A stretch of 64,000 nucleotides of DNA from Aureimonas fodinaquatilis (lineage in GTDB: Bacteria > Pseudomonadota > Alphaproteobacteria > Rhizobiales > Rhizobiaceae). Below, piece by piece: positions 1-64,000 of the stretch (within the stretch, counting starts at the first letter, position 1; each line of letters begins with the position of its first letter). The translations under genes and the position numbers were made by a program. The notes beneath the pieces are model-generated. The model did no database searches. It saw only the letters and a program-made list of their open reading frames with translations, and had not been told where the DNA came from. The stretch is from assembly GCF_008369445.1 (NCBI RefSeq), contig NZ_VTWH01000004.1:124001-188000 (forward strand), written 5' to 3'.

Positions 1-2
1 TG

Positions 3-896
3 CTGGGGCGTCCAGTGCATTTTGTCGATGATGATGCCGTGGCAGACCGCGCCGCACAGGACCAGCTTGCCGCTGCCGCGAAAGCTGAGGGCTTCGGCAA
101 CATCGAGTTTCAATATGAACCGGTGGCAGCAGCCTTGTATTATGAAGCATCGGTGCAGCGGGAAGAGCTGGCACTGGTGGTGGATATTGGCGGCGGCACG
201 TCTGACTTCACGGTTGTCCGGCTGTCACCGGAGCGCGCATTAAAGGGCAGAAGGGACGAAGATATTCTGTCCTCTTCGGGCGTGCATGTTGGCGGCACGG
301 ATTTTGATCGCAGGCTGAACATTGCGAAGGTGATGCCATATTTCGGGCTCGGCGTGCCGACCATTGACGGCAAACGGATGATGCCTGTCTGGTATTTCAA
401 CGACATGGCAACATGGCACCGCATCAATCAGTTATACACGGCGGCTATTGCCCGTGACATTGCCGGCCTGGCAAAGCAGGCAGCCGAGCCGGAAAAGCTG
501 GCGCGATTTTCGCATCTGCTTCGTCACCGCTCAGGGCATCGGCTGGCCGGTGCAGTCGAGGCTGCAAAAATCGACCTGACCGCGCGGGCCGAGACAGCTT
601 TGACATTCAGCGAACCAGAGCTGACTATGACGACCACAATCTCCCGCCAGGAATTCGAAGAGGCAACTTCCGAACTCATCACCAGAATTTCCACGGCAAT
701 TGACGAAGCGCTGTTGCAATCTTCCGTGACTGCTCAGGAAATTCAAACCGTCATTCTTACCGGCGGCGGCGCCGAAGTGCCTGCAGTCAAGGCTGTGGCC
801 ACAAGTCGCTTTCCAGCAGCGCGCATTGTGCGTTCAGATGCGTTTGGCAGCGTTGGCCTTGGCCTTGCGCTGGATGCGGCAAGGCGTTTTGCCTGA
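3..896 (+). CDS. Hsp70-family chaperone, YegD-like (5' end outside window)
   Basis: The reading frame is open from base 3, so the start lies upstream of the window; 297 C-terminal residues are visible. The segment has the Hsp70/actin-fold features EPVAAALYYE, then the phosphate-binding stretch DIGGGTSDF, and near the end LTGGGAEVPAV, which is the second glycine-rich adenosine/phosphate motif. The protein stops about 30 residues after that motif, so it has only the ATPase domain and no DnaK-type substrate-binding domain or lid. This matches the YegD class of Hsp70-like proteins. Family role: ATP-dependent chaperone-like protein, client unknown. A GlcG/HbpS gene follows 39 bp downstream on the same strand. 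Confidence 0.85.
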   Translation: MGRPVHFVDDDAVADRAAQDQLAAAAKAEGFGNIEFQYEPVAAALYYEASVQREELALVVDIGGGTSDFTVVRLSPERALKGRRDEDILSSSGVHVGGTDFDRRLNIAKVMPYFGLGVPTIDGKRMMPVWYFNDMATWHRINQLYTAAIARDIAGLAKQAAEPEKLARFSHLLRHRSGHRLAGAVEAAKIDLTARAETALTFSEPELTMTTTISRQEFEEATSELITRISTAIDEALLQSSVTAQEIQTVILTGGGAEVPAVKAVATSRFPAARIVRSDAFGSVGLGLALDAARRFA

Positions 897-935
897 CACC
901 AAGATCTTCACTTCACACCAGCAAAAAGGTTCACC

Positions 936-1361
936 ATGACGCTGACACTTGAAATAGCTCGTAAAATCGTTGCTGCCGGCTTTGAACAGGCTGCAAAGTC
1001 TAACTTCAAGCCGTTGACCATTGCCGTTCTGGATGCTGGCGGCGCGCTGATTGCGCTGGAACGTCAGGATGGTTCTTCCAGAATGCGCCCGGAAATTGCA
1101 ATTGGTAAAGCCAATGGCGCAATTGCCATGGGTCTGGGTTCACGCGCATTGTTCAAGCGGGCGGAAGAACAACCCTATTTCATTCAGGCAATGAACGGCC
1201 TGGCCGGTGGTTCGCTGGTGCCGGTGCCGGGCGGGGTTCTCATCCGCCAGAACGGCCAGATCATCGGTGCGGTCGGTATTACGGGTGATACATCCGATAA
1301 TGACGAAGCTGCTGCCCTTGCTGGCATTGCGGCTGTTGGCCTGGTTGCAGACGCCGGCTAA
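936..1361 (+). CDS. GlcG/HbpS family heme-binding-like protein
   Basis: The 141-residue product matches the GlcG/HbpS (DUF336) fold over its full length: the conserved AVLDAGGALIALERQDG region near residues 30-46, a central GKANGAIAMGLGSR stretch, and the C-terminal GAVGITGDTSDNDEAAA motif typical of the family. No signal peptide is visible, so it is probably cytoplasmic. Family members bind heme or small organic acids, or accompany glycolate and diol utilisation genes; the ligand here is unknown. The start ATG follows an AAAAAGG stretch. It lies between an Hsp70-like gene and an SDR dehydrogenase, which hints at, but does not prove, a role in oxidation of a small organic substrate. Confidence 0.8.
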   Translation: MTLTLEIARKIVAAGFEQAAKSNFKPLTIAVLDAGGALIALERQDGSSRMRPEIAIGKANGAIAMGLGSRALFKRAEEQPYFIQAMNGLAGGSLVPVPGGVLIRQNGQIIGAVGITGDTSDNDEAAALAGIAAVGLVADAG

Positions 1362-1379
1362 TTGAACTCTAGCATATCT

Positions 1380-1471
1380 GGTTAAAGCAGAAATGTTTTA
1401 ACCGCCAGACAAGACGACAAAACAAGGAGTTAGACCATTTCGGGCGAATATTGCATCGCATGAAATGGTCT
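1380..1471. repeat. Two intergenic hairpins downstream of the GlcG gene
   Basis: Two inverted repeats lie in the 172-bp gap before the SDR gene. The first pairs GGTTAAA (1380-1386) with TTTAACC (1397-1403). The second pairs AGACCATTTC (1432-1441) with GAAATGGTCT (1462-1471), a perfect 10-bp stem around 20 bp. Neither is followed by a T-run, so they are not classical terminators. They may be REP-like palindromes, or the second could be an operator 63 bp upstream of the SDR start. Confidence 0.5.
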
Positions 1472-1533
1472 ATCCAAAACTTGCCAAACACAGTACATAG
1501 TCGCCAAATCATTCTGGATGGAGATAAGTTGCA

Positions 1534-2265
1534 ATGGCAAGTTTGCAGGGCAAAACCGCATTGATTACGGCGGCCGCTCAAGGAATTGGGCGGTCCAGCG
1601 CGGAACTTTTCGCAAAAGCGGGTGCGCGCGTTATCGCAACCGATATCAATGAAGCCAAACTTGCTGAGCTTGCCGGAATTCCGGGTATCGAAACACGCGT
1701 TCTGAACGTGCTGGACAAACAGGCAATAGAAGCTGCCGTCGGCGAAATCGGCGCCGTGGATGTTCTGTTCAACTGTGCCGGCGTGGTTCATTCCGGTGAT
1801 GTGATGGCCTGCACGGATTCAGATCTGGATTTTGCCTTCAATCTCAATGTCCGGGCTCAAACCTATGCCATTCAGGCGGTTCTGCCGGGCATGCTGGAAC
1901 GCGGAGATGGCGCCATCATCAACATGGCGTCCGTGGCTTCAAGCGTTAAAGGCGTCCCAAATCGCTTTGCTTACAGCGTTACCAAAGCGGCGGTGATTGG
2001 CCTTACCAAATCAGTTGCGGTGGATTACGTGGCTCGCGGCATCCGCTGCAACGCAATTTGTCCTGGCACTGTCGAATCCCCGTCCTTGCAGGAAAGACTG
2101 CGCGCGCAGGGTGATTATGAAGCCGCACGGGCTGCCTTCATTGCTCGCCAGCCAATCGGACGCATTGGCCAGCCGGAAGAAATCGCCGAGTTGGCTTTGC
2201 ATCTGGCCACAGCCACCTACACCACCGGCCAGATCCACGTGATCGATGGCGGTTGGACTGCCTAA
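1534..2265 (+). CDS. SDR-family NAD(P)-dependent dehydrogenase
   Basis: This 243-residue classical short-chain dehydrogenase has the cofactor-binding TAAAQGIG (residues 12-19), an NCAG variant of NNAG (80-83), catalytic Ser133 and the YSVTK active-site pair Y147/K151. The C-terminal GQIHVIDGGWTA ending is typical. Asp37 after the second strand suggests NAD rather than NADP. It most resembles the group that includes type-2 3-hydroxybutyrate dehydrogenase (BDH2) and 2-keto-3-deoxy-L-fuconate dehydrogenase, but the substrate cannot be read from sequence. The ATG is preceded by GGAGATAAG. The gene is monocistronic, converging on a DMT transporter. Confidence 0.85.
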   Translation: MASLQGKTALITAAAQGIGRSSAELFAKAGARVIATDINEAKLAELAGIPGIETRVLNVLDKQAIEAAVGEIGAVDVLFNCAGVVHSGDVMACTDSDLDFAFNLNVRAQTYAIQAVLPGMLERGDGAIINMASVASSVKGVPNRFAYSVTKAAVIGLTKSVAVDYVARGIRCNAICPGTVESPSLQERLRAQGDYEAARAAFIARQPIGRIGQPEEIAELALHLATATYTTGQIHVIDGGWTA

Positions 2266-2277
2266 TAACTTTCGTGG

Positions 2278-2319
2278 CTGAAGCGCTTCATCTGGTCTGT
2301 GGTCCATGAAGCGCTTCAG
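2278..2319. repeat. REP-like palindrome between convergent genes
   Basis: A perfect 14-bp inverted repeat, CTGAAGCGCTTCAT (2278-2291) and ATGAAGCGCTTCAG (2306-2319), surrounds a 14-bp loop. Each arm contains the self-complementary core GAAGCGCTTC. The right arm continues as CGGGAAATG, the same flank found in the three tandem repeats at 5302-5470, so this is a dispersed member of that family. It may also block read-through between the convergent SDR and DMT genes. Confidence 0.7.
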
Positions 2320-2330
2320 CGGGAAATGTT

Positions 2331-3209
2331 CTAGATTTTCCGTCGGTTTTCCCGCCACCATATATAAAGCCCGCTGAGAACCAGAATACAGGTTCCAACT
2401 ATGGTGAGAGGGTGCATGTCGTCGCCGAACCATATGACACTGATGGCGCTGGCGAAAATGACCTGAGAATAGAGAAATGGCGTCAGCAGCGATGCTGGCG
2501 CGTATGAAAAAGCCTTGACGAGGAACGAATGGCCCGCGGCGCCAATAGCGCCAATCAAAAACAGCAGGGTCCAATTTTCGGTCGATGGGGTCTGCCAGAT
2601 AGGTATCACCACTGCCGTCATGACAATAACTCCGGCAATCGTTGAGTAGAATTGCGTGGTGGCAGCCTTTTCCTCAACCACGAGCCGACGCGTCATCAAA
2701 AGATAGATGGAATGAAAACCAACACCGGCCAGCGGCAGCAGTAGGTATGGGTTGGTGCCTGCCAGTCCGGGCCGCACCACCAGAAGAACACCGATAAAGC
2801 CTGCAATAACCGCAAAAATCCTGTGCCAACCGATTTTTTCCTTCAGGAAAACAACGGAAAGAGCCGTGACAAACACCGGAGCGAAAAACAGCACTGCCGT
2901 GGCATCTGCCAGTGGAATGTATTTGAGCGAATAATACATCAGCAGCCCGGTTGTCAGCAGGCAAAGACTGCGCACACTGTGCAGCATGGGATGGCGGGTC
3001 CGCACAAAGCCGAAACCCTTTTCGCGGTAAGCCAGAGTAGCGGTCACCAGCAATGTGTGGAAAAAGTTGCGGCCCCACACCACGAACAACACTGAAATGG
3101 ATGCGGTCATGGCTTTGGCCAAAGCATCCATGCTGGCAAAGCACATGCCGACAATGATGGTCAGCAGAATCCCTGAAAGAATATCGCTCTTGGCAGGCAT
3201 GCGAAACAT
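2331..3209 (-). CDS. DMT-superfamily (EamA) transporter
   Basis: The 292-residue protein is strongly hydrophobic, with about ten membrane segments arranged as two EamA repeats (roughly residues 10-145 and 155-285). It begins with a helix at GILLTIIVGMCFASMDALAK and ends with the basic tail WWRENRRKI. Family members export or import metabolites, amino acids or nucleotide sugars through the inner membrane; the substrate here is not predictable. It is transcribed alone, convergent with the SDR gene. A 9-bp inverted repeat lies about 80 bp upstream of its start and could be an operator. Confidence 0.85.
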   Translation of the reverse strand: MFRMPAKSDILSGILLTIIVGMCFASMDALAKAMTASISVLFVVWGRNFFHTLLVTATLAYREKGFGFVRTRHPMLHSVRSLCLLTTGLLMYYSLKYIPLADATAVLFFAPVFVTALSVVFLKEKIGWHRIFAVIAGFIGVLLVVRPGLAGTNPYLLLPLAGVGFHSIYLLMTRRLVVEEKAATTQFYSTIAGVIVMTAVVIPIWQTPSTENWTLLFLIGAIGAAGHSFLVKAFSYAPASLLTPFLYSQVIFASAISVIWFGDDMHPLTIVGTCILVLSGLYIWWRENRRKI

Positions 3210-3289
3210 TATGAACCCAACTGCCCGCGACCGGCAGACAACGAGCCTGTTCCGGAATGCATGAATGACTGCTTGTTGTTAGTAGATTT

Positions 3290-3354
3290 CAGGTGATCAT
3301 TGGATCACCTGAGCTGATGCAAAGCGAATATGCTCTAGCAGGAACTGCTTTAGC
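3290..3354. repeat. Inverted repeats upstream of the DMT gene
   Basis: CAGGTGATC (3290-3298) and GATCACCTG (3303-3311) form a perfect 9-bp stem with a 4-bp loop, about 80 bp upstream of the DMT start. A second imperfect hairpin pairs GCTCTAGCAG (3332-3341) with CTGCTTTAGC (3345-3354), 8 of 10 positions matching, just after the stop of the phosphatase gene. The first could be an operator or an RNA hairpin; the second may be a REP-like remnant. Confidence 0.5.
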
Positions 3355-3392
3355 CCCAAACCCAGGATTGTCGCAAGCGGCGCTGCGGTGTT

Positions 3393-4208
3393 CTATACCG
3401 TCAAGGCCAGAGCAGTGGCTGCCTCGGCACTTCCCACAATCATTGGCTGTCGCCACAGCCTGTCAGAGCCAGTGTCGAAATTTTCGTAGGTCTGCCATTC
3501 CGGCACACCCTCGGACTGGGTCAGGATCGAGCCTCCGGTGGCGCGCACCAGAGGCACTCCACCGGCAACGTCCCATATATTCGGGGAGTCAAACCGGGCG
3601 GCTGCCAGAAGCCCGGCGGCGACAAAGGCACACTCCGCGGCTGCAGACCCGGTTTGGCGGGCTTCATAGCCGAGACTCATGTCCGTCATCAGATTCGGCA
3701 TGCCCACTATGCGCCGTTTGACATGTGTTCGCTCGACCGCCTCGATCCGTGATCCGTCAAAATACAGCGTCCCGCCTTCCGACGCGTGATAAACGCCGGG
3801 GCGCAGCGCATGGCTTGTTGAACACCAGACAGCGCCCACAACAGGATTGGTATGGTGCAATATGCCAATGGAGGCGGCAAAAATCGGAAAGCCGTTGACG
3901 AAATTGCTGGTGCCGTCCACCGGGTCGATGACCCAGGTGTATTCTGCTGTCGGCGCAGATCCACCCTCTTCCTCGCCAATCACCGCATGCGTCGGGTAGT
4001 GCTCCGCCAGTCTTTCACGCAAAACGGCCTCAACGGCGCTGTCAATTTCGGAAACCGGATCTCGGAACTCGGCCTCTTCTTCCTTGCCAAGTTTCTTATA
4101 CTTGACGGCCAGCGTCTGCCCAAGCGACGCGACGATGCGATCCCCGGCCAGTTGAGCCAGTTCCACCGCCAGCAGTTCAAGATCGCGCAGATCAGGTTGA
4201 GCGGTCAT
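3393..4208 (-). CDS. Inositol-monophosphatase-family phosphatase
   Basis: The 271-residue protein carries the full Mg-dependent phosphatase signature of the IMPase superfamily: GEE (residues 78-80), DPVDGTSNF (95-103) with the metal-binding aspartates, and WDVAGG (212-217). The family includes inositol-1-phosphatase, histidinol-phosphatase and sugar-bisphosphate phosphatases, so the exact substrate is uncertain. Its start overlaps the stop of the upstream PfkB-type kinase by 4 bp, implying translational coupling and a shared pathway: a kinase and a phosphatase made from one message. No his genes other than hisD occur in the window, so a histidinol-phosphatase role is not supported by position. 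Confidence 0.85.
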   Translation of the reverse strand: MTAQPDLRDLELLAVELAQLAGDRIVASLGQTLAVKYKKLGKEEEAEFRDPVSEIDSAVEAVLRERLAEHYPTHAVIGEEEGGSAPTAEYTWVIDPVDGTSNFVNGFPIFAASIGILHHTNPVVGAVWCSTSHALRPGVYHASEGGTLYFDGSRIEAVERTHVKRRIVGMPNLMTDMSLGYEARQTGSAAAECAFVAAGLLAAARFDSPNIWDVAGGVPLVRATGGSILTQSEGVPEWQTYENFDTGSDRLWRQPMIVGSAEAATALALTV

Positions 4209-5155
4209 TTGACTGTCTCGATTTCAACCTGGCCGGCAAGAATTTCAATATCATGCAAGTTGCCAGTGCCACGCCCGTGCCGGGTGACATTCATCGCACC
4301 AGCAGCAGTGGCAAGCTTCAACACATCATGCGGTTCAAGCCCGCCGGCCCAACCCACAGCCAGTGCAGCGGTCATCGAATCCCCCGCACCCGTGTGGTCT
4401 CGCGGCGTCAATTGCGGGGCCTTGGCTTCCAGAAACTCGCCGTGCATCAGTGCCAGCGCGCCCGCCCCGGCACAGGAAACCACAATATTCTCAGCCTTTT
4501 TCTGCAAACTGTCCATTGCCTTCAGCAAGGACTTTCGGCTGTCATCCTTGGCAATATTGGCTGCCATCAACTCTTCATGGCTGACCTTCAGCATGGTCAA
4601 ACCTTCGGTGACAGAATCCAGCACTGTTCCGGCAATATCGGCAATGGATGCAACACCATTGGCTTTCAGGTCGCGGGTCAGCCTGTCATAGATTTCGACA
4701 GGCATGACTTCCCCGTCTGGAATGCCGGTAATGATCATGCTTTTTGCACGAATGCCTTCAGCCAGCGTGGCATTGTAAAGGTCATCGACCTCATGCCGGT
4801 CCATGCGCGGTGGTGGAACGGTGGCAATTTCCTTCCTCTCGCCGCTGCGTCTGTCGTTGATGTACCCGCCATTGGCATGCCGAATGGGCACTGCGCGCAG
4901 GTCCAGGCCTTCGGCGCGCACCATCGCCTCTATCAGCGTGCGGGCTTCACCCCCAACCGGCCCGACCAACGTCACCTTGCCGCCCAGTTCTGCCGCCATT
5001 CGCGCGGCCCAGACGCCTTGTCCGCCGGCGTGGAAATAGACTTCGTCCTCACCGGAGCTCAATTTTTCAATTGTGATTGTGAACAGCGGCCATGGGGAGA
5101 ACACCGCGATTTCAGGAGACAGACGTTTCAGCGAAGCAATATTGTCTTTAGGCAT
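4205..5155 (-). CDS. PfkB-family carbohydrate kinase (1-phosphofructokinase-like)
   Basis: I chose the ATG at 5155 (316 residues) because AAGGTGAG precedes it at good spacing; the open frame extends upstream into the repeat region without a ribosome site. Ribokinase-fold signatures are present: substrate-side GGQG (44-47) and the C-terminal PfkB motif DHTGAGDS (253-260) with the catalytic aspartate. The overall pattern resembles the FruK/LacC branch, which phosphorylates phosphosugars, but the substrate is not established. The gene overlaps the IMPase gene downstream by 4 bp, so both are co-translated. A leftward terminator at 5246-5273 separates it from the min genes, so it probably has its own promoter in 5156-5245. 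Confidence 0.82.
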   Translation of the reverse strand: MPKDNIASLKRLSPEIAVFSPWPLFTITIEKLSSGEDEVYFHAGGQGVWAARMAAELGGKVTLVGPVGGEARTLIEAMVRAEGLDLRAVPIRHANGGYINDRRSGERKEIATVPPPRMDRHEVDDLYNATLAEGIRAKSMIITGIPDGEVMPVEIYDRLTRDLKANGVASIADIAGTVLDSVTEGLTMLKVSHEELMAANIAKDDSRKSLLKAMDSLQKKAENIVVSCAGAGALALMHGEFLEAKAPQLTPRDHTGAGDSMTAALAVGWAGGLEPHDVLKLATAAGAMNVTRHGRGTGNLHDIEILAGQVEIETVK

Positions 5156-5245
5156 GAACCACTCACCTTGTACCATTTTGATATGACAAGGCTGGTCGGC
5201 TTCATTTGGTTGCGCTTGCCGGTGCGAAATCAGGCAAATGTCATC

Positions 5246-5273
5246 AAAAAGCCCCGATCGGTGGGATCGGGGC
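5246..5273 (-). terminator. Rho-independent terminator of the min operon
   Basis: Read leftward, GCCCCGATC (5273-5265) pairs with GATCGGGGC (5259-5251) around a 5-nt loop and is followed at once by TTTTT (5250-5246). It is a strong intrinsic terminator for transcripts from minCDE and the small ORF. Confidence 0.85.
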
Positions 5274-5301
5274 TTCAATCTGTGCGCCTGGAGCGCTCCT
5301 T

Positions 5302-5470
5302 GCATTGTCCTGTCGTTGAAGCGCTTCCGCTTCAACGGGAAATGCGAAGGCTTCCCACTTGCCGCATTGTCCTGCCGCTGAAGCGAAAACGCTTCAACGG
5401 GAAATGCGAAGGCTTCCCGCTTTATCGCATTGTCCTGTCGTTGAAGCGTTTCCGCTTCAACGGGAAATGC
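5302..5470. repeat. Three tandem REP-like palindromic repeats (62-63 bp period)
   Basis: Copies begin at 5302, 5364 and 5427, each opening with GCATTGTCCTG and closing with CGGGAAATGC. Each has a central hairpin formed by TGAAGCG and CGCTTCA. The outer parts are also complementary, so each unit is one long imperfect palindrome. Loop bases differ between copies (CTTC, AAAA, TTTC) while the stems are conserved, which suggests selection on or replication through the hairpin. A related copy lies at 2278-2319. Confidence 0.85.
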
Positions 5471-5635
5471 TCAGTTGACACTCCGAGCTTTTTCGACAGC
5501 CTGCTCGCAAACTTCGACATGCTTTTCCAACGCATCGTTGGAAAGGATAGCAGCTATACTGCGAATATTCCGCCCTTGCATTTCCGGACATTGTTGCACT
5601 TTCTGCAAACGCACCAGAAGTTCTGCCCTGCTCAT
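5471..5635 (-). CDS. Small 54-residue ORF downstream of minE
   Basis: A 165-bp frame starts at ATG 5635, preceded by the strong ribosome site AAAGGAG, and begins 35 bp after the minE stop. The predicted protein starts MSRAELLVRLQKVQQ, is rich in Ala, Glu, Lys, Arg and Val, has three cysteines-or-fewer and no membrane segment, and looks mainly helical. I do not recognise a family. It sits inside the min transcript, before the terminator at 5246-5273, so it would be co-expressed with MinCDE. Its stop codon touches the third palindromic repeat. The ribosome site and coding-like composition argue that it is real, but no homology has been tested. Confidence 0.6.
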   Translation of the reverse strand: MSRAELLVRLQKVQQCPEMQGRNIRSIAAILSNDALEKHVEVCEQAVEKARSVN

Positions 5636-5670
5636 ATCGGTCTCCTTTCCCGTTATTCAAATTCCGGCAA

Positions 5671-5952
5671 TCAGCCGTTGGCGGCCTTCATCTGGGTCGC
5701 GGTGATGTCGGCAAGCGGCAGCTCGATGTCCACCTCAAGCGTTGATATGGCGTCACCCTTGTCCAGCGTGACTTTCACCTTTTCAGGGTCAATGGAGACG
5801 TGCTTGGCAATAACCGCGAGAATTTCTTCGCGCAGTGTGGCCAGGAGATCGGATTGACCGCTGACTGCCCGCTCATGCGCAAGCAGAAGTTGAAGACGTT
5901 CACGCGCCGCAGGGGCGGTGTTGCGTCGGGAAAACATACTGAAAAGGTTCAT
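5671..5952 (-). CDS. minE: Cell division topological specificity factor MinE
   Basis: The 93-residue protein fits MinE: an N-terminal amphipathic membrane-targeting stretch ([10 protein letters not shown]), the MinD-binding region with [14 protein letters not shown] (about residues 16-29), and the C-terminal dimerisation domain with the [16 protein letters not shown] motif. MinE stimulates the MinD ATPase and drives pole-to-pole oscillation that keeps the division septum at midcell. Its start overlaps the minD stop by 4 bp, so the two are translationally coupled within minC-minD-minE. Length is normal for alphaproteobacterial MinE. Confidence 0.96.
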
Positions 5953-6764
5953 GCGGCCCTCCTTCCGAACAGTTTGCCCAGCAATCCCCGCTTGTCGGAT
6001 GGAATGCTCATCGGCACGGTTTCACCGTTCAAACGGCGCGCTGCGTCCTGATAGGCACGAGCAGGCGCGCTGGCAGCGTCTGAAAGGGTAACCGGAGTAC
6101 CCAGGTTGGATGCACGCAGAACTTCTGCGCTTTCAGGAATGATGCCCAGCAGCGGAATTGACAGAATGTCGAGAACGTCCTCAACCTTCAGCATGTCTCC
6201 GCGCTCTGCACGAACCGGGTCAAAACGGGTCAGCAGCAGGTGTTTTTCCATGCGGTCGCCGCGTTCGGCCATTTCTGTCTTGGAATCAAGCAGGCCGATG
6301 ATGCGGTCCGAGTCACGAACGGAAGATACTTCCGGGTTGGTAACAATCACAGCCACATCTGCATGGCGCATGGCCAGCGTGGCGCCACGTTCAATGCCAG
6401 CGGGGCTGTCGCAGATGACCCAGTCAAACTGCTCTTTCAGCTCGTTCATCACCCGCTCCACACCCTCGGCGGTAAGGTTGTCCTTATCCCGGGTCTGAGA
6501 AGCAGGCAGGAGATACAATGTGTCCACGCGCTTGTCGCGGATCAGCGCCTGCGAAAGCTTGGCATCGCCCTGCACCACATTGATGAGATCGTATACCACG
6601 CGACGCTCGGCGCCCATGACCAGATCGAGGTTGCGCAGGCCAACGTCGAAATCGACGACCACAACCTTTTTGCCGCTCTGTGCCAAGGCTGCGCCCAAAG
6701 CCGCAGTTGAGGTGGTCTTGCCAACCCCGCCCTTGCCCGACGTCACCACCAGTACTTTTGCCAT
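5949..6764 (-). CDS. minD: Septum site-determining ATPase MinD
   Basis: I place the start at the ATG at 6764 (271 residues, beginning [18 protein letters not shown]), because GAAAGGA precedes it; a TTG 21 bp further upstream has no such site. The deviant Walker [10 protein letters not shown] (10-18), the switch regions and the [10 protein letters not shown] motif mark MinD. The protein ends in the short amphipathic region [11 protein letters not shown], the membrane-targeting sequence of the family. MinD recruits MinC to the membrane and is released by MinE. It is the second gene of the minCDE operon, 17 bp after minC. Confidence 0.97.
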
Positions 6765-6781
6765 ATTCGACGTCCTTTCGT

Positions 6782-7513
6782 TCAAGCCAGAACGGCTGCC
6801 TTCAACACATCCCCATCCAGCCAGACCTGAACAGCCTGCCCCCGGAGTTTGGGTTCCATATCTTCCGCTGTCTTGTAGAGGCCATCGATAGCAATCAGTT
6901 CGGCCTCAAGCTTGCGACAGAAAATGCGAGCATTAGAGTTTCCGGCAGAGCCGGCCAGAGCGCGGCCACGCAGCGCCCCGTAAACATGTATCGAACCACC
7001 CGCCACAATTTCCGCGCCAGAAGAGACAGAGCCAAGCACGGTCACATCCCCCTCGGGATGAATGATGGACTGCCCGGAGCGAACCCCCTCCTCGACAATC
7101 AGGTTGGGATTGCCCGCCGGGGTGGCAACGCTGGCTTGCCCACGCTCTGCGGGTTTGCCGCTGCCGGCAGGCCCGTCTTCCGGCACTTCAATGTCTGCTG
7201 CCGGGCGGCCGCCGCGCATTTCAGGTGGCATGCCAGGCGCCAGCATCGACGGACGCGCACCCTCAATCCCCATAATCCGGACATTGCGTTTGGCCAGTTC
7301 ATCAATCAGCCTGGCCAACTCATCACGCGTTACCGGCAAACCGGCAACATCCAGCACAATCGGCCGGCTGAGGAAAAAGCCGGTGGAACGCCGGGCAAGA
7401 TCGTCCAGTTCCAGAAGCCAGTCTGCAATTGGCAGCTCCGGAGACAGCACGAGCGCTAGGAATGAGCGTCCGCGTAGGCGAACCGCTTTGCGGGTTGTCA
7501 ATTCTTCATTCAT
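6782..7513 (-). CDS. minC: Septum formation inhibitor MinC
   Basis: The 243-residue protein has the two-domain MinC plan: an N-terminal FtsZ-inhibiting domain (about 1-100, with the GRSFLALVLSPELP start) and a C-terminal beta-helix domain (about 135-243) with HPEGDVTVLGSVSSGAEIVA and the GSIHVYGALRGRALAG motif that binds MinD. A low-complexity Gly/Pro/Ala linker separates them. MinC blocks FtsZ polymerisation away from midcell. It is the first gene of the operon; its promoter should lie in the 131-bp AT-richer gap 7514-7644 that separates it from kdsD. Confidence 0.96.
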   Translation of the reverse strand: MNEELTTRKAVRLRGRSFLALVLSPELPIADWLLELDDLARRSTGFFLSRPIVLDVAGLPVTRDELARLIDELAKRNVRIMGIEGARPSMLAPGMPPEMRGGRPAADIEVPEDGPAGSGKPAERGQASVATPAGNPNLIVEEGVRSGQSIIHPEGDVTVLGSVSSGAEIVAGGSIHVYGALRGRALAGSAGNSNARIFCRKLEAELIAIDGLYKTAEDMEPKLRGQAVQVWLDGDVLKAAVLA

Positions 7514-7644
7514 CTTGGTTAACGAGTGGTTTCCATCGATTTACGGCTATTAGCCTTAACATTCGGTTAATTCCCGAACCTTGCGTCTTTTGACGAAAAC
7601 CGATTTTTTTAAATTATTTTGCGGCGCGCAGCGCGAAACTCTGT

Positions 7645-8637
7645 TTATGCGATTCCGGCACGCAACAGGTCCAGCGTGCGGATCAGCCCGACAGGACGGT
7701 CATTTTCCACCACAAACAACGCACCGATGCGCCGGGTTTCCAATATCTTCAATGCTTCGCCAGCAATTGCCCCCGGGGAAATGGTCACAGGGGCGCGGCT
7801 CATGACCTCTTCAACCTTGCGGGTCAAAAGGTCTGTGGACATGTGTCGGCGCAAGTCACCATCGGTTACCGCACCCACCAGCACTCCGTCGGCATCTGTT
7901 ACACCAACAACGCCGAAACCGTGTGCGGTCATGGTGGCTATTGCCGCTTCCATGGTGCGGCCAATACCAACCAGCGGTACGGTTTCGCCCCGGTGCATAA
8001 CGTCAGCGACAGTCAGCAACTGAGATCCAAGCTTGCCGCCCGGATGGAAAATCTTGAAGTCGTCGGCGGAAAAGCCGCGATCTTCAATCAACGCGACCGC
8101 CAGCGCATCGCCAACCGCCAGTTGCAGAAGAGTGGACGTTGTCGGCGCAAGATTGTTGGGACAGGCCTCTCGCACCTTGGGCAGAACCAATGCCACATTG
8201 GAGGCCTTGGCCAGGGTGGACTCCAAAGCCGCGGTGATGGAAATCAGCGGCACACCAAAGCGCTTGGCATACGTCACCGTCTGCGCCAGTTCGCTTGTTT
8301 CGCCAGACCAGGAAAGAGCCAGAATCACGTCATCACGGTCGACCATGCCCAGATCGCCATGGTTCGCTTCGGTCGGGTGCAGGTGATAAGCAGGCGTGCC
8401 GGTGGACGAAAATGTGGCTGCCAGCTTGCGCGCAATGTGGCCGCTTTTGCCAACACCGGTAACAATCAACCGCCCCGGCCGCTGACGAATCAAGCCAACA
8501 GCCTGGGAAAGCGTCCCGCCCAATTCGCCATCGCGCACTTCGCGCTGCAAAAGCGCCAGTGCCTCTTCAGCAAGAGAAAGAGAGCGCAAGGCCGATTGAA
8601 CGACCAACGACGCCGGCACCTTGACGGTATCGGTCAT
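7645..8637 (-). CDS. kdsD: Arabinose-5-phosphate isomerase KdsD/KpsF
   Basis: The start at 8637 (330 residues, MTDTVKVPAS) follows GGGAG; a GTG 15 bp upstream would bury that site. The protein has an N-terminal SIS sugar-isomerase domain (about 35-180; GVGKSGHIARKLAATFSSTG and the ALSWSGET motif) and two C-terminal CBS domains (about 205-325; VADVMHRGETVPLV and VEEVMSRAPVTI). KdsD converts ribulose-5-phosphate into arabinose-5-phosphate, the first step to Kdo for lipopolysaccharide. It follows a GntR/UTRA regulator gene by 30 bp on the same strand and is divergent, beyond it, from the pentose-phosphate gene zwf, a plausible metabolic link through ribulose-5-phosphate. Confidence 0.94.
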   Translation of the reverse strand: MTDTVKVPASLVVQSALRSLSLAEEALALLQREVRDGELGGTLSQAVGLIRQRPGRLIVTGVGKSGHIARKLAATFSSTGTPAYHLHPTEANHGDLGMVDRDDVILALSWSGETSELAQTVTYAKRFGVPLISITAALESTLAKASNVALVLPKVREACPNNLAPTTSTLLQLAVGDALAVALIEDRGFSADDFKIFHPGGKLGSQLLTVADVMHRGETVPLVGIGRTMEAAIATMTAHGFGVVGVTDADGVLVGAVTDGDLRRHMSTDLLTRKVEEVMSRAPVTISPGAIAGEALKILETRRIGALFVVENDRPVGLIRTLDLLRAGIA

Positions 8638-8667
8638 CGGAAAATCTCCCACCGCAAAATATACCCT

Positions 8668-9381
8668 TTAGACGCTTTCGTATCTCAAATCCGTTCCGAG
8701 ATAGCAGTGCGCCGTTCTTTGTTCCAGCGGTTTGTTGTTATAGCTGTAAATGACCCGCTGCAGTTCCAGAATAGGCGAGTTAACCGCAATGCCGAAAGCG
8801 GCTGCGTCGGCTTTGTCGGCCAGAATGGGCCGCAGGTTTTCCTGCATGCGCGTGGCAAGGCTGTGCGCGAACCAGCGGTTCTGCCCAGCCTCTTTCAATC
8901 CGCTGGCTGTCTGGCTGGCAGCCGGGGGCACAAACGGGCTGTAGGCTTTTTCAGTCAGAAACACGCGGCCGTTGTAAACCCGCTGCCGGGTAAGCTGCAG
9001 AATTTCCGCACCCTCTTCCAGCATCAGCGTCTTGGCAATTTGCGGTGGAGCTTTGGTCAGTTTGGTGTCCAGCAGCTCCAGCGTACCGGAGATTTTTTCA
9101 CCATCCTCGTCCACAAAGGTGACAAATCTCCTGGAAGCCTCTTCGCCCGATGCATCCAGAATTAATGTTCCCTTGCCCTGTGAACGGTCCAGAAGACCGT
9201 ATTGGTCAAGAATATCGAATGCACGCCTGACAGTACCTATAGACAAGCCAAGTTCGCGTGAGATTTCTGTTTCACTGGCAATGAATTGACCAGCCGGCCA
9301 CTCACCGGAAATGATCCGACCGATAAAGTCGTCCACAACCTGCAAATATAGCGGCCTCAGATCAAAATTTTTAAGGCTCAT
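8668..9381 (-). CDS. GntR/HutC-family transcriptional regulator (UTRA domain)
   Basis: The 237-residue protein has an N-terminal GntR winged helix-turn-helix (about 8-75), including ASETEISRELGLSIGTVRRAFDIL and the wing SQGKGTLI. A C-terminal UTRA ligand-binding domain (about 95-235) has the typical AYSPFVPP and PILELQRVIYSYNNKP segments. UTRA domains bind small effectors, often sugar phosphates or amino-acid derivatives. It sits 30 bp upstream of kdsD, probably in one transcript, and is divergent from zwf-pgl-edd across a 361-bp gap. Control of either neighbouring operon is likely but unproven. A 15-bp dyad 41-55 bp upstream of its start may be its own operator. Confidence 0.88.
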   Translation of the reverse strand: MSLKNFDLRPLYLQVVDDFIGRIISGEWPAGQFIASETEISRELGLSIGTVRRAFDILDQYGLLDRSQGKGTLILDASGEEASRRFVTFVDEDGEKISGTLELLDTKLTKAPPQIAKTLMLEEGAEILQLTRQRVYNGRVFLTEKAYSPFVPPAASQTASGLKEAGQNRWFAHSLATRMQENLRPILADKADAAAFGIAVNSPILELQRVIYSYNNKPLEQRTAHCYLGTDLRYESV

Positions 9382-9742
9382 CTTTCTTCCTACACGCGGC
9401 CAATATCAAAGCGCCTTATAGCACGTCACCGACGTGATGAAAGCGCATATATTTCAATGAATTACGAAGATTAAGCTTATCAATAACCAGATATATAAGT
9501 ATGAATATTTCAATGTAAATGTTTTCAACCATCCCTTAATTGAATTTTGCGTGTGATGAATTATGCCGCATTTCGCGTGTCATATGTTTCCGGGCATGCA
9601 GCAACAGCCAACCAGGAAAGGAAAGTTAGAGCGACGCACCGCAATTAGAGATTTTTATTTTTAATCGATTAGATTATACTGCATTTGCACACGCGGCTTG
9701 CCCGCCATTCGATATGATAGCAGAGATTTTCAGGAAAATTTC
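9382..9742. other. Intergenic control region between gntR and zwf
   Basis: This 361-bp AT-rich gap contains the divergent promoters of the gntR-kdsD and zwf-pgl-edd transcripts. It holds the dyad at 9422-9436 and a TAATCGATTA palindrome at 9662-9671. I see no open frame with a ribosome site and cannot place -35/-10 boxes with confidence. Confidence 0.6.
9422..9436. promoter_or_regulatory. Dyad, possible GntR/UTRA operator
   Basis: CACGTC (9422-9427) and GACGTG (9431-9436) form a perfect 6-bp inverted repeat with a 3-bp spacer, 41-55 bp upstream of the gntR start. Size and position suit a dimeric repressor site. No second copy was seen nearer zwf. Confidence 0.4.
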
Positions 9743-11218
9743 GTGACCAGTCACATCATCCCGGTAGAGAGTTTTGACTACGTTGTTTTCGGCGGTAACG
9801 GCGACCTGGCAGAGCGAAAACTGCTGCCTGCGCTTTACCACAGAGACAAGGACAACCAGCTTCCGGGCGACGCGCGCATCATCGGCGCATCACGCACGGC
9901 CTTGTCGGACGAAGAGTATCGTGCATTTGCCCGGCAGGCGATTGAAACATTCGTGCCGGAAGAGCAGAGGGACGCAAAATCGCTGGCCCGCTTTCTGGAG
10001 CGGCTGTTTTACCTGAAGGTGGATGCCCGAAGCGATGGGGGGTGGGCAGAGCTGAAAGCCATGCTGGATGCCGCACCGCAGGACCGTATACGTGCTTTTT
10101 ATCTTGCCGTAGGCCCGGGCCTTTTCGGCGATCTGGCAAGCCGCATTCGCGAGCATGGACTTGTCGGCCCCCGCACCCGGCTGGTTATCGAAAAGCCGGT
10201 TGGCCGGGATCTGGCCTCCGCCCGCGAGCTGAACAACAATATTGGCAAGCATTTCGAAGAGCAGCAGGTTTTCCGTATCGACCATTATCTTGGCAAGGAA
10301 ACGGTGCAGAACCTTATGGCGCTTCGCTTTGCCAATATGCTGTACGAGCCGCTCTGGAATTCAGCCTATGTGGATCACGTCCAGATCACCGTCGCCGAAT
10401 CCGTAGGGTTGGAAGGGCGTGGTGGTTATTATGACAAGGCCGGCGCTCTGCGTGATATGGTGCAGAACCATATTGTGCAGTTGATGTGCCTTGTTGCGCT
10501 GGAGCCCCCTTCGGCAATTGACGGGGATTCGCTGCGTGACGAAAAGTTGAAGGTTCTGCGAGCGCTCAAACCGATCAATGAATCCAATGTTGAGCATGTC
10601 ACCGTGCGGGGGCAGTACCGCGCAGGGGCATCGAATGGCGGTCCGGCCAAAGGCTATCTCGACGATCTGGGCGAAAGCACAAGCGACACGGAAACTTTTG
10701 TCGCCATCAAGGCGGAAATCAACAATTGGCGCTGGGCAGGCGTGCCCTTCTACCTGCGCACAGGCAAACGCCTGACACAGCGCATGAGCGAGATTGTTGT
10801 GACCTTCCGCTCCATTCCACATTCCATCTTCACCAATGCCGGTCATATCCAGCAAAACCAGCTTGTGCTGCGCCTGCAACCGGATGAGGGCGTGAAGCAG
10901 TGGCTGATGATCAAGGATCCTGGCCCAGGCGGCATGCGTCTTCGGCATGTCCCTCTGGATATGAGCTTTGCCCAGTCCTTCCCGACGCGCAACCCGGACG
11001 CCTATGAACGATTGCTGATGGACGTGATTCGAGGCAACCAGACACTGTTCATGCGACGTGACGAGGTTGAGGCGGCTTGGGAATGGGTTGGCCCCATCCT
11101 GACCGCGTGGGAAGAAAAGAATATCCGTCCGCAAGGCTACACATCGGGTACGTGGGGGCCATCCAGTTCCATCGCCTTGATTGAGCGGGACGGTCGCACC
11201 TGGCACGAACCGGAGTGA
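9743..11218 (+). CDS. zwf: Glucose-6-phosphate 1-dehydrogenase
   Basis: I place the start at GTG 9743 (491 residues, VTSHIIPVESFDYVVFGG), preceded by CAGGA. The N-terminal NADP-binding GGNGDLAERKLLP and the catalytic RIDHYLGKETVQN motif (with the lysine that binds glucose-6-phosphate) identify the enzyme, and FYLRTGKRL is also conserved. It oxidises glucose-6-phosphate to 6-phosphogluconolactone, making NADPH. It is the first gene of zwf-pgl-edd, with pgl starting 8 bp after its stop, so glucose-6-phosphate is directed to the Entner-Doudoroff route. The eda aldolase gene is not in this cluster. Confidence 0.96.
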   Translation: MTSHIIPVESFDYVVFGGNGDLAERKLLPALYHRDKDNQLPGDARIIGASRTALSDEEYRAFARQAIETFVPEEQRDAKSLARFLERLFYLKVDARSDGGWAELKAMLDAAPQDRIRAFYLAVGPGLFGDLASRIREHGLVGPRTRLVIEKPVGRDLASARELNNNIGKHFEEQQVFRIDHYLGKETVQNLMALRFANMLYEPLWNSAYVDHVQITVAESVGLEGRGGYYDKAGALRDMVQNHIVQLMCLVALEPPSAIDGDSLRDEKLKVLRALKPINESNVEHVTVRGQYRAGASNGGPAKGYLDDLGESTSDTETFVAIKAEINNWRWAGVPFYLRTGKRLTQRMSEIVVTFRSIPHSIFTNAGHIQQNQLVLRLQPDEGVKQWLMIKDPGPGGMRLRHVPLDMSFAQSFPTRNPDAYERLLMDVIRGNQTLFMRRDEVEAAWEWVGPILTAWEEKNIRPQGYTSGTWGPSSSIALIERDGRTWHEPE

Positions 11219-11226
11219 GCAGAGAT

Positions 11227-11928
11227 ATGGACCTGCGTTTTCACGAATATCCGGACCGGGCCGCCCTTGCAGAAGCTTTGGCCATGGGGGTGGCGTCGGT
11301 TCTGACCGATGCCATTCAGGCACGCGGCAGCGCCACTTTGGCGGTTTCAGGCGGCTCAACTCCAAAATTGTTCTTTGAAAAACTTTCCCATGCGCAAATT
11401 GAGTGGAACCGTGTCAGCGTTCTTCTGGTTGACGAACGATGGGTAGAAGCTGACAGCCCTCGTTCCAATGCAAGGCTGCTCCGGGAACATCTGTTGCAGA
11501 ACGCTGCCAAGGACGCGCATTTTGAACCGTTGTTTTTGCCGGAACTGACGGCGCCGGAAGCGGTGGAGGTTCTGTCACAGAGGCTGGCTCCATTGGTCAA
11601 GCCGCTTGATGTTGCCGTACTTGGCATGGGCAATGACGGTCATACCGCCTCGTTTTTTCCGCAAGCGGACAATCTGGCAGCCGCACTGGCGCCGAATGAG
11701 CGTGGCATTCTGGCTGCCATTGAGGCGCCGGGTGCAGGTGAGCCTCGCATGACACTGACATTGCCTGTGCTGCTATCTGCCCATTTGCTGGCGCTGCACA
11801 TAGAGGGCGATGACAAGCGCGAAACGCTGCGGGCGGCTCTGGCGGGCGGTCCGGTAGAAGCAATGCCGGTCAGGGCTGTTCTCAACCAGAGTGAGCGACC
11901 CGATCTGCAAATTTTCTGGGCGCGCTGA
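11227..11928 (+). CDS. pgl: 6-phosphogluconolactonase (DevB type)
   Basis: The ATG at 11227 (233 residues) is preceded by GGAG at 9 bp. The protein matches the DevB/SOL lactonase family: an early [13 protein letters not shown] phosphate-binding loop (about 46-58), [16 protein letters not shown] (about 73-88) and [13 protein letters not shown] (about 138-150). It hydrolyses 6-phosphogluconolactone to 6-phosphogluconate in the cytoplasm. It is the middle gene of zwf-pgl-edd, 23 bp before edd. Confidence 0.95.
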
Positions 11929-11951
11929 CGCCGCCCGACTGGAAAGGTTCG

Positions 11952-13802
11952 ATGATGTGTGCCGACCGTCGCATAGAGGCGATTACCGATCGAATTCGCG
12001 AGCGTTCCTATCGAGCCAGAGAGGCTTATCTTGCCCGCATTCTTGCCAAGGGAGAGGCCGGACCAAAGCGCTCGACGCTCGGCTGTGGCAATCTGGCCCA
12101 TGGTTTTGCCGCTTGCGGACCGGAAGACAAGGCGCGCTTGAAGGATGGCATCACGCCCAATCTCGGCATTATCACCGCCTACAATGACATGCTGTCGGCG
12201 CATCAGCCGTTTGAACGCTATCCTGAGCTTATTCGCCAGACTGCCCGGGATGTGGGCGCGACAGCGCAGGTGGCAGGCGGCGTTCCAGCCATGTGTGACG
12301 GTGTCACGCAGGGCGAGGCCGGCATGGAGCTTTCGCTGTTCTCACGAGATGTGATTGCAATGGCGGCTGCCGTTGGTCTGAGCCATGACATGTTTGACGC
12401 CGCGGTTTATCTGGGTGTCTGTGACAAGATTGTGCCGGGACTGGTGATTGGCGCGCTGACATTTGGCCACCTTCCGGCGATCTTTGTGCCGGCTGGCCCC
12501 ATGACAACCGGCTTGCCCAATGATGAAAAGGCCCGCACACGCCAGCTTTATGCTGAGGGCAAGGTTGGAAGAGACGTGCTGCTGGAGGCCGAGTCCGCCT
12601 CTTATCACGGACCGGGCACCTGCACCTTTTACGGTACGGCCAACTCCAACCAGATGCTGATGGAAATCATGGGCCTGCACATGCCCGGCGCATCCTTCAT
12701 CAACCCGAACACCCCTTTGCGCGATGCGCTGACACGTGAGGCAACAAAACGCGCTCTGGCCATCACGGCTTTGGGCAATGAGTATACGCCCGCCGGAATG
12801 GTGGTGGATGAGCGGGCCGTGGTTAACGGTGTTGTGGGACTGCATGCCACTGGCGGCTCGACAAACCACACCATGCATCTTGTTGCCATGGCTGCAGCGG
12901 CAGGCATTTCGCTCACATGGCAGGATATATCCGATCTTTCCGAAATCGTGCCGCTTCTGGCACGGGTTTACCCGAACGGACTGGCGGATGTGAACCATTT
13001 CCACGCCGCAGGCGGCATGGGCTTTCTGATCCGTGAACTGCTGGATGCCGGCCTGCTGCATGAAGATGTTCGCACGGTTTTTGGAACCGGACTGCGCGCC
13101 TATGCCAGTGAAGCCCTGATGGGCCCGCAGGGTCAGGGCGTAACCCGCATCCCCGCTCCGGCAGTCAGCCATGACAGCCGCATTCTGGCAACGATGGACA
13201 GTCCCTTTGCCGCCAATGGCGGCTTGCGCATGCTGTCCGGAAATCTTGGCCATGCAGTTATTAAAACCTCGGCGGTCAAACCGGAGAACCGGATAGTTGA
13301 AGCCCCTGCACGGGTGTTCCATGCGCAGGAAGAGGTGCAGCGCGCCTTTCGTGCCGGAGAGTTGACCGGAGATTTTGTAGCCGTGGTGCGCTTTCAAGGC
13401 CCAAGGGCCAATGGCATGCCTGAATTGCACAAGCTTACACCAACACTGGGCGTGTTGCAGGACAGAGGGCAGAAAGTGGCGCTGGTCACCGATGGCCGCA
13501 TGTCAGGCGCATCCGGCAAAGTGCCTGCGGCCATTCATGTCACGCCGGAAGCGCATGATGGCGGCCTGATTTCCAGAATTCATGATGGCGATCTGGTTCG
13601 GCTGAATGCTGAAACCGGTGAGATTTCCTTGCTGGTTGATGCGGACATACTGGCGGCGCGCGCCCCTGCCAATGTGGACTCGACCCCGCATGAATTTGGC
13701 ATGGGCCGAGAGCTGTTTGCGCTGTTTCGCCAGGCCGTCGGCCCAGCCAATCTTGGCGCCAGCGTTTTCAACCAAAATGGGCAAACGCCACAGCATCGCT
13801 GA
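11952..13802 (+). CDS. edd: Phosphogluconate dehydratase (Entner-Doudoroff)
   Basis: The 616-residue protein belongs to the IlvD/Edd dehydratase family, and its length matches Edd. It shows [20 protein letters not shown] near residue 113, with a cluster-binding cysteine, and further conserved cysteines in [11 protein letters not shown] and in [15 protein letters not shown]. It also has [19 protein letters not shown] near the end. It dehydrates 6-phosphogluconate to 2-keto-3-deoxy-6-phosphogluconate using a labile [4Fe-4S] cluster. It ends the zwf-pgl-edd operon. A small 7-bp inverted repeat with a 19-nt loop at 13842-13874 lies beyond its stop. Confidence 0.96.
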
Positions 13803-13841
13803 CCAGCCAGTTTGCCCACGCCGTAATATGGTCTAGATAAC

Positions 13842-13874
13842 AGAGCAGCTTTGAATTTGAAGAAGAACTGCTCT
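13842..13874. repeat. Weak inverted repeat after edd
   Basis: AGAGCAG (13842-13848) pairs with CTGCTCT (13868-13874) around a 19-nt loop, followed by AAAAAG. It may mark the end of the edd transcript, but the loop is long and there is no T-run on the plus strand. It shares the AGCAG/CTGCT arms with the hairpin at 3332-3354. Confidence 0.35.
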
Positions 13875-13910
13875 AAAAAGCCGTGGTTCGACCACACAAC
13901 GGCGGGGCCC

Positions 13911-15875
13911 ATGCCAATTAACAAACCTCATTTGCCCCGCGGATCGCTGCGTTCGCTTGGTATCTTGCATGATGTGGCTGTTGCTGCAGTGTCGATGACG
14001 CTTGCGCTCGGCCTGGCGTGGAATTTTCAAGGCTTGTTTATCTACTGGCAGCTCTGGGCCATCATCGGCAGCTTCACCCTGCTTTCCGCTGTGATGTTCC
14101 CGCTGTTTTCCCTCAACAGTGGCGCATGGCGCTATGCATCGCTTCTGGACGTCGCCTCCATTGTCAAAGCTGTCACGGCCATTATTGCGGTTTTCCTGAT
14201 CGGCCATTTCATTCTTTTTCGCGGTGCGTTTCTGCCACGTTCGGCTTTGATCATCACCTGGTTCATCATGATTGTCGGGCTGGGTGGGCCGCGACTTCTC
14301 TACCGCCTTTCCAAGGAACGCGGGTTCAGCGATACGGCGCAGCGGCTTGCTCCCGGAAAAGTGCAGCATGTCGTGCTCTACGGGTTTAACGACAATGCGG
14401 ATTTGTTTTTGCGCAATGCACGGAGATCACAGCCCAACACACACATTGTCGCCATTCTGGACCCACGCGCCAAAAACTGGCGGCGGCGGTTGCACGGCGT
14501 CAAAGTTATTGGCGATCTGACGTCGCTTTCGTTTCTCGTACGCAAGAATGAGCTTTCGGCAACACCGATTTCCCAGATCATCATCACCCAGACCAATTTG
14601 CCTCCGCAGGAAATTTCGCAGGTGGTTGAGGCAGCATCTCCGCTGAAAATCGCCGTCAAGCGACTGCCGGATATTTCCCGCGCCGGCGGTGTGGATGGCG
14701 AGGCGCCGATTGAAGCCCTGCCCGTTTCACTGGAAGATCTTCTCGGTCGAAACGAGGTTGATCTGGATATTCGTGAAGTAGCCCAGCTTCTGAACGACCG
14801 GTGTATCGCGGTCACCGGCGCTGGTGGGTCTATCGGCTCGGAACTGGTCAAGCAAATCTCGGCCTTTCAGCCCAGACGACTGCTGCTGATCGACAATTGC
14901 GAGTATAATCTTTACGCGATCGGCCGGCATCTGGCTTCGTTTCATCCGGAAATCAGCATCGTTGAGCGTATTGCCGATGTGCGCCGCAAAGACCGGATCG
15001 AGGCTGCCTTTGCGGCCTTCAAGCCCGATGTCGTGTTTCACGCCGCAGCCCTGAAGCATGTGCCGCTGGTGGAAGACAATCCGCTTGAGGGCATTGAAAC
15101 AAACCTTTTCGGTACGCGCAATGTGGCTGATGCCGCGCTTAGCTGCGATGCAACGGCCTTTGTCATGGTGTCCACCGACAAGGCGGTGAACCCGGCAAAT
15201 GTCATGGGCGCAACCAAGCGCGCAGCCGAAGCCTATTGCCAGTCGCTGGATCTTTCAGGCAGCCGCACCCGCTTCATGACGGTGCGGTTTGGCAATGTAC
15301 TGGGCTCAGCGGGTTCGGTTATTCCGCTGTTTCAGAGCCAATTGCAGCGTGGCGGTCCGCTCACGGTCACCCATGCCAAAATCACCCGGTTTTTCATGAC
15401 AATTCCGGAAGCCTGCCGCTTGATTCTGCATGCAGCCGGACATGGCGTTGCCAGTCGTACGGCACGTGGCCAGATTTTCGTCCTCGATATGGGCGAGCCA
15501 ATTCTCATCACCACGCTTGCAGAGCGCTTGATACAATTGGCCGGACTTCGGCCAAATGTGGACATCAAAATTGAATATACCGGACTGCGGCCTGGTGAAA
15601 AACTGTATGAGGAGCTGTTTGCAGAAGGCGAAACTGTCGAGAAAACTGCACGGCCAGGGCTTTTGACCGCAAATTCCAGCGTCAGCGACTCCTCTTTTCT
15701 GCGACGCAATTTTGAAGCGATGGAAAAGGCCCTCGCCGCCAGCGACACTGACCGCGCAATAGACCTGCTGAAGCATATTGTTCCGGACTTCCGGCAGGAA
15801 CCTGCGGCGATCGCCCAGCCAACGCCTGAGCAGTCCGGTTTCTCACCCAACCTGCCAATACCGCCCGCGTCGTAA
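13911..15875 (+). CDS. CapD/FlaA1-type nucleotide-sugar 4,6-dehydratase, membrane-anchored
   Basis: The chosen ATG at 13911 gives 654 residues (MPINKPHLPRGS); an upstream TTG frame would run through an intergenic hairpin. The N-terminal third has about four membrane helices (roughly 20-120), then a CoA-binding-like Rossmann region (around 140-270). The catalytic extended SDR domain opens with TGAGGSIGSEL (about 301-311) and contains STDKAVNP and an MGATK site in place of YxxxK, as in WbpM/PglF/FlaA1. Such enzymes make UDP-4-keto-6-deoxy sugars from UDP-GlcNAc for O-antigen, capsule or glycan synthesis at the inner membrane. It converges on a Wzz-like gene, so both probably serve surface polysaccharide. 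Confidence 0.88.
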   Translation: MPINKPHLPRGSLRSLGILHDVAVAAVSMTLALGLAWNFQGLFIYWQLWAIIGSFTLLSAVMFPLFSLNSGAWRYASLLDVASIVKAVTAIIAVFLIGHFILFRGAFLPRSALIITWFIMIVGLGGPRLLYRLSKERGFSDTAQRLAPGKVQHVVLYGFNDNADLFLRNARRSQPNTHIVAILDPRAKNWRRRLHGVKVIGDLTSLSFLVRKNELSATPISQIIITQTNLPPQEISQVVEAASPLKIAVKRLPDISRAGGVDGEAPIEALPVSLEDLLGRNEVDLDIREVAQLLNDRCIAVTGAGGSIGSELVKQISAFQPRRLLLIDNCEYNLYAIGRHLASFHPEISIVERIADVRRKDRIEAAFAAFKPDVVFHAAALKHVPLVEDNPLEGIETNLFGTRNVADAALSCDATAFVMVSTDKAVNPANVMGATKRAAEAYCQSLDLSGSRTRFMTVRFGNVLGSAGSVIPLFQSQLQRGGPLTVTHAKITRFFMTIPEACRLILHAAGHGVASRTARGQIFVLDMGEPILITTLAERLIQLAGLRPNVDIKIEYTGLRPGEKLYEELFAEGETVEKTARPGLLTANSSVSDSSFLRRNFEAMEKALAASDTDRAIDLLKHIVPDFRQEPAAIAQPTPEQSGFSPNLPIPPAS

Positions 15876-15898
15876 GGTCAGATTGCGAAGCCGAGCGT

Positions 15899-17560
15899 TC
15901 AGATTTCAGCGTCCGGTTTCCCGGACCGTCGCATCTGCACCTCTTCCAATGTCAGCCTGCGTGGTCCTGAATGGCTTTCACCGCCCTGTGCTTTTCTTCG
16001 GGCGATCATCGCGCGCAGTTCCCGCCGCAGTCGCTCCCGCTTATCGGTCAGCGCGGCGTCGCGCCGTTCCGCTTCCGGTTTGATTGCCGGGCCTTCACGG
16101 CCAGCACCAGCGGCCCGGACTGCTTTTGCAAGAGCTTCCATTTCAGTGTCAGTCTCATCAACAGCCTCCGGCTCGGCAGCGGCCGCAGCAACTGGCGGCT
16201 CGGCAACATCCGGGGTCGGTTCTGTTTCAACGACCGGAGCGGCAATCTGCAGAACCTTTCTTTCCGGCTCGATATCAAGTGCGTTGTGTTCCCGAGCCAA
16301 GGCAACTGGCGGCGAAACCGGGCGAGCCGCAATTTGCAGCAAGGCGCGCAGCAGCAGCAAAAACAATCCGGCCAGCAATCCGGCAGCCGTGCCAATCACC
16401 AGCCGTGCCTGAAGTGAAAGCCCGATGGGCTGAGCCTGGGTGGCAAGGGCAGTTATCTGCACCGGCTCCCGTGTCACGGTTGCAGTGGCAGATTGCAGAT
16501 TTTCCACTGCAGCCTGTGTGCGTGCGCGCGCAGTTTCCAGGGCTTCTGCCCGCTGGTTGAAGACCGGTGCATGTTGTTCCTGAACCGCCAATTGCGCCTG
16601 CAATTGTTCCAACTGCGCTTCCTGCTCACGCACCACGTCCTCAGCGCTGGCAGCGTAGGTGGCAATCTCACCACGCAAGGCCCTCTGCGCGCTGGTCAGG
16701 CGGTTGACTGCATCTATATGGCGAGGGTGCCGCGGACCATAAGTTCGGCTCAGTTGCGCCAGATCGGCGGCGGCAGAATCCTGCCTCTGCTTCAGCACAG
16801 CGATGCTTTGCGGTAATGGTTGCGCCAGTTCCTCAAGGCTGCGGGTGCCAGATTCGGCAACAGACTGCCAGTTTGCAGCAGCATTTCTGCTCTGCACCAG
16901 TTCTTCTTCAATATCGGCAATATCCTGCTGCGTCCGGCTGATTGTTTGAGCATCTGCCATCACGCCGGCAGGCACGGGAACATCTCCCTGCGTATCCTGC
17001 ACCGCACTCAAATCCGCTTCAGCCGCGTCAACAGCCGCCTTGAGCTCGTCATATCGACGTTTGGTCTCAACCTCCGCCAGCGCCTTTTCTTGCCTGGCGA
17101 AACCTTGAGCGATGGCATTCACGCGGTTGACAGCAAGATCCGATGGCGATGCCGACACAGTAATTCGTGCCGTCAGGTCACCCGGTTGTGTCTCAACCGA
17201 AACGGAGTTTCGCAAGGCGGCCACGTCGCCATCCGCGTGCGCAAGCACATTGTCACTGGTCACTTCCGCAAATCGGCTGCGCAGCAGCGCCAGACCGGAA
17301 GCGCTGGCCATATCCTCACCCAGCCAATCTGCCGCCCGCGGATCCATGAGCAGGCTGGCACTTGCCTGATGGCTTTGCGGCTGCCAGATTGCATGTGCCA
17401 ACCCTGCACCTGCACCAAACAAACCGCATAAAAGCACAATCAAGCCGGCGGCAACACCAGACGGCCCGTTCTGTTGCCCTTCTGGCTTGCCCGCCGGAAT
17501 GCTGTTGTTGCGCTGCATGTACCCTGTCCTGCTGGCAAGCGAAGTCGATTGCCGAACCAT
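15899..17560 (-). CDS. Wzz/GumC-like polysaccharide chain-length or export protein
   Basis: The 553-residue protein has a helix near residues 37-60, a long periplasmic region rich in Ala, Gln and Glu with coiled-coil character (about 150-370), including TYGPRHPRHIDAVNRL, and a second membrane helix near 385-410. This is the Wzz/GumC plan; the TYGPxHPxxxxA pattern is typical. No BY-kinase domain is attached. Instead there is a roughly 140-residue cytoplasmic tail, first Pro/Ala/Glu-rich and then strongly basic (RRELRAMIARRKAQGG). The family sets polymer length during Wzy-dependent export. A start nearer MQRNNSIPAG (17518) is possible. Confidence 0.78.
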   Translation of the reverse strand: MVRQSTSLASRTGYMQRNNSIPAGKPEGQQNGPSGVAAGLIVLLCGLFGAGAGLAHAIWQPQSHQASASLLMDPRAADWLGEDMASASGLALLRSRFAEVTSDNVLAHADGDVAALRNSVSVETQPGDLTARITVSASPSDLAVNRVNAIAQGFARQEKALAEVETKRRYDELKAAVDAAEADLSAVQDTQGDVPVPAGVMADAQTISRTQQDIADIEEELVQSRNAAANWQSVAESGTRSLEELAQPLPQSIAVLKQRQDSAAADLAQLSRTYGPRHPRHIDAVNRLTSAQRALRGEIATYAASAEDVVREQEAQLEQLQAQLAVQEQHAPVFNQRAEALETARARTQAAVENLQSATATVTREPVQITALATQAQPIGLSLQARLVIGTAAGLLAGLFLLLLRALLQIAARPVSPPVALAREHNALDIEPERKVLQIAAPVVETEPTPDVAEPPVAAAAAEPEAVDETDTEMEALAKAVRAAGAGREGPAIKPEAERRDAALTDKRERLRRELRAMIARRKAQGGESHSGPRRLTLEEVQMRRSGKPDAEI

Positions 17561-17688
17561 CCCGCCTTATCATTCGGCAAAAGTAAACCACTGATTGATA
17601 GTGAGCAGGTTTCTTCCCGAATATTGTTGCAGCCTGCCGCATAGTCCATAAATGATACGCAACCATTCACTGGAATCAAAACAGCGAC

Positions 17689-18162
17689 ATGACCGACCTT
17701 CGCCTGATGGCGCTTGATGCCGAAGACCTGCAAATCATTTCCGCCCACTGTCAGGACGCGGTTATGAAAACAAAAGATCTGATGTTCGAACCGCAGGCCG
17801 GGCGGTTTGTCCTGCAGGTGAACCGTTTCGTCTGGGAAGATCGCGCGCGTCAGGGAAAATGGGCGTTTTTTCAACGCAGAATCCGGCAGCGACGGCGTGC
17901 GGTGCTGCATTTTGACCGCGTTGTGCGGGTGCAGCAACAGGGGGTTGCAGCGGGAAGCAGCGACGAGGTGCTTGACCTGCTGGCTATTGCCTTTCATGAA
18001 ACAGATGCGCCATCGGGTACAGTCGAGCTTGTCTTTGCGGGCAACGCTACAATAAGGCTTGAGGTTGAATGTATTGAAGCGCAATTGACAGACCTTGGCG
18101 CAGCATGGAGCACAGACTCCGAGCCGAACCATTATCTGACAAACCCCGCTGCCAAGCTTTAA
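17689..18162 (+). CDS. DUF2948 family protein
   Basis: The 157-residue soluble protein starts MTDLRLMALDAEDLQIIS and contains FVLQVNRFVWEDR and the Arg-rich RRIRQRRRAVLHFDRV segment, the pattern of DUF2948, an alphaproteobacterial family without known function. In related genomes it is found immediately upstream of hisD, as here (30 bp gap). No membrane segment or catalytic motif is evident. The conserved linkage with hisD, UPF0262 and a phosphatase suggests co-transcription rather than a histidine-specific role. Confidence 0.85.
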   Translation: MTDLRLMALDAEDLQIISAHCQDAVMKTKDLMFEPQAGRFVLQVNRFVWEDRARQGKWAFFQRRIRQRRRAVLHFDRVVRVQQQGVAAGSSDEVLDLLAIAFHETDAPSGTVELVFAGNATIRLEVECIEAQLTDLGAAWSTDSEPNHYLTNPAAKL

Positions 18163-18192
18163 CCGGCTTCACCTTGCAAGGAGAATTCGCAA

Positions 18193-19488
18193 GTGCCTTT
18201 CAGGCTCAATGCCGCCGATCCGGACTTTGCCAGTCGCTTTGACAATTTTCTCGACGCCAAACGCGAAGGGTCGATTGATGTTGAAGAGGCCGTACGTGTC
18301 ATTCTCGCTCGCGTTCGCTCAGAAGGCGACGATGCGCTGATTGACCTGACGCGCCGGTTTGACTCGCTGGAGTTGACGCCCGATACCCTGCGCATCAGCC
18401 CGGAAGAAATCGCACAGGCAACAGCCGGGACCGACCCTGAAACCATGTCGGCGCTGCGTTTGGCCCATGAGCGAATTCTGCGCCACCATGAGCGGCAAAA
18501 GCCGGTGGATGATCTTTACACGGATTCAATCGGTGCAACGCTGGGCGGCCGCTGGACACCCATTCGTTCGGTGGGCCTTTATGTTCCCGGTGGAGCCGCC
18601 AGTTACCCCTCCTCTGTGCTGATGAACGCGGTTCCGGCCAAGGTGGCAGGCGTCAGCCGTATTGCTATGGTGGTGCCGGCACGTGCGGGCGAGTTGAACC
18701 CGCTGGTTCTGGCAGCCGCACAACTGGCTGGCGTGGAGGAAATTTACCGGATTGGCGGCGCGCAGGCCGTTGCTGCACTTGCCTTTGGCACCAGAACCAT
18801 CGCACCGGTTTCAAAAATTGTCGGCCCCGGCAATGCCTATGTCGCCACTGCCAAACGGCAGGTCTTTGGTACAGTCGGCATCGACATGATTGCCGGTCCG
18901 TCGGAAGTTCTGATCATCGCGGACCAAGACAACAACCCCGAATGGTTGGCCGCCGATCTTCTGGCTCAGGCAGAGCATGATGCGGCAGCACAATCCATTC
19001 TCATAACCGACTCTCCGCCTCTGGCCGCTGCAGTGGAAGACGCGCTGGAGCGGCAGTTGCGCCGCCTTCCGCGCCAGGAAACCGCCCGTGCCAGTTGGGA
19101 AGAGTTTGGTGCCATTATTCTGGTTGACGATCTGATGCAGCAGGCACCGGAACTGACCAATCGCATAGCACCGGAACATCTGGAAATAGCAACGGACCAG
19201 CCCGAAGCATTGTTTGCGCTGATCAATGATGCCGGTGCGGTGTTCCTCGGTCGCCATACGCCGGAAGCCATCGGCGATTATGTCGGCGGGTCGAATCACG
19301 TTCTGCCCACATCGCGATCTGCGCGCTTTTCCTCCGGCCTTTCAGTTCTGGACTTCATGAAGCGCACCTCTATCCTCAAGCTCACACCGGAAAGCCTGCG
19401 TGCGCTTGCCCCCGCCGCCATCGAGCTGGCACGCGTTGAGGGGCTGGACGCTCATGGCCGCTCTGTCGCCGTTCGGCTGAACCTCTGA
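18193..19488 (+). CDS. hisD: Histidinol dehydrogenase
   Basis: The 431-residue protein starts at GTG 18193 with the strong site AAGGAG. HisD signatures include [20 protein letters not shown] (about residues 118-137), [13 protein letters not shown], the [14 protein letters not shown] and GPSEVLI segments, and the zinc-site region AEHDAAAQ. Near the C-terminus are RIAPEHLEI and [10 protein letters not shown]. It oxidises histidinol to histidine in two NAD-dependent steps with zinc. It lies in the DUF2948-hisD-UPF0262-phosphatase run, apart from other his genes. Confidence 0.97.
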
Positions 19489-19499
19489 ACGGTACCGAT

Positions 19500-19979
19500 A
19501 TGTCAGAGGCAACCCGCAGCAAACTGATCGACATTGAACTGGACGAGACGATCGGCCGGGCAACACCCGATGTTGAACATGAGCGGGCGGTGGCCATATT
19601 TGACCTGATTGAAGATAATGTTTTCGAGCCGGTGGGCTTGCCCACCAGCACGGACTACAGGTTGAGGCTGGCGCTGGTGGAAAAGCGCCTTGTGTTCGAT
19701 ATACGCAGTGCAGAGGGGCAGAAGCTGACAACCCACATTCTGTCGCTTACCCCATTCAAGAGAATCATCCGCGACTATTTCCTGATCTGCGACAGCTATT
19801 ATGAGGCGATACGTTCCGCCACACCTTCCCAGATCGAGGCGATCGATATGGGAAGACGTGGTGTACACAATGATGGCTCGCAACTGCTGCGTGAGAGGTT
19901 GAACGGCAAAATCGTTCTGGACACGGATACGGCACGGCGTCTGTTCACGCTGATCTGCGTGCTGCATTGGCGGAGTTGA
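19500..19979 (+). CDS. UPF0262 family protein
   Basis: The 159-residue protein matches UPF0262, an alphaproteobacterial family of unknown function normally just downstream of hisD. It has the conserved [20 protein letters not shown] start, the central [23 protein letters not shown] block and the C-terminal [10 protein letters not shown]. No enzymatic motif or membrane segment is apparent. It starts 11 bp after hisD and its 3' end overlaps the phosphatase frame, so the genes are translationally close. Confidence 0.88.
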
Positions 19980-20422
19980 ACCAGTTGAACTCCAAACGCC
20001 CCATCAGTTCGGTCTTGTTTGTGTGCGGCCTCAATGCCATTCGCTCACCTATGGCGGAGGTACTGGCACGAGCACATTTGCCGAAAACGACCTACATCGC
20101 TTCCGCCGGGGTCAAGGGCGGTGAATCAGATCCGTTTGTGGATGCAATTCTGAAGGAAGAATGCCTGCCGATTATCGCCAGGCAGCCGCGCAAACTGGAT
20201 GATCTGGGCGATGGCTACTTTGATCTGATCGTCACCATGTCACCAGAGGCGCATCATTATACCCTCAACCACACTATGGGGGATGCGGTTGATGTCGAGT
20301 TCTGGCCAATTCCAGATCCATCTGCCACCACGGGCAGCCGGGATCAGATACTGGCGGCATATCGCGATGTTTTTCATCGCATTGAGGTTAAGATCAAAGA
20401 GCTGCGCCAACGCAGCTCTTGA
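19967..20422 (+). CDS. Low-molecular-weight protein-tyrosine-phosphatase-like protein
   Basis: The protein contains the P-loop [13 protein letters not shown] with the CX5RS active site (Cys, Arg, Ser) near the N-terminus and the late DPS segment in PIPDPSATT that supplies the general acid Asp in this fold. The family includes tyrosine phosphatases and arsenate reductases; the CX5R loop and location favour the phosphatase type. The start is uncertain: TTG at 19967 overlaps UPF0262 by 13 bp, while TTG at 19985 has GGAG 9 bp upstream and would shorten the product by six residues. The last codons form part of a stable hairpin at 20397-20420. Confidence 0.82.
20397..20420. terminator. Hairpin at the end of the phosphatase gene
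   Basis: AAGAGCTGCG (20397-20406) and CGCAGCTCTT (20411-20420) form a perfect 10-bp stem with a CCAA loop overlapping the last codons before the TGA. It lies between convergent transcripts (phosphatase rightward, yihA leftward, 13 bp apart). Only a short TT follows on either strand, so termination efficiency is uncertain. Confidence 0.55.
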
Positions 20423-20435
20423 AGCCTGAGGCGGT

Positions 20436-21098
20436 CTAGCTGACGAAAGAGGCGATCGTCGCCTGCACTTCGCCAAGTCCAGCGCTCTTCTCTGACGATG
20501 TCGCCAAAATTTCCGGATAGGCTGCCGGACGTTTGCGAATGGCTTCTTTCGTCGATTCAATCAGCTTTGGCATTGCCAGCGCAGAAATTTTATCGGCCTT
20601 GGTCAGCACGATCTGGTAGGAAACCGCCGCCTTGTCCAAAAGCGTCAGCACCTCAGCGTCGTTTTTCTTGATACCGTGGCGAGAGTCGATCAGCACAAAC
20701 ACTCTTTTAAGAGTCGCGCGCCCTCGCAGGTAATCGAAAACCAACTTCGTCCAGGCATCGACATTTTCTTTGGGTGCTTTGGCATACCCATAGCCGGGCA
20801 TATCCACCAGCGCGATGGGTGGCAGCTCCCCTTCCGCCCCGGAATATCCATCCGGCACAAAATAGTTCAGCTCCTGCGTCCGCCCCGGTGTGTTGGACGT
20901 GCGTGCAAGGCCCTTCTGGCCCAGCAGGGCGTTGATGAGGGAAGACTTGCCAACGTTGGAACGTCCGGCAAATGCAACTTCAGGCGGGCCTTCCGGCGGC
21001 AGAAAGTTCATGGAAGGCACGCCCCGGATAAACACCCAGGGCCGCTTGAACATCAAGGAACTTTCTACTGCGGGTACTGCGACCTGTTCCTCGGTCAT
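20436..21098 (-). CDS. yihA: Ribosome-biogenesis GTP-binding protein YihA/YsxC/EngB
   Basis: The 220-residue protein has the TRAFAC GTPase motifs in order: G1 GRSNVGKSS (about residues 45-53), G2 in [11 protein letters not shown]3 [12 protein letters not shown], and G4 TKADK. This is the EngB/YihA/YsxC family, which assists large ribosomal subunit assembly. Its start overlaps the yidC stop by 4 bp. The rpmH-rnpA-yidC-yihA order is conserved in many alphaproteobacteria. Confidence 0.95.
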
Positions 21099-22891
21099 GC
21101 TTCTTTGCGCTTTCGCCGGAACAGGCCCTTCATATTGTCCCAGAGCTCAATCTTCGTGCCATTGCGCTTCATGATCACCGATTGCTGGATGATGGAAAGG
21201 AAGTTGTTCCATGTCCAGTAAATGACCAGACCAGCCGGGAAAGCTGCAAGCATGAAGGTGAACAGAACCGGCATCCAGGTGAAGATCATCTGTTGGGCCG
21301 GATCTGGCGGTGTCGGATTCAGCTTCATCTGGATGAACATGGTAATGCCCATCAGGATCGGCCACACGCCAACCATCAGGAACTGCGGCAGATCAACGGG
21401 GATCAGGCCAAACAGATTGAAAAGGCTGGTAGGATCCGGCGCGGCAAGGTCCTGAATCCAGCCAAAGAACGGCGCATGACGCATTTCGATGGTGACGTAA
21501 AGAACCTTGTACAAGGCAAAGAAGACCGGAATCTGCACCAGTACAGGCCAACAGCCGGCCGCCGGGTTGATCTTCTCTTCCTTGTAGATGCGCATCATTT
21601 CCTGCTGCTGCTTGACGCGGTCATCCTTGTATTTTTCACGCAGCTCGGCGATTTGCGGCTGAGCATTCTTCATTTTCGCCATCGACTTGTAGCTCTTGTT
21701 GGCGAGCGGGAAGAAGATGAGCTTCAGAAGAACGGTCACGACCAGAATCGCGACACCGAAATTGCCGGTGAAATTGTAAATCCAGTCAATGACGTAGAAC
21801 AGAGGCCGGGTCAGGAAGCGGAACCAGCCCCAATCGATCAGGCGGCTGAACTCATGAATGCCGAGGCTGCTTTCGTAGCCATCCACCAGACTAACCACTT
21901 TCGGCCCGGCGAATGTGCGGGACAGAAAGTCTCTGGTTTCGCCTGCGCCGATCTGCACGGCATCGCCCAGATATTCGGTCTGGTAGCGGCCGCCATTATC
22001 CGGCGAGAAACGGAAGGAAGGCTGAAAGCCGGTTGTGGTATCGGGAATCAGCGCCGTCGCCCAGTATTTGTCGGTTATGCCCAACCATCCGGCATTTACG
22101 GCGGGCGGCGAAATGCGCCCCTCGTCTTCAATCTTGGAATAGGTGACTTCGTTCAGCCCGTTCTCACCCAGAAAGCCGATCAAACCCTCAAACACCACCC
22201 AGGCAGAAGCAACTTCCGGCTTGGAATGGCGGACAACACGGCCGTAAGGCTGCAGGGCAACTGCGCTCTCTGTCGAATTGGCAATGCTGTCGGTCACGGT
22301 GAACATGGCATTCGGGTCAACCGAAATCTGCCGGCTGAATTCAATGCCACTATCGTTGGTATATGTCAGCGTAACCGGTGTTCCCGGCGTCAGAACCTGT
22401 CCGGCTTCTGCCTGCCATACAGTCTGCGGGCCGGGTAAGGAGCCAAGATTGTCGCCGACAAAGCCGAATTCCACAAAATAGGCTTCCGGACCGGCAGTTT
22501 CGGGCGACAAGAGAATAATGGTCGGCGAGCTGTCATCCACCGTTTCGTGGTAATTTTTCAACCGCAGGTCATCGATGCGTGCGCCTTGCAGGTTCAACGA
22601 ACCGGAAAGCGAAGGCGTATCGATTGCAACTCGTGGCGAAGCGGCCAGTGCAGCATCGCGGCTCAACACAACGGCCGGTGCGCCAGCCTGCGGAATTGCT
22701 CCGCCGCCGCCGCCAACAGGTGAACTGCCTGCATTCTGCGAATCGACCGCAGCAGTGTTTTCCTGCTGCACACGCTGTGCCTCGGCCTGTTCAGCCTGCA
22801 TGCGCGGATTAACAAAAAAGAACTGCCATCCGACAAGCACTGCGATAGACAGAACCATCGCCAGGAGAAAATTGCGGTTATTATTCATCAC
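21095..22891 (-). CDS. yidC: Membrane protein insertase YidC
   Basis: The 598-residue protein has an N-terminal membrane anchor ([20 protein letters not shown]), a Pro/Gly/Gln/Ala-rich linker, a large periplasmic beta-domain (about 75-350), and a C-terminal core with about five helices (370-575). The core includes the conserved [19 protein letters not shown] and the hydrophilic-groove region. It ends in the basic tail [10 protein letters not shown]. YidC inserts and folds inner-membrane proteins, alone or with Sec. It overlaps rnpA upstream and yihA downstream by 4 bp each, indicating coupled translation. Confidence 0.97.
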
Positions 22892-23271
22892 TCACGTCCC
22901 GATGGGCGAGTCTTCTCGCCGTTTCGTGCGCCGTTTGCCTTGTTGTCGGCAACTTTTTTGAAGCGGTTCGACAATTCGTCCTCAATCCGCCCAAATGGTA
23001 CCACCAAAAGTTCACGGCGTGCGACGATCACATAGTCGAAGCCCGCCGCCATGTCAGCCCCGGAACGCACTCTGATCGCTTCACGAAGTCGTCGGCGTAT
23101 GCGATTTCGCTCGACCGCGTTTCCGACTTTTCGTGTAACGGTCAACCCGTATCTGGCGTTGACCTGGTCGGCACGTTCAAGCACTTCAACAAAGAACAAA
23201 GGGCCGTTCAAACGACGACCCTTGCGTGCGGCGAGAAACTCTTTCCGCTTTTTGAGACGTTCGGCTGACAA
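22888..23271 (-). CDS. rnpA: Ribonuclease P protein component
   Basis: The 127-residue basic protein starts at TTG 23271, 28 bp after rpmH. It contains RYGLTVTRKVGNAVERNRIRRRLRE in part: the hallmark RNR box is GNAVERNRIRRRLRE. RnpA binds the RNA subunit of RNase P to mature tRNA 5' ends. The C-terminus has an unstructured Lys/Asn/Arg-rich tail. It overlaps yidC by 4 bp. Confidence 0.95.
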   Translation of the reverse strand: MSAERLKKRKEFLAARKGRRLNGPLFFVEVLERADQVNARYGLTVTRKVGNAVERNRIRRRLREAIRVRSGADMAAGFDYVIVARRELLVVPFGRIEDELSNRFKKVADNKANGARNGEKTRPSGRE

Positions 23272-23299
23272 GCAGACCGGCCTTCAGGCCGCTACTGAC

Positions 23300-23434
23300 T
23301 TAGGCCGACAGACGCTTGCGACCACGGGCCCGGCGTGCAGCGATGACACGGCGGCCGCCGGTGGTTGCCATGCGCGCACGAAAGCCGTGACGACGCTTGC
23401 GAACGAGTTTGCTCGGCTGATAGGTGCGCTTCAT
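23300..23434 (-). CDS. rpmH: 50S ribosomal protein L34
   Basis: A 135-bp frame starting at ATG 23434 encodes 44 residues, from [18 protein letters not shown] to [12 protein letters not shown]. This is canonical L34, with the normal alphaproteobacterial length. It heads the rpmH-rnpA-yidC-yihA operon. Its promoter must lie in the 282-bp gap before the sensor kinase. Confidence 0.97.
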
Positions 23435-23716
23435 ATTGACACTTCCGCGCTCAACGTCGCGGACCCCTTGTTCGGCAATCTAAAAACTAGGCGGACAGGG
23501 GCGTCGGACATGCGCAAGCATTCTGACGCGGGCTACCTCCCGCTCGGATGAGCCGCTTATAGGTAAAGACAGCAGTAAAAGTCAATTGCGCCCGTCAATC
23601 TTCCTCATCCTGTCCGGATGATTGAAAAAGTGGCGGCAGAGGCAAAAGCTCACTGTGCAAACAATCGGATATTTGCACATATCAACCCAAGCTGATTTGA
23701 AACAGCAGGAGAGTGT

Positions 23717-25219
23717 GTGGATGTGGGAGGACGCCAATTGATTGACAAGGATGTGGAAGGTGACGGGGCCGGCCCTCTGGCGCACCGTCCTAACCTGCCG
23801 AGTCGCCTGTCCACGCGCATTCTGTGGTTCACGATGCTGTCTATCATGCTGGCAGAAATCGCTATTTTTGTTCCATCCGTTTCCAATTTCCGGCGTGACT
23901 GGTTGCACGGCAAAATCGATATTGTCGCGGCCGCCAGTCTTGTTACAGGCGGCGGCCCAGCGGGTCATGGCGGGTTTATCAGCCCGGAAGATGAGGCGGA
24001 ACTGCTGCAGGCGCTGAACGCGCAGCTCATCGCAGTTGAGGCAGACGGCGTTTCGCGGCTTCTGGCGCGCACATCCGAGGTTGCCCCGGTTGATATGGAG
24101 GTCAATCTGGCAACCGAATCAATTTTCGGCTCCATTGGCGCGGCATTTGGAACTCTGGTTTTCGGTGGCGATCGCTTCATCCGCGTGCTCGGCCCTGCGG
24201 GCAGTGGCGGCAACGGGCTGACAGCGGAGATCGTCCTTATCGAGCAGCCGCTGAGACGGGCGATGCTTGTTTACTCGCGCAACATTTTCACTGTGTCGCT
24301 GCTGCTTGCCAGCTTTGCCGGGCTGCTGGTCTATGTCGCAATCAGCCGTTACCTGCTGCGCCCCATGCGGGCAATGACCGAATCAATGGTTGCCTTCAGC
24401 GAAAATCCTCAAAACCCCTACCGGATTATCAAGGCCAGCAACCGGGACGATGAAATAGGTATAGCCGAGCGCCATCTGGCGGACATGCAGAAAGGGCTTG
24501 CGCGCATGTTGCGGGAACAGCAGCATCTGGCAGACCTCGGACTTGCGGTTTCCAAGATCAATCATGACCTGCGCAACACCTTGGCATCTGCCCAGCTCGT
24601 ATCAGACAGACTGTCCGATATTCCGGACCCGCAGGTGCAACGGTTTGCCCCTACCCTCATCCGCAGTCTGGACCGTGCGCTTCACTACACACAATCGGTG
24701 CTCACCTATGGCCGCGCAGTTGAAAGCAATCCGCAAAAGCGGGTGATTCGACTTCGTTTGCTCGTGGACGATATTTTTGAAACGGTGGGTGGCATGGACA
24801 GCCGTGTCACGTGCAGCAACGATGTTTCGGCGGATGTGGAAATGAAGGTGGATCCGGACCACTTCCATCGTGCGCTGAGCAATCTGGTCCGGAATGCGAT
24901 TCAGTCTTTCGAGAGCGAGGTTGACGAGGCACTGGTGCGGCGTGTGCAGGTGGATGCTCGGGTCGGCGAAGACAGCACGGTAACGATCGGCGTCGAGGAT
25001 ACAGGGCCTGGCGTATCGCCACGTGCGCGGGAGAATCTGTTCAAGGCGTTTCGCGGTTCGACTCGGGCGGGTGGTACGGGCCTTGGGCTGGCAATCGCAG
25101 CGGAGATTGTGCAGGCGCACGGTGGCAGCATTCGCCATGTTGAGGACCATATGCCGGGAACGCGGTTTGAGATTGTTCTGCCGGGTGATGAAATGCACAA
25201 TGAATTCAAGAGCGAGTAG
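23717..25219 (+). CDS. Membrane sensor histidine kinase
   Basis: The start is GTG 23717 with AGGAG upstream, giving 500 residues. Order: a short cytoplasmic N-terminus, TM1 near 36-56, a periplasmic region (about 57-190), TM2 near 195-215, a HAMP-like linker, then the kinase core. The phospho-acceptor region reads SKINHDLRNTLASAQL (His near 278), and the ATP-binding domain shows NLVRNAIQSF (N box), DTGPGV (G1) and GGTGLGLAIAAEIV (G2). It is an orphan: no response regulator is adjacent. Its signal cannot be inferred from sequence. It is divergent from rpmH. Confidence 0.9.
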   Translation: MDVGGRQLIDKDVEGDGAGPLAHRPNLPSRLSTRILWFTMLSIMLAEIAIFVPSVSNFRRDWLHGKIDIVAAASLVTGGGPAGHGGFISPEDEAELLQALNAQLIAVEADGVSRLLARTSEVAPVDMEVNLATESIFGSIGAAFGTLVFGGDRFIRVLGPAGSGGNGLTAEIVLIEQPLRRAMLVYSRNIFTVSLLLASFAGLLVYVAISRYLLRPMRAMTESMVAFSENPQNPYRIIKASNRDDEIGIAERHLADMQKGLARMLREQQHLADLGLAVSKINHDLRNTLASAQLVSDRLSDIPDPQVQRFAPTLIRSLDRALHYTQSVLTYGRAVESNPQKRVIRLRLLVDDIFETVGGMDSRVTCSNDVSADVEMKVDPDHFHRALSNLVRNAIQSFESEVDEALVRRVQVDARVGEDSTVTIGVEDTGPGVSPRARENLFKAFRGSTRAGGTGLGLAIAAEIVQAHGGSIRHVEDHMPGTRFEIVLPGDEMHNEFKSE

Positions 25220-25331
25220 CAAGAATCCGTCGGCAGATGGATTTTTTATGTCTGAGTGTCTTGCTTTCGGCAGGTCGAGCCGTTAGGAACCGCTCACATC
25301 CGGTTGGCAGTCAATTGCGCTTCCGGTTTGC

Positions 25332-25408
25332 GCGCCCGTAGCTCAGCTGGATAGAGCACCAGACTACGAATCTGGGGGTCAGAGGTTCGAATCCTTTCGG
25401 GCGCGCCA
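25332..25408 (+). tRNA. tRNA-Arg (anticodon ACG)
   Basis: A 77-nt cloverleaf: acceptor GCGCCCG (25332-25338) pairs with CGGGCGC (25398-25404), the anticodon stem CCAGA/TCTGG encloses loop CTACGAA with anticodon ACG, and the T-arm loop is GGTTCGAATC. G is the discriminator and CCA is encoded (25406-25408). This tRNA reads CGN arginine codons after A-to-I editing. Confidence 0.97.
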
Positions 25409-25411
25409 TTC

Positions 25412-26028
25412 TCAAAATTTTTCGACCCTGAGATATGTGTGGCAATCTTCTGCCGAGCGAATGCGGGCTGGGTTGCGCCAGACCGTTTCGAAAAGCGCAC
25501 ACCCGTAAAACTCACTTTCGCTGTCAAACCGCCTGCCAATCTCACGCGGGTGGCGCGTCAACGGAAACGCCGCCGCTTCAAAGTGAAAGCAAAAGACAAG
25601 CCCCGGTGGTGCCGAGATTGAGAATTCAATACTGAAACTGTGCGCGCCGAGACCGCGCGCAATCGCAAACATCCGGTCGCGAAACGACTCAAGTCTTTCG
25701 GCAAGCACTTCAAGGCTGATATTGTAACTGATGCCAGTCTGGTAAAAGCTCTGGACCACTGCGTCAGCTTTGCCAATGCAGCACCAAATCGGCCCATAGC
25801 ATCAAGATTATCGGTTTCCTTCAGCATACCATCCATCAACAATCCAGATTGCTGCTGTAGTATAACAGGCTGGATTAGCGGCTTGATCGACAGAAGGCTG
25901 ATTGGATCGGCACCGGTGAAAATAATGTCCGCCATTGCGGGATCGCTGACGAGGGACAGCGCTACATCCCGGCCACAATATTCCTCGACCAATTGTTAGG
26001 ACTGAATGTCCTGCTCGGGATTTGCCAT
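25412..26028 (-). pseudogene. Broken ORF of unknown family (in-frame stop plus frameshift)
   Basis: A ribosome site GGGGGA precedes ATG 26028 (MANPEQDIQS), but codon 11 is TAA (25996-25998). The frame then runs on (QLVEEYCGRDVALSLVSDP and so on). Near 25760-25775 a one-base shift moves the protein-like sequence to another frame (ADAVVQSFYQTGISYN), which continues to the stop at 25412. Restoring one A in the AAA run at the shift would join both parts into one product of about 205 residues. The rejoined sequence looks like a soluble globular protein; I recognise no family. Two independent lesions argue for decay, though a sequencing error could explain the homopolymer one. Confidence 0.7.
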
Positions 26029-26143
26029 TTCATCCCCCAATCATCGATATCAGTCCAGCTCAAATCCAATGATAATCACTGTTCGCGGGCGGGGGAAAGT
26101 CCTGCAAAAGTATAGTTACTGAAATTGACAGAATAAGCGACAA

Positions 26144-26434
26144 TCAGACTGGCTTACTGGCGACACCGTCCAGCCACAGCATGTTGGATTCATCCCGGTG
26201 CGGTCCCGTTGTTCCCACGTGCTTTGCGTCAATCTCCGGTCCTTTTTTGATAACGTGAACCAGTGCCATTCCGTGCCCCCTGCCAAGATCGTAATCTGTC
26301 TTAAGCCAATCCAGTATGGTCCCGGCTTTTACGGCCGGGTCAGCAAAGCCTTTTTCCTGGGCGATTGTCAGCAGCTGGCGCGGAGTTAGACCGGTCTTCT
26401 TTTCGATAGTGTCGAGATAGGCTTGGAAGGACAT
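26144..26434 (-). CDS. DUF4287 domain protein
   Basis: The 96-residue soluble protein begins MSFQAYLDTIEKKTGLTPRQ and has the conserved KAGTILDWLKTDYDLGRGHGMALVHVI core, the pattern of DUF4287, a small family of unknown function often encoded near stress or DNA-binding genes. The gene is monocistronic here, between a pseudogene and a transporter. No catalytic motif is evident. Confidence 0.8.
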   Translation of the reverse strand: MSFQAYLDTIEKKTGLTPRQLLTIAQEKGFADPAVKAGTILDWLKTDYDLGRGHGMALVHVIKKGPEIDAKHVGTTGPHRDESNMLWLDGVASKPV

Positions 26435-26663
26435 AGGTCAGGCTCTCTTGTTGAAGTGTATCTGGCGATCACGGACAGCCCGATCCTGATATGTTCGATG
26501 GCATAACACAACCTGGCAAACGCCATGCTTTCGGACGCGAAAGCCGACCGGTTGCTTTCTTCGGAGGGCTTTCTATTTCCCGAGGCACACGAACAGACAT
26601 TTTGTGTGACACCCTCACACATCGCTGATCCAGAATATTCAATTTACCAGGAGAATTATCGCC

Positions 26664-28646
26664 TTGTTCGGATTTGTCATCAATCCGCCGGTCTTCTTTG
26701 GCTCGATTGGTCTGATTGTTCTTTTTCTGGCGTTGGGAGTTCTGGCTCCCGGTCACGCCGAAGCAATTTTCGCCGGTCTGCAATCCGGAATTCTGGCCAA
26801 TTTTGGCTGGCTATACCTTCTTTCAGTCGGCATTTTTCTGATTTCTGTGCTCATTCTTTGCATTGGAAGATACGGCGATCTGAAGCTAGGCCCGGATGAT
26901 TCAGAGCCTGATTTTCGTTACACGTCCTGGATAGCAATGCTGTTTGCGGCGGGTATGGGTATCGGCCTCATGTACTTCGCTGTTGGCGAACCGATGACGC
27001 ACTACGTTTCCCCACCCGACGCTGACCCGATGTCTGTCGCCGCCCAGCGCGAAGCGATGAGCGTGACCTTCTTTCACTGGGGCATTCATGCCTGGGCAAT
27101 CTATGCCGTCGTGGGCCTTTCTCTTGGGTATTTCGGCTATCGATACAACCTGCCGCTGACCATTCGCTCCGGCCTTTATCCAATCCTGAAGCAACGCATC
27201 AACGGACCGATAGGCCACGCCGTCGACATTTTCGCGATCTGCGGAACGGTGTTCGGGCTTGCAACCTCGCTCGGTTTTGGCGTTCTGCAGATCAACGCCG
27301 GACTCAACTATCTTCTGGGCTGGGAAATCAGCACCACTGTGCAGGTTGCGCTGATTGCGATTATCACCCTGGTTGCGACAATCTCGGTCATTACAGGTCT
27401 TGATAAGGGCGTTCGCATCCTCAGCGAAATCAATATCCTGCTTGCCATTGGCCTCATGTTGTTTGTGCTGGTGGTCGGGCCAACGGCAGAGCTGATGCGC
27501 GACTTCGTGCAGAACATCGGCCTCTATCTCGATGATATCCTGCTTCGGACTTTCAACATCTACGCCTATGAACCGCGCCCGTGGATTGATGCCTGGACCC
27601 TGTTTTACTGGGCATGGTGGATTTCCTGGTCGCCATTTGTCGGCATGTTCATTGCCAGGATATCCCGTGGGCGCACCGTAAGAGAGTTCATTATCGCGGT
27701 TCTGTTTATCCCTACCGGGTTCACTTTTTTCTGGATGACCGTGTTCGGAAACACCGCAATGATCCTTGACCAGACGGTCGCTGGCGGCCAGATTTCCGCT
27801 GCCGTCGTCAACGACGTCTCGGTGGGTCTGTTTGAATTCTTCCAATATCTGCCACTTCCGGCGGTCACTTCCACACTTGCTATCGCTCTTGTCGCGGTTT
27901 TCTTTGTAACCTCGTCAGACTCCGGCTCTCTTGTTGTCGATACGATTGCTGCCGGCGGCGAGACAGAAACCACAACTGCCCAGCGCGTATTCTGGTGCAC
28001 GATAGAGGGTCTGGTTGCCATTGTGCTGCTGATGGCTGGTGGTTTGACAGCTCTGCAGTCAGCAACAATCGCCTCAGCCCTGCCTTTTGTTCTGATCATG
28101 CTGGCGTTGGTCTATGGACTGTTCAAAGGGATGCGCGCCGACGTGGCACAGCGCCTCACAGCCGGCGGACCGCCGCACGGTCATGCCCATCCGGCAGTGG
28201 GGTTAACCTGGCAACGCCGACTCGCCTTAGCGCTCAATACACCGACTGAAAAGGAAGTCAGCACCTTCATCCATACTACCGTGCGCAAAGCGCTTGAAGA
28301 GGTAGCGGCTGAACTGTCCAACCGCGACAGGCCCGCCTCGGTTTCAGACGCCGATGGAACCTTGACGCTGACTTCGCCGGCGGAGGGTGTCCGCGACTTT
28401 GTCTACGGGGTTCAGGTATCCAGCCACAAGCTTCCAGCCTTTTCAGCGTTTGAGGCAACCAAGATGGAATTGCGTTACGAGGCGCGCACGTTTTTCTCGG
28501 ACGGCAGCAAGGGCTATGATGTGATGGGTCTTTCGAAAGATCAGATCATCACCGATGTTCTCGTACAATTCGAACGCTATCTGGCTCTGGTCATATCGCG
28601 TGAAACTGCGCTTGTCCTTGAAGCGCCTGAACACGGCCAGATTTGA
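26664..28646 (+). CDS. BCCT-family choline/betaine transporter (BetT-like)
   Basis: The start is TTG 26664 with AGGAG 10 bp upstream; the protein has 660 residues. About twelve membrane helices occupy residues 5-490. Diagnostic BCCT segments are [16 protein letters not shown] and the tryptophan-rich signature [20 protein letters not shown], followed by [11 protein letters not shown]-terminal cytoplasmic extension of about 160 residues, with a [14 protein letters not shown] segment, is typical of BetT-type high-affinity proton-driven choline carriers, where it senses osmotic conditions. No betaine synthesis genes (betA/betB) are adjacent, so choline versus betaine specificity is inferred only from the tail. 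Confidence 0.9.
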
Positions 28647-28670
28647 AATACGGTTTGTGATTTTCGCCTG

Positions 28671-29753
28671 TCAGTCAGTTGCCTGACTGCACGTGCTTAG
28701 TGTGAAGTGCAAACCCTCTGGCCTGAACTCCAGCAGACCTTTGCCGCCAAAGTAATTGGCGGCAACTCGCTCAATCAGCAAAGTGCCGAAACTGCGCCGA
28801 GTGGGCACTGCGACGGGCGGACCACCACTTTCCACCCACTGAAATTCGAAAAAATCATCCGCCTGCCGCCAATTGATCACCACACGTCCAAACTCATTGG
28901 AAAGCGCGCCATACTTAACGGCATTTGTTGCCAGTTCGTGGATCGAGAGAGAAAGGCCCAGAGCCTGTTGAGGGGTCAATCGGAAGCTTTCCCCGATGAT
29001 TTCAACCCGTCCGTCCGGCCCTTGATGCGCACCAAGCGCCGCTTGTGCAATTTCGCGCGCGTCCGCCTCTGTGAATTGTGTCAGGGTCAGAATGTCCTGT
29101 GCACCGGCAAGCGCCTGCAGCCGGTCATTGATAACCTGTTGTGCCGTGTCAATCGAACCCGCCACACGCAGGGTCTGTGAAACAATGGCCTGAACAATGG
29201 TCAGGGTGTTCTTCATCCGGTGGGCCAACTCGGAATTGAGCAGCCGCTGCGCTTCCTCGGACATCTTACGGTCTGAAATGTCCGATGCCGCGCCCATCCA
29301 GCTCTCAATCTCACCCTGTTCATCGAACAGGGGCACCGCGCGCGAAAGTGCCCACCCGACTGCGCCATCCAAACGATTGACCATATGCTCGAGATTGTAA
29401 GTGTCTTTCGCGGCAATGGCGCGCTGGATTTCTCCGCGCACCAGATCCTGATGAACAGTGGGAATGTATGTCTCGATCCAGTGTTTGTTGGACTGTGTAT
29501 TGTCTGGGATGAAGCCGCCACCCTGAAGTTGGTCCAGTTCCGACCAATCAGCGTTGATCTTGTAACGCACCTCTGAGGATGAACGAACAAGCGCGTCAAG
29601 CTGGGCGGTCAGCTTGAGCAGCCTGTGCTTTTCGGTTGAGCGCTCAAGGCGCAGCGCGTCCAGCTCTGCCTGAAGTGAGACACATTGCAAAAGCAGAGCT
29701 TCGACACTCTGCGCCGCATCGGGCTGCTGCCTGGGCGTATCGTCCGTGATCAA
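28671..29753 (-). CDS. HWE-family histidine kinase with PAS domain
   Basis: The 360-residue soluble kinase has an N-terminal coiled-coil (about 25-60), one PAS domain (about 60-165) and an HWE kinase core. The phospho-acceptor region is ELAHRMKNTLTIVQA (His near 178), the N box is HELATNAVKYGALS, and WVESGG contains the W-x-E motif that names the family. These kinases are frequent in Hyphomicrobiales and often respond to light, redox or general stress, commonly as orphans. No response regulator is adjacent. A 7-bp hairpin (28672-28689) overlaps its stop, between it and the convergent BCCT gene. Confidence 0.9.
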   Translation of the reverse strand: MITDDTPRQQPDAAQSVEALLLQCVSLQAELDALRLERSTEKHRLLKLTAQLDALVRSSSEVRYKINADWSELDQLQGGGFIPDNTQSNKHWIETYIPTVHQDLVRGEIQRAIAAKDTYNLEHMVNRLDGAVGWALSRAVPLFDEQGEIESWMGAASDISDRKMSEEAQRLLNSELAHRMKNTLTIVQAIVSQTLRVAGSIDTAQQVINDRLQALAGAQDILTLTQFTEADAREIAQAALGAHQGPDGRVEIIGESFRLTPQQALGLSLSIHELATNAVKYGALSNEFGRVVINWRQADDFFEFQWVESGGPPVAVPTRRSFGTLLIERVAANYFGGKGLLEFRPEGLHFTLSTCSQATD

Positions 29754-30135
29754 GAAGAGTCGCTTTCAAAACAAGGATTATCGAATTCTTATCGCCTACT
29801 GGTTGCTAAGTCGATCTGCTGAAAACCGAGTTGGATCGAGCAATCGAGATTGCCCTGTTTGGGATGGCGCAACCTGCAAATGTAATTCTCGCCAGAGATT
29901 TGAAGCCTCAAGGAAGCCTGCCACCGCTCCACACTTTTGGACCCGGGTTTGAAGTTTTCAAACCACCGGGCGCAATAGAAAGATTAACATGACATTTTGA
30001 TCGCATTTAAGTGATCATTGCAGTTGCCGGGCAGACATCAGCTTAATACGGAACGAGCACCGTAATGTCATGCGACTGTTACACGTGCATTCTAAGGCTC
30101 CCCACCGCTACTTACCGTTGCAGGGGAACCACTTC
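29754..30135. other. Intergenic region upstream of phnD
   Basis: This 382-bp gap separates the divergent HWE kinase gene and phnD. The right part carries a Pho-box-like site at 30065-30082 and a poorer match in reverse orientation at 29989-30006. No protein-coding frame with a ribosome site was seen apart from phnD. Confidence 0.55.
30065..30082 (+). promoter_or_regulatory. Putative Pho box upstream of phnDCEE
   Basis: The 18-bp site ATGTCAT-GCGA-CTGTTAC matches the PhoB direct-repeat consensus CTGTCAT-N4-CTGTCAC/T at 6 of 7 positions in each half. It lies 54 bp upstream of the phnD start, a suitable place for activation. PhoB control would mean induction under phosphate limitation. Confidence 0.6.
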
Positions 30136-31089
30136 ATGAAAAAACTGCTACTTGCGCTTGCTCTTTCGGCAGCGTTCACGGCACCAGCCGCCGCCGAGTT
30201 CAAACTCGACAGCCGCTATCAAGACGCTGATGGCGACCTGGTGGCCGATATTCCAACTGATCCGGCACAGCTGATCGATCCGGATACGCTGGTCTTCGCT
30301 TACACACCCGTTGAGGATCCAGCCGTTTACGCAGAGGTCTGGGCCAGCTTTCTCGACCACATGAAGGAAGTGACCGGAAAGGAAGTGCAGTTCTTCCCCG
30401 TACAGTCCAATGCTGCTCAAATTGAAGCAATGCGCGCTGGCCGCCTGCATGTTGCGGGCTTCAACACCGGTGGCAACCCGCTTGCAGTCGCCTGTGCCGG
30501 TTTCCGTCCTTTCACCATGATGGCGTCCAACGAAGACGCTTTCGGCTATGAAATGGAAATCATCACCTATCCCGGCTCCGGCATTGAAAAGGTTGAGGAC
30601 ATCAAGGGCAAAAAGCTCGCCTTCACCTCTGAAACGTCAAACTCCGGCTACAAGGCGCCTTCGGCCATTCTGCAGGCGGAATTTGCCATGGCTGCCAACA
30701 CCGATTTCGAACCGGTGTTCTCTGGCAAGCATGACAACTCGATTCTGGGCGTCGCCAACAAGGACTACCCGGCAGCATCCATTGCCAATTCGGTTCTGAA
30801 CCGCATGCTGGCACGTGATGTCGTCAAGCAGGATCAACTGGTTTCCATCTACAAGTCACAGACTTTCCCGACCACCGGCTACGGCGTTGTCTACAATCTG
30901 ACGCCCGAATTGCAGGAAAAAATCCAGGAAGCGTTTTTTACCTTCAATTGGGAAGGTTCAGCGCTGCTTGAAGAGTTCCAGAGCTCCGAGCCGCCTCAGG
31001 AAAAGTTCATCCCGATCTCGTTCAAGGATCATTGGTCGGTCATCCGCCAGATCGATGAGGCTAACGGCGTTTCCTACGACTGCCAGTAG
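30136..31089 (+). CDS. phnD: Phosphonate/phosphite ABC transporter substrate-binding protein
   Basis: I chose ATG 30136 (317 residues): it is preceded by AGGGGAA and opens a classic signal peptide, MKKLLLALALSAAFTAPAAA. The mature protein has the PhnD/PBPb fold with FAYTPVEDPAVYAEVWASFLDHM in part, PVQSNAAQIEAMRAGRLHVAG, and FTSETSNSGYKAP, which contains the Ser/Thr phosph(on)ate-binding loop. It captures phosphonate, phosphite or a related oxyanion in the periplasm. The phnC ATPase and two phnE permeases follow. No C-P lyase genes are nearby, so the imported compound is not identified. Confidence 0.92.
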   Translation: MKKLLLALALSAAFTAPAAAEFKLDSRYQDADGDLVADIPTDPAQLIDPDTLVFAYTPVEDPAVYAEVWASFLDHMKEVTGKEVQFFPVQSNAAQIEAMRAGRLHVAGFNTGGNPLAVACAGFRPFTMMASNEDAFGYEMEIITYPGSGIEKVEDIKGKKLAFTSETSNSGYKAPSAILQAEFAMAANTDFEPVFSGKHDNSILGVANKDYPAASIANSVLNRMLARDVVKQDQLVSIYKSQTFPTTGYGVVYNLTPELQEKIQEAFFTFNWEGSALLEEFQSSEPPQEKFIPISFKDHWSVIRQIDEANGVSYDCQ

Positions 31090-31187
31090 GCATTCCAAAC
31101 TCGAAGAATGGAAGGCGGCCGCGCGCAGGCGTGGTCGCCTGAACCGGCATTTGCGCAGACGTGCGCCAGCGAACACAAAGGGCTTCC

Positions 31188-32015
31188 ATGCTGCGGATAG
31201 ATGGGCTGACCAAGCGATACAAGACCGGCGACCAGGCATTGAAGAACGTTTCGTTCGAGATTTCCGGTGGTCAGGTCGTCGGGCTCATTGGCCCATCCGG
31301 GGCAGGAAAATCAACTCTGATACGCTGTGTGAACAAGTTGGTAGAGCCAACTTCCGGCAGCATTTCCTTGAACAACCGCGAGATTTCAAGTGCAAGTGGT
31401 GGTGAGTTGCGTCGCATTCGCCGCCGCATCGGTATGATTTTTCAGGAATATGCGCTGGTCGAGCGATTGACGGTCATGGAGAATGTCCTGTCAGGCAGAC
31501 TGGGCTATGTTCCCTTCTGGCGCTCTTATCTGCGGCGCTTTCCGCAGGCAGATGTCGACAAGGCGTTCATGCTTCTTGAGCGAGTTGGCCTCAGCACCCA
31601 TGCAGACAAACGCGCCGATGCGCTCTCGGGTGGACAGCGTCAGCGCGTCGGTATTGCCCGCGCGCTGGAGCAGGATCCTGAGCTTTTGCTGGTGGATGAG
31701 CCGACTGCCTCGCTTGATCCGAAAACCTCCCGCCAGATCATGCGGCTCATTCTTGAAATCTGCCGCGAGCGTAGCCTTCCTGCTGTCATCAACATTCACG
31801 ATGTGGAACTGGCGCGCATGTTTGTGGACCGGATTATCGGTCTGCGCGCCGGTGAAATCGTGTTCGATGCCGCTCCGGCAAAGCTGGATAACGCCGCCCT
31901 GACGCGGATCTATGGCGAGGAAGACTGGAAACACTCTGCGTCGGAAGAGGAGGATGGCGATCCAACCATCCTGGTAAAGCATCCGGATCTGCAGCGGCTG
32001 GAGGCGGTTGTCTGA
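31188..32015 (+). CDS. phnC: Phosphonate ABC transporter ATP-binding protein
   Basis: ATG 31188 gives 275 residues starting [11 protein letters not shown]; an upstream in-frame GTG or TTG lacks support. Walker A is GPSGAGKST, the Q-loop is [20 protein letters not shown], the signature is [15 protein letters not shown], Walker B is [12 protein letters not shown] and the switch His is in NIHDVELA. The PhnC-typical [17 protein letters not shown] stretch supports the assignment. It energises import by PhnD/PhnE at the inner membrane. The last base of its stop codon overlaps the phnE start. Confidence 0.94.
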
Positions 32016-32818
32016 TGCAGGCGGCACAATCACGGCGCTGGCGCAGACCGCCGGTCCTTATTCCCGATGCGCGGGTTCGTTATGCGATTTACGGCGCTGC
32101 CATAGTCTACCTCGTGCTGGCTATATCCAGCGTGGAAGTGAACTGGCTGCGTATTTATGAGGGTCTGGAGCGCGGTCAGCGCTTCGTCATGGGTTTTCTG
32201 ACGCCGGACTTCACCACACGTGGCAACGATATCTGGAAAGGCATGGTGGAAAGCCTGACGATGACCCTGACGTCGACAGTCGCGGGAATCATCATTTCCA
32301 TTCCGATCGGAATTGGCGCGGCGCGCAATGTCGCTCCCCTGCCCGTTTACGCAGTCTGCCGGTCCATCATTGCAGTCTCCCGTTCCTTCCAGGAAATCAT
32401 CGTCGCAATTCTGTTTGTGGCGATGTTCGGCTTTGGCCCATTTGCCGGCTTTTTGACGCTGACCTTTGCCACGGTGGGCTTCATGGCAAAGCTGCTGGCC
32501 GAAGATATTGAAGATATCGACCGCTCGCAGGTCGAGGCGGTCTCGGCCACGGGTGCAAGCTGGCTTCAGAAGCTCAATTATGGCGTCCAGCCACAGGTCA
32601 TGCCGCGGCTAATCGGGTTGAGCGTCTACCGCCTCGACATCAATTTCCGGGAGAGCGCGGTCATAGGCATTGTCGGTGCGGGCGGCATCGGTGCCACGCT
32701 TAACACCGCAATGGACCGCTATGAATATGACACGGCGGGCGCAATCCTGATCCTCATCATTCTGATTGTCATGGCTTCCGAATACGGGTCCAGCCGCTTG
32801 CGGAAGTGGGTGCAGTAA
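32015..32818 (+). CDS. phnE: Phosphonate ABC transporter permease (first PhnE)
   Basis: The 267-residue permease has about six membrane helices (first near residues 22-42) and the PhnE cytoplasmic loop EAVSATGASWLQKLNYGVQPQ in part, which docks the ATPase. The late stretch VYRLDINFRESAVIGIVGAGGIG is typical of the PhnE family. It overlaps phnC by one base and the second permease by TAATG. Two different PhnE subunits are common and would form a heterodimeric channel. Confidence 0.93.
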   Translation: MQAAQSRRWRRPPVLIPDARVRYAIYGAAIVYLVLAISSVEVNWLRIYEGLERGQRFVMGFLTPDFTTRGNDIWKGMVESLTMTLTSTVAGIIISIPIGIGAARNVAPLPVYAVCRSIIAVSRSFQEIIVAILFVAMFGFGPFAGFLTLTFATVGFMAKLLAEDIEDIDRSQVEAVSATGASWLQKLNYGVQPQVMPRLIGLSVYRLDINFRESAVIGIVGAGGIGATLNTAMDRYEYDTAGAILILIILIVMASEYGSSRLRKWVQ

Positions 32819-33633
32819 TGCCAGTGCAAATTGTCGATTCCCGTCCGGTCTGGCAACGCCACACCAGAACACAGCAATGGGCCATATGGGCTGGCTGGTT
32901 CGCCCTTGTGCTGGCCACCGTCTGGTGCTGGCAGGTGATGAACCGCGGCACCATCTGGGCTTTTGTGGATGATGCGCCCCGACAGGCGAGCGATCTTCTG
33001 TCTCGCGCATGGCCGCCACGCTGGTCTTACATGGATCGGTTGTGGCAGCCTTTGTGGGACACCCTCAACATAGCGACACTTGGCACCTTGCTGGGCATCG
33101 TTATTGCCGTGCCGATTGCGTTTCTGGCGGCTTCCAACACAACGCCCAGCAAAAGCCTGCTTCGGCCCTTCGCACTGTTTGTCATTGTTGCGTCCCGGTC
33201 CATCAATTCGCTGATCTGGGCATTGCTGCTGGTGGCAATCATCGGCCCGGGCCTGCTGGCGGGCATCATGGCCATTGCGTTCCGCTCCATCGGCTTCATC
33301 GGCAAACTGCTTTATGAGGCGATTGAAGAGGTCGACACATCACAAGTTGAGGCCGTGGCGGCAACAGGCGCATCGCGAATGCAGACCATGGATTACGCCA
33401 TCGTTCCGCAGATACTTCCGGCCTTTGCAGGCATATCGGTGTTTCGATGGGATATTAATATCCGGGAGTCGACAATATTGGGCCTTGTGGGCGCAGGTGG
33501 TATTGGCGTGCAGCTGGAATCATCCCTCGCGCGGCTGGCATGGTCGGAAATCACCGTCATTTTTGCGGTTATTCTCGTCACTGTTGTGTTTTCCGAATGG
33601 ATATCGGGCAAAGTGCGCCACGCGATTATCTGA
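32818..33633 (+). CDS. phnE: Phosphonate ABC transporter permease (second PhnE)
   Basis: ATG 32818 overlaps the previous stop and gives 271 residues. It is a paralogue of the upstream permease: about six helices, the docking loop VEAVAATGASRMQTMDYAIV, and the shared RWDINIRESTILGLVGAGGIG region in part. The N-terminal 80 residues differ from the first permease, with a periplasmic segment between helices 1 and 2. It is the last gene of phnDCEE; a separate HPP-family gene begins 75 bp downstream. Confidence 0.93.
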   Translation: MPVQIVDSRPVWQRHTRTQQWAIWAGWFALVLATVWCWQVMNRGTIWAFVDDAPRQASDLLSRAWPPRWSYMDRLWQPLWDTLNIATLGTLLGIVIAVPIAFLAASNTTPSKSLLRPFALFVIVASRSINSLIWALLLVAIIGPGLLAGIMAIAFRSIGFIGKLLYEAIEEVDTSQVEAVAATGASRMQTMDYAIVPQILPAFAGISVFRWDINIRESTILGLVGAGGIGVQLESSLARLAWSEITVIFAVILVTVVFSEWISGKVRHAII

Positions 33634-33708
33634 TTGACGTTCGCTCAGCCCGGTCGGGAAGACTATTCTGGTGACGGCGCGTTTTTTAGGGCATTCAACC
33701 TTACGTGA

Positions 33709-34851
33709 ATGGGCATGCCGCTGCTAAAGCCAAAGGCTCCTGACAATGCCTTGGCTGAGTGGCGCATGCTGAAATTTCACATTCCGGAATTCGGTTTCCG
33801 ACCGATCCTCGCCGGCGCAACGTTGTCCGCGCGTCTGATGGCTGCCGTTGGCGCCATGCTGGGCATCGCCGCCACCGCGCTGATCTGCACAGTTTCGCTG
33901 TATCTTGACCCAGCTTTGCCCTGGCTTGTTGCCCCCATTGGTGCATCTGCCGTCCTGCTGTTTGCCGTGCCCGCCAGCCCATTGGCGCAACCATGGCCGA
34001 TTATCGGTGGCAATACGATTTCCGCTCTTGCCGGAATTGTTGTGGCCTATCTGGTGCCACAGCCGGTTCTGGCTGCATCCCTGGCGGTTGCAGCCGCCAT
34101 TATCGCCATGTCCCTTTCCCGCTCTCTGCACCCGCCCGGCGGCGCGGTGGCGTTGACCGCGGTTCTGGGGTTTCATTCCGGCTTCACGGATCTCTTGTTT
34201 CCGCTGGTGCCGGTTGCGTTGAACTCTGCTGTGCTGGTTGGGTTGGGATATGCGTTTCATGCCCTTATGCGGCGCGATTATCCGCATGTTCCACAAGCGG
34301 CGCCTCAAAATCAGCACCAGACTGCTGACATTCCGCCATCTCAGCGGCTCGGAGTTGGACCGGACGATATTGACGCGGCCTTGGCGAACATTGGCGAAGC
34401 TTTTGATATTGGCCGCGATGATCTGTACAATCTGGTGCGCGAGGTTGAACGCCAGGGACTATCCCGAATTGGCAGTCTGGTTCGCTGCGGTGACATCATG
34501 TCCAAAGACGTCGTCGCCGTTTCTCCCGATGCAACCACGGATCATGCTCGCGAACTCCTGTTCAAGCACAATATTCGCACGATACCTGTTGTTGCTGGCA
34601 ATGGCAGCTTGATGGGCACGGTTGGCCTGCGGGAAACCGTAGGATCCAGCGCGGCTGTTTCCCGAGTGCTGACGCCAGCTCAAACCGCAAGCATCACTGA
34701 TCCGGCCATTGATCTTCTGCCTGTGCTGACGGAAGGCAAAACCCATGCGGTGGTGATTCTGGGTCCGGACAAGACGGTTGTCGGGCTCGTCACTCAGACA
34801 GATCTTCTGGCTGCACTTGGATCCTGCGTCGTCATGCCGTTTCAACCTTGA
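33709..34851 (+). CDS. HPP-family membrane protein with CBS domains
   Basis: The 380-residue protein has an N-terminal HPP domain of about five membrane helices (roughly 35-195) with the name-giving LHPPGGAVALTAVLGF motif. A C-terminal cytoplasmic region (about 255-375) has two CBS repeats, the first in CGDIMSKDVVAVSPDA. HPP proteins are linked to nitrite or anion transport in some bacteria and plants, and CBS pairs usually sense adenosine nucleotides. Here it follows phnDCEE, so an anion-related role is possible. It converges on the second HWE kinase gene with only 4 bp between. Confidence 0.87.
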   Translation: MGMPLLKPKAPDNALAEWRMLKFHIPEFGFRPILAGATLSARLMAAVGAMLGIAATALICTVSLYLDPALPWLVAPIGASAVLLFAVPASPLAQPWPIIGGNTISALAGIVVAYLVPQPVLAASLAVAAAIIAMSLSRSLHPPGGAVALTAVLGFHSGFTDLLFPLVPVALNSAVLVGLGYAFHALMRRDYPHVPQAAPQNQHQTADIPPSQRLGVGPDDIDAALANIGEAFDIGRDDLYNLVREVERQGLSRIGSLVRCGDIMSKDVVAVSPDATTDHARELLFKHNIRTIPVVAGNGSLMGTVGLRETVGSSAAVSRVLTPAQTASITDPAIDLLPVLTEGKTHAVVILGPDKTVVGLVTQTDLLAALGSCVVMPFQP

Positions 34852-34855
34852 AGGC

Positions 34856-36256
34856 TCACAGGGCAGACGCCGCAAGCACTCGATCGGCAGAAACCTGAAG
34901 TTCCCACAGGACACCGGATGGAAGTTGGCGGAATGAAACAGCGGCACCCAGCACAGATTTTGGATGTCGCTCAATCACCACGGACCCAAATCCGCGTCTT
35001 GCAGGCGGTGCAACAACAGGGCCATCCCTCTCCTGCCAGTGCATGGTGAACACCCGGCCGCCAGCCTGGTCAGAAACGCTCCATCCAATAGCCACGGTTC
35101 CACATTCGTTGAAAAGCGCGCCATATTTCAGCGCATTGACCGTCAATTCGTGTACAGCCAGACTGATCACTTCTGCAGCCTCGCCGCGCAATCGCACATC
35201 GGCATCGCCGCGGATCAGCAGCCTTTCCGGCTCGACACTGCCTGCACCAACTGTCTGCGACATCACAATTTCCAGCACAGATGCCCCGCTGCTCTGCCCC
35301 TGTAGTAAAATGTTTTGGTTTTTCGCAATTGCGGCGATGCGAGCATCAAGCGTGCGCACATAATCTGCGGATGGATCGGGCACGGTTTTTCGAACAAGCG
35401 CCTGAACAATCGCCAGAAGATTGGTTGAACGATGGTGCATTTCACGCATCAGAAGCTGGATACGCAATTCACTCTTGCGCTGATCTGTGACATTGCGAGA
35501 CACGCACAAAATCGTCGTGACCCTGTCGTCCGGCGATTTCAGCGGGGTCAGGATATTGTCCCAGTAAACCGGGTCAGCGCCAGGCAACCGGCTTACACTT
35601 AGAAACCGGGCCGACTCCCCGCGCCTGGCGATCGTGAATGCTTTGCTGGCTTCTTCCTGCATATCGACCGGGAACAGTTCAAGCCAGTTCATGCCAAACC
35701 CGGAATCATGTTCGAGACCCAGCGCCTCACATCCTGCCTGGTTCATGTGACTGAGCGCGCCATTGGGTCGAATAACCGCAATGCAATCGACGCTGGCTTT
35801 CATCACGCCAGTCTGCAATCGGTTTTTTCTCTCCAGCTCCCGCTGCAGAAATTTCTGTTCGTGAATATCTTTCAAAACATGAAGCCAGAAATAGCTGCCG
35901 TCGACTGACTGCAGGCGAGTGGAAAGTGTGAACCACCTGTCAGGCCCGCGATCGGTCTTCAAACGCACTTCCCTCTCAGACTGTCCGTGCAATTGCCGAA
36001 CTTGCGCTGGTGCGTTCGACAGTTTTTCCCGGTCAAAACTGCGCAACTGCGTGGCCCAGTGGACAGATGCCAGTTGCGCATTGTTTCTATGGGCACAGTC
36101 GAGCCAGGCATGATTGAAAAAGGTTCTGCCATTTTCCGCGCTGACCACCGCTACAGGATCTGTGAGCAGGTCAAACATTGCGCATAGCGTGAGAAACTCA
36201 CCCGTGGAGGCCAGCGGATTCTGCCCGTGAGGCATTGTGAATTCTGAAGACTCCAT
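34856..36256 (-). CDS. HWE-family histidine kinase with tandem PAS domains
   Basis: The start at ATG 36256 (466 residues, MESSEFTMPHGQ) follows GAGGAAAA; a further 13 upstream residues are open but unsupported. Two PAS-like domains (about 25-140 and 150-275) precede the HWE core: MREMHHRSTNLLAIVQALVR with the phospho-acceptor His, VHELTVNALKYGALF as N box, and WQERDGP as the W-x-E motif. No membrane helix is seen, so it is cytoplasmic. It is an orphan kinase, a second copy of the class at 28671-29753, with the phn operon and HPP gene between them. Confidence 0.9.
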   Translation of the reverse strand: MESSEFTMPHGQNPLASTGEFLTLCAMFDLLTDPVAVVSAENGRTFFNHAWLDCAHRNNAQLASVHWATQLRSFDREKLSNAPAQVRQLHGQSEREVRLKTDRGPDRWFTLSTRLQSVDGSYFWLHVLKDIHEQKFLQRELERKNRLQTGVMKASVDCIAVIRPNGALSHMNQAGCEALGLEHDSGFGMNWLELFPVDMQEEASKAFTIARRGESARFLSVSRLPGADPVYWDNILTPLKSPDDRVTTILCVSRNVTDQRKSELRIQLLMREMHHRSTNLLAIVQALVRKTVPDPSADYVRTLDARIAAIAKNQNILLQGQSSGASVLEIVMSQTVGAGSVEPERLLIRGDADVRLRGEAAEVISLAVHELTVNALKYGALFNECGTVAIGWSVSDQAGGRVFTMHWQERDGPVVAPPARRGFGSVVIERHPKSVLGAAVSFRQLPSGVLWELQVSADRVLAASAL

Positions 36257-36415
36257 CAGAGACTTTTCCTCATGCTTACGCCCAATACGCAACAAGCAAT
36301 ACTATTGCGGCACCGCAAACAAATCTCAACTGGTTTTGATATTTTATTGAAAACGCGAAATATTTTTATGATAAATTCGATTACAGGTTGATTTTAATAT
36401 CGACACTATTGCACT

Positions 36416-36859
36416 CTATACTGTGTTTTGTATTACTTTACTGTGTAAGTGGGCCCCGGTAAAATCCCGGCCGGCTATTGTGCTGCATAATGCTGACCAT
36501 TCGCATCCATGGCAGGCTCGACGAAGTTTCGTAGCAAAGCTACCGCGCAATTGCTGCGCCATATCGAGTGTAACGATCAGCAGACTGCCCTCTTCTGTCG
36601 GCAATCCAACCAGCGCGGCAATGTCCCGGGCGGCAGCTGCGTCCCGGATCTTCACACCTTGCGTCAGGCAATGGGCTTCTCTGCCCTCTTTCAGCAGCGG
36701 AGCACAGATATCATCCGGCCCCGCCACTATCTCGATGTCTTCACCCGCATTCACACGCGCTATAACCTGATCATAATTCGCGACAAAGGCGTCGTTATAG
36801 CCAAGCCCAACATAGTTGAGCATGCACAGCAAATGATGGGGGCGAAGACGAAGGGTCAT
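36416..36859 (-). CDS. DUF1284 domain protein
   Basis: The 147-residue protein matches DUF1284, with MTLRLRPHHLLCMLNYVGLGY at the start (motif shortened: LRPHHLLCM) and cysteines at PDDICAPLL, AHCLTQG and ACHGCEWSALC. The cysteine spacing suggests a metal or Fe-S site, as proposed for the family, but this is not established. It overlaps bioY by 4 bp and is probably translated with it; the bioY-DUF1284 pair is common in rhizobia. A role in biotin uptake or use is inferred from this linkage only. Confidence 0.85.
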   Translation of the reverse strand: MTLRLRPHHLLCMLNYVGLGYNDAFVANYDQVIARVNAGEDIEIVAGPDDICAPLLKEGREAHCLTQGVKIRDAAAARDIAALVGLPTEEGSLLIVTLDMAQQLRGSFATKLRRACHGCEWSALCSTIAGRDFTGAHLHSKVIQNTV

Positions 36860-37446
36860 GACCTGGCGGGTCTTTTCGTCCGACTGGCAACCGGCGCCAG
36901 AAGAGCCGCACCGAGAGCAGATTTCAGAACACCGCCGACTATGAATGGCGTGACACCATGGACAATCGCCTGATCAAGACCGATGCTTGCCGCGAGCCAA
37001 ACTGCGCCCAGAGCCAGGCATAATGCATTGGCCAGCAATAGGGCCAGAAATGCCATGACCGGGCGGTAACCGTTCCAGCCATGCGCAACAAGAAGCCCAG
37101 TCAATGCACCAATGACAGGAAATGCAAAAAGATAACCTGCCGTTGGCCCGATGAAGGGCAGAATCCCGCCGGAACCGCCTGCGAGAACCGGCAGACCCAG
37201 TGCCGCCTGAGCGAGCCAGGCTATAATGGTCAGGCCGCCTAACCGCCAGCCCATCAACGCGCCGACCATGGTTACTGCCAATGTCTGCATGGTGACTGGC
37301 ACCGGATACATCGGCACCTGAATGTAGGATGATGCCGCCAGCAACGCCGTTCCGGCAAGAATGGCAAAGAGCTGAACGGCCGCTGGCCGCGTGCTTATTC
37401 GCAAAACATCATGTGTGTCGGCTGATAAGGTTTGATTGAGTTTCAC
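36856..37446 (-). CDS. bioY: Biotin transporter BioY (ECF S-component)
   Basis: GTG 37446 is chosen since GGAGGGG precedes it, giving 196 residues. About six membrane helices carry the BioY signatures: VPMYPVPVTMQTLAV (biotin-binding region), AQAALGLPVLAGGSGG, and the FIGPTAGYLFAF segment. BioY is the biotin-binding S subunit of an ECF importer and in many alphaproteobacteria can work with BioMN or alone; no bioM or bioN is next to it. DUF1284 is co-transcribed. A perfect 14-bp TetR-type palindrome lies just upstream (37466-37479). Confidence 0.95.
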   Translation of the reverse strand: MKLNQTLSADTHDVLRISTRPAAVQLFAILAGTALLAASSYIQVPMYPVPVTMQTLAVTMVGALMGWRLGGLTIIAWLAQAALGLPVLAGGSGGILPFIGPTAGYLFAFPVIGALTGLLVAHGWNGYRPVMAFLALLLANALCLALGAVWLAASIGLDQAIVHGVTPFIVGGVLKSALGAALLAPVASRTKRPARS

Positions 37447-37465
37447 AGTCCCCTCCAAAAATACG

Positions 37466-37479
37466 AACGAACGTTCGTT
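37466..37479. promoter_or_regulatory. TetR-type palindromic operator upstream of bioY
   Basis: AACGAACGTTCGTT is a perfect 14-bp palindrome 20-33 bp upstream of the bioY GTG. Its GAACG/CGTTC half-sites resemble TetR-family operators. It lies between the promoter and the ribosome site or over the promoter, so repression of bioY is the simplest reading. No TetR gene is in the window. It does not resemble the TTATMTATAA box of BioR. Confidence 0.6.
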
Positions 37480-37565
37480 ATTTTTAAATCAGGGCATGAA
37501 TGTGGCGGGCGGTGGTTGCCTTAACGACGGGTCGGCCAACTCAAGCGCAAAGGCCTGTCCAAACG

Positions 37566-37596
37566 CAAAAAGGCCGCGAACATGTCGCGGCCTTTT
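37566..37596. terminator. Bidirectional terminator after the porin gene
   Basis: GGCCGCG (37571-37577) pairs with CGCGGCC (37585-37591) around a 7-nt loop, with an A5 run on one side and T5 on the other, so it has a T-run in both directions. It lies 18 bp past the porin stop and ends that leftward transcript before it reaches the bioY promoter. Confidence 0.85.
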
Positions 37597-37613
37597 TATC
37601 AATTCTGCAAGTC

Positions 37614-38375
37614 TTAGTTGAAGCGGTAAGAAGCCTTGGCCCAGATCGTGTGGAAATCCAGATCTGAAGACGAAGAGTTCGAGAATGCTGCAACGCCTGG
37701 CAGGCCTGGCAGCGAGTAGTCAACGTTCAGCTTGGAATCGCCCAGGTCGGTGTAGAGGTATTCAACACCGATCGAGAAGTTCTGCGTGACGAGGTAGTCA
37801 ACGCCTGCACCAACTGCATAGCCAACATCATCGGTGTCTTCGGTAACCGAAACGTTGTACAGGGTGCCGCCGATTGTTGTCGTTGCGCTGCCCAGGTAGT
37901 TGTTCTTGGTGTCGCCGTAAGCCAGACCACCTGTTGCGTAGATCGCGAAGCGATCAGCAGCATAACCAAGCTTGGCGCGAACTGTACCAACATAGTCGAT
38001 GTCCTGAGTTGCACCGTAAACAATGGTGTCACCTGGGAATACGTATGTCGAAGTTGTCGAAGCGTTGATGTAGTTCAGGTCAGCAACAGCACCGACGAGG
38101 AAGTTGCCCATCTGGTAATCATAACCGATGTGACCACCACCGATGAACGATGTTTCGCTGTCGTTGTTGGCGCCAACGAACGATGTGCTGGTGAAGTCGC
38201 CTGCGTCACGGTTGAAAGCAACACCGGCCTGCGCACCAACGTAGAAGCCTGTCCAGGTGAAAGCTGGCTCGTAAGCAACAACAGCTGCTACTACTGGCTC
38301 TTCATAGATGACGTCCGCAGCAACAGCTGGTGTGATCATTGCGGCAGAAGCGAGAAGAAGTGCGATGCGTTTCAT
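37614..38375 (-). CDS. Outer-membrane beta-barrel protein (Omp25/Omp31-like)
   Basis: ATG 38375 follows a near-perfect AGGAGG site and gives 253 residues. A signal peptide (MKRIALLLASAAMITPAVAA) is followed by WTGFYVGAQAGVAF, typical of the Omp25/Omp31/surface-antigen family. The rest alternates short polar and aromatic beta-strands, and the chain ends with the aromatic WAKASYRFN, the C-terminal signal for barrel insertion. The family comprises abundant 8-stranded outer-membrane proteins of Hyphomicrobiales. A strong terminator follows, consistent with high expression. Confidence 0.9.
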   Translation of the reverse strand: MKRIALLLASAAMITPAVAADVIYEEPVVAAVVAYEPAFTWTGFYVGAQAGVAFNRDAGDFTSTSFVGANNDSETSFIGGGHIGYDYQMGNFLVGAVADLNYINASTTSTYVFPGDTIVYGATQDIDYVGTVRAKLGYAADRFAIYATGGLAYGDTKNNYLGSATTTIGGTLYNVSVTEDTDDVGYAVGAGVDYLVTQNFSIGVEYLYTDLGDSKLNVDYSLPGLPGVAAFSNSSSSDLDFHTIWAKASYRFN

Positions 38376-38877
38376 GTCGAAACCTCCTAATGGGATCAGG
38401 ACTGCGGAAACTCCCCGCCACCGGATCAATTACTCTTGGTTGTTGACTAAAACCAAACGAGAAAAACCGCCAGTTCAAAATACACAAAATGGGGAGTTCA
38501 AAGTGTAGTGTTGCAGTCAAAGCACAATTAGCAGTGGCAGCATGTAGTGAATGTTAAAAAATAGTTTCACAAAGATGATATTTCATGCGTCCGAACGCCG
38601 CAGTCAGCCCAAAGGTAAATGTTTATTAACAATAACGCCGAGGAAAAAGACCGTATTCGCATGATCAGGTGGGAGTTCAAACGCCCTGGCTAGATTCGAT
38701 GACGATTCGCGCAAACATTACTTTGCCTCGCGACAGGTCTACCAACAACCATATTAGTAAAAAACTGGCCGAAAAAGTTAATCCTTGCCCTTGATCAAGA
38801 AGGTTTCCTATTCACGTTTGTGTGGTTTATAGTGATTTTTATGCTCCGGCCACTACGAATAAATCTGGAAGCTTATC
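38376..38877. other. Intergenic region between porin and fnr genes
   Basis: This 502-bp, AT-rich gap holds the divergent promoters of the porin and fnr genes. A CTTGATCAAG palindrome near 38790 has only one FNR-like half-site pair without the needed 4-bp spacing, so I do not call it an FNR box. No coding frame with a ribosome site was found. Confidence 0.55.
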
Positions 38878-39624
38878 ATGAGGAATTCAAACGCACGGGC
38901 TGAAAGCGAAGTCGTTATGTTGCGGGAAATCTGCAATGTATGTGCTCGTTGCGAAATCCGATCTCTGGCAATCTGTGCAGCTTTGCAGGAAAACGAGGTT
39001 GCCGCGCTGGAAAGCATCATGACCTCGCGCGAGTTGGCGCCAGAAGAAACGCTGCTGCATGAGGGTGACAAGCGTCGGCGTGTATACAGCCTGACATCCG
39101 GAATGTTGCGCCTTTCCACCATTCTGTTTGATGGGCGCAGACAAATCACCGGTTTTCTAATGCCGGGTGACTATCTCGGCCTGGCCGACGAAGAAGTTTA
39201 CACCACTAATGTCGAGGCGGTTGCGCCATCTGTTCTTTGCAGTTTCTCTGTGCAGGACATGGACAATCTGATGCAGCGCTTTCCCAAGCTGAAAGAGCGG
39301 CTTTACCTGTTTACACGGGCGGCTTTGCGGCAGGCCCGTGACGATCAGATCATGCTTGGCCGGCTTGCCCCGGTGGAAAAGCTCGCCAGTTTTCTCCTTC
39401 TGCTTTCGGCCCGGGCCAAGTCTCACCAGCAGCCAGACAACCCGGTGCCATTGCCCATGTCGCGCAGCGATATTGCAGATTATCTTGGCCTGACCATTGA
39501 AACCGTCAGCCGCAGTTTCACCAAACTGCGCACTCAGGGCTTGATCCGTCTCGAAGACGCACATCTAGTGGAAATTCTCGACAGACGGGCACTGGCTGCG
39601 GTGGCCGGCATCGAACGGCATTGA
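38878..39624 (+). CDS. fnr: FNR-type oxygen-responsive transcriptional regulator
   Basis: The 248-residue protein is a CRP/FNR regulator with an N-terminal cysteine cluster, Cys19, Cys22, Cys25 and Cys33 (ICNVCARC and AIC), plus central Cys121 (SVLCSFS). This suits an oxygen-labile [4Fe-4S] cluster as in FNR/FnrN. The cNMP-like effector domain spans about 40-150. The helix-turn-helix IADYLGLTIETVSRSFTKL contains the E-x2-SR recognition pattern that reads TTGAT half-sites. A perfect TTGATTGCAATCAA box overlaps its stop codon, upstream of hemN. It probably activates anaerobic or microaerobic genes, including its neighbour. Confidence 0.93.
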   Translation: MRNSNARAESEVVMLREICNVCARCEIRSLAICAALQENEVAALESIMTSRELAPEETLLHEGDKRRRVYSLTSGMLRLSTILFDGRRQITGFLMPGDYLGLADEEVYTTNVEAVAPSVLCSFSVQDMDNLMQRFPKLKERLYLFTRAALRQARDDQIMLGRLAPVEKLASFLLLLSARAKSHQQPDNPVPLPMSRSDIADYLGLTIETVSRSFTKLRTQGLIRLEDAHLVEILDRRALAAVAGIERH

Positions 39625-39638
39625 TTGCAATCAATGCC
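39617..39638. promoter_or_regulatory. Perfect FNR box between fnr and hemN
   Basis: TTGATTGCAATCAA (39621-39634) matches the FNR consensus TTGAT-N4-ATCAA exactly. It is the centre of a 22-bp perfect palindrome (39617-39638). It overlaps the fnr stop codon (39622-39624) and is about 150 bp upstream of hemN, consistent with oxygen-regulated hemN expression. Confidence 0.85.
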
Positions 39639-39776
39639 GCCTCGCGCAATCGCTTCTACTGACAAACGCATCAGATAGTTCGAGTTTGTCAGAAGCAAGA
39701 GAGTGCTCATGCCCGAAAGACGGGCCAAAGCTATCCACGGCTTTCTTTGGCACCTCCTTGTACAGGAAGTGATGAA

Positions 39777-41105
39777 TTGAGTAGCGATTTGATTGAACGG
39801 CTGGCTGGCCAGACTGTGCCTCGCTATACCTCATATCCAACGGCTGCTGATTTTGACACGATTGAGCCGGCCGATCACGCGCGCTGGTTACGTACGCTGG
39901 AACCCGGCGTCCCTGTTTCGGTCTATCTGCACGTGCCATATTGTCAGAGCATGTGCTTTTACTGCGGCTGCCATACAAAAGTGGCTCGGCGGCAGGACAT
40001 TATCGATGGCTATTGCCGCACACTTCTGGAAGAAATCCGGTTGGTTTGCGCCATTGTTCCGCGTGGTATGCCGATATCCCGCATTGCCTGGGGCGGGGGC
40101 ACACCCTCCATTCTGGGCTCGGACGGGCTGGCAAAAGTGCTTGCAGAACTGCGGCAGCATTTCTGTCTGGCGCAGCTGACGGAACATTCGATCGAACTTG
40201 ACCCCCGCCATATCGACATGGATTTTTGCGACAGTCTGGCGGCAATGGGCGTAAACCGCGTCAGCCTTGGCGTGCAGGACACAGACCCGGCGGTACAGGC
40301 GGCTATTGGCCGTGTGCAACCCATAGAACAGGTGGAAACGGCGGTCAGCACCTTGCGAGCGGCTGGAATACAAAAGATCAACTTCGATCTGATCTACGGC
40401 TTGCCCCAACAAACGGTAGAGAGCCTGAAAGAAACCTGCAATGCTGTTGCAGCCATGACGCCAGACCGCATCGCCTGTTACGGCTATGCCCACTTGCCCA
40501 AGCGGCGGGCCAATCAACGCTTGATTGATGAGGCGGAGCTGCCCGGCCCACGCCAGCGCCTCCAGTTGGCACAGGCGGTGACCGACGAATTAAGCCGCTT
40601 CGGTTACCAGCCTATTGGTATTGATCACTATTCCAGATTTGCAGATCCGCTGGCCAGCGCCGCAAGAAATGGTCGGCTGCACCGCAATTTTCAGGGCTAT
40701 ACAGACGACGACAGGCCAACGCTGCTGGGATTTGGAGCTTCGGCAATTTCGCAGTTGCCTGGTGGGTTTGTGCAGTCGCAAGCGGATATTGCAGCCTATC
40801 GCAAAGCGGTGGAAGCGGGCCAACTTCCAACCAAACGCGGACATGCTATTTCAGAAGATGACCGGCTGCGCGCCTCAGTCATCGAACAGATCATGTGCAA
40901 TTTCCGCGTTGACCTGGCGGATGCCGCGGCCAACCTTGTTGATGAGCTGGCCTTGCTGCGAACTTTTGCGGCAGACCGGCTGGTGGAAATCCATGGCACC
41001 GTGTTGGAAATACTGCCTGCCGGGCGTCCTTATACGAGGCTGATTGCAGCAGTTTTCGACCGCTACCGCACCGAGAAAACCGAACCATTCAGCGGCGCTG
41101 TCTGA
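39777..41105 (+). CDS. hemN: Oxygen-independent coproporphyrinogen III oxidase
   Basis: TTG 39777 is preferred because CAGGAAG lies 8-10 bp upstream; the product is 442 residues and begins MSSDLIERLAGQTVPRYTSY in part. The radical SAM motif is YCQSMCFYCGC (CX3CX2C) near residue 55, followed by GGGTPSIL and DLIYGLPQQT. HemN decarboxylates coproporphyrinogen III to protoporphyrinogen IX without oxygen, allowing heme synthesis under anoxia. A perfect FNR box lies upstream and the fnr gene directly precedes it, a common arrangement in Hyphomicrobiales. Confidence 0.95.
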   Translation: MSSDLIERLAGQTVPRYTSYPTAADFDTIEPADHARWLRTLEPGVPVSVYLHVPYCQSMCFYCGCHTKVARRQDIIDGYCRTLLEEIRLVCAIVPRGMPISRIAWGGGTPSILGSDGLAKVLAELRQHFCLAQLTEHSIELDPRHIDMDFCDSLAAMGVNRVSLGVQDTDPAVQAAIGRVQPIEQVETAVSTLRAAGIQKINFDLIYGLPQQTVESLKETCNAVAAMTPDRIACYGYAHLPKRRANQRLIDEAELPGPRQRLQLAQAVTDELSRFGYQPIGIDHYSRFADPLASAARNGRLHRNFQGYTDDDRPTLLGFGASAISQLPGGFVQSQADIAAYRKAVEAGQLPTKRGHAISEDDRLRASVIEQIMCNFRVDLADAAANLVDELALLRTFAADRLVEIHGTVLEILPAGRPYTRLIAAVFDRYRTEKTEPFSGAV

Positions 41106-41145
41106 CGCAGTCTTCATCCGACAAGGGTCGGCTTTCAGAATTTGT

Positions 41146-41772
41146 CTACCGGCTGACAGCTTTTTCAGATTCAGAGGCTGCGAACACGGCGCAAACAACA
41201 TGCGCCGCAAGACAGACCAGAACCAGATAGCCGAAGGTTTCCAGCAACTCTTCGAAGAACATGCCCAGTTCCGGCCGCGCCATGGTCGGAGCGAATTTTT
41301 CTGCAATCTCGCCAGCGAAAAGAAATGCGGCTGCCAGCAAAAACGGCCAAGCCTGAAATTTGCGGAGATAGTCGAGAAATTGCGGCATCAATTGCCAGCG
41401 CAAGACAATGTAAGGCAGGGCTACAGCCAGAACAACCAAGGCTTCATGCAGGCGGAAAAGGTCGGAATTCAGATATTCGGTCACCGGGCCGGTGACCGGC
41501 AATTCCAGCTCACGCAGAAAGAACACCACGCACAATATCGATACACCGACGCTGGCCATCCGCCCGGCATCGCGCTGGAAAAACGCCGCCGCCGCAAAAA
41601 GCAAGGCGGCAAACACAAGAATGGCTTCCTGCATGCGCTCCAGCGGCCCTTCTTCCAGGGCGGTTGGCAGAAAGCCGTACAAGAACGCCAGATAGAGCGC
41701 CCACAATCCCGTCAGTATAAAGGTGGGAAGCAGCAGTTTCATAAACCGCACGCCGACAATGAACCTGTTCAT
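41146..41772 (-). CDS. Unknown multi-pass membrane protein
   Basis: The 208-residue protein has about six hydrophobic helices, beginning MKLLLPTFILTGLWALYLAF in part and ending with helices near 135-160 and 180-200, linked by short charged loops (e.g. EEGPLERMQE). I do not recognise a family or catalytic motif. It converges on hemN and is otherwise alone; the first ten residues (MNRFIVGVRF) may not be translated if the start is Met11. A role at the inner membrane is all that can be said. Confidence 0.65.
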   Translation of the reverse strand: MNRFIVGVRFMKLLLPTFILTGLWALYLAFLYGFLPTALEEGPLERMQEAILVFAALLFAAAAFFQRDAGRMASVGVSILCVVFFLRELELPVTGPVTEYLNSDLFRLHEALVVLAVALPYIVLRWQLMPQFLDYLRKFQAWPFLLAAAFLFAGEIAEKFAPTMARPELGMFFEELLETFGYLVLVCLAAHVVCAVFAASESEKAVSR

Positions 41773-42407
41773 ATGCCCTCCATAGTATGTCAGCCTTATG
41801 AACGACGAGTGGTAAATAAATCAATAGGAAACGAGCAAATTCTCGTTAGCCGGCGATCAAAATTCCTAACGTCTTGTAAGGTAACAATAAGCCTGGACAG
41901 GGATCTTGAACTCTCGCCAATCGTCTGAAAAATCGCAGTCTGCGGCTCAGGAGCCAACTTGAACGCGCGTTAATGCCAGTTGCGGCTGGTCGCGGAAAAC
42001 CCGGCATGAAGAACAGGATTTCCAAACTGAAGCTGGTGCCTATGAATCAATTAAATCGGTTGAACGAAATTTGTTTTGCGCGTTATCCAAAAGTTGTGAA
42101 TGGGGTTTTGTGGCCATTTTCGAGCCCCGCAACGGCCGCAGTTGCCCACAACCAGGGGGCGCGTCTGGCGCATTTTTATCATTGAATTCAACGGGCTAAC
42201 GGTACACTCGCGGCATTAGTATTACTTTTTTTCGGCTTACCTGCCGAAATGCCCTTGGCAGACCCTTTGCAATTGGTTACGCCTTATACCAACGCAACCT
42301 TGCGGCGCAGTATAAAAAGGTCGTTCAAGACCTATGGAAGCAGTTGTAGCATTAGGCGAACCATCGGAACTGTGTTCTGCACAGTCAGAAATGCACGGAA
42401 ACCATTT
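41773..42407. other. 635-bp intergenic region upstream of the denD operon
   Basis: No supported gene lies here. A 70-codon frame at 41973-42185 has neither a good ribosome site nor coding-like composition. The region contains an imperfect dyad, TTGGT/ACCAA at 42273-42292, about 115 bp before denD, which could be an operator, but the match is weak. The unusual length suggests a complex promoter or remnants. Confidence 0.5.
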
Positions 42408-43397
42408 ATGCATGTTTTGATTATTGGCGCGGCTGGAATGATCGGCCGCAAGTTTCTGGATCGCATATCTGCTGAACCGGATGTACTTGGGCAGGAGATT
42501 GACAAGCTAACGCTGGTTGATGTTGTTGCCCCCACTGCCCCGCCCGAGTTTGAATCAATCACTTCAAGTCAAGCTGCTGACCTTGCCGATGCTGGTGTCG
42601 CCGCCCGGCTGATTGCCACACGCCCGGACCTGATCATCCACCTTGCCGCTGTGGTTTCCGGCGAAGCCGAGATGGATTTTGAAAAAGGCTATCGTGTTAA
42701 TCTGGAAGGCACGCAGGCGCTTCTGGAAGCCATCCGGCTGGAAGGCCGTAACGCGCCTTACAAACCGCGCCTTGTTTACGCTTCATCGATTGCAGTTTAT
42801 GGCGCACCCTTCGCGCCCACCATCTCCGACGATTTCGCCCTCTATCCGCTGACCAGCTATGGCACGCAGAAGGCAATCGGAGAATTGTTGCTTGCCGACT
42901 ATTCACGCAAGGGCTTTCTGGAAGGCATCGGCATCCGCCTTCCCACAATCTGCATTCGCCCCGGCAAGCCGAACAAGGCAGCCTCCGGCTTTTTCTCCAA
43001 CATTCTGCGCGAGCCCCTCGTTGGTCAGGAAGCTGTTCTGCCGGTGGACGAGAATGTGCGCCACTGGTTCACAAGCCCACGCTCTGCAGTCGGCTTTTTT
43101 GTGCATGCTTCCACAATGGATCTGGGGCCCGTAGGGCCGCGCATCAATCTCAGCATGCCGGGCCTTTCCGCCACGGTTGGCGAGGAAATTGAAGCATTGC
43201 GCCGCGTTGCAGGCGACGATACGGTCAAGCTTATCCGCCGCGTACCCGACCCGGCCATTCAGGCCATTGTTGCCGGATGGGCAACCAATTTTGAGGGGCG
43301 GCGCGCACGCGAATTGGGTTTCACTGCCGAAACCGACTTCGACGACATCATTCGCGCGCACATTGAAGATGAACTGGAAGGTCGCGTCGGCGGCTGA
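42408..43397 (+). CDS. denD: NAD-dependent epimerase/dehydratase, D-erythronate dehydrogenase-like
   Basis: ATG 42408 gives 329 residues (MHVLIIGAAGMIGRKFL), while the frame open upstream lacks a ribosome site. It is an extended SDR: GAAGMIG (7-13) binds NAD, YASSIAVYG supplies the catalytic Ser, and SYGTQK the Tyr/Lys pair. Overall it resembles DenD, which oxidises D-erythronate to 2-oxo-tetronate. Partner genes otnK, otnC and otnI are not next to it, so the substrate assignment is tentative. It is followed 27 bp later by an SDR and then a sugar ABC transporter. Confidence 0.65.
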   Translation: MHVLIIGAAGMIGRKFLDRISAEPDVLGQEIDKLTLVDVVAPTAPPEFESITSSQAADLADAGVAARLIATRPDLIIHLAAVVSGEAEMDFEKGYRVNLEGTQALLEAIRLEGRNAPYKPRLVYASSIAVYGAPFAPTISDDFALYPLTSYGTQKAIGELLLADYSRKGFLEGIGIRLPTICIRPGKPNKAASGFFSNILREPLVGQEAVLPVDENVRHWFTSPRSAVGFFVHASTMDLGPVGPRINLSMPGLSATVGEEIEALRRVAGDDTVKLIRRVPDPAIQAIVAGWATNFEGRRARELGFTAETDFDDIIRAHIEDELEGRVGG

Positions 43398-43424
43398 ACT
43401 CACGCACGCAGCAAAGGCATTCTC

Positions 43425-44192
43425 ATGAGCAATACACGAAAGGGCGAGGGCAAAACGGCCATCGTCACGGGCGGCGGGACTGGTGTGGGCAAAGCGATTG
43501 CCACAGAGCTTGCTGCTGCAGGTTATAATGTTGTTATTACCGGCCGCAGACTGAATGTTCTGGAGCAGACTGCAACTGATCTGGGCGGCGAAGGCACGGT
43601 CATTGCCATCGCCGCAGATATTTCCCGGCCCGACGATGTCGCTGCACTTTTTGAAAAAACCGTCGAGAAATTCGGCCGTCTGGACCTTCTGGTCAATAAT
43701 GCCGGTATCAACGCACCGGCAAAGCCGTTGGAAGATGTGAATTTTGACGAGTGGAACGGTGTGGTCGCCGCCAATCTGACAGGTGCGTTTCTGTGCACGC
43801 AGGCCGCCGTGCGCCTGTTCAAAAGCCAGTCGCCACAAGGTGGCCGTATCATCAACAATGGTTCAGTTTCGGCAACGACTCCGCGGCCCAACTCCGCACC
43901 TTACGCCGCAACCAAACATGCAATAACCGGCCTGACAAAGGCCACCTCACTGGAAGGGCGCGCCTTCGACATTGCATGTGGGCAGATCGACATTGGCAAT
44001 GCAGCCAGTGAAATGACGACCACCATTTCCAAAGGTGTCCTGCAGGCAGATGGCAGCTTTGCTGCCGAGGCCACCATCAGCCCGACCATTATTGCTGAAG
44101 CCGTGCTTTACATGGCAAACTTGCCACTGGAAGCCAATGTACTGACAATGACTGTCATGGCCAACAAAATGCCCTTTGTGGGACGCGGCTGA
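43425..44192 (+). CDS. SDR-family oxidoreductase
   Basis: The 255-residue classical SDR has TGGGTGVGK (cofactor loop, about 15-23), NNAG (about 91-94), catalytic Ser in NGSVSATTP and YAATK as the active-site pair. Arg42 and Arg43 after beta-2 (TGRRLNV) suggest preference for NADP. Its C-terminus ([11 protein letters not shown]) departs from the usual GG-ending. It follows denD by 27 bp and precedes the ABC transporter genes by 176 bp, so it likely acts in the same sugar or sugar-acid pathway; substrate unknown. Confidence 0.85.
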
Positions 44193-44368
44193 ACCGCCAG
44201 TAAATGCCAGAAGCCTGACGTCCGCCAGAGACGTGTTGAAGCTGATGCAAGCATGAGTGCAGGGCAGCTTGCGCCAAAAATTATAAGAAACCAAAGATTA
44301 AGTGCTTGAAAAAGCACGATAGCAGGCAGGATCGGTGAAACTCTGCGGTACCTGCAGGAGGAAACAAT

Positions 44369-45436
<1,068 letters not shown>

Positions 45437-45545
45437 TTGACTGCAGGGGCAGCACCGCCTGCCCTTTCACACTCCAGGCCATGCTCGCGTTCGGGAGCGA
45501 TCATGGCAGTAAATCCGCAAATCCCGAATGTTGGGAGGAAATGAC

Positions 45546-46865
45546 ATGAGTATTACACGCAGAAAGCTTCTTGCAGGTTCGGCTGGTCTTGCCGCCGGAT
45601 TAACGCTTGGCGGTGGAAAATTCGGCATTGGCAACGCCTTTGCGCAGGTTGCCGAACCCACATATACACCGGAAGCAGGCGCCAGCCTGCGTGTTCTGCG
45701 CTGGGTGCCTTTTGTTCCGGGTGAGGAAGAAGCCTTTCTTGCCAACACTCGCCGGTTCACTGAAGCAACCGGCGTTGAAGTGCGCATCGACAAGGAAAGC
45801 TGGGAAGATGTGCGGCCGAAGGCGGCCGTTGCGGCCAATGTCGGCTCCGGCCCGGACCTTGTCATGAGCTGGTTTGATGACCCGCAGCAATATCCTGACA
45901 AGCTGGTGGATCTGACCGAGCTTGGCGAATATCTGGGCGCCCGTGATGGTGGCTGGTATCCGGGCCTGGAAGGCTATGCCAAGCGCGATGACAAATTCAT
46001 CGCCCTGCCGCTCTGCGCAATCGGCAACGCCATCTGCTACCGCGACAGCCACATGAAGGCTGCAGGCTTCAGCGAATTTCCGAATGACACTGCAGGCTTC
46101 CTTGAACTCTGCAAGGCGCTGCAGGCCAATGGCACGCCCGCTGGCTTCCCGCATGGTAAAGCGGTGGGCGATGGCAACAACTACGCCCACTGGCTGTTGT
46201 GGAGCCATGGCGGCAAAATGGTCGATGAAAACGGCAATGTCACCATCAACAGCCCTGAAACACTGGCGGCAATTGCCTATGCTCAGGAACTGTACAAGAC
46301 CTTTATTCCGGGTACGGAAAGCTGGCTCGACGTGAACAACAACCGCGCCTTCCTGGCCGGTCAGGTTTCGCTGACAGCCAACGGCGTTTCCATGTACTAC
46401 GCCGCAACCAACGATCCGGCTATGGCCGAGCTTGCAGAAGACATGCGAAGCGTCAACCTGCCCATCGGCCCGGTTGGTGAATCGGTGGAACTGCACCAGA
46501 CCTCAACCATCTCGGTGTTCAGCCACACCAAGTTCCCGGAAGCTGCAAAAGCCTATCTGAAGTTCATCTATCAGAATGATGCGATGAATGACTGGATCGA
46601 GGGCGCCAGCGCCTATTGCTGCCAGCCATTGCGGGTTTACGAAAGCAACCCGGTCTGGACCTCGAATCCGATCCACGAGTCCTACTCGCGCGCTTCCGCC
46701 AGCCTGCGTCCAAACGGCTATGCCGGTCCGCTGGGCGCCGCCTCTGCCGGCACAATGGCAGATTATGTGCTGGTCGACATGTTCGCCGAGGCAGTAACAG
46801 GTCGCAGCTCTCCGGAAGACGCGATTGCAAGCGCTGAACGCCGTACGGCACGCTACTACCGCTAA
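45546..46865 (+). CDS. Sugar ABC transporter substrate-binding protein (CUT1)
   Basis: ATG 45546 follows GGGAGGAAA; the product is 439 residues. The N-terminus SITRRKLLAGSAGLAAG has a Tat-type twin arginine and a cleavable hydrophobic segment. The rest is a two-lobe MalE-like binding protein (KAAVAANVGSGPDLV, NGTPAGFPHGKAVGDG). It would capture a sugar, polyol or sugar acid in the periplasm, probably exported folded through Tat. It is the third gene of the ABC group; a hairpin after its stop probably gives it more stable message than the permeases. Confidence 0.9.
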   Translation: MSITRRKLLAGSAGLAAGLTLGGGKFGIGNAFAQVAEPTYTPEAGASLRVLRWVPFVPGEEEAFLANTRRFTEATGVEVRIDKESWEDVRPKAAVAANVGSGPDLVMSWFDDPQQYPDKLVDLTELGEYLGARDGGWYPGLEGYAKRDDKFIALPLCAIGNAICYRDSHMKAAGFSEFPNDTAGFLELCKALQANGTPAGFPHGKAVGDGNNYAHWLLWSHGGKMVDENGNVTINSPETLAAIAYAQELYKTFIPGTESWLDVNNNRAFLAGQVSLTANGVSMYYAATNDPAMAELAEDMRSVNLPIGPVGESVELHQTSTISVFSHTKFPEAAKAYLKFIYQNDAMNDWIEGASAYCCQPLRVYESNPVWTSNPIHESYSRASASLRPNGYAGPLGAASAGTMADYVLVDMFAEAVTGRSSPEDAIASAERRTARYYR

Positions 46866-46880
46866 GCGGCATCATTTGAA

Positions 46881-46907
46881 GGAGTCGCAGATCCAGTCTG
46901 CGGCTCC
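46881..46907 (+). terminator. Intercistronic hairpin after the binding-protein gene
   Basis: GGAGTCGCAGA (46881-46891) pairs with TCTGCGGCTCC (46897-46907) with a 5-nt loop and one non-Watson-Crick position. There is no T-run, so it is more likely an mRNA-stabilising or partial-termination hairpin that keeps binding protein in excess over permeases. Confidence 0.65.
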
Positions 46908-46953
46908 CTCAAAAGCGTAAAACAAATTCGCAGCGAGACCCGGGGATCAAAAG

Positions 46954-47886
46954 ATGTCCAGTATTAAAACGGCGTCAAAACCGTCCTTCTTAGACCGGCT
47001 TTCGCAAAGCCGAAACGGCCTCGGGCTGTTGTTCATGCTTCCCGCGGCAGTGTTCCTTCTGTGTTTTCTAACATACCCGCTGGCGCTTGGCGTCTGGCTG
47101 GGTTTCACGGATACGCGCATCGGCAGGCCTGGAATTTTTATCGGCCTTGAAAATTATCTGTATCTCTTCGAAGATTCCGTATTCTGGCTTTCGGTGTTCA
47201 ACACGCTTTTGTACACAACGGTCGCCTCGGTTCTGAAATTTGGCCTGGGCCTCTGGCTGGCCATTCTGCTGAATGAGCATCTGCCGTTCAAAAACCTGTT
47301 CCGAGCCATCATCCTTCTGCCCTGGGTGGTGCCGACAGTGCTTTCGGCGCTGGCATTCTGGTGGATTTTCGACAGTCAGTTCTCGATCATCTCATGGGTG
47401 CTGATGCAGTGGGGAATTCTGGATGCGCCGATCAACTTCCTGGGCGATCCCAATACCGCACGCGCTTCCGTTATTGCCGCCAATGTCTGGCGCGGCATTC
47501 CCTTTGTTGCCATTTCGCTTCTGGCGGGCCTGCAAACCATTCCGCAATCCCTGCATGAGGCCGCGGCATTGGATGGCGCAACATCGTGGCAGCGGTTCCG
47601 CAATGTCACCCTGCCGCTTCTGACGCCCATTATCGCGGTTGTCATGACATTTTCGGTGCTGTTCACCTTCACCGATTTCCAGCTCATCTATGTGCTGACA
47701 CGCGGCGGCCCGGTCAACGCAACACACCTGATGGCAACGCTGTCATTCCAGCGCGGCATTCCCGGTGGGCAGTTGGGAGAAGGCGCGGCCATTGCCGTGG
47801 CGATGATACCCTTCCTGCTCGCTGCCATTCTATTCAGCTTCTTTGGCCTGCAACGCCGCAAATGGCAGCAGGGCGGTACGGACTGA
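46954..47886 (+). CDS. Sugar ABC transporter permease (MalF-like)
   Basis: The 310-residue permease has six membrane helices, the first near residues 25-48 (FMLPAAVFLLCFLTYPLALG in part). The EAA docking loop reads EAAALDGATSWQRFRNVTLP, near residues 204-223. This is the MalF-type subunit of a CUT1 importer. It is preceded by GCGAGACC and follows the binding-protein gene; the MalG-type subunit starts 12 bp after it. Confidence 0.93.
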   Translation: MSSIKTASKPSFLDRLSQSRNGLGLLFMLPAAVFLLCFLTYPLALGVWLGFTDTRIGRPGIFIGLENYLYLFEDSVFWLSVFNTLLYTTVASVLKFGLGLWLAILLNEHLPFKNLFRAIILLPWVVPTVLSALAFWWIFDSQFSIISWVLMQWGILDAPINFLGDPNTARASVIAANVWRGIPFVAISLLAGLQTIPQSLHEAAALDGATSWQRFRNVTLPLLTPIIAVVMTFSVLFTFTDFQLIYVLTRGGPVNATHLMATLSFQRGIPGGQLGEGAAIAVAMIPFLLAAILFSFFGLQRRKWQQGGTD

Positions 47887-47897
47887 GGATCAACATT

Positions 47898-48797
47898 ATG
47901 ACAAACACAACCCAGACCACCGCATCTCCGGAAGTCGATGACATTGTTGGCATGGCGCATCACGACACTTTGGCCAGGCGCATACTCGTCATCTATCTGC
48001 CACTTGCGGTGTTTGTCTTCGTGCTGCTGTTTCCATTTTACTGGATGGCAATCACCGCAGTAAAACCCAACAATCAGTTGACGGACTACAACACCTACAG
48101 CCCTTTCTGGGTGGTGCAGCCAACACTGGACCACATTCGCTACCTGTTGTTTGAAACCTCCTATCCCGGCTGGCTGTGGAACACGATGATCGTGGCGGTT
48201 GCCTCCACCTTCATCTCACTCGCAGCTTCGGTTTTTGCCGCCTATGGCATTGAACGGGTGCGGTTCAGCGGCGCACGTGTAACCGGATTGATGATTTTTC
48301 TGGCCTATCTTGTGCCACCATCCATCCTGTTCATTCCACTGGCCTTCATCGTGTTTCAGGCGGGCATCTTCGACTCTCGCCTGGCATTGATCCTGACTTA
48401 CCCGACATTCCTGATCCCGTTCTGCACATGGCTTCTGATGGGCTATTTCCGCTCCATTCCGTTTGAGCTGGAAGAGAGTGCATTGGTCGATGGTGCAACC
48501 CGCTGGCAGATTTTGACCAAAATCATCCTGCCACTGGCGGTGCCGGGTCTGATTTCGGCAGGTATCTTTGCCTTCACACTGTCCTGGAATGAATTCATCT
48601 ACGCACTGACATTCATTCAATCGTCGGAAAACAAGACCATTCCGGTTGGCGTGCTGACGGAACTTGTGCGTGGCGACGTGTATGAATGGGGATCGCTTAT
48701 GGCGGGTGCGCTGCTTGGCTCGCTGCCAGTGGTCATCCTCTACTCATTCTTCGTGGATTACTACGTATCGTCCATGACCGGTGCCGTGAAAGAATAG
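47898..48797 (+). CDS. Sugar ABC transporter permease (MalG-like)
   Basis: I use ATG 47898 (299 residues, MTNTTQTTASPEVDD); the longer open frame upstream lies within the preceding permease gene. It has six helices, an initial soluble stretch of about 30 residues and the EAA loop EESALVDGATRWQILTKIIL near 195-214, as in MalG/UgpE subunits. It completes the transporter. A rho-independent terminator follows at 48821-48851. Confidence 0.93.
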   Translation: MTNTTQTTASPEVDDIVGMAHHDTLARRILVIYLPLAVFVFVLLFPFYWMAITAVKPNNQLTDYNTYSPFWVVQPTLDHIRYLLFETSYPGWLWNTMIVAVASTFISLAASVFAAYGIERVRFSGARVTGLMIFLAYLVPPSILFIPLAFIVFQAGIFDSRLALILTYPTFLIPFCTWLLMGYFRSIPFELEESALVDGATRWQILTKIILPLAVPGLISAGIFAFTLSWNEFIYALTFIQSSENKTIPVGVLTELVRGDVYEWGSLMAGALLGSLPVVILYSFFVDYYVSSMTGAVKE

Positions 48798-48820
48798 CTT
48801 TACCCGCATGGGAGCGGAAG

Positions 48821-48851
48821 ACTTCCGGCGGGCAACTGCCGGGAGTTTTTT
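48821..48851 (+). terminator. Rho-independent terminator of the sugar ABC operon
   Basis: ACTTCCGGC (48821-48829) pairs with GCCGGGAGT (48838-48846), a 9-bp stem with one G-T wobble and an 8-nt loop, and runs into TTTTTT (48846-48851). It ends the denD-SDR-ABC transcript before the convergent Lrp gene. Confidence 0.88.
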
Positions 48852-48877
48852 ATTGCCTGATCACCGGAAGAATTGCC

Positions 48878-49318
48878 TCACAACACGCTGCGAATGGCAA
48901 AGCTGGAATTGATGCGCAGCACGCCGGGCAGGCTGGACAATATTTCCTTGTGCACCCGCTCATAGTCACCAGCACCGCCCACTTCCACCCGCAGGAGGTA
49001 GTCCTCCTCGCCGGTCATCAGATAGCACTCACGAATTTCCGGATGTTTCAAAACCTCCGCTTCAAACCGGTTCAGCACCTCTTCTGTTTGCCGCTCAAGG
49101 CTGATCCGCACGATGACCACGTGCACTTCGTCTGTGCCGGGGCCAGCCACCAGCGCCGTGTAACCGCGAATAACGCGGTTCTGCTCCAATATCTGCACCC
49201 GGCGCAGACAAGCGGAGGGTGAAAGCCCGACTTCCTGAGCCAATGCCAGGTTGGTCAGGCGGCCATTGCGCCGCAAGGCGCGCAATATTGCGCGGTCAAG
49301 TCTGTCAACGCTGTGCAT
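48878..49318 (-). CDS. Lrp/AsnC-family regulator (DadR-like)
   Basis: ATG 49318 gives 146 residues (MHSVDRLDRAILRALRRNGR). An N-terminal helix-turn-helix (LTNLALAQEVGLSPSACLRR) is followed by the RAM ligand-binding domain (about 65-145; ECYLMTGEEDYLLRVEV). Lrp/AsnC proteins bind amino acids. It is divergent from alr-dadA, the standard arrangement for DadR, which activates alanine catabolism in response to alanine. A dyad with ATATGC/GCATAT arms and a TGACGTCA centre lies in the 134-bp shared promoter region. Confidence 0.9.
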   Translation of the reverse strand: MHSVDRLDRAILRALRRNGRLTNLALAQEVGLSPSACLRRVQILEQNRVIRGYTALVAGPGTDEVHVVIVRISLERQTEEVLNRFEAEVLKHPEIRECYLMTGEEDYLLRVEVGGAGDYERVHKEILSSLPGVLRINSSFAIRSVL

Positions 49319-49340
49319 GAATCTGCCACCAATTCGAATT

Positions 49341-49371
49341 ATATGCGAAAATGACGTCATATTTAGCATAT
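49341..49371. promoter_or_regulatory. Putative Lrp/DadR operator between regulator and alr
   Basis: ATATGC (49341-49346) and GCATAT (49366-49371) flank a central TGACGTCA palindrome (49352-49359) with A/T-rich spacers of 5 and 6 bp, an almost symmetric 31-bp dyad. Lrp sites are A/T-rich dyads of this type, and the position between divergent genes fits. Confidence 0.5.
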
Positions 49372-49452
49372 ATCATCGAAAAATTCACGTACATTCGGCC
49401 ATTCTTCGGACATTCTTCCTATAGCTTTCCTTTTGCGACGGGATGTTCGCCA

Positions 49453-50610
49453 ATGATCGATTCCGGCCCTTCCACAGCGGTGACGCCCGGCAACGACGCT
49501 GCGTGGCGCACGTCGCCCGAAACGCTTGCCAGTGCCGGTCTGCTGATTGTCGATCTGGCGGCGGTTCGCCACAATTACCGGCTGCTGCGGGCGCAGGCGA
49601 AAGGTGCTGCCGTCGGTGGCGTGGTCAAGGCGGATTCCTACGGGCTTGGTGCCGGCAAAATTGCGCCCGTTCTCTGGGATGAAGGCTGCAGAAGCTTTTT
49701 TGTCGCGCAATTGTGCGAGGCGCTGGCGCTCAAGCCCATATTGCCGCCAGAAGCGGAAATATTCGTTCTGAATGGTGTTCGGCCTGGCGCAGAAAGCCTT
49801 GCGGCTGATGCCGGCGTCATTCCCGTGCTGAATTCGCTGGAAGACATTGCGGCCTGGACGCGAGAGGGCCAACGGCGTGGAAAACCCCTCCCCGCTGCCA
49901 TTCAACTGGATTCCGGCATGTCACGCCTTGGCATGCCGCCGGCGGATGTTGATGCATTGCGCCAGAACCCGGAGCTTCTTTCCGGCATGGATTTGCAGTT
50001 GATCATGAGCCATCTTGCCTGTGCTGATGAGCCGGACCACGGCGCCAATCATGCGCAGTTGCAGGCTTTTCGTGCCCTTGAACAAGCATTTCCGGCGGCG
50101 CGGCGGTCGCTGGCAAACTCCGCCGGCATTTTCCTGGGACAGGACTGGCGGTTTGACCTGGTGCGGCCCGGTATTGCGCTGTATGGCGGCGCGCCCTTCG
50201 ACCACAGGCCAAACCCCATGAGTGCCGTGGTGCGGCTGGAAACCCGCATCACCCAAATTCGCGAGGTGCCCGCAGGCGTTGGCATAGGCTACGGTTTCAC
50301 CCGCATGGCTGATGCCCCGATGCGCCTTGCCACACTTGGCATGGGTTATGCGGATGGCTGGCATCGCAGGCTTGCCGGCGGGGCAGTCTGGTTCAATGGC
50401 AAACGGCTGCCCTTTGCCGGCCGGATTTCCATGGACAGCATCATTCTGGACGCAACCGACGCGCCTGATCTGCAAGCCGGAGACTGGGTGGAAGTCATCG
50501 GCAAGCACCAGACACTTGAACATGTTGCCGCTGAAGCGGGCACGATTTCCTACGAAGTCCTGACCTCGCTCGGTCACCGGTTCAGCCGGTATTTTGTCGA
50601 TGGAGCCTGA
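49453..50610 (+). CDS. alr: Alanine racemase, catabolic type
   Basis: The ATG at 49453 gives 385 residues. The fold-III PLP enzyme has its lysine in VVKADSYGLG (Lys59), QLDSGMSRLGM, GIGYGFTR, and near the C-terminus MGYADGWHR and GRISMDS, matching alanine racemase. It interconverts L- and D-alanine. It is followed 3 bp later by dadA and is divergent from an Lrp-type regulator, so it is the catabolic dadX-type enzyme: L-alanine is racemised and D-alanine then oxidised by DadA. It might also supply D-alanine for peptidoglycan. Confidence 0.94.
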   Translation: MIDSGPSTAVTPGNDAAWRTSPETLASAGLLIVDLAAVRHNYRLLRAQAKGAAVGGVVKADSYGLGAGKIAPVLWDEGCRSFFVAQLCEALALKPILPPEAEIFVLNGVRPGAESLAADAGVIPVLNSLEDIAAWTREGQRRGKPLPAAIQLDSGMSRLGMPPADVDALRQNPELLSGMDLQLIMSHLACADEPDHGANHAQLQAFRALEQAFPAARRSLANSAGIFLGQDWRFDLVRPGIALYGGAPFDHRPNPMSAVVRLETRITQIREVPAGVGIGYGFTRMADAPMRLATLGMGYADGWHRRLAGGAVWFNGKRLPFAGRISMDSIILDATDAPDLQAGDWVEVIGKHQTLEHVAAEAGTISYEVLTSLGHRFSRYFVDGA

Positions 50611-50613
50611 CAA

Positions 50614-51873
50614 ATGAAAATTGCAATTCTTGGTGGCGGCGTCATCGGTGTCACTTCGGCCTGGTATCTGGCCAAGGCCGGACATGAGGTCACGGTGATC
50701 GAACGGCAGAAAGGCGCGGCGCTGGAAACCAGCTTCGCCAATGCCGGTCAGGTCTCATTCGGCTACAGTTCGCCATGGGCGGCGCCCGGCATACCGATGA
50801 AGGCGATGAAGTGGCTGTTCATGCAGCATGCGCCTCTGATTTTGCGCCCTAATTTCGATACGGCCATGCTCAACTGGCTGGTGCGCATGCTGGCAAACTG
50901 CACAACTGAAGCTTACGCAGTGAACAAAAGCCGCATGCTGCGGATTTCCAATTACAGCCGCGAATGCCTGATGGAACTGCGCAATGAAACAGGCATCACC
51001 TATGATGCCCGGCAACAGGGCACTTTGCAGCTTTTCCGATATGAGTCGCAGGTGGAAGCCTCGGCCAAGGACATCAAGGCGCTGGCGGCAGACGGTGTGG
51101 CATTTGAGGTTCTGGATCGGGACGAGTGCATTAAGGCAGAGCCGGCCCTGGCCCGCTCCCGCGATAAAATTGCCGGTGGTCTGCGCACTCCGAATGATGA
51201 AACCGGCGATTGCTTCAAATTCACCCAGTCACTGGCGCAAATGGCCGCTGAAGCGGGCGTTACATTTCAGTATGGCAGCGAGATCAAGTCGCTTTTGACC
51301 GAAGGCGGACGCGCAACCGGGGTCCTGACGGACAAAGGCCCGCAAAAATTTGATGCGGTGGTGGTCGCGCTGGGCAGTTACTCCCCGGCCCTGGTTCGCC
51401 CCCTCGGCGTGCGAATTCCGGTCTATCCGGTCAAGGGATATTCGCTCACCATTCCCATCCGCGACTATGCGCTGGCGCCTGAATCCACCGTCATGGATGA
51501 AACTTACAAGATTGCGATAACCCGTTTGGGTGATCGGATCCGGGTGGGCGGAATGGCGGAAATTTCCGGCTTTACCAAAGACCTGCCAGAGGCACGCCGC
51601 AAGACACTGGAGCACTCGGTGACAGACCTGTTTCCCGGTGGTGATGTGGCGGCGGCGCAGTTCTGGACAGGCCTGCGCCCGATGACACCTGACGGAACAC
51701 CGATTATCGGCAAGACCAAAGTTGAAAACCTGTATCTCAATACCGGGCATGGCACGCTTGGCTGGACCATGAGCTGCGGCTCAAGCCGGCTTCTGGCAGA
51801 CATTGTCAGCGGCAAACCAACAGACATCAGCATCGATAGTCTGTCTGCCGACCGATATAAGGCAAATGGCTGA
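50614..51873 (+). CDS. dadA: D-amino acid dehydrogenase
   Basis: The 419-residue flavoenzyme starts with the FAD-binding GGGVIG motif (residues 7-12) and ends with [22 protein letters not shown] in part, which is characteristic of DadA. It deaminates D-alanine and other D-amino acids to keto acids, passing electrons to the respiratory chain at the membrane. It starts 3 bp after alr, so the two are one operon under the divergent Lrp-type regulator. A hairpin at 51985-52021 may end the transcript. Confidence 0.95.
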
Positions 51874-51984
51874 AAGCAATTTCGGCAAAACTGGTTCAGG
51901 TTGTTTTGCGTTTTGTTCTGACGCAAAGACAGGATTTGCGCGTGCGCAATGCAATATTGGCATGCTATATTCTCACCTGAAATG

Positions 51985-52021
51985 AAGTGGCGACTGCGGC
52001 CCTTAAAGTCGGTCGCCACTT
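51985..52021. repeat. Hairpin downstream of dadA
   Basis: AAGTGGCGAC (51985-51994) and GTCGCCACTT (52012-52021) form a perfect 10-bp stem with a 17-nt loop, about 110 bp after the dadA stop. There is no T-run on the plus strand, so its role as terminator is uncertain. Confidence 0.5.
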
Positions 52022-52102
52022 AAAACAGTTGTTTGTCATGCATTTATGCAAAGTCGGATGTTCATCATGTGCCGATGCATGGGTGCTAAAGCGGGTTACA
52101 AA

Positions 52103-53338
52103 ATGGCGCCAATTGAACAAGGGCATCGCCAGCGCATTCTGATTTACAGTCACGATACGTTCGGCCTTGGCCATTTGCGGCGGTGCCGCGCCATTGCCCA
52201 CAAGCTGGTTGAAACGTTCGAGAACGCTTCTGTCGTCATAATCTCCGGCTCTCCCATTATCGGCCGGTTCGATTTTGCCGACGGGGTGGACTATGTGCGG
52301 GTGCCCGGCGTGGTCAAACAGCCGGATGGCACCTATGCCACATCCAACATGTCGCTGGATCTGGAAGAAACGGTGCAGATGCGCCGGGCTATCATCATGG
52401 CCACGGCGCGCAGCCTGAAACCCGACCTGTTGATTGTGGACAAGGAGCCGACCGGTTTTCGTGATGAGTTGCTGCCAACCCTGCACCATCTTCGGGCCAC
52501 CGGCACCAAAATCGTGCTGGGCCTGCGCGACGTGCTGGATGAAACCAGTGTGATCGTGCCGGAATGGGAGCGCAAGGGCGCTATTGAAGCGCTTCGCCAG
52601 TTTTACGACCATGTCTGGGTCTATGGGCTGCCGGAAATCCATGAACCGCTGGCGCCTTTTGATCTGCCGGAAACCTTGCGCAACGAGATTATCTATACCG
52701 GCTATCTGCGCCGGGAACTGCCCGCAGAATCCCGCAGCACCCGCTATCCCAGGCTTACGCGCAAACCGTTTGCCCTGGTAACCACCGGCGGCGGAGGTGA
52801 TGGCGAGCAATTGATAGACTGGGTGCTTTCTGCCTATGAGCACGACCCAGATATCGGCATCGGTGCGCTGTTTGTGTTCGGTCCGTTCATCCCCGATGCG
52901 CGGCGCGGCTCGTTTCTGGAACGCATGTCCCGACTGCCCAATGTTGATGCCATTACCTTTGATTCCAAGATCGAGCATCTGATCACCCGATCGGAATGTG
53001 TTATTGCCATGGGTGGCTACAACACTTTCTGCGAAATTCTGTCCTTCAACAAACGGGCTCTGATCGTGCCTCGACGAAGCCCGCGCATGGAGCAGGCCAT
53101 CCGCGCAGAGCGTGCGGCGGAACTTGGGCTGGTTTCGGTACTGGATGGCACCAAGCTGGAAACCGGCGTCAACCGCGACCCGCACGAAATGGCGCAGGCA
53201 ATACGCCAGTTACAGAACCGGCCCAAGCCCTTGGAATCCGCATTGCCGTCGCTGTTGGACGGGCTGGAAACAATTGAAATCACTGCCCGTGCCTGGCTAA
53301 CGGGCAAAGACCCGGCCATAACAGCGATTGCCGGCTGA
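52103..53338 (+). CDS. MurG-like glycosyltransferase (GT-B fold, GT28-type)
   Basis: ATG 52103 (411 residues, MAPIEQGHRQRILIYSHD) is the likely start although no strong ribosome site is seen; the frame is open 57 bp further upstream. The N-terminal GLGHLRRCRAIAHKL is a GxGH donor-domain motif. The C-terminal domain has TTGGGGDGEQLIDW and the nucleotide-sugar-binding segment MGGYNTFCEILSFNKRALI, similar to MurG/GT28 enzymes. Substrate unknown. A GT4 glycosyltransferase follows 3 bp later, so it belongs to a surface-glycan cluster. Confidence 0.82.
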   Translation: MAPIEQGHRQRILIYSHDTFGLGHLRRCRAIAHKLVETFENASVVIISGSPIIGRFDFADGVDYVRVPGVVKQPDGTYATSNMSLDLEETVQMRRAIIMATARSLKPDLLIVDKEPTGFRDELLPTLHHLRATGTKIVLGLRDVLDETSVIVPEWERKGAIEALRQFYDHVWVYGLPEIHEPLAPFDLPETLRNEIIYTGYLRRELPAESRSTRYPRLTRKPFALVTTGGGGDGEQLIDWVLSAYEHDPDIGIGALFVFGPFIPDARRGSFLERMSRLPNVDAITFDSKIEHLITRSECVIAMGGYNTFCEILSFNKRALIVPRRSPRMEQAIRAERAAELGLVSVLDGTKLETGVNRDPHEMAQAIRQLQNRPKPLESALPSLLDGLETIEITARAWLTGKDPAITAIAG

Positions 53339-53341
53339 TTC

Positions 53342-54613
53342 ATGGATATGAGATTGAGTGAAGACCGCGGAAAGCCGCGCATAGCCGTTATTGTCAAAGG
53401 CTATCCGCGCTTGTCGGAAACCTTTATTGCGCAGGAAATCCTGGGGCTGGAACAGGCAGGTTTCACGCTGGAAATCTGGTCGCTCCGCCACCCGACAGAC
53501 AGCGCAAAACACCCGCTGAACCACCAGATACAGGCAGCGGTAAACTATCTGCCGGAATATTTGTATCAGGCACCTTTGCGCGTGGCGAAAGGGCTTTTTG
53601 CTGCAATGAGGCGACCGGGCTTTGGCCGGTTCTGCGCATTGGCGTGGCGCGACCTGCGCCGTGACCCGACGCCAAACCGCATGCGACGCATCGGGCAGGC
53701 ACTGGTGCTTGCGCGCGAACTGAACCCGCAGATTGCGCAGCTCTATGTGCATTTTCTGCACACACCAGCATCCGTGGCTCGCTATGCCGCAATTTTGCGC
53801 GGCAACCGCTTCGGCTTTTCCGCTCATGCCAAAGATATCTGGACAACGCAGGACTGGGAAAAGCGGGAAAAAATTGCCGATGCAGCGTGGGGTGTCACGT
53901 GCACGCGGCAAGGTTATGACGAATTGCGCCGCCTCACTCCGCCGGATGCACCGGACCGGATCAGGCTGGTCTATCATGGTCTGGATTTGTCGCGGTTTCC
54001 CGAACCTCCGGTTCGTGCGACTTCAACGGATGGCAATCAGCCGAAAAGTCCGGTGCGAATTGTCACCGTTGGCCGAATGGTGGCCAAAAAGGGCTTCTCA
54101 GATTTGTTGCAGGCTCTGGCAATGCTGCCGGAACATCTTGCATGGCAGATGGTTCACATCGGTTCGGGAGAGTTGAAGCAAAGCCTGCAGCAGGAGGCCG
54201 AAGCGCTGGGTCTTTCAGACCGGGTGGAATGGCGTGGAGCAATGGCGCAAAGCGGAGTTATCGCCGCACTGCGAGACGCGGATATTTTTGCTCTGGCATG
54301 CCGGGAGGGCGACGGTGGTGACCGCGACGGCCTGCCCAATGTGTTGATGGAAGCCGCCACTCAGGAACTTGCGCTGCTATCAACCGCTTATGCTGGTGTG
54401 CCCGAACTGATCAATGATGGGGAGAACGGCCTTCTGGTTTCCCCTGCCGACCCGGCAGCATTTGCTCTGGCGCTGGAAAGGCTGATCCGCAACCCTGCGC
54501 TGCGGCGCAGCCTTGGCCAGAACGCCCATGCCCGCGTGCGAAATGACTTCGAGTTTCAGTCCGGCATCACCACGATTTCCGCCCTGTTGCAAATGCAGGG
54601 CGTCAGGCCTTGA
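53342..54613 (+). CDS. Family 4 glycosyltransferase
   Basis: The 423-residue GT-B enzyme starts 3 bp after the MurG-like gene. The N-terminal domain has KGYPRLSETFIAQEILGLE, typical of exopolysaccharide GT4 enzymes. The donor domain has VGRMVAKKGFSDLLQAL (about 240-256), and GLPNVLMEAATQELALLST carries the catalytic E-x7-E-like region (about 328-346). It probably adds a hexose during assembly of a surface glycan on the cytoplasmic side. Its last 11 bp overlap, in the opposite direction, the end of the UDP-sugar dehydrogenase gene. Confidence 0.87.
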   Translation: MDMRLSEDRGKPRIAVIVKGYPRLSETFIAQEILGLEQAGFTLEIWSLRHPTDSAKHPLNHQIQAAVNYLPEYLYQAPLRVAKGLFAAMRRPGFGRFCALAWRDLRRDPTPNRMRRIGQALVLARELNPQIAQLYVHFLHTPASVARYAAILRGNRFGFSAHAKDIWTTQDWEKREKIADAAWGVTCTRQGYDELRRLTPPDAPDRIRLVYHGLDLSRFPEPPVRATSTDGNQPKSPVRIVTVGRMVAKKGFSDLLQALAMLPEHLAWQMVHIGSGELKQSLQQEAEALGLSDRVEWRGAMAQSGVIAALRDADIFALACREGDGGDRDGLPNVLMEAATQELALLSTAYAGVPELINDGENGLLVSPADPAAFALALERLIRNPALRRSLGQNAHARVRNDFEFQSGITTISALLQMQGVRP

Positions 54614-55925
54614 TGACCCGGCTGGTATCCGTGCCAAGACGTTCAAACACATTGCGCGTGTCCACGCCCAGCCGCATGGCACTGGCAATGGTGGCGTAGT
54701 CCACATCAGCGTGATCCGTGGCAACAAGCACCGCATCATAGCTTGCAACGGTCTGTGCGGTGATGGTTACGGATTGGCGGCCAGCAAGGGCCTTGTGCTC
54801 GCGAGTTACCGGAATTGTCGGCACATGCGGGTCGTGGTAATCCACTTGCGCGCCGCGTTGCTCCATTATATCCATCAGGCGCAGTGACGCGCTCTCCCGC
54901 GTATCCTCGACATTCCGCTTATAGGCTACACCAAGCAGCAGAATGCGGGCACCGTTCAGCCCGCGTTGAAAGCGTGCGTCCAATGCCAGTGCCAACACCT
55001 CGACAACGTGGGCGGGCATGGCTGTGTTGATCTCACCTGCCAGTTCAATAAACCGCGTGGCAATGTCATATTCCCGCGCTTTCCACGACAGGTAAAACGG
55101 ATCAATCGGAATGCAATGTCCGCCAAGCCCCGGGCCGGGGTAGAATGGCATGTACCCAAATGGCTTTGATTTGGCCGCCTCGATCACCTCCCAGATATCA
55201 ATGCCCATTGCGCCGTAAATCAGCTTCAACTCATTCACCAGGGCAATATTGACGGAGCGGAAAATATTCTCGGTCAGCTTTACGGCCTCTGCCACCGAAG
55301 GGCTCGAAACCGGCACGGTGCTTTGCATGGCTGCGGCGTAAAGCGCATTGGCCAATGTCAAAGCATCGACACCATCGCCGCCAACGACTTTGGGAATATC
55401 ACGGGTGGTAAAGGCGGCATTGCCCGGATCTTCCCGCTCGGGCGAAAATGCCAGGAAAAACTCCTTGCCACTGGCCTCCAGCATCGGCTTGACCACCTCA
55501 AGCGTGGTACCGGGCCATGTGGTGGATTCCAGAACCACCATCTGTCCTTCACGCAAGTGCGCGGCAATCTGGCTGGTGGCCAGCCGCATGAAGGATAGGT
55601 CAGGGTCGCGCTGCGGTGTCAGTGGCGTGGGCACACAGATCAAAATAGCATCCGGCTCCCCCAGCCGGTCAAAATCAACCGTGGCTTCAAAACGCCCTTG
55701 CTCCAGCGCCTGCGCAATCGCGTCAGCGGGAATGTGGCTTATGCCCGTTTGCCCCGCATTCAACAGCGCCACGCGGTTGACATCAATGTCAAAGCCAAGC
55801 ACGGGAAAACCGGCGCGGCACATAACAAGAGCCAGCGGCAGGCCGACATAGCCAAGGCCGATAATGCCAATGCGGGCGGTTCTGTTTTCAATTTTGTCGA
55901 GCAGGCTTTCAGCGGCAGGTGTCAT
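54603..55925 (-). CDS. UDP-N-acetyl-hexosamine dehydrogenase (WbpA/TviB-type)
   Basis: The 440-residue enzyme has the N-terminal NAD-binding GLGYVGLPLA motif, a CVPTPLTPQRDPDLS segment and the catalytic-cysteine motif PGPGLGGHCIPIDPFYL (Cys near 269). That latter form is diagnostic for the WbpA/TviB/Wbpo group acting on UDP-HexNAc, rather than the UDP-glucose dehydrogenase form. It oxidises C6 to a carboxylate, giving an acidic amino sugar. It ends a leftward transcript (GT4, GT28-deacetylase, dehydrogenase) with gaps of a few bases, so the glycan probably contains a uronic acid. Confidence 0.9.
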   Translation of the reverse strand: MTPAAESLLDKIENRTARIGIIGLGYVGLPLALVMCRAGFPVLGFDIDVNRVALLNAGQTGISHIPADAIAQALEQGRFEATVDFDRLGEPDAILICVPTPLTPQRDPDLSFMRLATSQIAAHLREGQMVVLESTTWPGTTLEVVKPMLEASGKEFFLAFSPEREDPGNAAFTTRDIPKVVGGDGVDALTLANALYAAAMQSTVPVSSPSVAEAVKLTENIFRSVNIALVNELKLIYGAMGIDIWEVIEAAKSKPFGYMPFYPGPGLGGHCIPIDPFYLSWKAREYDIATRFIELAGEINTAMPAHVVEVLALALDARFQRGLNGARILLLGVAYKRNVEDTRESASLRLMDIMEQRGAQVDYHDPHVPTIPVTREHKALAGRQSVTITAQTVASYDAVLVATDHADVDYATIASAMRLGVDTRNVFERLGTDTSRVIKA

Positions 55926-55927
55926 GC

Positions 55928-57823
55928 TTACCCTTTGACCTCACCCTCATCCGCGGCAAATAGCAGTGTCGGGGCAGTAAATTCAACTGCAGGATGCAGT
56001 ACCATAAGCCGAAGCAACTGCTCGACAAATCTCCAGGTGGCGCCATCCTGCACCAGATGGTGCGTCAGCAGGCCCAGCGGTTCAGACCCGGCCTCCTCAA
56101 TCAGCCTGTCGATCAAGGCACCTACCGGCACCAGCCCACCGCCATGCTTCCAGTCAATCGGGTCGCAATGGGTGTTGACGACGGCAAGCCCGTGCATGCG
56201 CGCAGCCTTGCGCGGTTTAAACACCGAAAGCCCGGTGAAACCAGCGTCGGACAGATGCGGCAGCAGGTTGGGGTCAATTCGGTTCCATGGCGGCACCAGC
56301 ACCGAAAGCGCCTGGGCGCCGAAACGCTGCATATGGTCGGCAAGGCCCTGTTGCAGCGCGGCCAGCAACATTGGCTGCGGCTGCCAGCCGAGTTCCTGCT
56401 TGCGCTCGCCCGCAGGTGCGTGGTTGCGGTGGTCCAGCCCGTGCATCAGCACGCAAACATTCTTCTGTTCACGCAGGGCGGAAACCAAGCCGTCCTTTAC
56501 CAGCCTTGGGCTGGCGGCAATGGCAAGCGGCACGCCCAGTTTTTCACGCAGGTTCAGCATGCGGTGCAACTGCGCTGTGTCATCCGCCGCATCATCATCG
56601 CGCCACCAGAAGCGCAGGCTTTGTCCCTTTCCAGCCATTGCGTCAAGATGCTTCGACAAGCGGGCGAATGCTGCAGCATGCGCCTGAGCCAATGCCCCAC
56701 CCGCCTCAATCACGCCAATGCTCCGTTCAATGCCGTTCAGGCTCAGGCTGGACAAGCGTGGCGGCAGGGCAATGGCCTCATCCACTGCCGCCAGCAGACC
56801 CTCGGCCGTCAACTCTTCACCCTTCAGCATCACGGCCACACCCGCCTTGGCAGCGCCTTGCGCCCGCAGCGTCTGTTCTTCTTCGCCCTGTGCCGCGAAT
56901 GGCACCAGAATGGCAGGCACTTTGCTCACGGCCAGATCAAGCATGGTGTTGTAACCGGCCTGGCTGATGGAAGCCGCCGCACCTGCCAGAAGCTGCCGAA
57001 AATCCGGTCGGGCGCGTTCAACCACCACCCCGGCACCGGCTTTCGCAACAAGGGTGGCAAATTGCGCTTCCGGCACCGTGTCGCCAATTAAAATTCGCCA
57101 GCCGCGAACATCATCGCTTGCACCTGCGGCGATGGCGGCCTCAAACAACGGCAGCCCTGCAACTCCGCCGCCGCCGGAAACCACAACCTCATTCGTTGGC
57201 ACCGGGCTCGTTTCGCATGCCGCGGCACGGTTGATATAGCCCGTATAGCGCAACAACCCGGCAAGTTTTTCACCGACCGGCCACGAAAGCTGCAAGGGCG
57301 TTGTCAGCTCATCGCCATGCACCAGCACGCCATCATAAAATTCATCCAGCAGCCTGTCTGCACGTTCGGCCTTTTCCGGGCGCGACGGCGGGTTCAGAAT
57401 GTCACGCACCGAAGCCAGAATGGCAGGCGGATTCTGACGGTTCTTTGCCACCTGCAACAGGCTGTGGAACTCCTGTGCCAATTGCCTTCGACCAAACGGA
57501 AAGGTCTCGGTTATCAAAACATCCGGTTGAAACCGTTCAAATTCAGCAAGAACTGTTTGTTGCCGTCGCAACAGATAATCCGGGGTTACCAACTGGTTTT
57601 CCGCATCATACAGACGTGTAAAATCTGCGTCGATGCAGTGCACCGGAAGAAGCTGGACGAACTCAACCTTCGCGCCAGGCATCACGGTGGGCGCCGCGCG
57701 CCCGCCACTGGCCACCAGAACAGAATGTCCGGCTGCAGCCAGCCCATCTGCCAGCGCAGCCATGCGGGCCAGATGGCCAACGCCAAGCAGATGAGTCACC
57801 GCTATAAAAACCCGCAAACTCAC
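55928..57823 (-). CDS. Fusion of MurG-like glycosyltransferase and polysaccharide-deacetylase-like domain
   Basis: The GTG start at 57823 overlaps the upstream GT4 stop and has AGGAGG just before it; the product is 631 residues. Residues 1-370 form a GT-B transferase (N-terminal LLGVGHLARMAAL; donor site VVSGGGGVAGLPLFEAA near 217 and AGYNTMLDLAVSKVPAIL). Residues about 400-631 resemble a NodB/CE4-type fold: FWWRDDDAADDT with acidic residues (near 406-411), HGLDHRNH with two metal-type histidines (near 459), and VPPWNRIDP. The deacetylase motifs are plausible but divergent, so activity is uncertain. The fusion would couple sugar transfer and modification. It is the middle gene of the leftward cluster. 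Confidence 0.78.
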   Translation of the reverse strand: MSLRVFIAVTHLLGVGHLARMAALADGLAAAGHSVLVASGGRAAPTVMPGAKVEFVQLLPVHCIDADFTRLYDAENQLVTPDYLLRRQQTVLAEFERFQPDVLITETFPFGRRQLAQEFHSLLQVAKNRQNPPAILASVRDILNPPSRPEKAERADRLLDEFYDGVLVHGDELTTPLQLSWPVGEKLAGLLRYTGYINRAAACETSPVPTNEVVVSGGGGVAGLPLFEAAIAAGASDDVRGWRILIGDTVPEAQFATLVAKAGAGVVVERARPDFRQLLAGAAASISQAGYNTMLDLAVSKVPAILVPFAAQGEEEQTLRAQGAAKAGVAVMLKGEELTAEGLLAAVDEAIALPPRLSSLSLNGIERSIGVIEAGGALAQAHAAAFARLSKHLDAMAGKGQSLRFWWRDDDAADDTAQLHRMLNLREKLGVPLAIAASPRLVKDGLVSALREQKNVCVLMHGLDHRNHAPAGERKQELGWQPQPMLLAALQQGLADHMQRFGAQALSVLVPPWNRIDPNLLPHLSDAGFTGLSVFKPRKAARMHGLAVVNTHCDPIDWKHGGGLVPVGALIDRLIEEAGSEPLGLLTHHLVQDGATWRFVEQLLRLMVLHPAVEFTAPTLLFAADEGEVKG

Positions 57824-58935
57824 GCCTCCTGTTCAGCCAGCAGCCCGGCAATCTGTAGTTCCAGCCTATGTGCCGCGGCTGGCAGCGAGTGGTGCTGCAA
57901 CACTTTTTCGCGGGCATTGATGCCGAGCCTGTGCCGCAATTCTGCATCGCCCAGCAGCAGAGCCAGATTCTGCCGATAGGCGGCAACATCGCCCACTGGC
58001 GAAAGCATGCCGGAAATTCCGTTCTCCACCACCTCGGCGACACCGCCATAAGCCCCGGCAACTGCAGGCAGGCCACAGGCCGCAGCTTCCAGATATGCCA
58101 TTCCAAAGGCCTCATTCACGCCGGGCCAAGCAAGCACATCCGCCTGAGCATAAAGTTGCGCCAGCCGCGAACGATCGGTGATTTTGCCGTGAAACCGAAT
58201 TCGGCTTTCAAAGGGTTCAAACTGCGCATGCACTTCGGCCTGCGCCGCGCCATCGCCAACAATGTCCAGCAGCCAGTCGCCATCCAGCCCCCGCAATGCT
58301 TCGGCCAGCATGGCATAAGATGCCAGCTTGTCACCGGGCCGCATCATGCCAACGGCCAGCAACCGCATCTGGTTGTTGGCTTGCGATGCTGTTTTCTGTG
58401 GCCATTCATCCGGGGCAAGAAATGGCGGCAGATGCAAAAATCTGCTTGCACCGACTTTTTGCAAACCGGCAATGTCGCCCCGGTTCAGCACTATATGCAG
58501 ATTCGCTGATCGTGATGCTTGCGCCGAGCGGGCGGCAAATCGCGCCCATGGCCCGCTCATTCGCTTTTCTGCGTGGGATGCTTCCACCAGCACATATGGG
58601 ATTCCCCATGCCTGGGACATGGCAGGCCCAAGCAGGTCCGGCGCCTTGTAGTAATTGTGATACGTCACCCATGCAGCCGGCCTGCAGGGCAGTGCGGTTT
58701 GCAAGCGCTGCACATCGGCTTCCGCTGCGGCCTCGATGATTGCCTCATCAACCGCATTGCCTTTGGCATCAAGACTGGTGAATGTGGATACCACTTGTGC
58801 ACCAAAACGGGTTTGGCTCAATGCTCGCAACAGCATGCGTGCAACTTCCCTGTCGCCGGACGGGATGGCGTGACCGGGATGCTTGAGCGGCGCATAAAAA
58901 GCTATTGGCCGGGAAGAGGATGTCAAAATGCGCAT
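57820..58935 (-). CDS. Family 4 glycosyltransferase
   Basis: Start at ATG 58935 gives 371 residues (MRILTSSSRPIAFYAPLKHP); the frame is open for 45 more codons upstream, and the ribosome site here is weak. The GT-B donor domain has MRLLAVGMMRPGDKL (about 190) and the NEAFGMAYLEAAACGLPAVA motif (about 290), with the conserved E-x7-E arrangement of GT4 (EAFGMAYLE). It is the first gene of the leftward operon and is divergent from the ABC-like operon, with 147 bp between the starts, so a shared promoter region is likely. Confidence 0.85.
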   Translation of the reverse strand: MRILTSSSRPIAFYAPLKHPGHAIPSGDREVARMLLRALSQTRFGAQVVSTFTSLDAKGNAVDEAIIEAAAEADVQRLQTALPCRPAAWVTYHNYYKAPDLLGPAMSQAWGIPYVLVEASHAEKRMSGPWARFAARSAQASRSANLHIVLNRGDIAGLQKVGASRFLHLPPFLAPDEWPQKTASQANNQMRLLAVGMMRPGDKLASYAMLAEALRGLDGDWLLDIVGDGAAQAEVHAQFEPFESRIRFHGKITDRSRLAQLYAQADVLAWPGVNEAFGMAYLEAAACGLPAVAGAYGGVAEVVENGISGMLSPVGDVAAYRQNLALLLGDAELRHRLGINAREKVLQHHSLPAAAHRLELQIAGLLAEQEA

Positions 58936-59082
58936 TTTATCAGGATGTCGAATCCGTTGCCGTGCAAAACCGCCTGTTCCCCGATATAGCAATTCCAGCA
59001 TTGCGACAAAATCGATATCCGGACGCAAAATCGCTATAGATTGATTTAAAAGCTTCGAAAGCGCCACCAACCGGACTGCCTA

Positions 59083-61809
59083 ATGCGCCCATCCTTATAC
59101 CGCTATGTCTGGGATCATACCCGCCGCCAGCAGATCTGGATGCTGGTGATCGTCGTGCTTTCAACCATCCCGCTGTATTTTTCGCTCAACCTGCCCAAAC
59201 TCATCATCAATGGACCAATTCAAGGCGGCGGCTTTGAAGAGGGCGTGGGCGACACCGATGTTTTCTTTCGCATAGCCCTGCCCGGCATGAACGCCGACGC
59301 CTCCGAGCGTATTCTGTTTCCCGGTTTGGAAATGGAGCGGTTGCAGGCGCTGTTTGTGCTTTCGATGCTGTTTCTCACGCTGGTGGTTATCAACGGCGCG
59401 TTTAAATTCTACCTCAATATCTACAAGGGCCGACTGGGCGAGCGCATGCTGCGGCGCATGCGCTATGAACTGGTTGATAAAATTCTGCGCTTTCCGATGC
59501 GGCGTTTTCGCCGGGTCAGACCGGCGGAAATCGCAAGCATGATCAAGGATGAGCTGGAGCCGGTCGGCGGCTTCATTGGCGATGCCTTTATTCAGCCGGT
59601 TTATCTGGGCAGCCAGATTTTAACGGCAATGGTGTTCATTTTTCTCCAGAGCATCACTCTGGGCTTTGTGGCGCTGGCCGTCATGCTTGTTCAGGTTGCC
59701 GTTATTCCGCGCATGCGCCGACGGCTGTTGGTGCTGGGGCGTGAACGCCAGCTTGCAGCCCGCAAACTGGCCGGCAGCGTCGGCGAAATCATCGAGAGCA
59801 TGCCGGCCATACGCACGAATGACGGATCGAATTATATTCGCGCCCGCATGTCGGATGATCTGGGAAAAATCTTCCTCATCCGGTTCGACATTTACCAGTG
59901 GAAGTTCTTTGTAAAATTTCTCAACAATTTTCTGTCGCAGGCCACACCGTTCATTTTCTACATGTTTGGTGGTTATTTCGCGGTGACCGGGCAGTTGAAT
60001 ATTGGCGAGCTGGTGGCGGTGATTGCTGCTTACCGTGAACTTCCTGGCCCGCTGAAAGACCTGATTGACTGGGATTTGATGCGGCTGGACGTCAATGTCA
60101 AATATGAGCAGGTGGCCGAGCAGTTTGATGTGGAAGGGCTGGTTGAAACCACGCGGCAGGCGCCAATGCAAGGCAGCGCATTGCCACTTTCCGGCGAGTT
60201 TCGGCTGGAAGGTGTCACCGTCCGCGATGAGTCCGGCATCAACCTCATCCACAATCTGGATCTGGATCTGCCCTTGCAGCAATTGGTCGCCGCCATTGGT
60301 CCGGTGGGCGACGGCGCAGAAACCGTGGCAGAGATCCTGTCGTCGCTTTCCGCCCCGGCAGAAGGCAGCGTAACACTTGGCGGGCAACGGCTGGCCTCCA
60401 TTCCCGAATCCGTTCTTGGCAGGCGCATCGCCTTTGTCGACACCACCACCTATTTCCCGCAATCGACATTGCGGCAGGCTTTGCTGTTCCCGCTCATGCA
60501 TCAATTGGAAACGGCCAGCCCGCCACCGGCAACAAAGCGTGAAAAGCTGGCCCGGCATGAATCTGCCGCATCCGGCAACAGTCTGGATGATCCGGCTGGC
60601 GACTGGGTTGATCATTCAGCCATTGGCATAACATCAGAAGATCGGCTGAGTGCCATCAACAGCGTGTTGCAGATTGTGCAACTGGGGCGAGACATTCGGC
60701 GCATTGGCCTTGCTGCCCGCCTGCCCGAGCAATTGGCTGAACAGGCCCATGACAAGGTTTTGCGCGCGCGGGGTGATTTCTGGCACATGCTGCGCCAATC
60801 GGGGCTGGAAAGCACGGTCGAGCGGTTCGACACGAATGCATATCTGACCAATGCCAGCATTCTGGAGAACATCGTCTTTGGCGCCTCCCGGCATGATGAA
60901 AGCGCGGCCACAATGGCGCTTGTGCGCGGCGATGCGCGCCGTGTGCTGTTCCAGACAGGGCTGGACCGGCCCTTGCTGGATATGGGGCGCAAAATTGCAG
61001 AAACATTGGTTGAACTGTTTGGCGATATGGGGCAGTCCAGCCCGCTTCTGCGGCGTATCAGCCTGATCCAGCCAGAGGAAATCGACTCCTATCGGCAGAT
61101 ATTGGGCAGGCTTGAGGGAAGGCCCACGGCAGAAGCCACAAATGATGACAAGTTTCAGCTCGCACGGCTGGCATTGCGTTACATTGAACCGCAGCACCGC
61201 ATGGGCCTGATTGATGCCGATCTGCAGGAGCAGATTGTAACTGCCCGTCAGCTTTTCCGGACGCAGGCATCCCCAAAAGTACGGGACGAAATTGTGTTTT
61301 ATGATGAAGCCGCCTTCAACCCCGCGGCCTCGATCAAGGACAACATCATTTTTGGCCGCATGGCCAAAACGACAACCGGTGCCACAGAAGCGGTTGAAAC
61401 CCATATGGCAGATGCTATTGCCCGCAACAGCCTGGATATGATGGTGCTGGATGCCGCACTGGAATTTGACATCGGCTCTGGTGCCAAGCGGCTTTCCGTC
61501 AGCCAGCAGCAAAGGCTTGCACTGGCCCGCGCACTTTTGAAACAGCCCGATTATCTGATTGCCAATCGCTGCCTGTCAGCGCTGGATTCCGGCGTGCAGA
61601 AAATCGTTCTGGACGCCACATTGCTGCGTGCACGGCTGGGCGAACGTCCATTCGGCATTTACTGGGTTCTCGGCACACCATCACTTGCAACTGCGTTTGA
61701 CCGCAGCCTGCAATTCAAGGGCGGTCAAATTGTCGAAGATACCGGTCTTGCGAGCGAGCCACAAACCGGCCTATCTTCTGAAGAAGCTCTTCCCGGAGCC
61801 GCGCAATGA
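59083..61809 (+). CDS. ABC-exporter-like membrane protein with degenerate nucleotide-binding domain
   Basis: The 908-residue protein begins with an ABC-type transmembrane domain of about six helices (first at 18-36, last near 305-320). The nucleotide-binding domain is abnormal. At the Walker A place (406-414) it has GPVGDGAET, so the Lys is Ala412 and the Ser Glu413. Signature is LSVSQ (804-808) instead of LSGGQ. Walker B is YLIANRC (824-830), with Asn and Arg where Asp and Glu belong. The switch His place has GTPS. A roughly 330-residue insertion lies between the Q-loop (FPQSTLRQALLF, 458-469) and signature and carries two further Q-loop-like segments, ASILENIVFG (591-600) and ASIKDNIIFG (749-758). 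It should not hydrolyse ATP normally; a sensor, scaffold or regulator role is inference. The next gene begins 18 bp downstream. Confidence 0.85.
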   Translation: MRPSLYRYVWDHTRRQQIWMLVIVVLSTIPLYFSLNLPKLIINGPIQGGGFEEGVGDTDVFFRIALPGMNADASERILFPGLEMERLQALFVLSMLFLTLVVINGAFKFYLNIYKGRLGERMLRRMRYELVDKILRFPMRRFRRVRPAEIASMIKDELEPVGGFIGDAFIQPVYLGSQILTAMVFIFLQSITLGFVALAVMLVQVAVIPRMRRRLLVLGRERQLAARKLAGSVGEIIESMPAIRTNDGSNYIRARMSDDLGKIFLIRFDIYQWKFFVKFLNNFLSQATPFIFYMFGGYFAVTGQLNIGELVAVIAAYRELPGPLKDLIDWDLMRLDVNVKYEQVAEQFDVEGLVETTRQAPMQGSALPLSGEFRLEGVTVRDESGINLIHNLDLDLPLQQLVAAIGPVGDGAETVAEILSSLSAPAEGSVTLGGQRLASIPESVLGRRIAFVDTTTYFPQSTLRQALLFPLMHQLETASPPPATKREKLARHESAASGNSLDDPAGDWVDHSAIGITSEDRLSAINSVLQIVQLGRDIRRIGLAARLPEQLAEQAHDKVLRARGDFWHMLRQSGLESTVERFDTNAYLTNASILENIVFGASRHDESAATMALVRGDARRVLFQTGLDRPLLDMGRKIAETLVELFGDMGQSSPLLRRISLIQPEEIDSYRQILGRLEGRPTAEATNDDKFQLARLALRYIEPQHRMGLIDADLQEQIVTARQLFRTQASPKVRDEIVFYDEAAFNPAASIKDNIIFGRMAKTTTGATEAVETHMADAIARNSLDMMVLDAALEFDIGSGAKRLSVSQQQRLALARALLKQPDYLIANRCLSALDSGVQKIVLDATLLRARLGERPFGIYWVLGTPSLATAFDRSLQFKGGQIVEDTGLASEPQTGLSSEEALPGAAQ

Positions 61810-61827
61810 CCAAAGGCCAGAAAAGCC

Positions 61828-62295
61828 ATGAGCCTGTTGAGCAATGAAGTCGAAGTGCTTCGCCGCAGTCCGTTGTTTCAGGGCATCGAGCCCGCACGCC
61901 TGAAACTGATTGCTTTCACTTCTGAAACCGCCCTGTTTGCACCGGGTGATGTGTTGTTTCGACAGGGAGAAATGGGCGACAGCGCCTATGTCATTCTGTC
62001 TGGAGAAGTGGCGGTTCTGGCACAATCTCCTGTGGGCGAAATCGAGCTTGCCCGGCTGGGTGAGCAGGAAATTGTCGGCGAAATCGGCATTCTGTGCGAT
62101 GTGCCGCGCACTGCCACGGTGCGGGCGTGCGGCGAGGTGAAAACCCTGCGCATTGGCAAGGAATGCCTGTCTGAAATGCTGGATGCCTTTCCAACCATGG
62201 CACAGGCCATGTTGCGCGAACTTGCGTTTCGCCTGAGTCACACGTCCTCAGAGCTGGTGCAGCTTCGCACGGAAGCAGCGGGAGAAAAGCACTGA
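61828..62295 (+). CDS. Stand-alone cyclic-nucleotide-binding domain protein
   Basis: The 155-residue protein is almost only one CNB (CRP-type) domain: the beta-barrel with LFRQGEMGDSAYVILSGEV, and a phosphate-binding cassette EIVGEIGILCDVPRTATVRA (about 88-107) with the Glu and Arg that contact cyclic nucleotide phosphate and ribose. No helix-turn-helix or other output domain follows, so it is not a classical transcription factor; output may be by protein contact, for example with the ABC-like protein. It starts 18 bp after the ABC-like gene and 14 bp before the MBL gene. Confidence 0.87.
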   Translation: MSLLSNEVEVLRRSPLFQGIEPARLKLIAFTSETALFAPGDVLFRQGEMGDSAYVILSGEVAVLAQSPVGEIELARLGEQEIVGEIGILCDVPRTATVRACGEVKTLRIGKECLSEMLDAFPTMAQAMLRELAFRLSHTSSELVQLRTEAAGEKH

Positions 62296-62309
62296 CGGAA
62301 GCTGACGCC

Positions 62310-63158
62310 ATGACGCGGCTGACGATTTATGGCGCGCGTGGCTCCATACCCTCCGCACCGGACGACCCATCAGAATTTGGCGCACGAACATCCTGTGTCA
62401 GTCTTGAAATTTCCGGGCAGTTGCTGGTCTTTGATGCCGGCTCCGGCCTTGTCGATCTTGGACGCAAATTGTTGCAGGGCCCGCATCGGCAGATTTTAAT
62501 GTTTTTGTCGCACGCGCATTACGACCACATCATTGGTCTGCCCTATTTTGCACCTTTGTATGACCCTGCATTTGAAGTCACCATTCATGCCGGGCATATG
62601 CTGGACGGTTCCACATGCGAAACTGTGATCCGGGACTTTCTGCGCCCGCCATTTCACCCGGTCGGGGTTGAAGCGTTTCGGGCAAAGTTGAACTTTGTCA
62701 CATTTCGCCCGGGCGATCTTCTAACGGCTGGTCCGCAGGTCAGCATTGCCACCCACCGGCTGAACCACCCGAACGGCGCGGTTGGCTACCGGGTTTCCAG
62801 TGCAAGCCAGTCCATTTGCTATGTGACAGATCATGAGCACAAGCCGGGAAATACCGATCCGGCACTGGAAGATTTTGTCCGCAATGCCGATCTGATGGTC
62901 TATGACACCAATTATACAGAAGCAGATATGACCCCTTATGCCGGCTATGGCCATTCTTCACCACAAGAGGCAATTCGCCTGTGCCAGGCTGCCAATGTCG
63001 GCAGACTTGTTCTCTTCCACCACTCATTCAAACATTCTGATGAACAACTGCGCGCCATCGAGGCGGAAGCGCAGAAGGCGTTCAGAAACACCGTTTCCGC
63101 ACGCGCCGGCATGGTGTTGACGCTGCCCGGGGCGGACTTGCCGGCTGGTGCCACATGA
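62310..63158 (+). CDS. Metallo-beta-lactamase-fold hydrolase
   Basis: The 282-residue protein has the MBL active-site motif SHAHYDH (HxHxDH; about residues 69-75), a later metal-site His in THRLNHPNGAVGY, an Asp in CYVTDHEHKPG and C-terminal HHSFKHSD. The N-terminal GARGSIPS and SCVSLEISG resemble the phosphodiesterase/RNase Z-like branch rather than lactamases. It may act on a phosphodiester; because the next gene is a nucleotide cyclase (ATGA overlap), cyclic-nucleotide phosphodiesterase activity is attractive but unproven. It has no signal peptide, so it is cytoplasmic. Confidence 0.87.
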   Translation: MTRLTIYGARGSIPSAPDDPSEFGARTSCVSLEISGQLLVFDAGSGLVDLGRKLLQGPHRQILMFLSHAHYDHIIGLPYFAPLYDPAFEVTIHAGHMLDGSTCETVIRDFLRPPFHPVGVEAFRAKLNFVTFRPGDLLTAGPQVSIATHRLNHPNGAVGYRVSSASQSICYVTDHEHKPGNTDPALEDFVRNADLMVYDTNYTEADMTPYAGYGHSSPQEAIRLCQAANVGRLVLFHHSFKHSDEQLRAIEAEAQKAFRNTVSARAGMVLTLPGADLPAGAT

Positions 63159-64000
63159 CGGGCAATCGCTATCTGCTTTTTGCGCTGAGTGATTGGCTGA
63201 CGGGTGCTGCCCTGCGTGAGGAAAAGCTGGAGCTTGTTCTGGCCGAGCTTGCAGAAAGGTTGCGCGCCCATGGAGTTCCGGTGGACAGGTGCCGCCTGAC
63301 CTGGCCCACGTTGCACCCGCTGTTTGAAGCAGAAACCATGTTATGGACGTCAACGGATGGCGTTTCCACCCAGCGCTTTGACCGGCAGGTTCACGATCAT
63401 GAAGGCTGGTTGCGCAGCACAATCAAATGGATGCTGGACAATGAACAGTCATCCTTGCGTGCGCGTCTGACACAGGCCGATCTGGAGCCGACATTTCCGC
63501 TTTATGATGAGATGCGGGACGAGGGTTACACAGACATGCTGGCCCTGCGCACACAGATTTTCTCAACTGACTCACCTTTCCGACAGGATGGTGGCGATTT
63601 TGGAATTTATATTGCATGGAGCAGCAAGGCACCGGGCGGCTTCGACACCCACGCGATTGAACTGTTCAATCAGTTGCAGCCCTATGTTGCGTTGCTCAGC
63701 AAGCTCATTGTTTTCCCGCGGCTGATTTTCAGCGTTACCAACACTTATCTTGGACCGACAATCGCGCGTGAGGTGCTGGGCGGTCGAATTACCCTGGGCA
63801 GCGGCAGCCAGATCGAAGCGCTGGTCTGGTATTCAGATTTGCGAGATTCAACCGGGCTGGCTGAAAGCATGGGCAGCGAGCCTTATCTGGCTTTGCTGAA
63901 CGATTATTTCGACTGCACCGGCCGCGCGGTGGTGGAAGCCGGTGGTGAGATTCTGGCCTTTGTCGGCGATGCCGTCATGGCCATATTTCCGATTTCGGCC
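63155..64000 (+). CDS. Class III adenylate/guanylate cyclase (3' end outside window)
   Basis: The frame starts at ATG 63155, overlapping the MBL stop by ATGA, and stays open to the window end (282 codons). An N-terminal region of about 210 residues (MTGNRYLLFALSDWLTGAA onward) has no helix-rich membrane part and no family I recognise; it may be a regulatory domain. The class III cyclase domain then begins: LVWYSDLRDSTGLAE carries the first metal Asp and EILAFVGDAVMAIFPI the second (GDAVMA). It would make cAMP or cGMP; specificity residues lie beyond the window. It is the last visible gene of the operon. Confidence 0.88.
   Translation, partial: MTGNRYLLFALSDWLTGAALREEKLELVLAELAERLRAHGVPVDRCRLTWPTLHPLFEAETMLWTSTDGVSTQRFDRQVHDHEGWLRSTIKWMLDNEQSSLRARLTQADLEPTFPLYDEMRDEGYTDMLALRTQIFSTDSPFRQDGGDFGIYIAWSSKAPGGFDTHAIELFNQLQPYVALLSKLIVFPRLIFSVTNTYLGPTIAREVLGGRITLGSGSQIEALVWYSDLRDSTGLAESMGSEPYLALLNDYFDCTGRAVVEAGGEILAFVGDAVMAIFPISA

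Follow-up and report, generated by a model that had tools for sequence, protein, structure and literature searches.

A Predicted ATPase-Dead ABC Exporter-Fold Protein Paired with a Cyclic-Nucleotide-Binding Protein in a Surface-Polysaccharide Gene Neighborhood

We describe a membrane protein with the fold of an ABC exporter but an eroded ATPase site, whose gene lies directly upstream of one for a single-domain cyclic-nucleotide-binding (CNB) protein. Judged by sequence and arrangement, the two form the predicted core of a gene module, and the pair looks new. The module lies beside glycosyltransferase genes in the window (the whole stretch of DNA that was analyzed, 64,000 nucleotides from Aureimonas fodinaquatilis). 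This arrangement suggests control of the pseudo-ABC protein, and of a protective sugar coat, by a small signal molecule and not by ATP. Our preferred reading, to which we give about an even chance of being right, is that the genes encode a cyclic-nucleotide circuit dedicated to a surface-polysaccharide pathway, with the pseudo-ABC protein as its receptor or output.

Results

Gene Order

The four-gene run claimed in the sequence-only reading is real and lies exactly where it had been placed: an ORF check of the window confirmed four plus-strand ORFs (59083-61809, 61828-62295, 62310-63158 and 63155 onward) separated by 18, 14 and -4 bp. Genes were called with a codon-usage caller, and the Pfam matches are, in gene order, ABC_membrane plus ABC_tran, cNMP_binding, Lactamase_B_2 and Guanylate_cyc; the last three proteins are referred to as P0003 (CNB protein), P0004 (MBL-fold hydrolase) and P0001 (cyclase). 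The cyclase gene is truncated by the end of the window (its full-length genomic product has 407 aa), and a convergent gene for an oligopeptide-type permease lies 3' of it.

The Pseudo-ABC Protein

The first gene (59083..61809, plus strand) encodes 908 aa, with a type IV exporter membrane domain followed by a degenerate nucleotide-binding domain. Its AlphaFold2 model (pLDDT 83.9) has the exporter fold, and the Foldseek matches are of the ABCB/TmrAB type. By homologue alignment, the Walker A motif (residues 406-413; 60298..60321, plus strand) reads GPVGDGAE, where GxxGxGKS/T is expected, with Ala412 at the Lys position. Walker B (LIANR vs. the expected hhhDE) is likewise eroded and lies with a signature remnant, LSVSQ, and a retained D-loop, SALD, in 61492..61587 (plus strand). 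The motif set of an ABC transporter powered by ATP (the Walker A Lys, the Asp-Glu pair of Walker B, LSGGQ, and the Q- and H-loop residues) is missing: the residues at Walker A, at Walker B, in the Q-loop and in the H-loop are all altered. A Q-loop-like segment is present with two extra copies: copy A at residues 452-471 (60436..60495), copy B at 582-601 (60826..60885) and copy C at 740-759 (61300..61359), all on the plus strand. An insertion of about 247 aa (residues 470-716; 60490..61230, plus strand) interrupts the domain; in 118 of the 120 homologues its length falls between 220 and 279 aa.

The degeneracy suspected from the letters alone holds across the family, with the ATPase positions degenerate in all 120 homologues examined. 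The Walker A Lys is lost in 113 and kept in 7, none of which has all other motifs intact; the Walker B Asp has become Asn in 106/120, and the catalytic Glu has become Arg in 89/120. The pseudo-domain is nonetheless under purifying selection (dN/dS 0.03-0.21 in five pairs). We take the protein to be, on these alignments, a predicted ATPase-dead member of the exporter fold.

The CNB Protein and Its Pairing with the Pseudo-ABC Protein

P0003 (155 aa; 61828..62295, plus strand) has cNMP_binding (PF00027) as its sole Pfam match and carries the Gly-Glu...Arg phosphate-binding cassette, GEIGILCDVPRTAT (62077..62118, plus strand), in which, among CNB homologues, the Gly and the Arg are present in 112/112 and the Glu in 106 (Asp in the other 6). 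It is a putative binder of cyclic nucleotide and a putative physical partner of the pseudo-ABC protein.

A CNB-encoding stretch directly follows the ABC match in all 26 other genomes that have the ABC protein (own genome left out). At 122 of 126 loci a CNB, separate or fused, lies 3' of the ABC gene (same strand, at most 400 bp past the end of the ABC match). Three loci with matches to the membrane domain only (L170-L172) were judged non-members, yet are scored as misses among the 126; they were removed before the glycosyltransferase check, which covered 123 loci. Natural ABC-CNB fusions occur at L055, where the CNB stretch is in the same frame as the ABC gene, and at L160-L164 and L167-L169.

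The Cyclase and the MBL-Fold Hydrolase

P0001 (63155..64000, plus strand, running past the window) combines an N-terminal domain, which looks GAF-like in the structure model, with a catalytic domain that matches the class III model PF00211 at 25.3 bits (cut-off 21.9). Its transition-state residues are N353 and R357; across 52 cyclase rows, the two metal Asp residues are present in 52 and 50 (2 gaps), the Asn in 39 and the Arg in 33 (Lys in 13). Adenylate cyclases carry a substrate-specifying Lys together with Asp, Thr or Ser; P0001 has Ala268 at the Lys position. The ATP-specifying Lys is missing in 28 of 29 P0001-like rows (linked cyclases of at least 27% identity), the exception being L052 (33% identical to P0001, Lys-Thr), which we counted as P0001-like though sorting by text motif grouped it elsewhere. 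Of the 23 other cyclase rows, 21 have this Lys, one has Ser and one has a gap. Because the linked P0001-like cyclases lack this residue, the messenger of the module may be other than cAMP.

P0004 (282 aa; 62310..63158, plus strand) carries an SHAHYDH motif, and all metal ligands checked are conserved (58/58). It shares the PF12706 MBL fold, to which 36 of 36 members belong, and the [T/S]HxHxDH metal motif with the atypical class II cNMP phosphodiesterases, as these are described in excerpts of the reports on Rv1339, YhfI and CpdA (PMC9293780) and on Apyc1 (PMC9117128), although HxHxDH is common to RNase Z too. It differs from them in falling far below the cut-off of NF041851, the NCBIfam equivalog for cNMP degradation (47.2 of 400 bits), and RNase Z models give it higher scores; its best PDB match is YhfI (6kns). 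A phosphodiesterase of this atypical class is a possible assignment for P0004. Identity with Apyc1 was rejected, as 0 of 36 members match the Apyc1 Pfam models; the MBL protein adjoining the fused locus L167 does match an Apyc1 model. Across the families, the ABC site has eroded, whereas the cyclic-nucleotide-related sites of the CNB protein, hydrolase and cyclase have been kept.

Glycan Genes and the S. meliloti PPP Cluster

Upstream of the module lie a divergent GT4 glycosyltransferase (57820..59070, minus strand), with 37% identity to S. meliloti smb21252 (numbered by our count); a two-domain protein that starts with a GT28-like glycosyltransferase and co-occurs with the module (55928..57823, minus strand); a UDP-glucose/GDP-mannose dehydrogenase (54603..55925, minus strand), 60% identical to its S. 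meliloti cluster counterpart; and another GT4 glycosyltransferase (53342..54613, plus strand), 53% identical to its counterpart. The second domain of the GT28-like protein resembles separate proteins (cluster c9) at other loci, which we call deacetylase-like by eye and which have no Pfam match.

Seven window proteins match the S. meliloti region. According to excerpts of the published study, smb21252-smb21271 are required for PPP (phazolicin-protecting polysaccharide), an uncharacterized glycan of the cell surface; nine PPP genes are given, and mutant phenotypes are published for smb21252 and smb21265 (PMC10128002). Both lie within the module-bearing cluster when genes are numbered by counting from nodP2, which is how the interval was placed (not by locus tag). 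The flanks of the region encode a LacI-like regulator, a solute-binding protein and an adenine-deaminase-like protein, all named by eye. An alternative identification as smb20804, smb20805 and smb20813, which we take to be capsule genes with an msbA homologue, was dropped, the flanks seeming at odds with those tags. Locus tags for the S. meliloti genes were sought in PMC7268258 and PMC5929573, and none was found there.

The PPP cluster has counterparts of the window's glycosyltransferases, its dehydrogenase, the deacetylase-like protein, the MBL, the pseudo-ABC protein and the CNB protein; it also contains a cyclase from the family of P0001. The difference lies in how the cluster has been viewed: the excerpts treat it as biosynthetic, with no cyclic-nucleotide module or ATPase-dead ABC protein described in them (PMC10128002). 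The supposition that no system of this composition had been described holds for the module, of which we found no description in the open-access literature searched, but not for the surrounding cluster, whose function is partly published. In the deposited record of strain Rm1021 the ABC and cyclase frames are both interrupted, and in strain 2011 both are intact; if the interruptions are real in the Tn-seq strain, PPP would be independent of these two genes.

Distribution across Genomes

Conserved linkage in other genomes had been set beforehand as one point on which the module would stand or fall, and a phylogenetic profile had been proposed as a check. The linkage held (the CNB counts above), and in 61 related genomes the ABC protein, cyclase, MBL and glycosyltransferase track together, gained or lost nearly always as one set. 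With E-value cut-offs of our own choosing, the ABC protein was found in 27/61 (own genome included; E<=1e-60), the P0001-like cyclase in 27 (1e-30; 26 shared with ABC), the MBL in 25 (1e-20; 24 shared) and the GT28-deacetylase in 26 (1e-40; 25 shared, including G031 by its second domain only). Taking one genome from each of the other 40 genera, Fisher p values against ABC are 6e-9 (cyclase), 6e-7 (MBL) and 7e-8 (GT28). In the 21 genomes of the window's own genus, all components are present in 11 and none in 10. Since class III cyclases of any kind (41/61 genomes) and CNB relatives (39/61 at E<=1e-15) are broadly present, it is the closer subfamilies that carry the profile.

The further idea of a self-contained four-gene cassette survives in part: the ABC-CNB core is near-constant, but the MBL and cyclase vary or are missing at farther loci. 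Both are frequent in the window's family in variable positions, the cyclase also varying in type, and they are missing from most farther loci examined. Within 7 kb of the ABC gene an MBL occurs at 64/126 loci and a cyclase at 51/126, many flanks being too short. In 10 of 11 same-family genomes a P0001-like cyclase lies within about 11.5 kb of the ABC gene and is that genome's best P0001 match. A linked cyclase occurs in just 2/8 other-family genomes (G042, G049); no linked P0001-like cyclase was found among 15 farther genomes, and one of another type occurs in 2 of the 13 with fetched loci (G092, G320). The link to glycan genes also stood: the module's neighbors are biosynthetic and kept across genera, and in five genomes (G021, G024, G030, G042, G054) the glycosyltransferase is retained with the module though on another contig.

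Discussion

In the proposed circuit, a cyclic mononucleotide would be made by the cyclase, which has a class III catalytic domain preceded by a sensor-like one. The CNB protein, permanently partnered with the pseudo-ABC protein, would bind this nucleotide and shift the conformation of its partner in place of ATP, and the MBL-fold hydrolase would end the signal as a phosphodiesterase. Were CNB-driven movement to replace ATP in this way, the pseudo-ABC protein would be a signal-operated membrane receptor or gate and not a pump. Its putative output is the gating of glycan production, that is, the synthesis or translocation of a glycan made by the neighboring glycosyltransferases (the PPP-type polysaccharide in S. 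meliloti). If this reading is true, the pseudo-ABC protein would be, to our knowledge, the first of the ABC type to be driven by a cyclic nucleotide in place of ATP. Rhizobia and related bacteria would then have a cyclic-nucleotide switch dedicated to a protective polysaccharide of their surface, and the finding would bear on the many class III cyclases in several of these genomes and on messenger identity. A bolder version, in which the CNB protein moves an ATPase-dead ABC dimer and so opens or switches on glycan translocation in response to a private, non-cAMP messenger, we offer only as a speculation that is more likely wrong than right.

A doubtful but substantial alternative is that ABC and CNB together make up an independent membrane cNMP receptor or channel-like protein that has a function of its own, to which cyclase, hydrolase and glycan genes were recruited as neighbors in Hyphomicrobiales without being its obligate output. 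The pair is the only near-universal part, glycosyltransferases of the cluster were not found near eight of the nine fused-form loci (L055 has one), and the c7-profile cyclase is absent from the maps of all nine. Against this, glycosyltransferase, cyclase and MBL track the ABC protein in the 61 genomes, the glycosyltransferase even from another contig, and three farther genomes without a linked cyclase (L177-L179) retain the glycosyltransferase set.

The pseudo-ABC protein would instead transport under CNB control if it were the inactive half of a heterodimeric exporter with its catalytic half encoded elsewhere, which we think quite unlikely. Degenerate sites are common in heterodimeric ABC exporters, the heterodimeric TmrAB is among the near Foldseek matches to this exporter fold, and the fused-form locus L160 has a 576-aa exporter-like ABC protein two genes upstream; in the window protein, however, all four of the positions named above are changed. 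A catalytic partner within the operon was rejected, since the adjacent ATPase (c10) is, in the window genome and the loci inspected, a double-NBD subunit of the oligopeptide type.

Very improbable, in our estimate, is a Pycsar-like anti-phage system in which the cyclase makes an alarm nucleotide and a CNB-membrane protein is the killing effector. PADLOC models of PycC match the cyclase (best 6e-17), those of TIR-effector CNB domains match the CNB protein (1e-13), and the missing ATP-specifying Lys would suit such a system; but the matches span just the catalytic and CNB domains common to both, no model of PycTM is listed, the operon holds a phosphodiesterase-type hydrolase, and the conserved biosynthetic neighbors do not make a defense locus with PycC and PycTIR or PycTM. 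Chance adjacency of four unrelated housekeeping genes hardly merits belief: the absence of the module from 10 of 21 genomes of its own genus would allow it, but for ABC and CNB it is refuted by the 122/126 adjacency, the all-or-none pattern and the fusions.

The circuit we prefer has relatives among known systems. HetC of Nostoc PCC 7120, a peptidase-containing ABC exporter, shares the exporter fold and a functionally required CNB-type domain; as given in excerpts of the report, it has a C39 peptidase, a required ATPase residue and an N-terminal CNB domain that bound ppGpp, cAMP having no effect in a thermal assay (PMC10986499). The window protein differs in having no peptidase match, a lost ATPase site and a CNB that is separate or C-terminal. 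Exporters of the MsbA/TmrAB/PCAT type share the membrane domain and overall fold but not the extra 247-aa segment, the two further Q-loop copies or the loss of ATPase motifs. Cyclic-nucleotide-gated channels such as SthK, whose CNB is matched by P0003, are likewise membrane proteins under CNB control, as ours would be; the window protein, in contrast, has an exporter and not a channel fold, and its CNB is usually separate.

The pseudo-ABC and CNB pair is carried by many soil- and plant-associated bacteria, often amid genes for a surface sugar coat. The ABC protein occurs in 262 plasmid records (E<=1e-60), replicons of S. meliloti and R. leguminosarum carry it, and because it is so widespread and present in these two species, the proposal can be tested in tractable organisms.

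The Module and Its Likely Role

The pseudo-ABC exporter is accompanied almost everywhere by a CNB protein. The two form a real and widespread module, apparently undescribed so far, and in the family to which the window belongs this pair is linked to a surface-polysaccharide cluster as well as to a cyclase and a phosphodiesterase-like hydrolase. We consider the likeliest mechanism, whose physical steps we infer, to be one in which a cNMP would act through the pseudo-ABC protein to control the making or moving of a glycan.

In the window, the pseudo-ABC exporter (59083-61809), CNB protein (61828-62295), MBL-fold hydrolase (62310-63158) and class III cyclase (from 63155) all lie on the plus strand, and the order and gaps (18, 14 and -4 bp) given in the sequence-only reading proved accurate. 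The cyclase, truncated by the window edge, has 407 aa in the genome (3.93 Mb; the window is G000:C4:124001-188000), where it is the sole match to PF00211 at E<=0.001; a convergent oligopeptide-type transporter operon lies 3' of it. The window encodes a second CNB domain (39028-39279, within a frame of 253 aa); the genome has five in all, and this one might act as a further receptor for the same messenger.

The Pseudo-ABC Protein and Its CNB Partner

The pseudo-ABC protein joins an exporter membrane domain to a nucleotide-binding domain interrupted by ~247 residues. This insertion spans 220-279 aa in 118 of 120 homologues (300-329 aa in the other two) and carries two extra copies of the Q-loop-containing segment, making three copies, A, B and C, in all (profile comparison probabilities of 96.7% for B-C, 94.9% for A-C and 87.8% for A-B, the E-values applying to single comparisons). 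Its AlphaFold2 model (mean pLDDT 83.9, pTM 0.78) has a predicted fold that Foldseek matched to ABC exporters, among them TmrAB and P-glycoprotein, the TM-scores for TmrAB being 0.5-0.6 when normalised by target and low by query length.

Loss of the ATPase motifs is extensive: the Walker A Lys is kept in 7 of the 120 homologues and is otherwise Ala (59), Gly (31), Arg (12), Ser (6), Thr (4) or Val (1), while Asn replaces the Walker B Asp in 106 and Arg replaces the catalytic Glu in 89. None of the seven Lys-bearing homologues has a complete motif set; L167-L169 retain Lys and Asp-Glu, with MSQTL or VSQTL in the signature place and an H-loop without His, and L176-L179 retain Lys with the Walker B Asp changed to Asn. 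Since the substitutions are themselves conserved among homologues and dN/dS for the pseudo-domain is low (0.03-0.21 in five close pairs), the protein does not resemble a decaying pseudogene.

A CNB match, separate or in-frame, follows within 400 bp of the ABC match end on the same strand at 122 of 126 loci; in the other four, the locus stops within the ABC match (L061) or the match covers the membrane domain only (L170-L172). The 126 loci were picked via their ABC protein, some genomes being counted twice from two collections (e.g., L036 and L057), and the 80 named loci among them are the best 80 of 548 stretches in which tblastn detected an encoded relative at E<=1e-3, a threshold that may also admit ordinary ABC exporters. 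The Gly and Arg of the CNB phosphate-binding cassette are invariant (112/112). ABC and CNB form a single protein in L055, L160-L164 and L167-L169 (L160 and L167 checked by Pfam). In a 61-row ABC tree, made by a quick method and with an arbitrary root, seven fused rows share one fork (support 89), the Lys-bearing rows fall outside the 44-row group containing the window protein, and a named Aureimonas groups with the latter.

Genes for an Apyc1-family MBL protein and a PF00520 ion-channel protein lie 5' of the fused gene in L167 (4154-5883), which L168 and L169 resemble in gene sizes and order. Immediately upstream of the fused gene in L160 (3276-6313) are a 389-aa protein and an exporter-like 576-aa ABC protein; in this lineage the latter might partner the fused protein in transport.

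The Hydrolase and the Cyclase

The metal ligands checked in the MBL protein are invariant (58/58), and the window copy carries the [T/S]HxHxDH motif that, in the accessible text of PMC9293780, defines atypical class II phosphodiesterases. HxHxDH is also present in RNase Z, and the MBL protein scored far below the curated cut-off of the atypical class II phosphodiesterase family.

The two metal Asp residues of the cyclase are found in 52/52 and 50/52 rows (two gaps). Two cyclase types occur at ABC loci: that of the window protein (P0001), with an N-terminal domain that appears GAF-like by eye, and another that, also by eye, is seemingly membrane-anchored in several cases. Lys at one cyclase position specifies ATP as substrate. 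It is missing in 28 of 29 P0001-like rows (identity of at least 27%; the 28 include the interrupted Rm1021 frame), as at 63947-63976 in the window, being replaced by Ala (16), Ser (8), Asp (3) or Glu (1), with L052 the exception; the remaining 23 rows have Lys in 21, Ser in one and a gap in one. This residue pattern suggests an unusual base preference in the P0001-like cyclases.

Distribution and Physical Linkage

At presence cut-offs of our own choice, the ABC protein (E<=1e-60) was found in 27 of 61 genomes (the window's own and 60 relatives), the P0001-like cyclase (E<=1e-30) in 27, the MBL protein (E<=1e-20) in 25 and the GT28-deacetylase (E<=1e-40) in 26; the last is a glycosyltransferase near the module (55928-57823, minus strand) whose second, deacetylase-like domain, named by eye, was the sole basis of the match in G031 and G045. 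The co-occurrence profile proposed as a check in the sequence-only reading has the cyclase, MBL protein and GT28-deacetylase tracking the ABC protein (26, 24 and 25 genomes in common), with Fisher p of 6e-9, 6e-7 and 7e-8, respectively, across 40 other genera represented by one genome each. Broader family searches discriminate less well (PF00211 in 41/61 genomes, CNB relatives at E<=1e-15 in 39/61). Within the own genus (G000-G020) the ABC protein, cyclase, MBL protein and glycosyltransferase all occur in 11 genomes and, at these cut-offs, none of them in 10, and from this all-or-none pattern frequent loss or transfer of the whole cluster seems likely. The glycosyltransferase is present, though on a different contig from the ABC gene, in G021, G024, G030, G042 and G054. 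Among 398 genomes sampled across the phylum, the ABC protein (E<=1e-80) occurs in 27, all in the window's class; a separate tblastn search gave one gammaproteobacterial record with a relative, Plasticicumulans.

The supposed linkage of all four genes held for the CNB gene (next to ABC at 122/126 loci) but only in part for the others, with MBL at 64/126 and a cyclase at 51/126 within 7 kb of ABC, many flanks being short. In the 398-genome set, a P0001-like cyclase that is also the genome's best match lies within about 11.5 kb of ABC in 10 of 11 same-family genomes (own excluded); in the eleventh (G103, 1890 contigs) the best match is on another contig. A linked P0001-like cyclase was found in 0 of 15 farther genomes, and a different cyclase stands at the ABC locus in 2 of the 13 with loci fetched (G092, G320). 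A cyclase within 7 kb was also seen in two (G042, G049) of the eight other-family genomes in the 61-genome set. A cluster glycosyltransferase occurs in 91 of 123 loci (L170-L172 left out) and is absent from 8 of 9 fused-form loci, L055 having one.

The Surface-Polysaccharide Context

The S. meliloti counterparts occupy roughly 822.6-845 kb of pSymB, with identities to the window of 53% (GT), 60% (dehydrogenase), 37% (GT28), 39% (deacetylase-like domain) and 37% (GT) for the glycan proteins and 41% (ABC), 50% (CNB) and 40% (MBL) for the module. As the record has no locus tags, genes were numbered from nodP2 with landmarks named in the accessible text of PMC5498481 (epimerases smb21228 and smb21232; sulfotransferases smb21237, smb21243 and smb21249; smb21240, smb21242 and smb21247), which fall in the correct order provided one number is skipped, their products being judged by eye or from weak profile matches. 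By this count, the GT at 822655 is smb21252 and the cluster falls within smb21252-smb21271.

The phazolicin-protecting polysaccharide (PPP), an uncharacterised surface polysaccharide, depends on nine genes in the interval from smb21252 to smb21271, and smb21252 and smb21265 mutants show raised phazolicin sensitivity, according to the accessible text of PMC10128002, which also mentions cAMP as a reported regulator of genes possibly involved in PPP. The available portion of PMC5498481 places the cAMP-responsive polysaccharide genes in the neighbouring nodP2-smb21248 interval and names no smb2125x-2127x gene; that of PMC10315480 describes seven of the nine PPP genes as up-regulated under Myxococcus attack.

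Single-base differences break the cyclase and ABC frames of the Rm1021 record (L138; NC_003078.1, about 828467-829774 and 841723-844378), and both are open in strain 2011 (L139; 448 and 903 codons). The interruptions may be sequencing error; alternatively they are a real strain difference, and if real in the Tn-seq strain they would weaken the link between module and PPP.

The oligopeptide-type transporter is part of the same cluster in many loci. It is convergent in L002 (6386-12381; two permeases, a family 5 binding protein and a double-NBD ATPase) and co-directional with ABC-CNB in R. leguminosarum WSM1325, where the order is cyclase, oligopeptide-type ATPase, solute-binding protein, two permeases, three glycosyltransferases, ABC and CNB. 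A DUF3095 protein (PF11294), encoded in 20 of 123 loci (e.g., L180, NC_003078.1 825490-826692; L042, 11888-13051; Mesorhizobium loci) and flanked in S. meliloti by the genes for MBL and dehydrogenase, may be a further part of the nucleotide circuit. A polysaccharide lyase (PF14099) in 7 of 123 loci (e.g., L138, 3102-4070; L042, 14436-15392) is a possible clue to the glycan.
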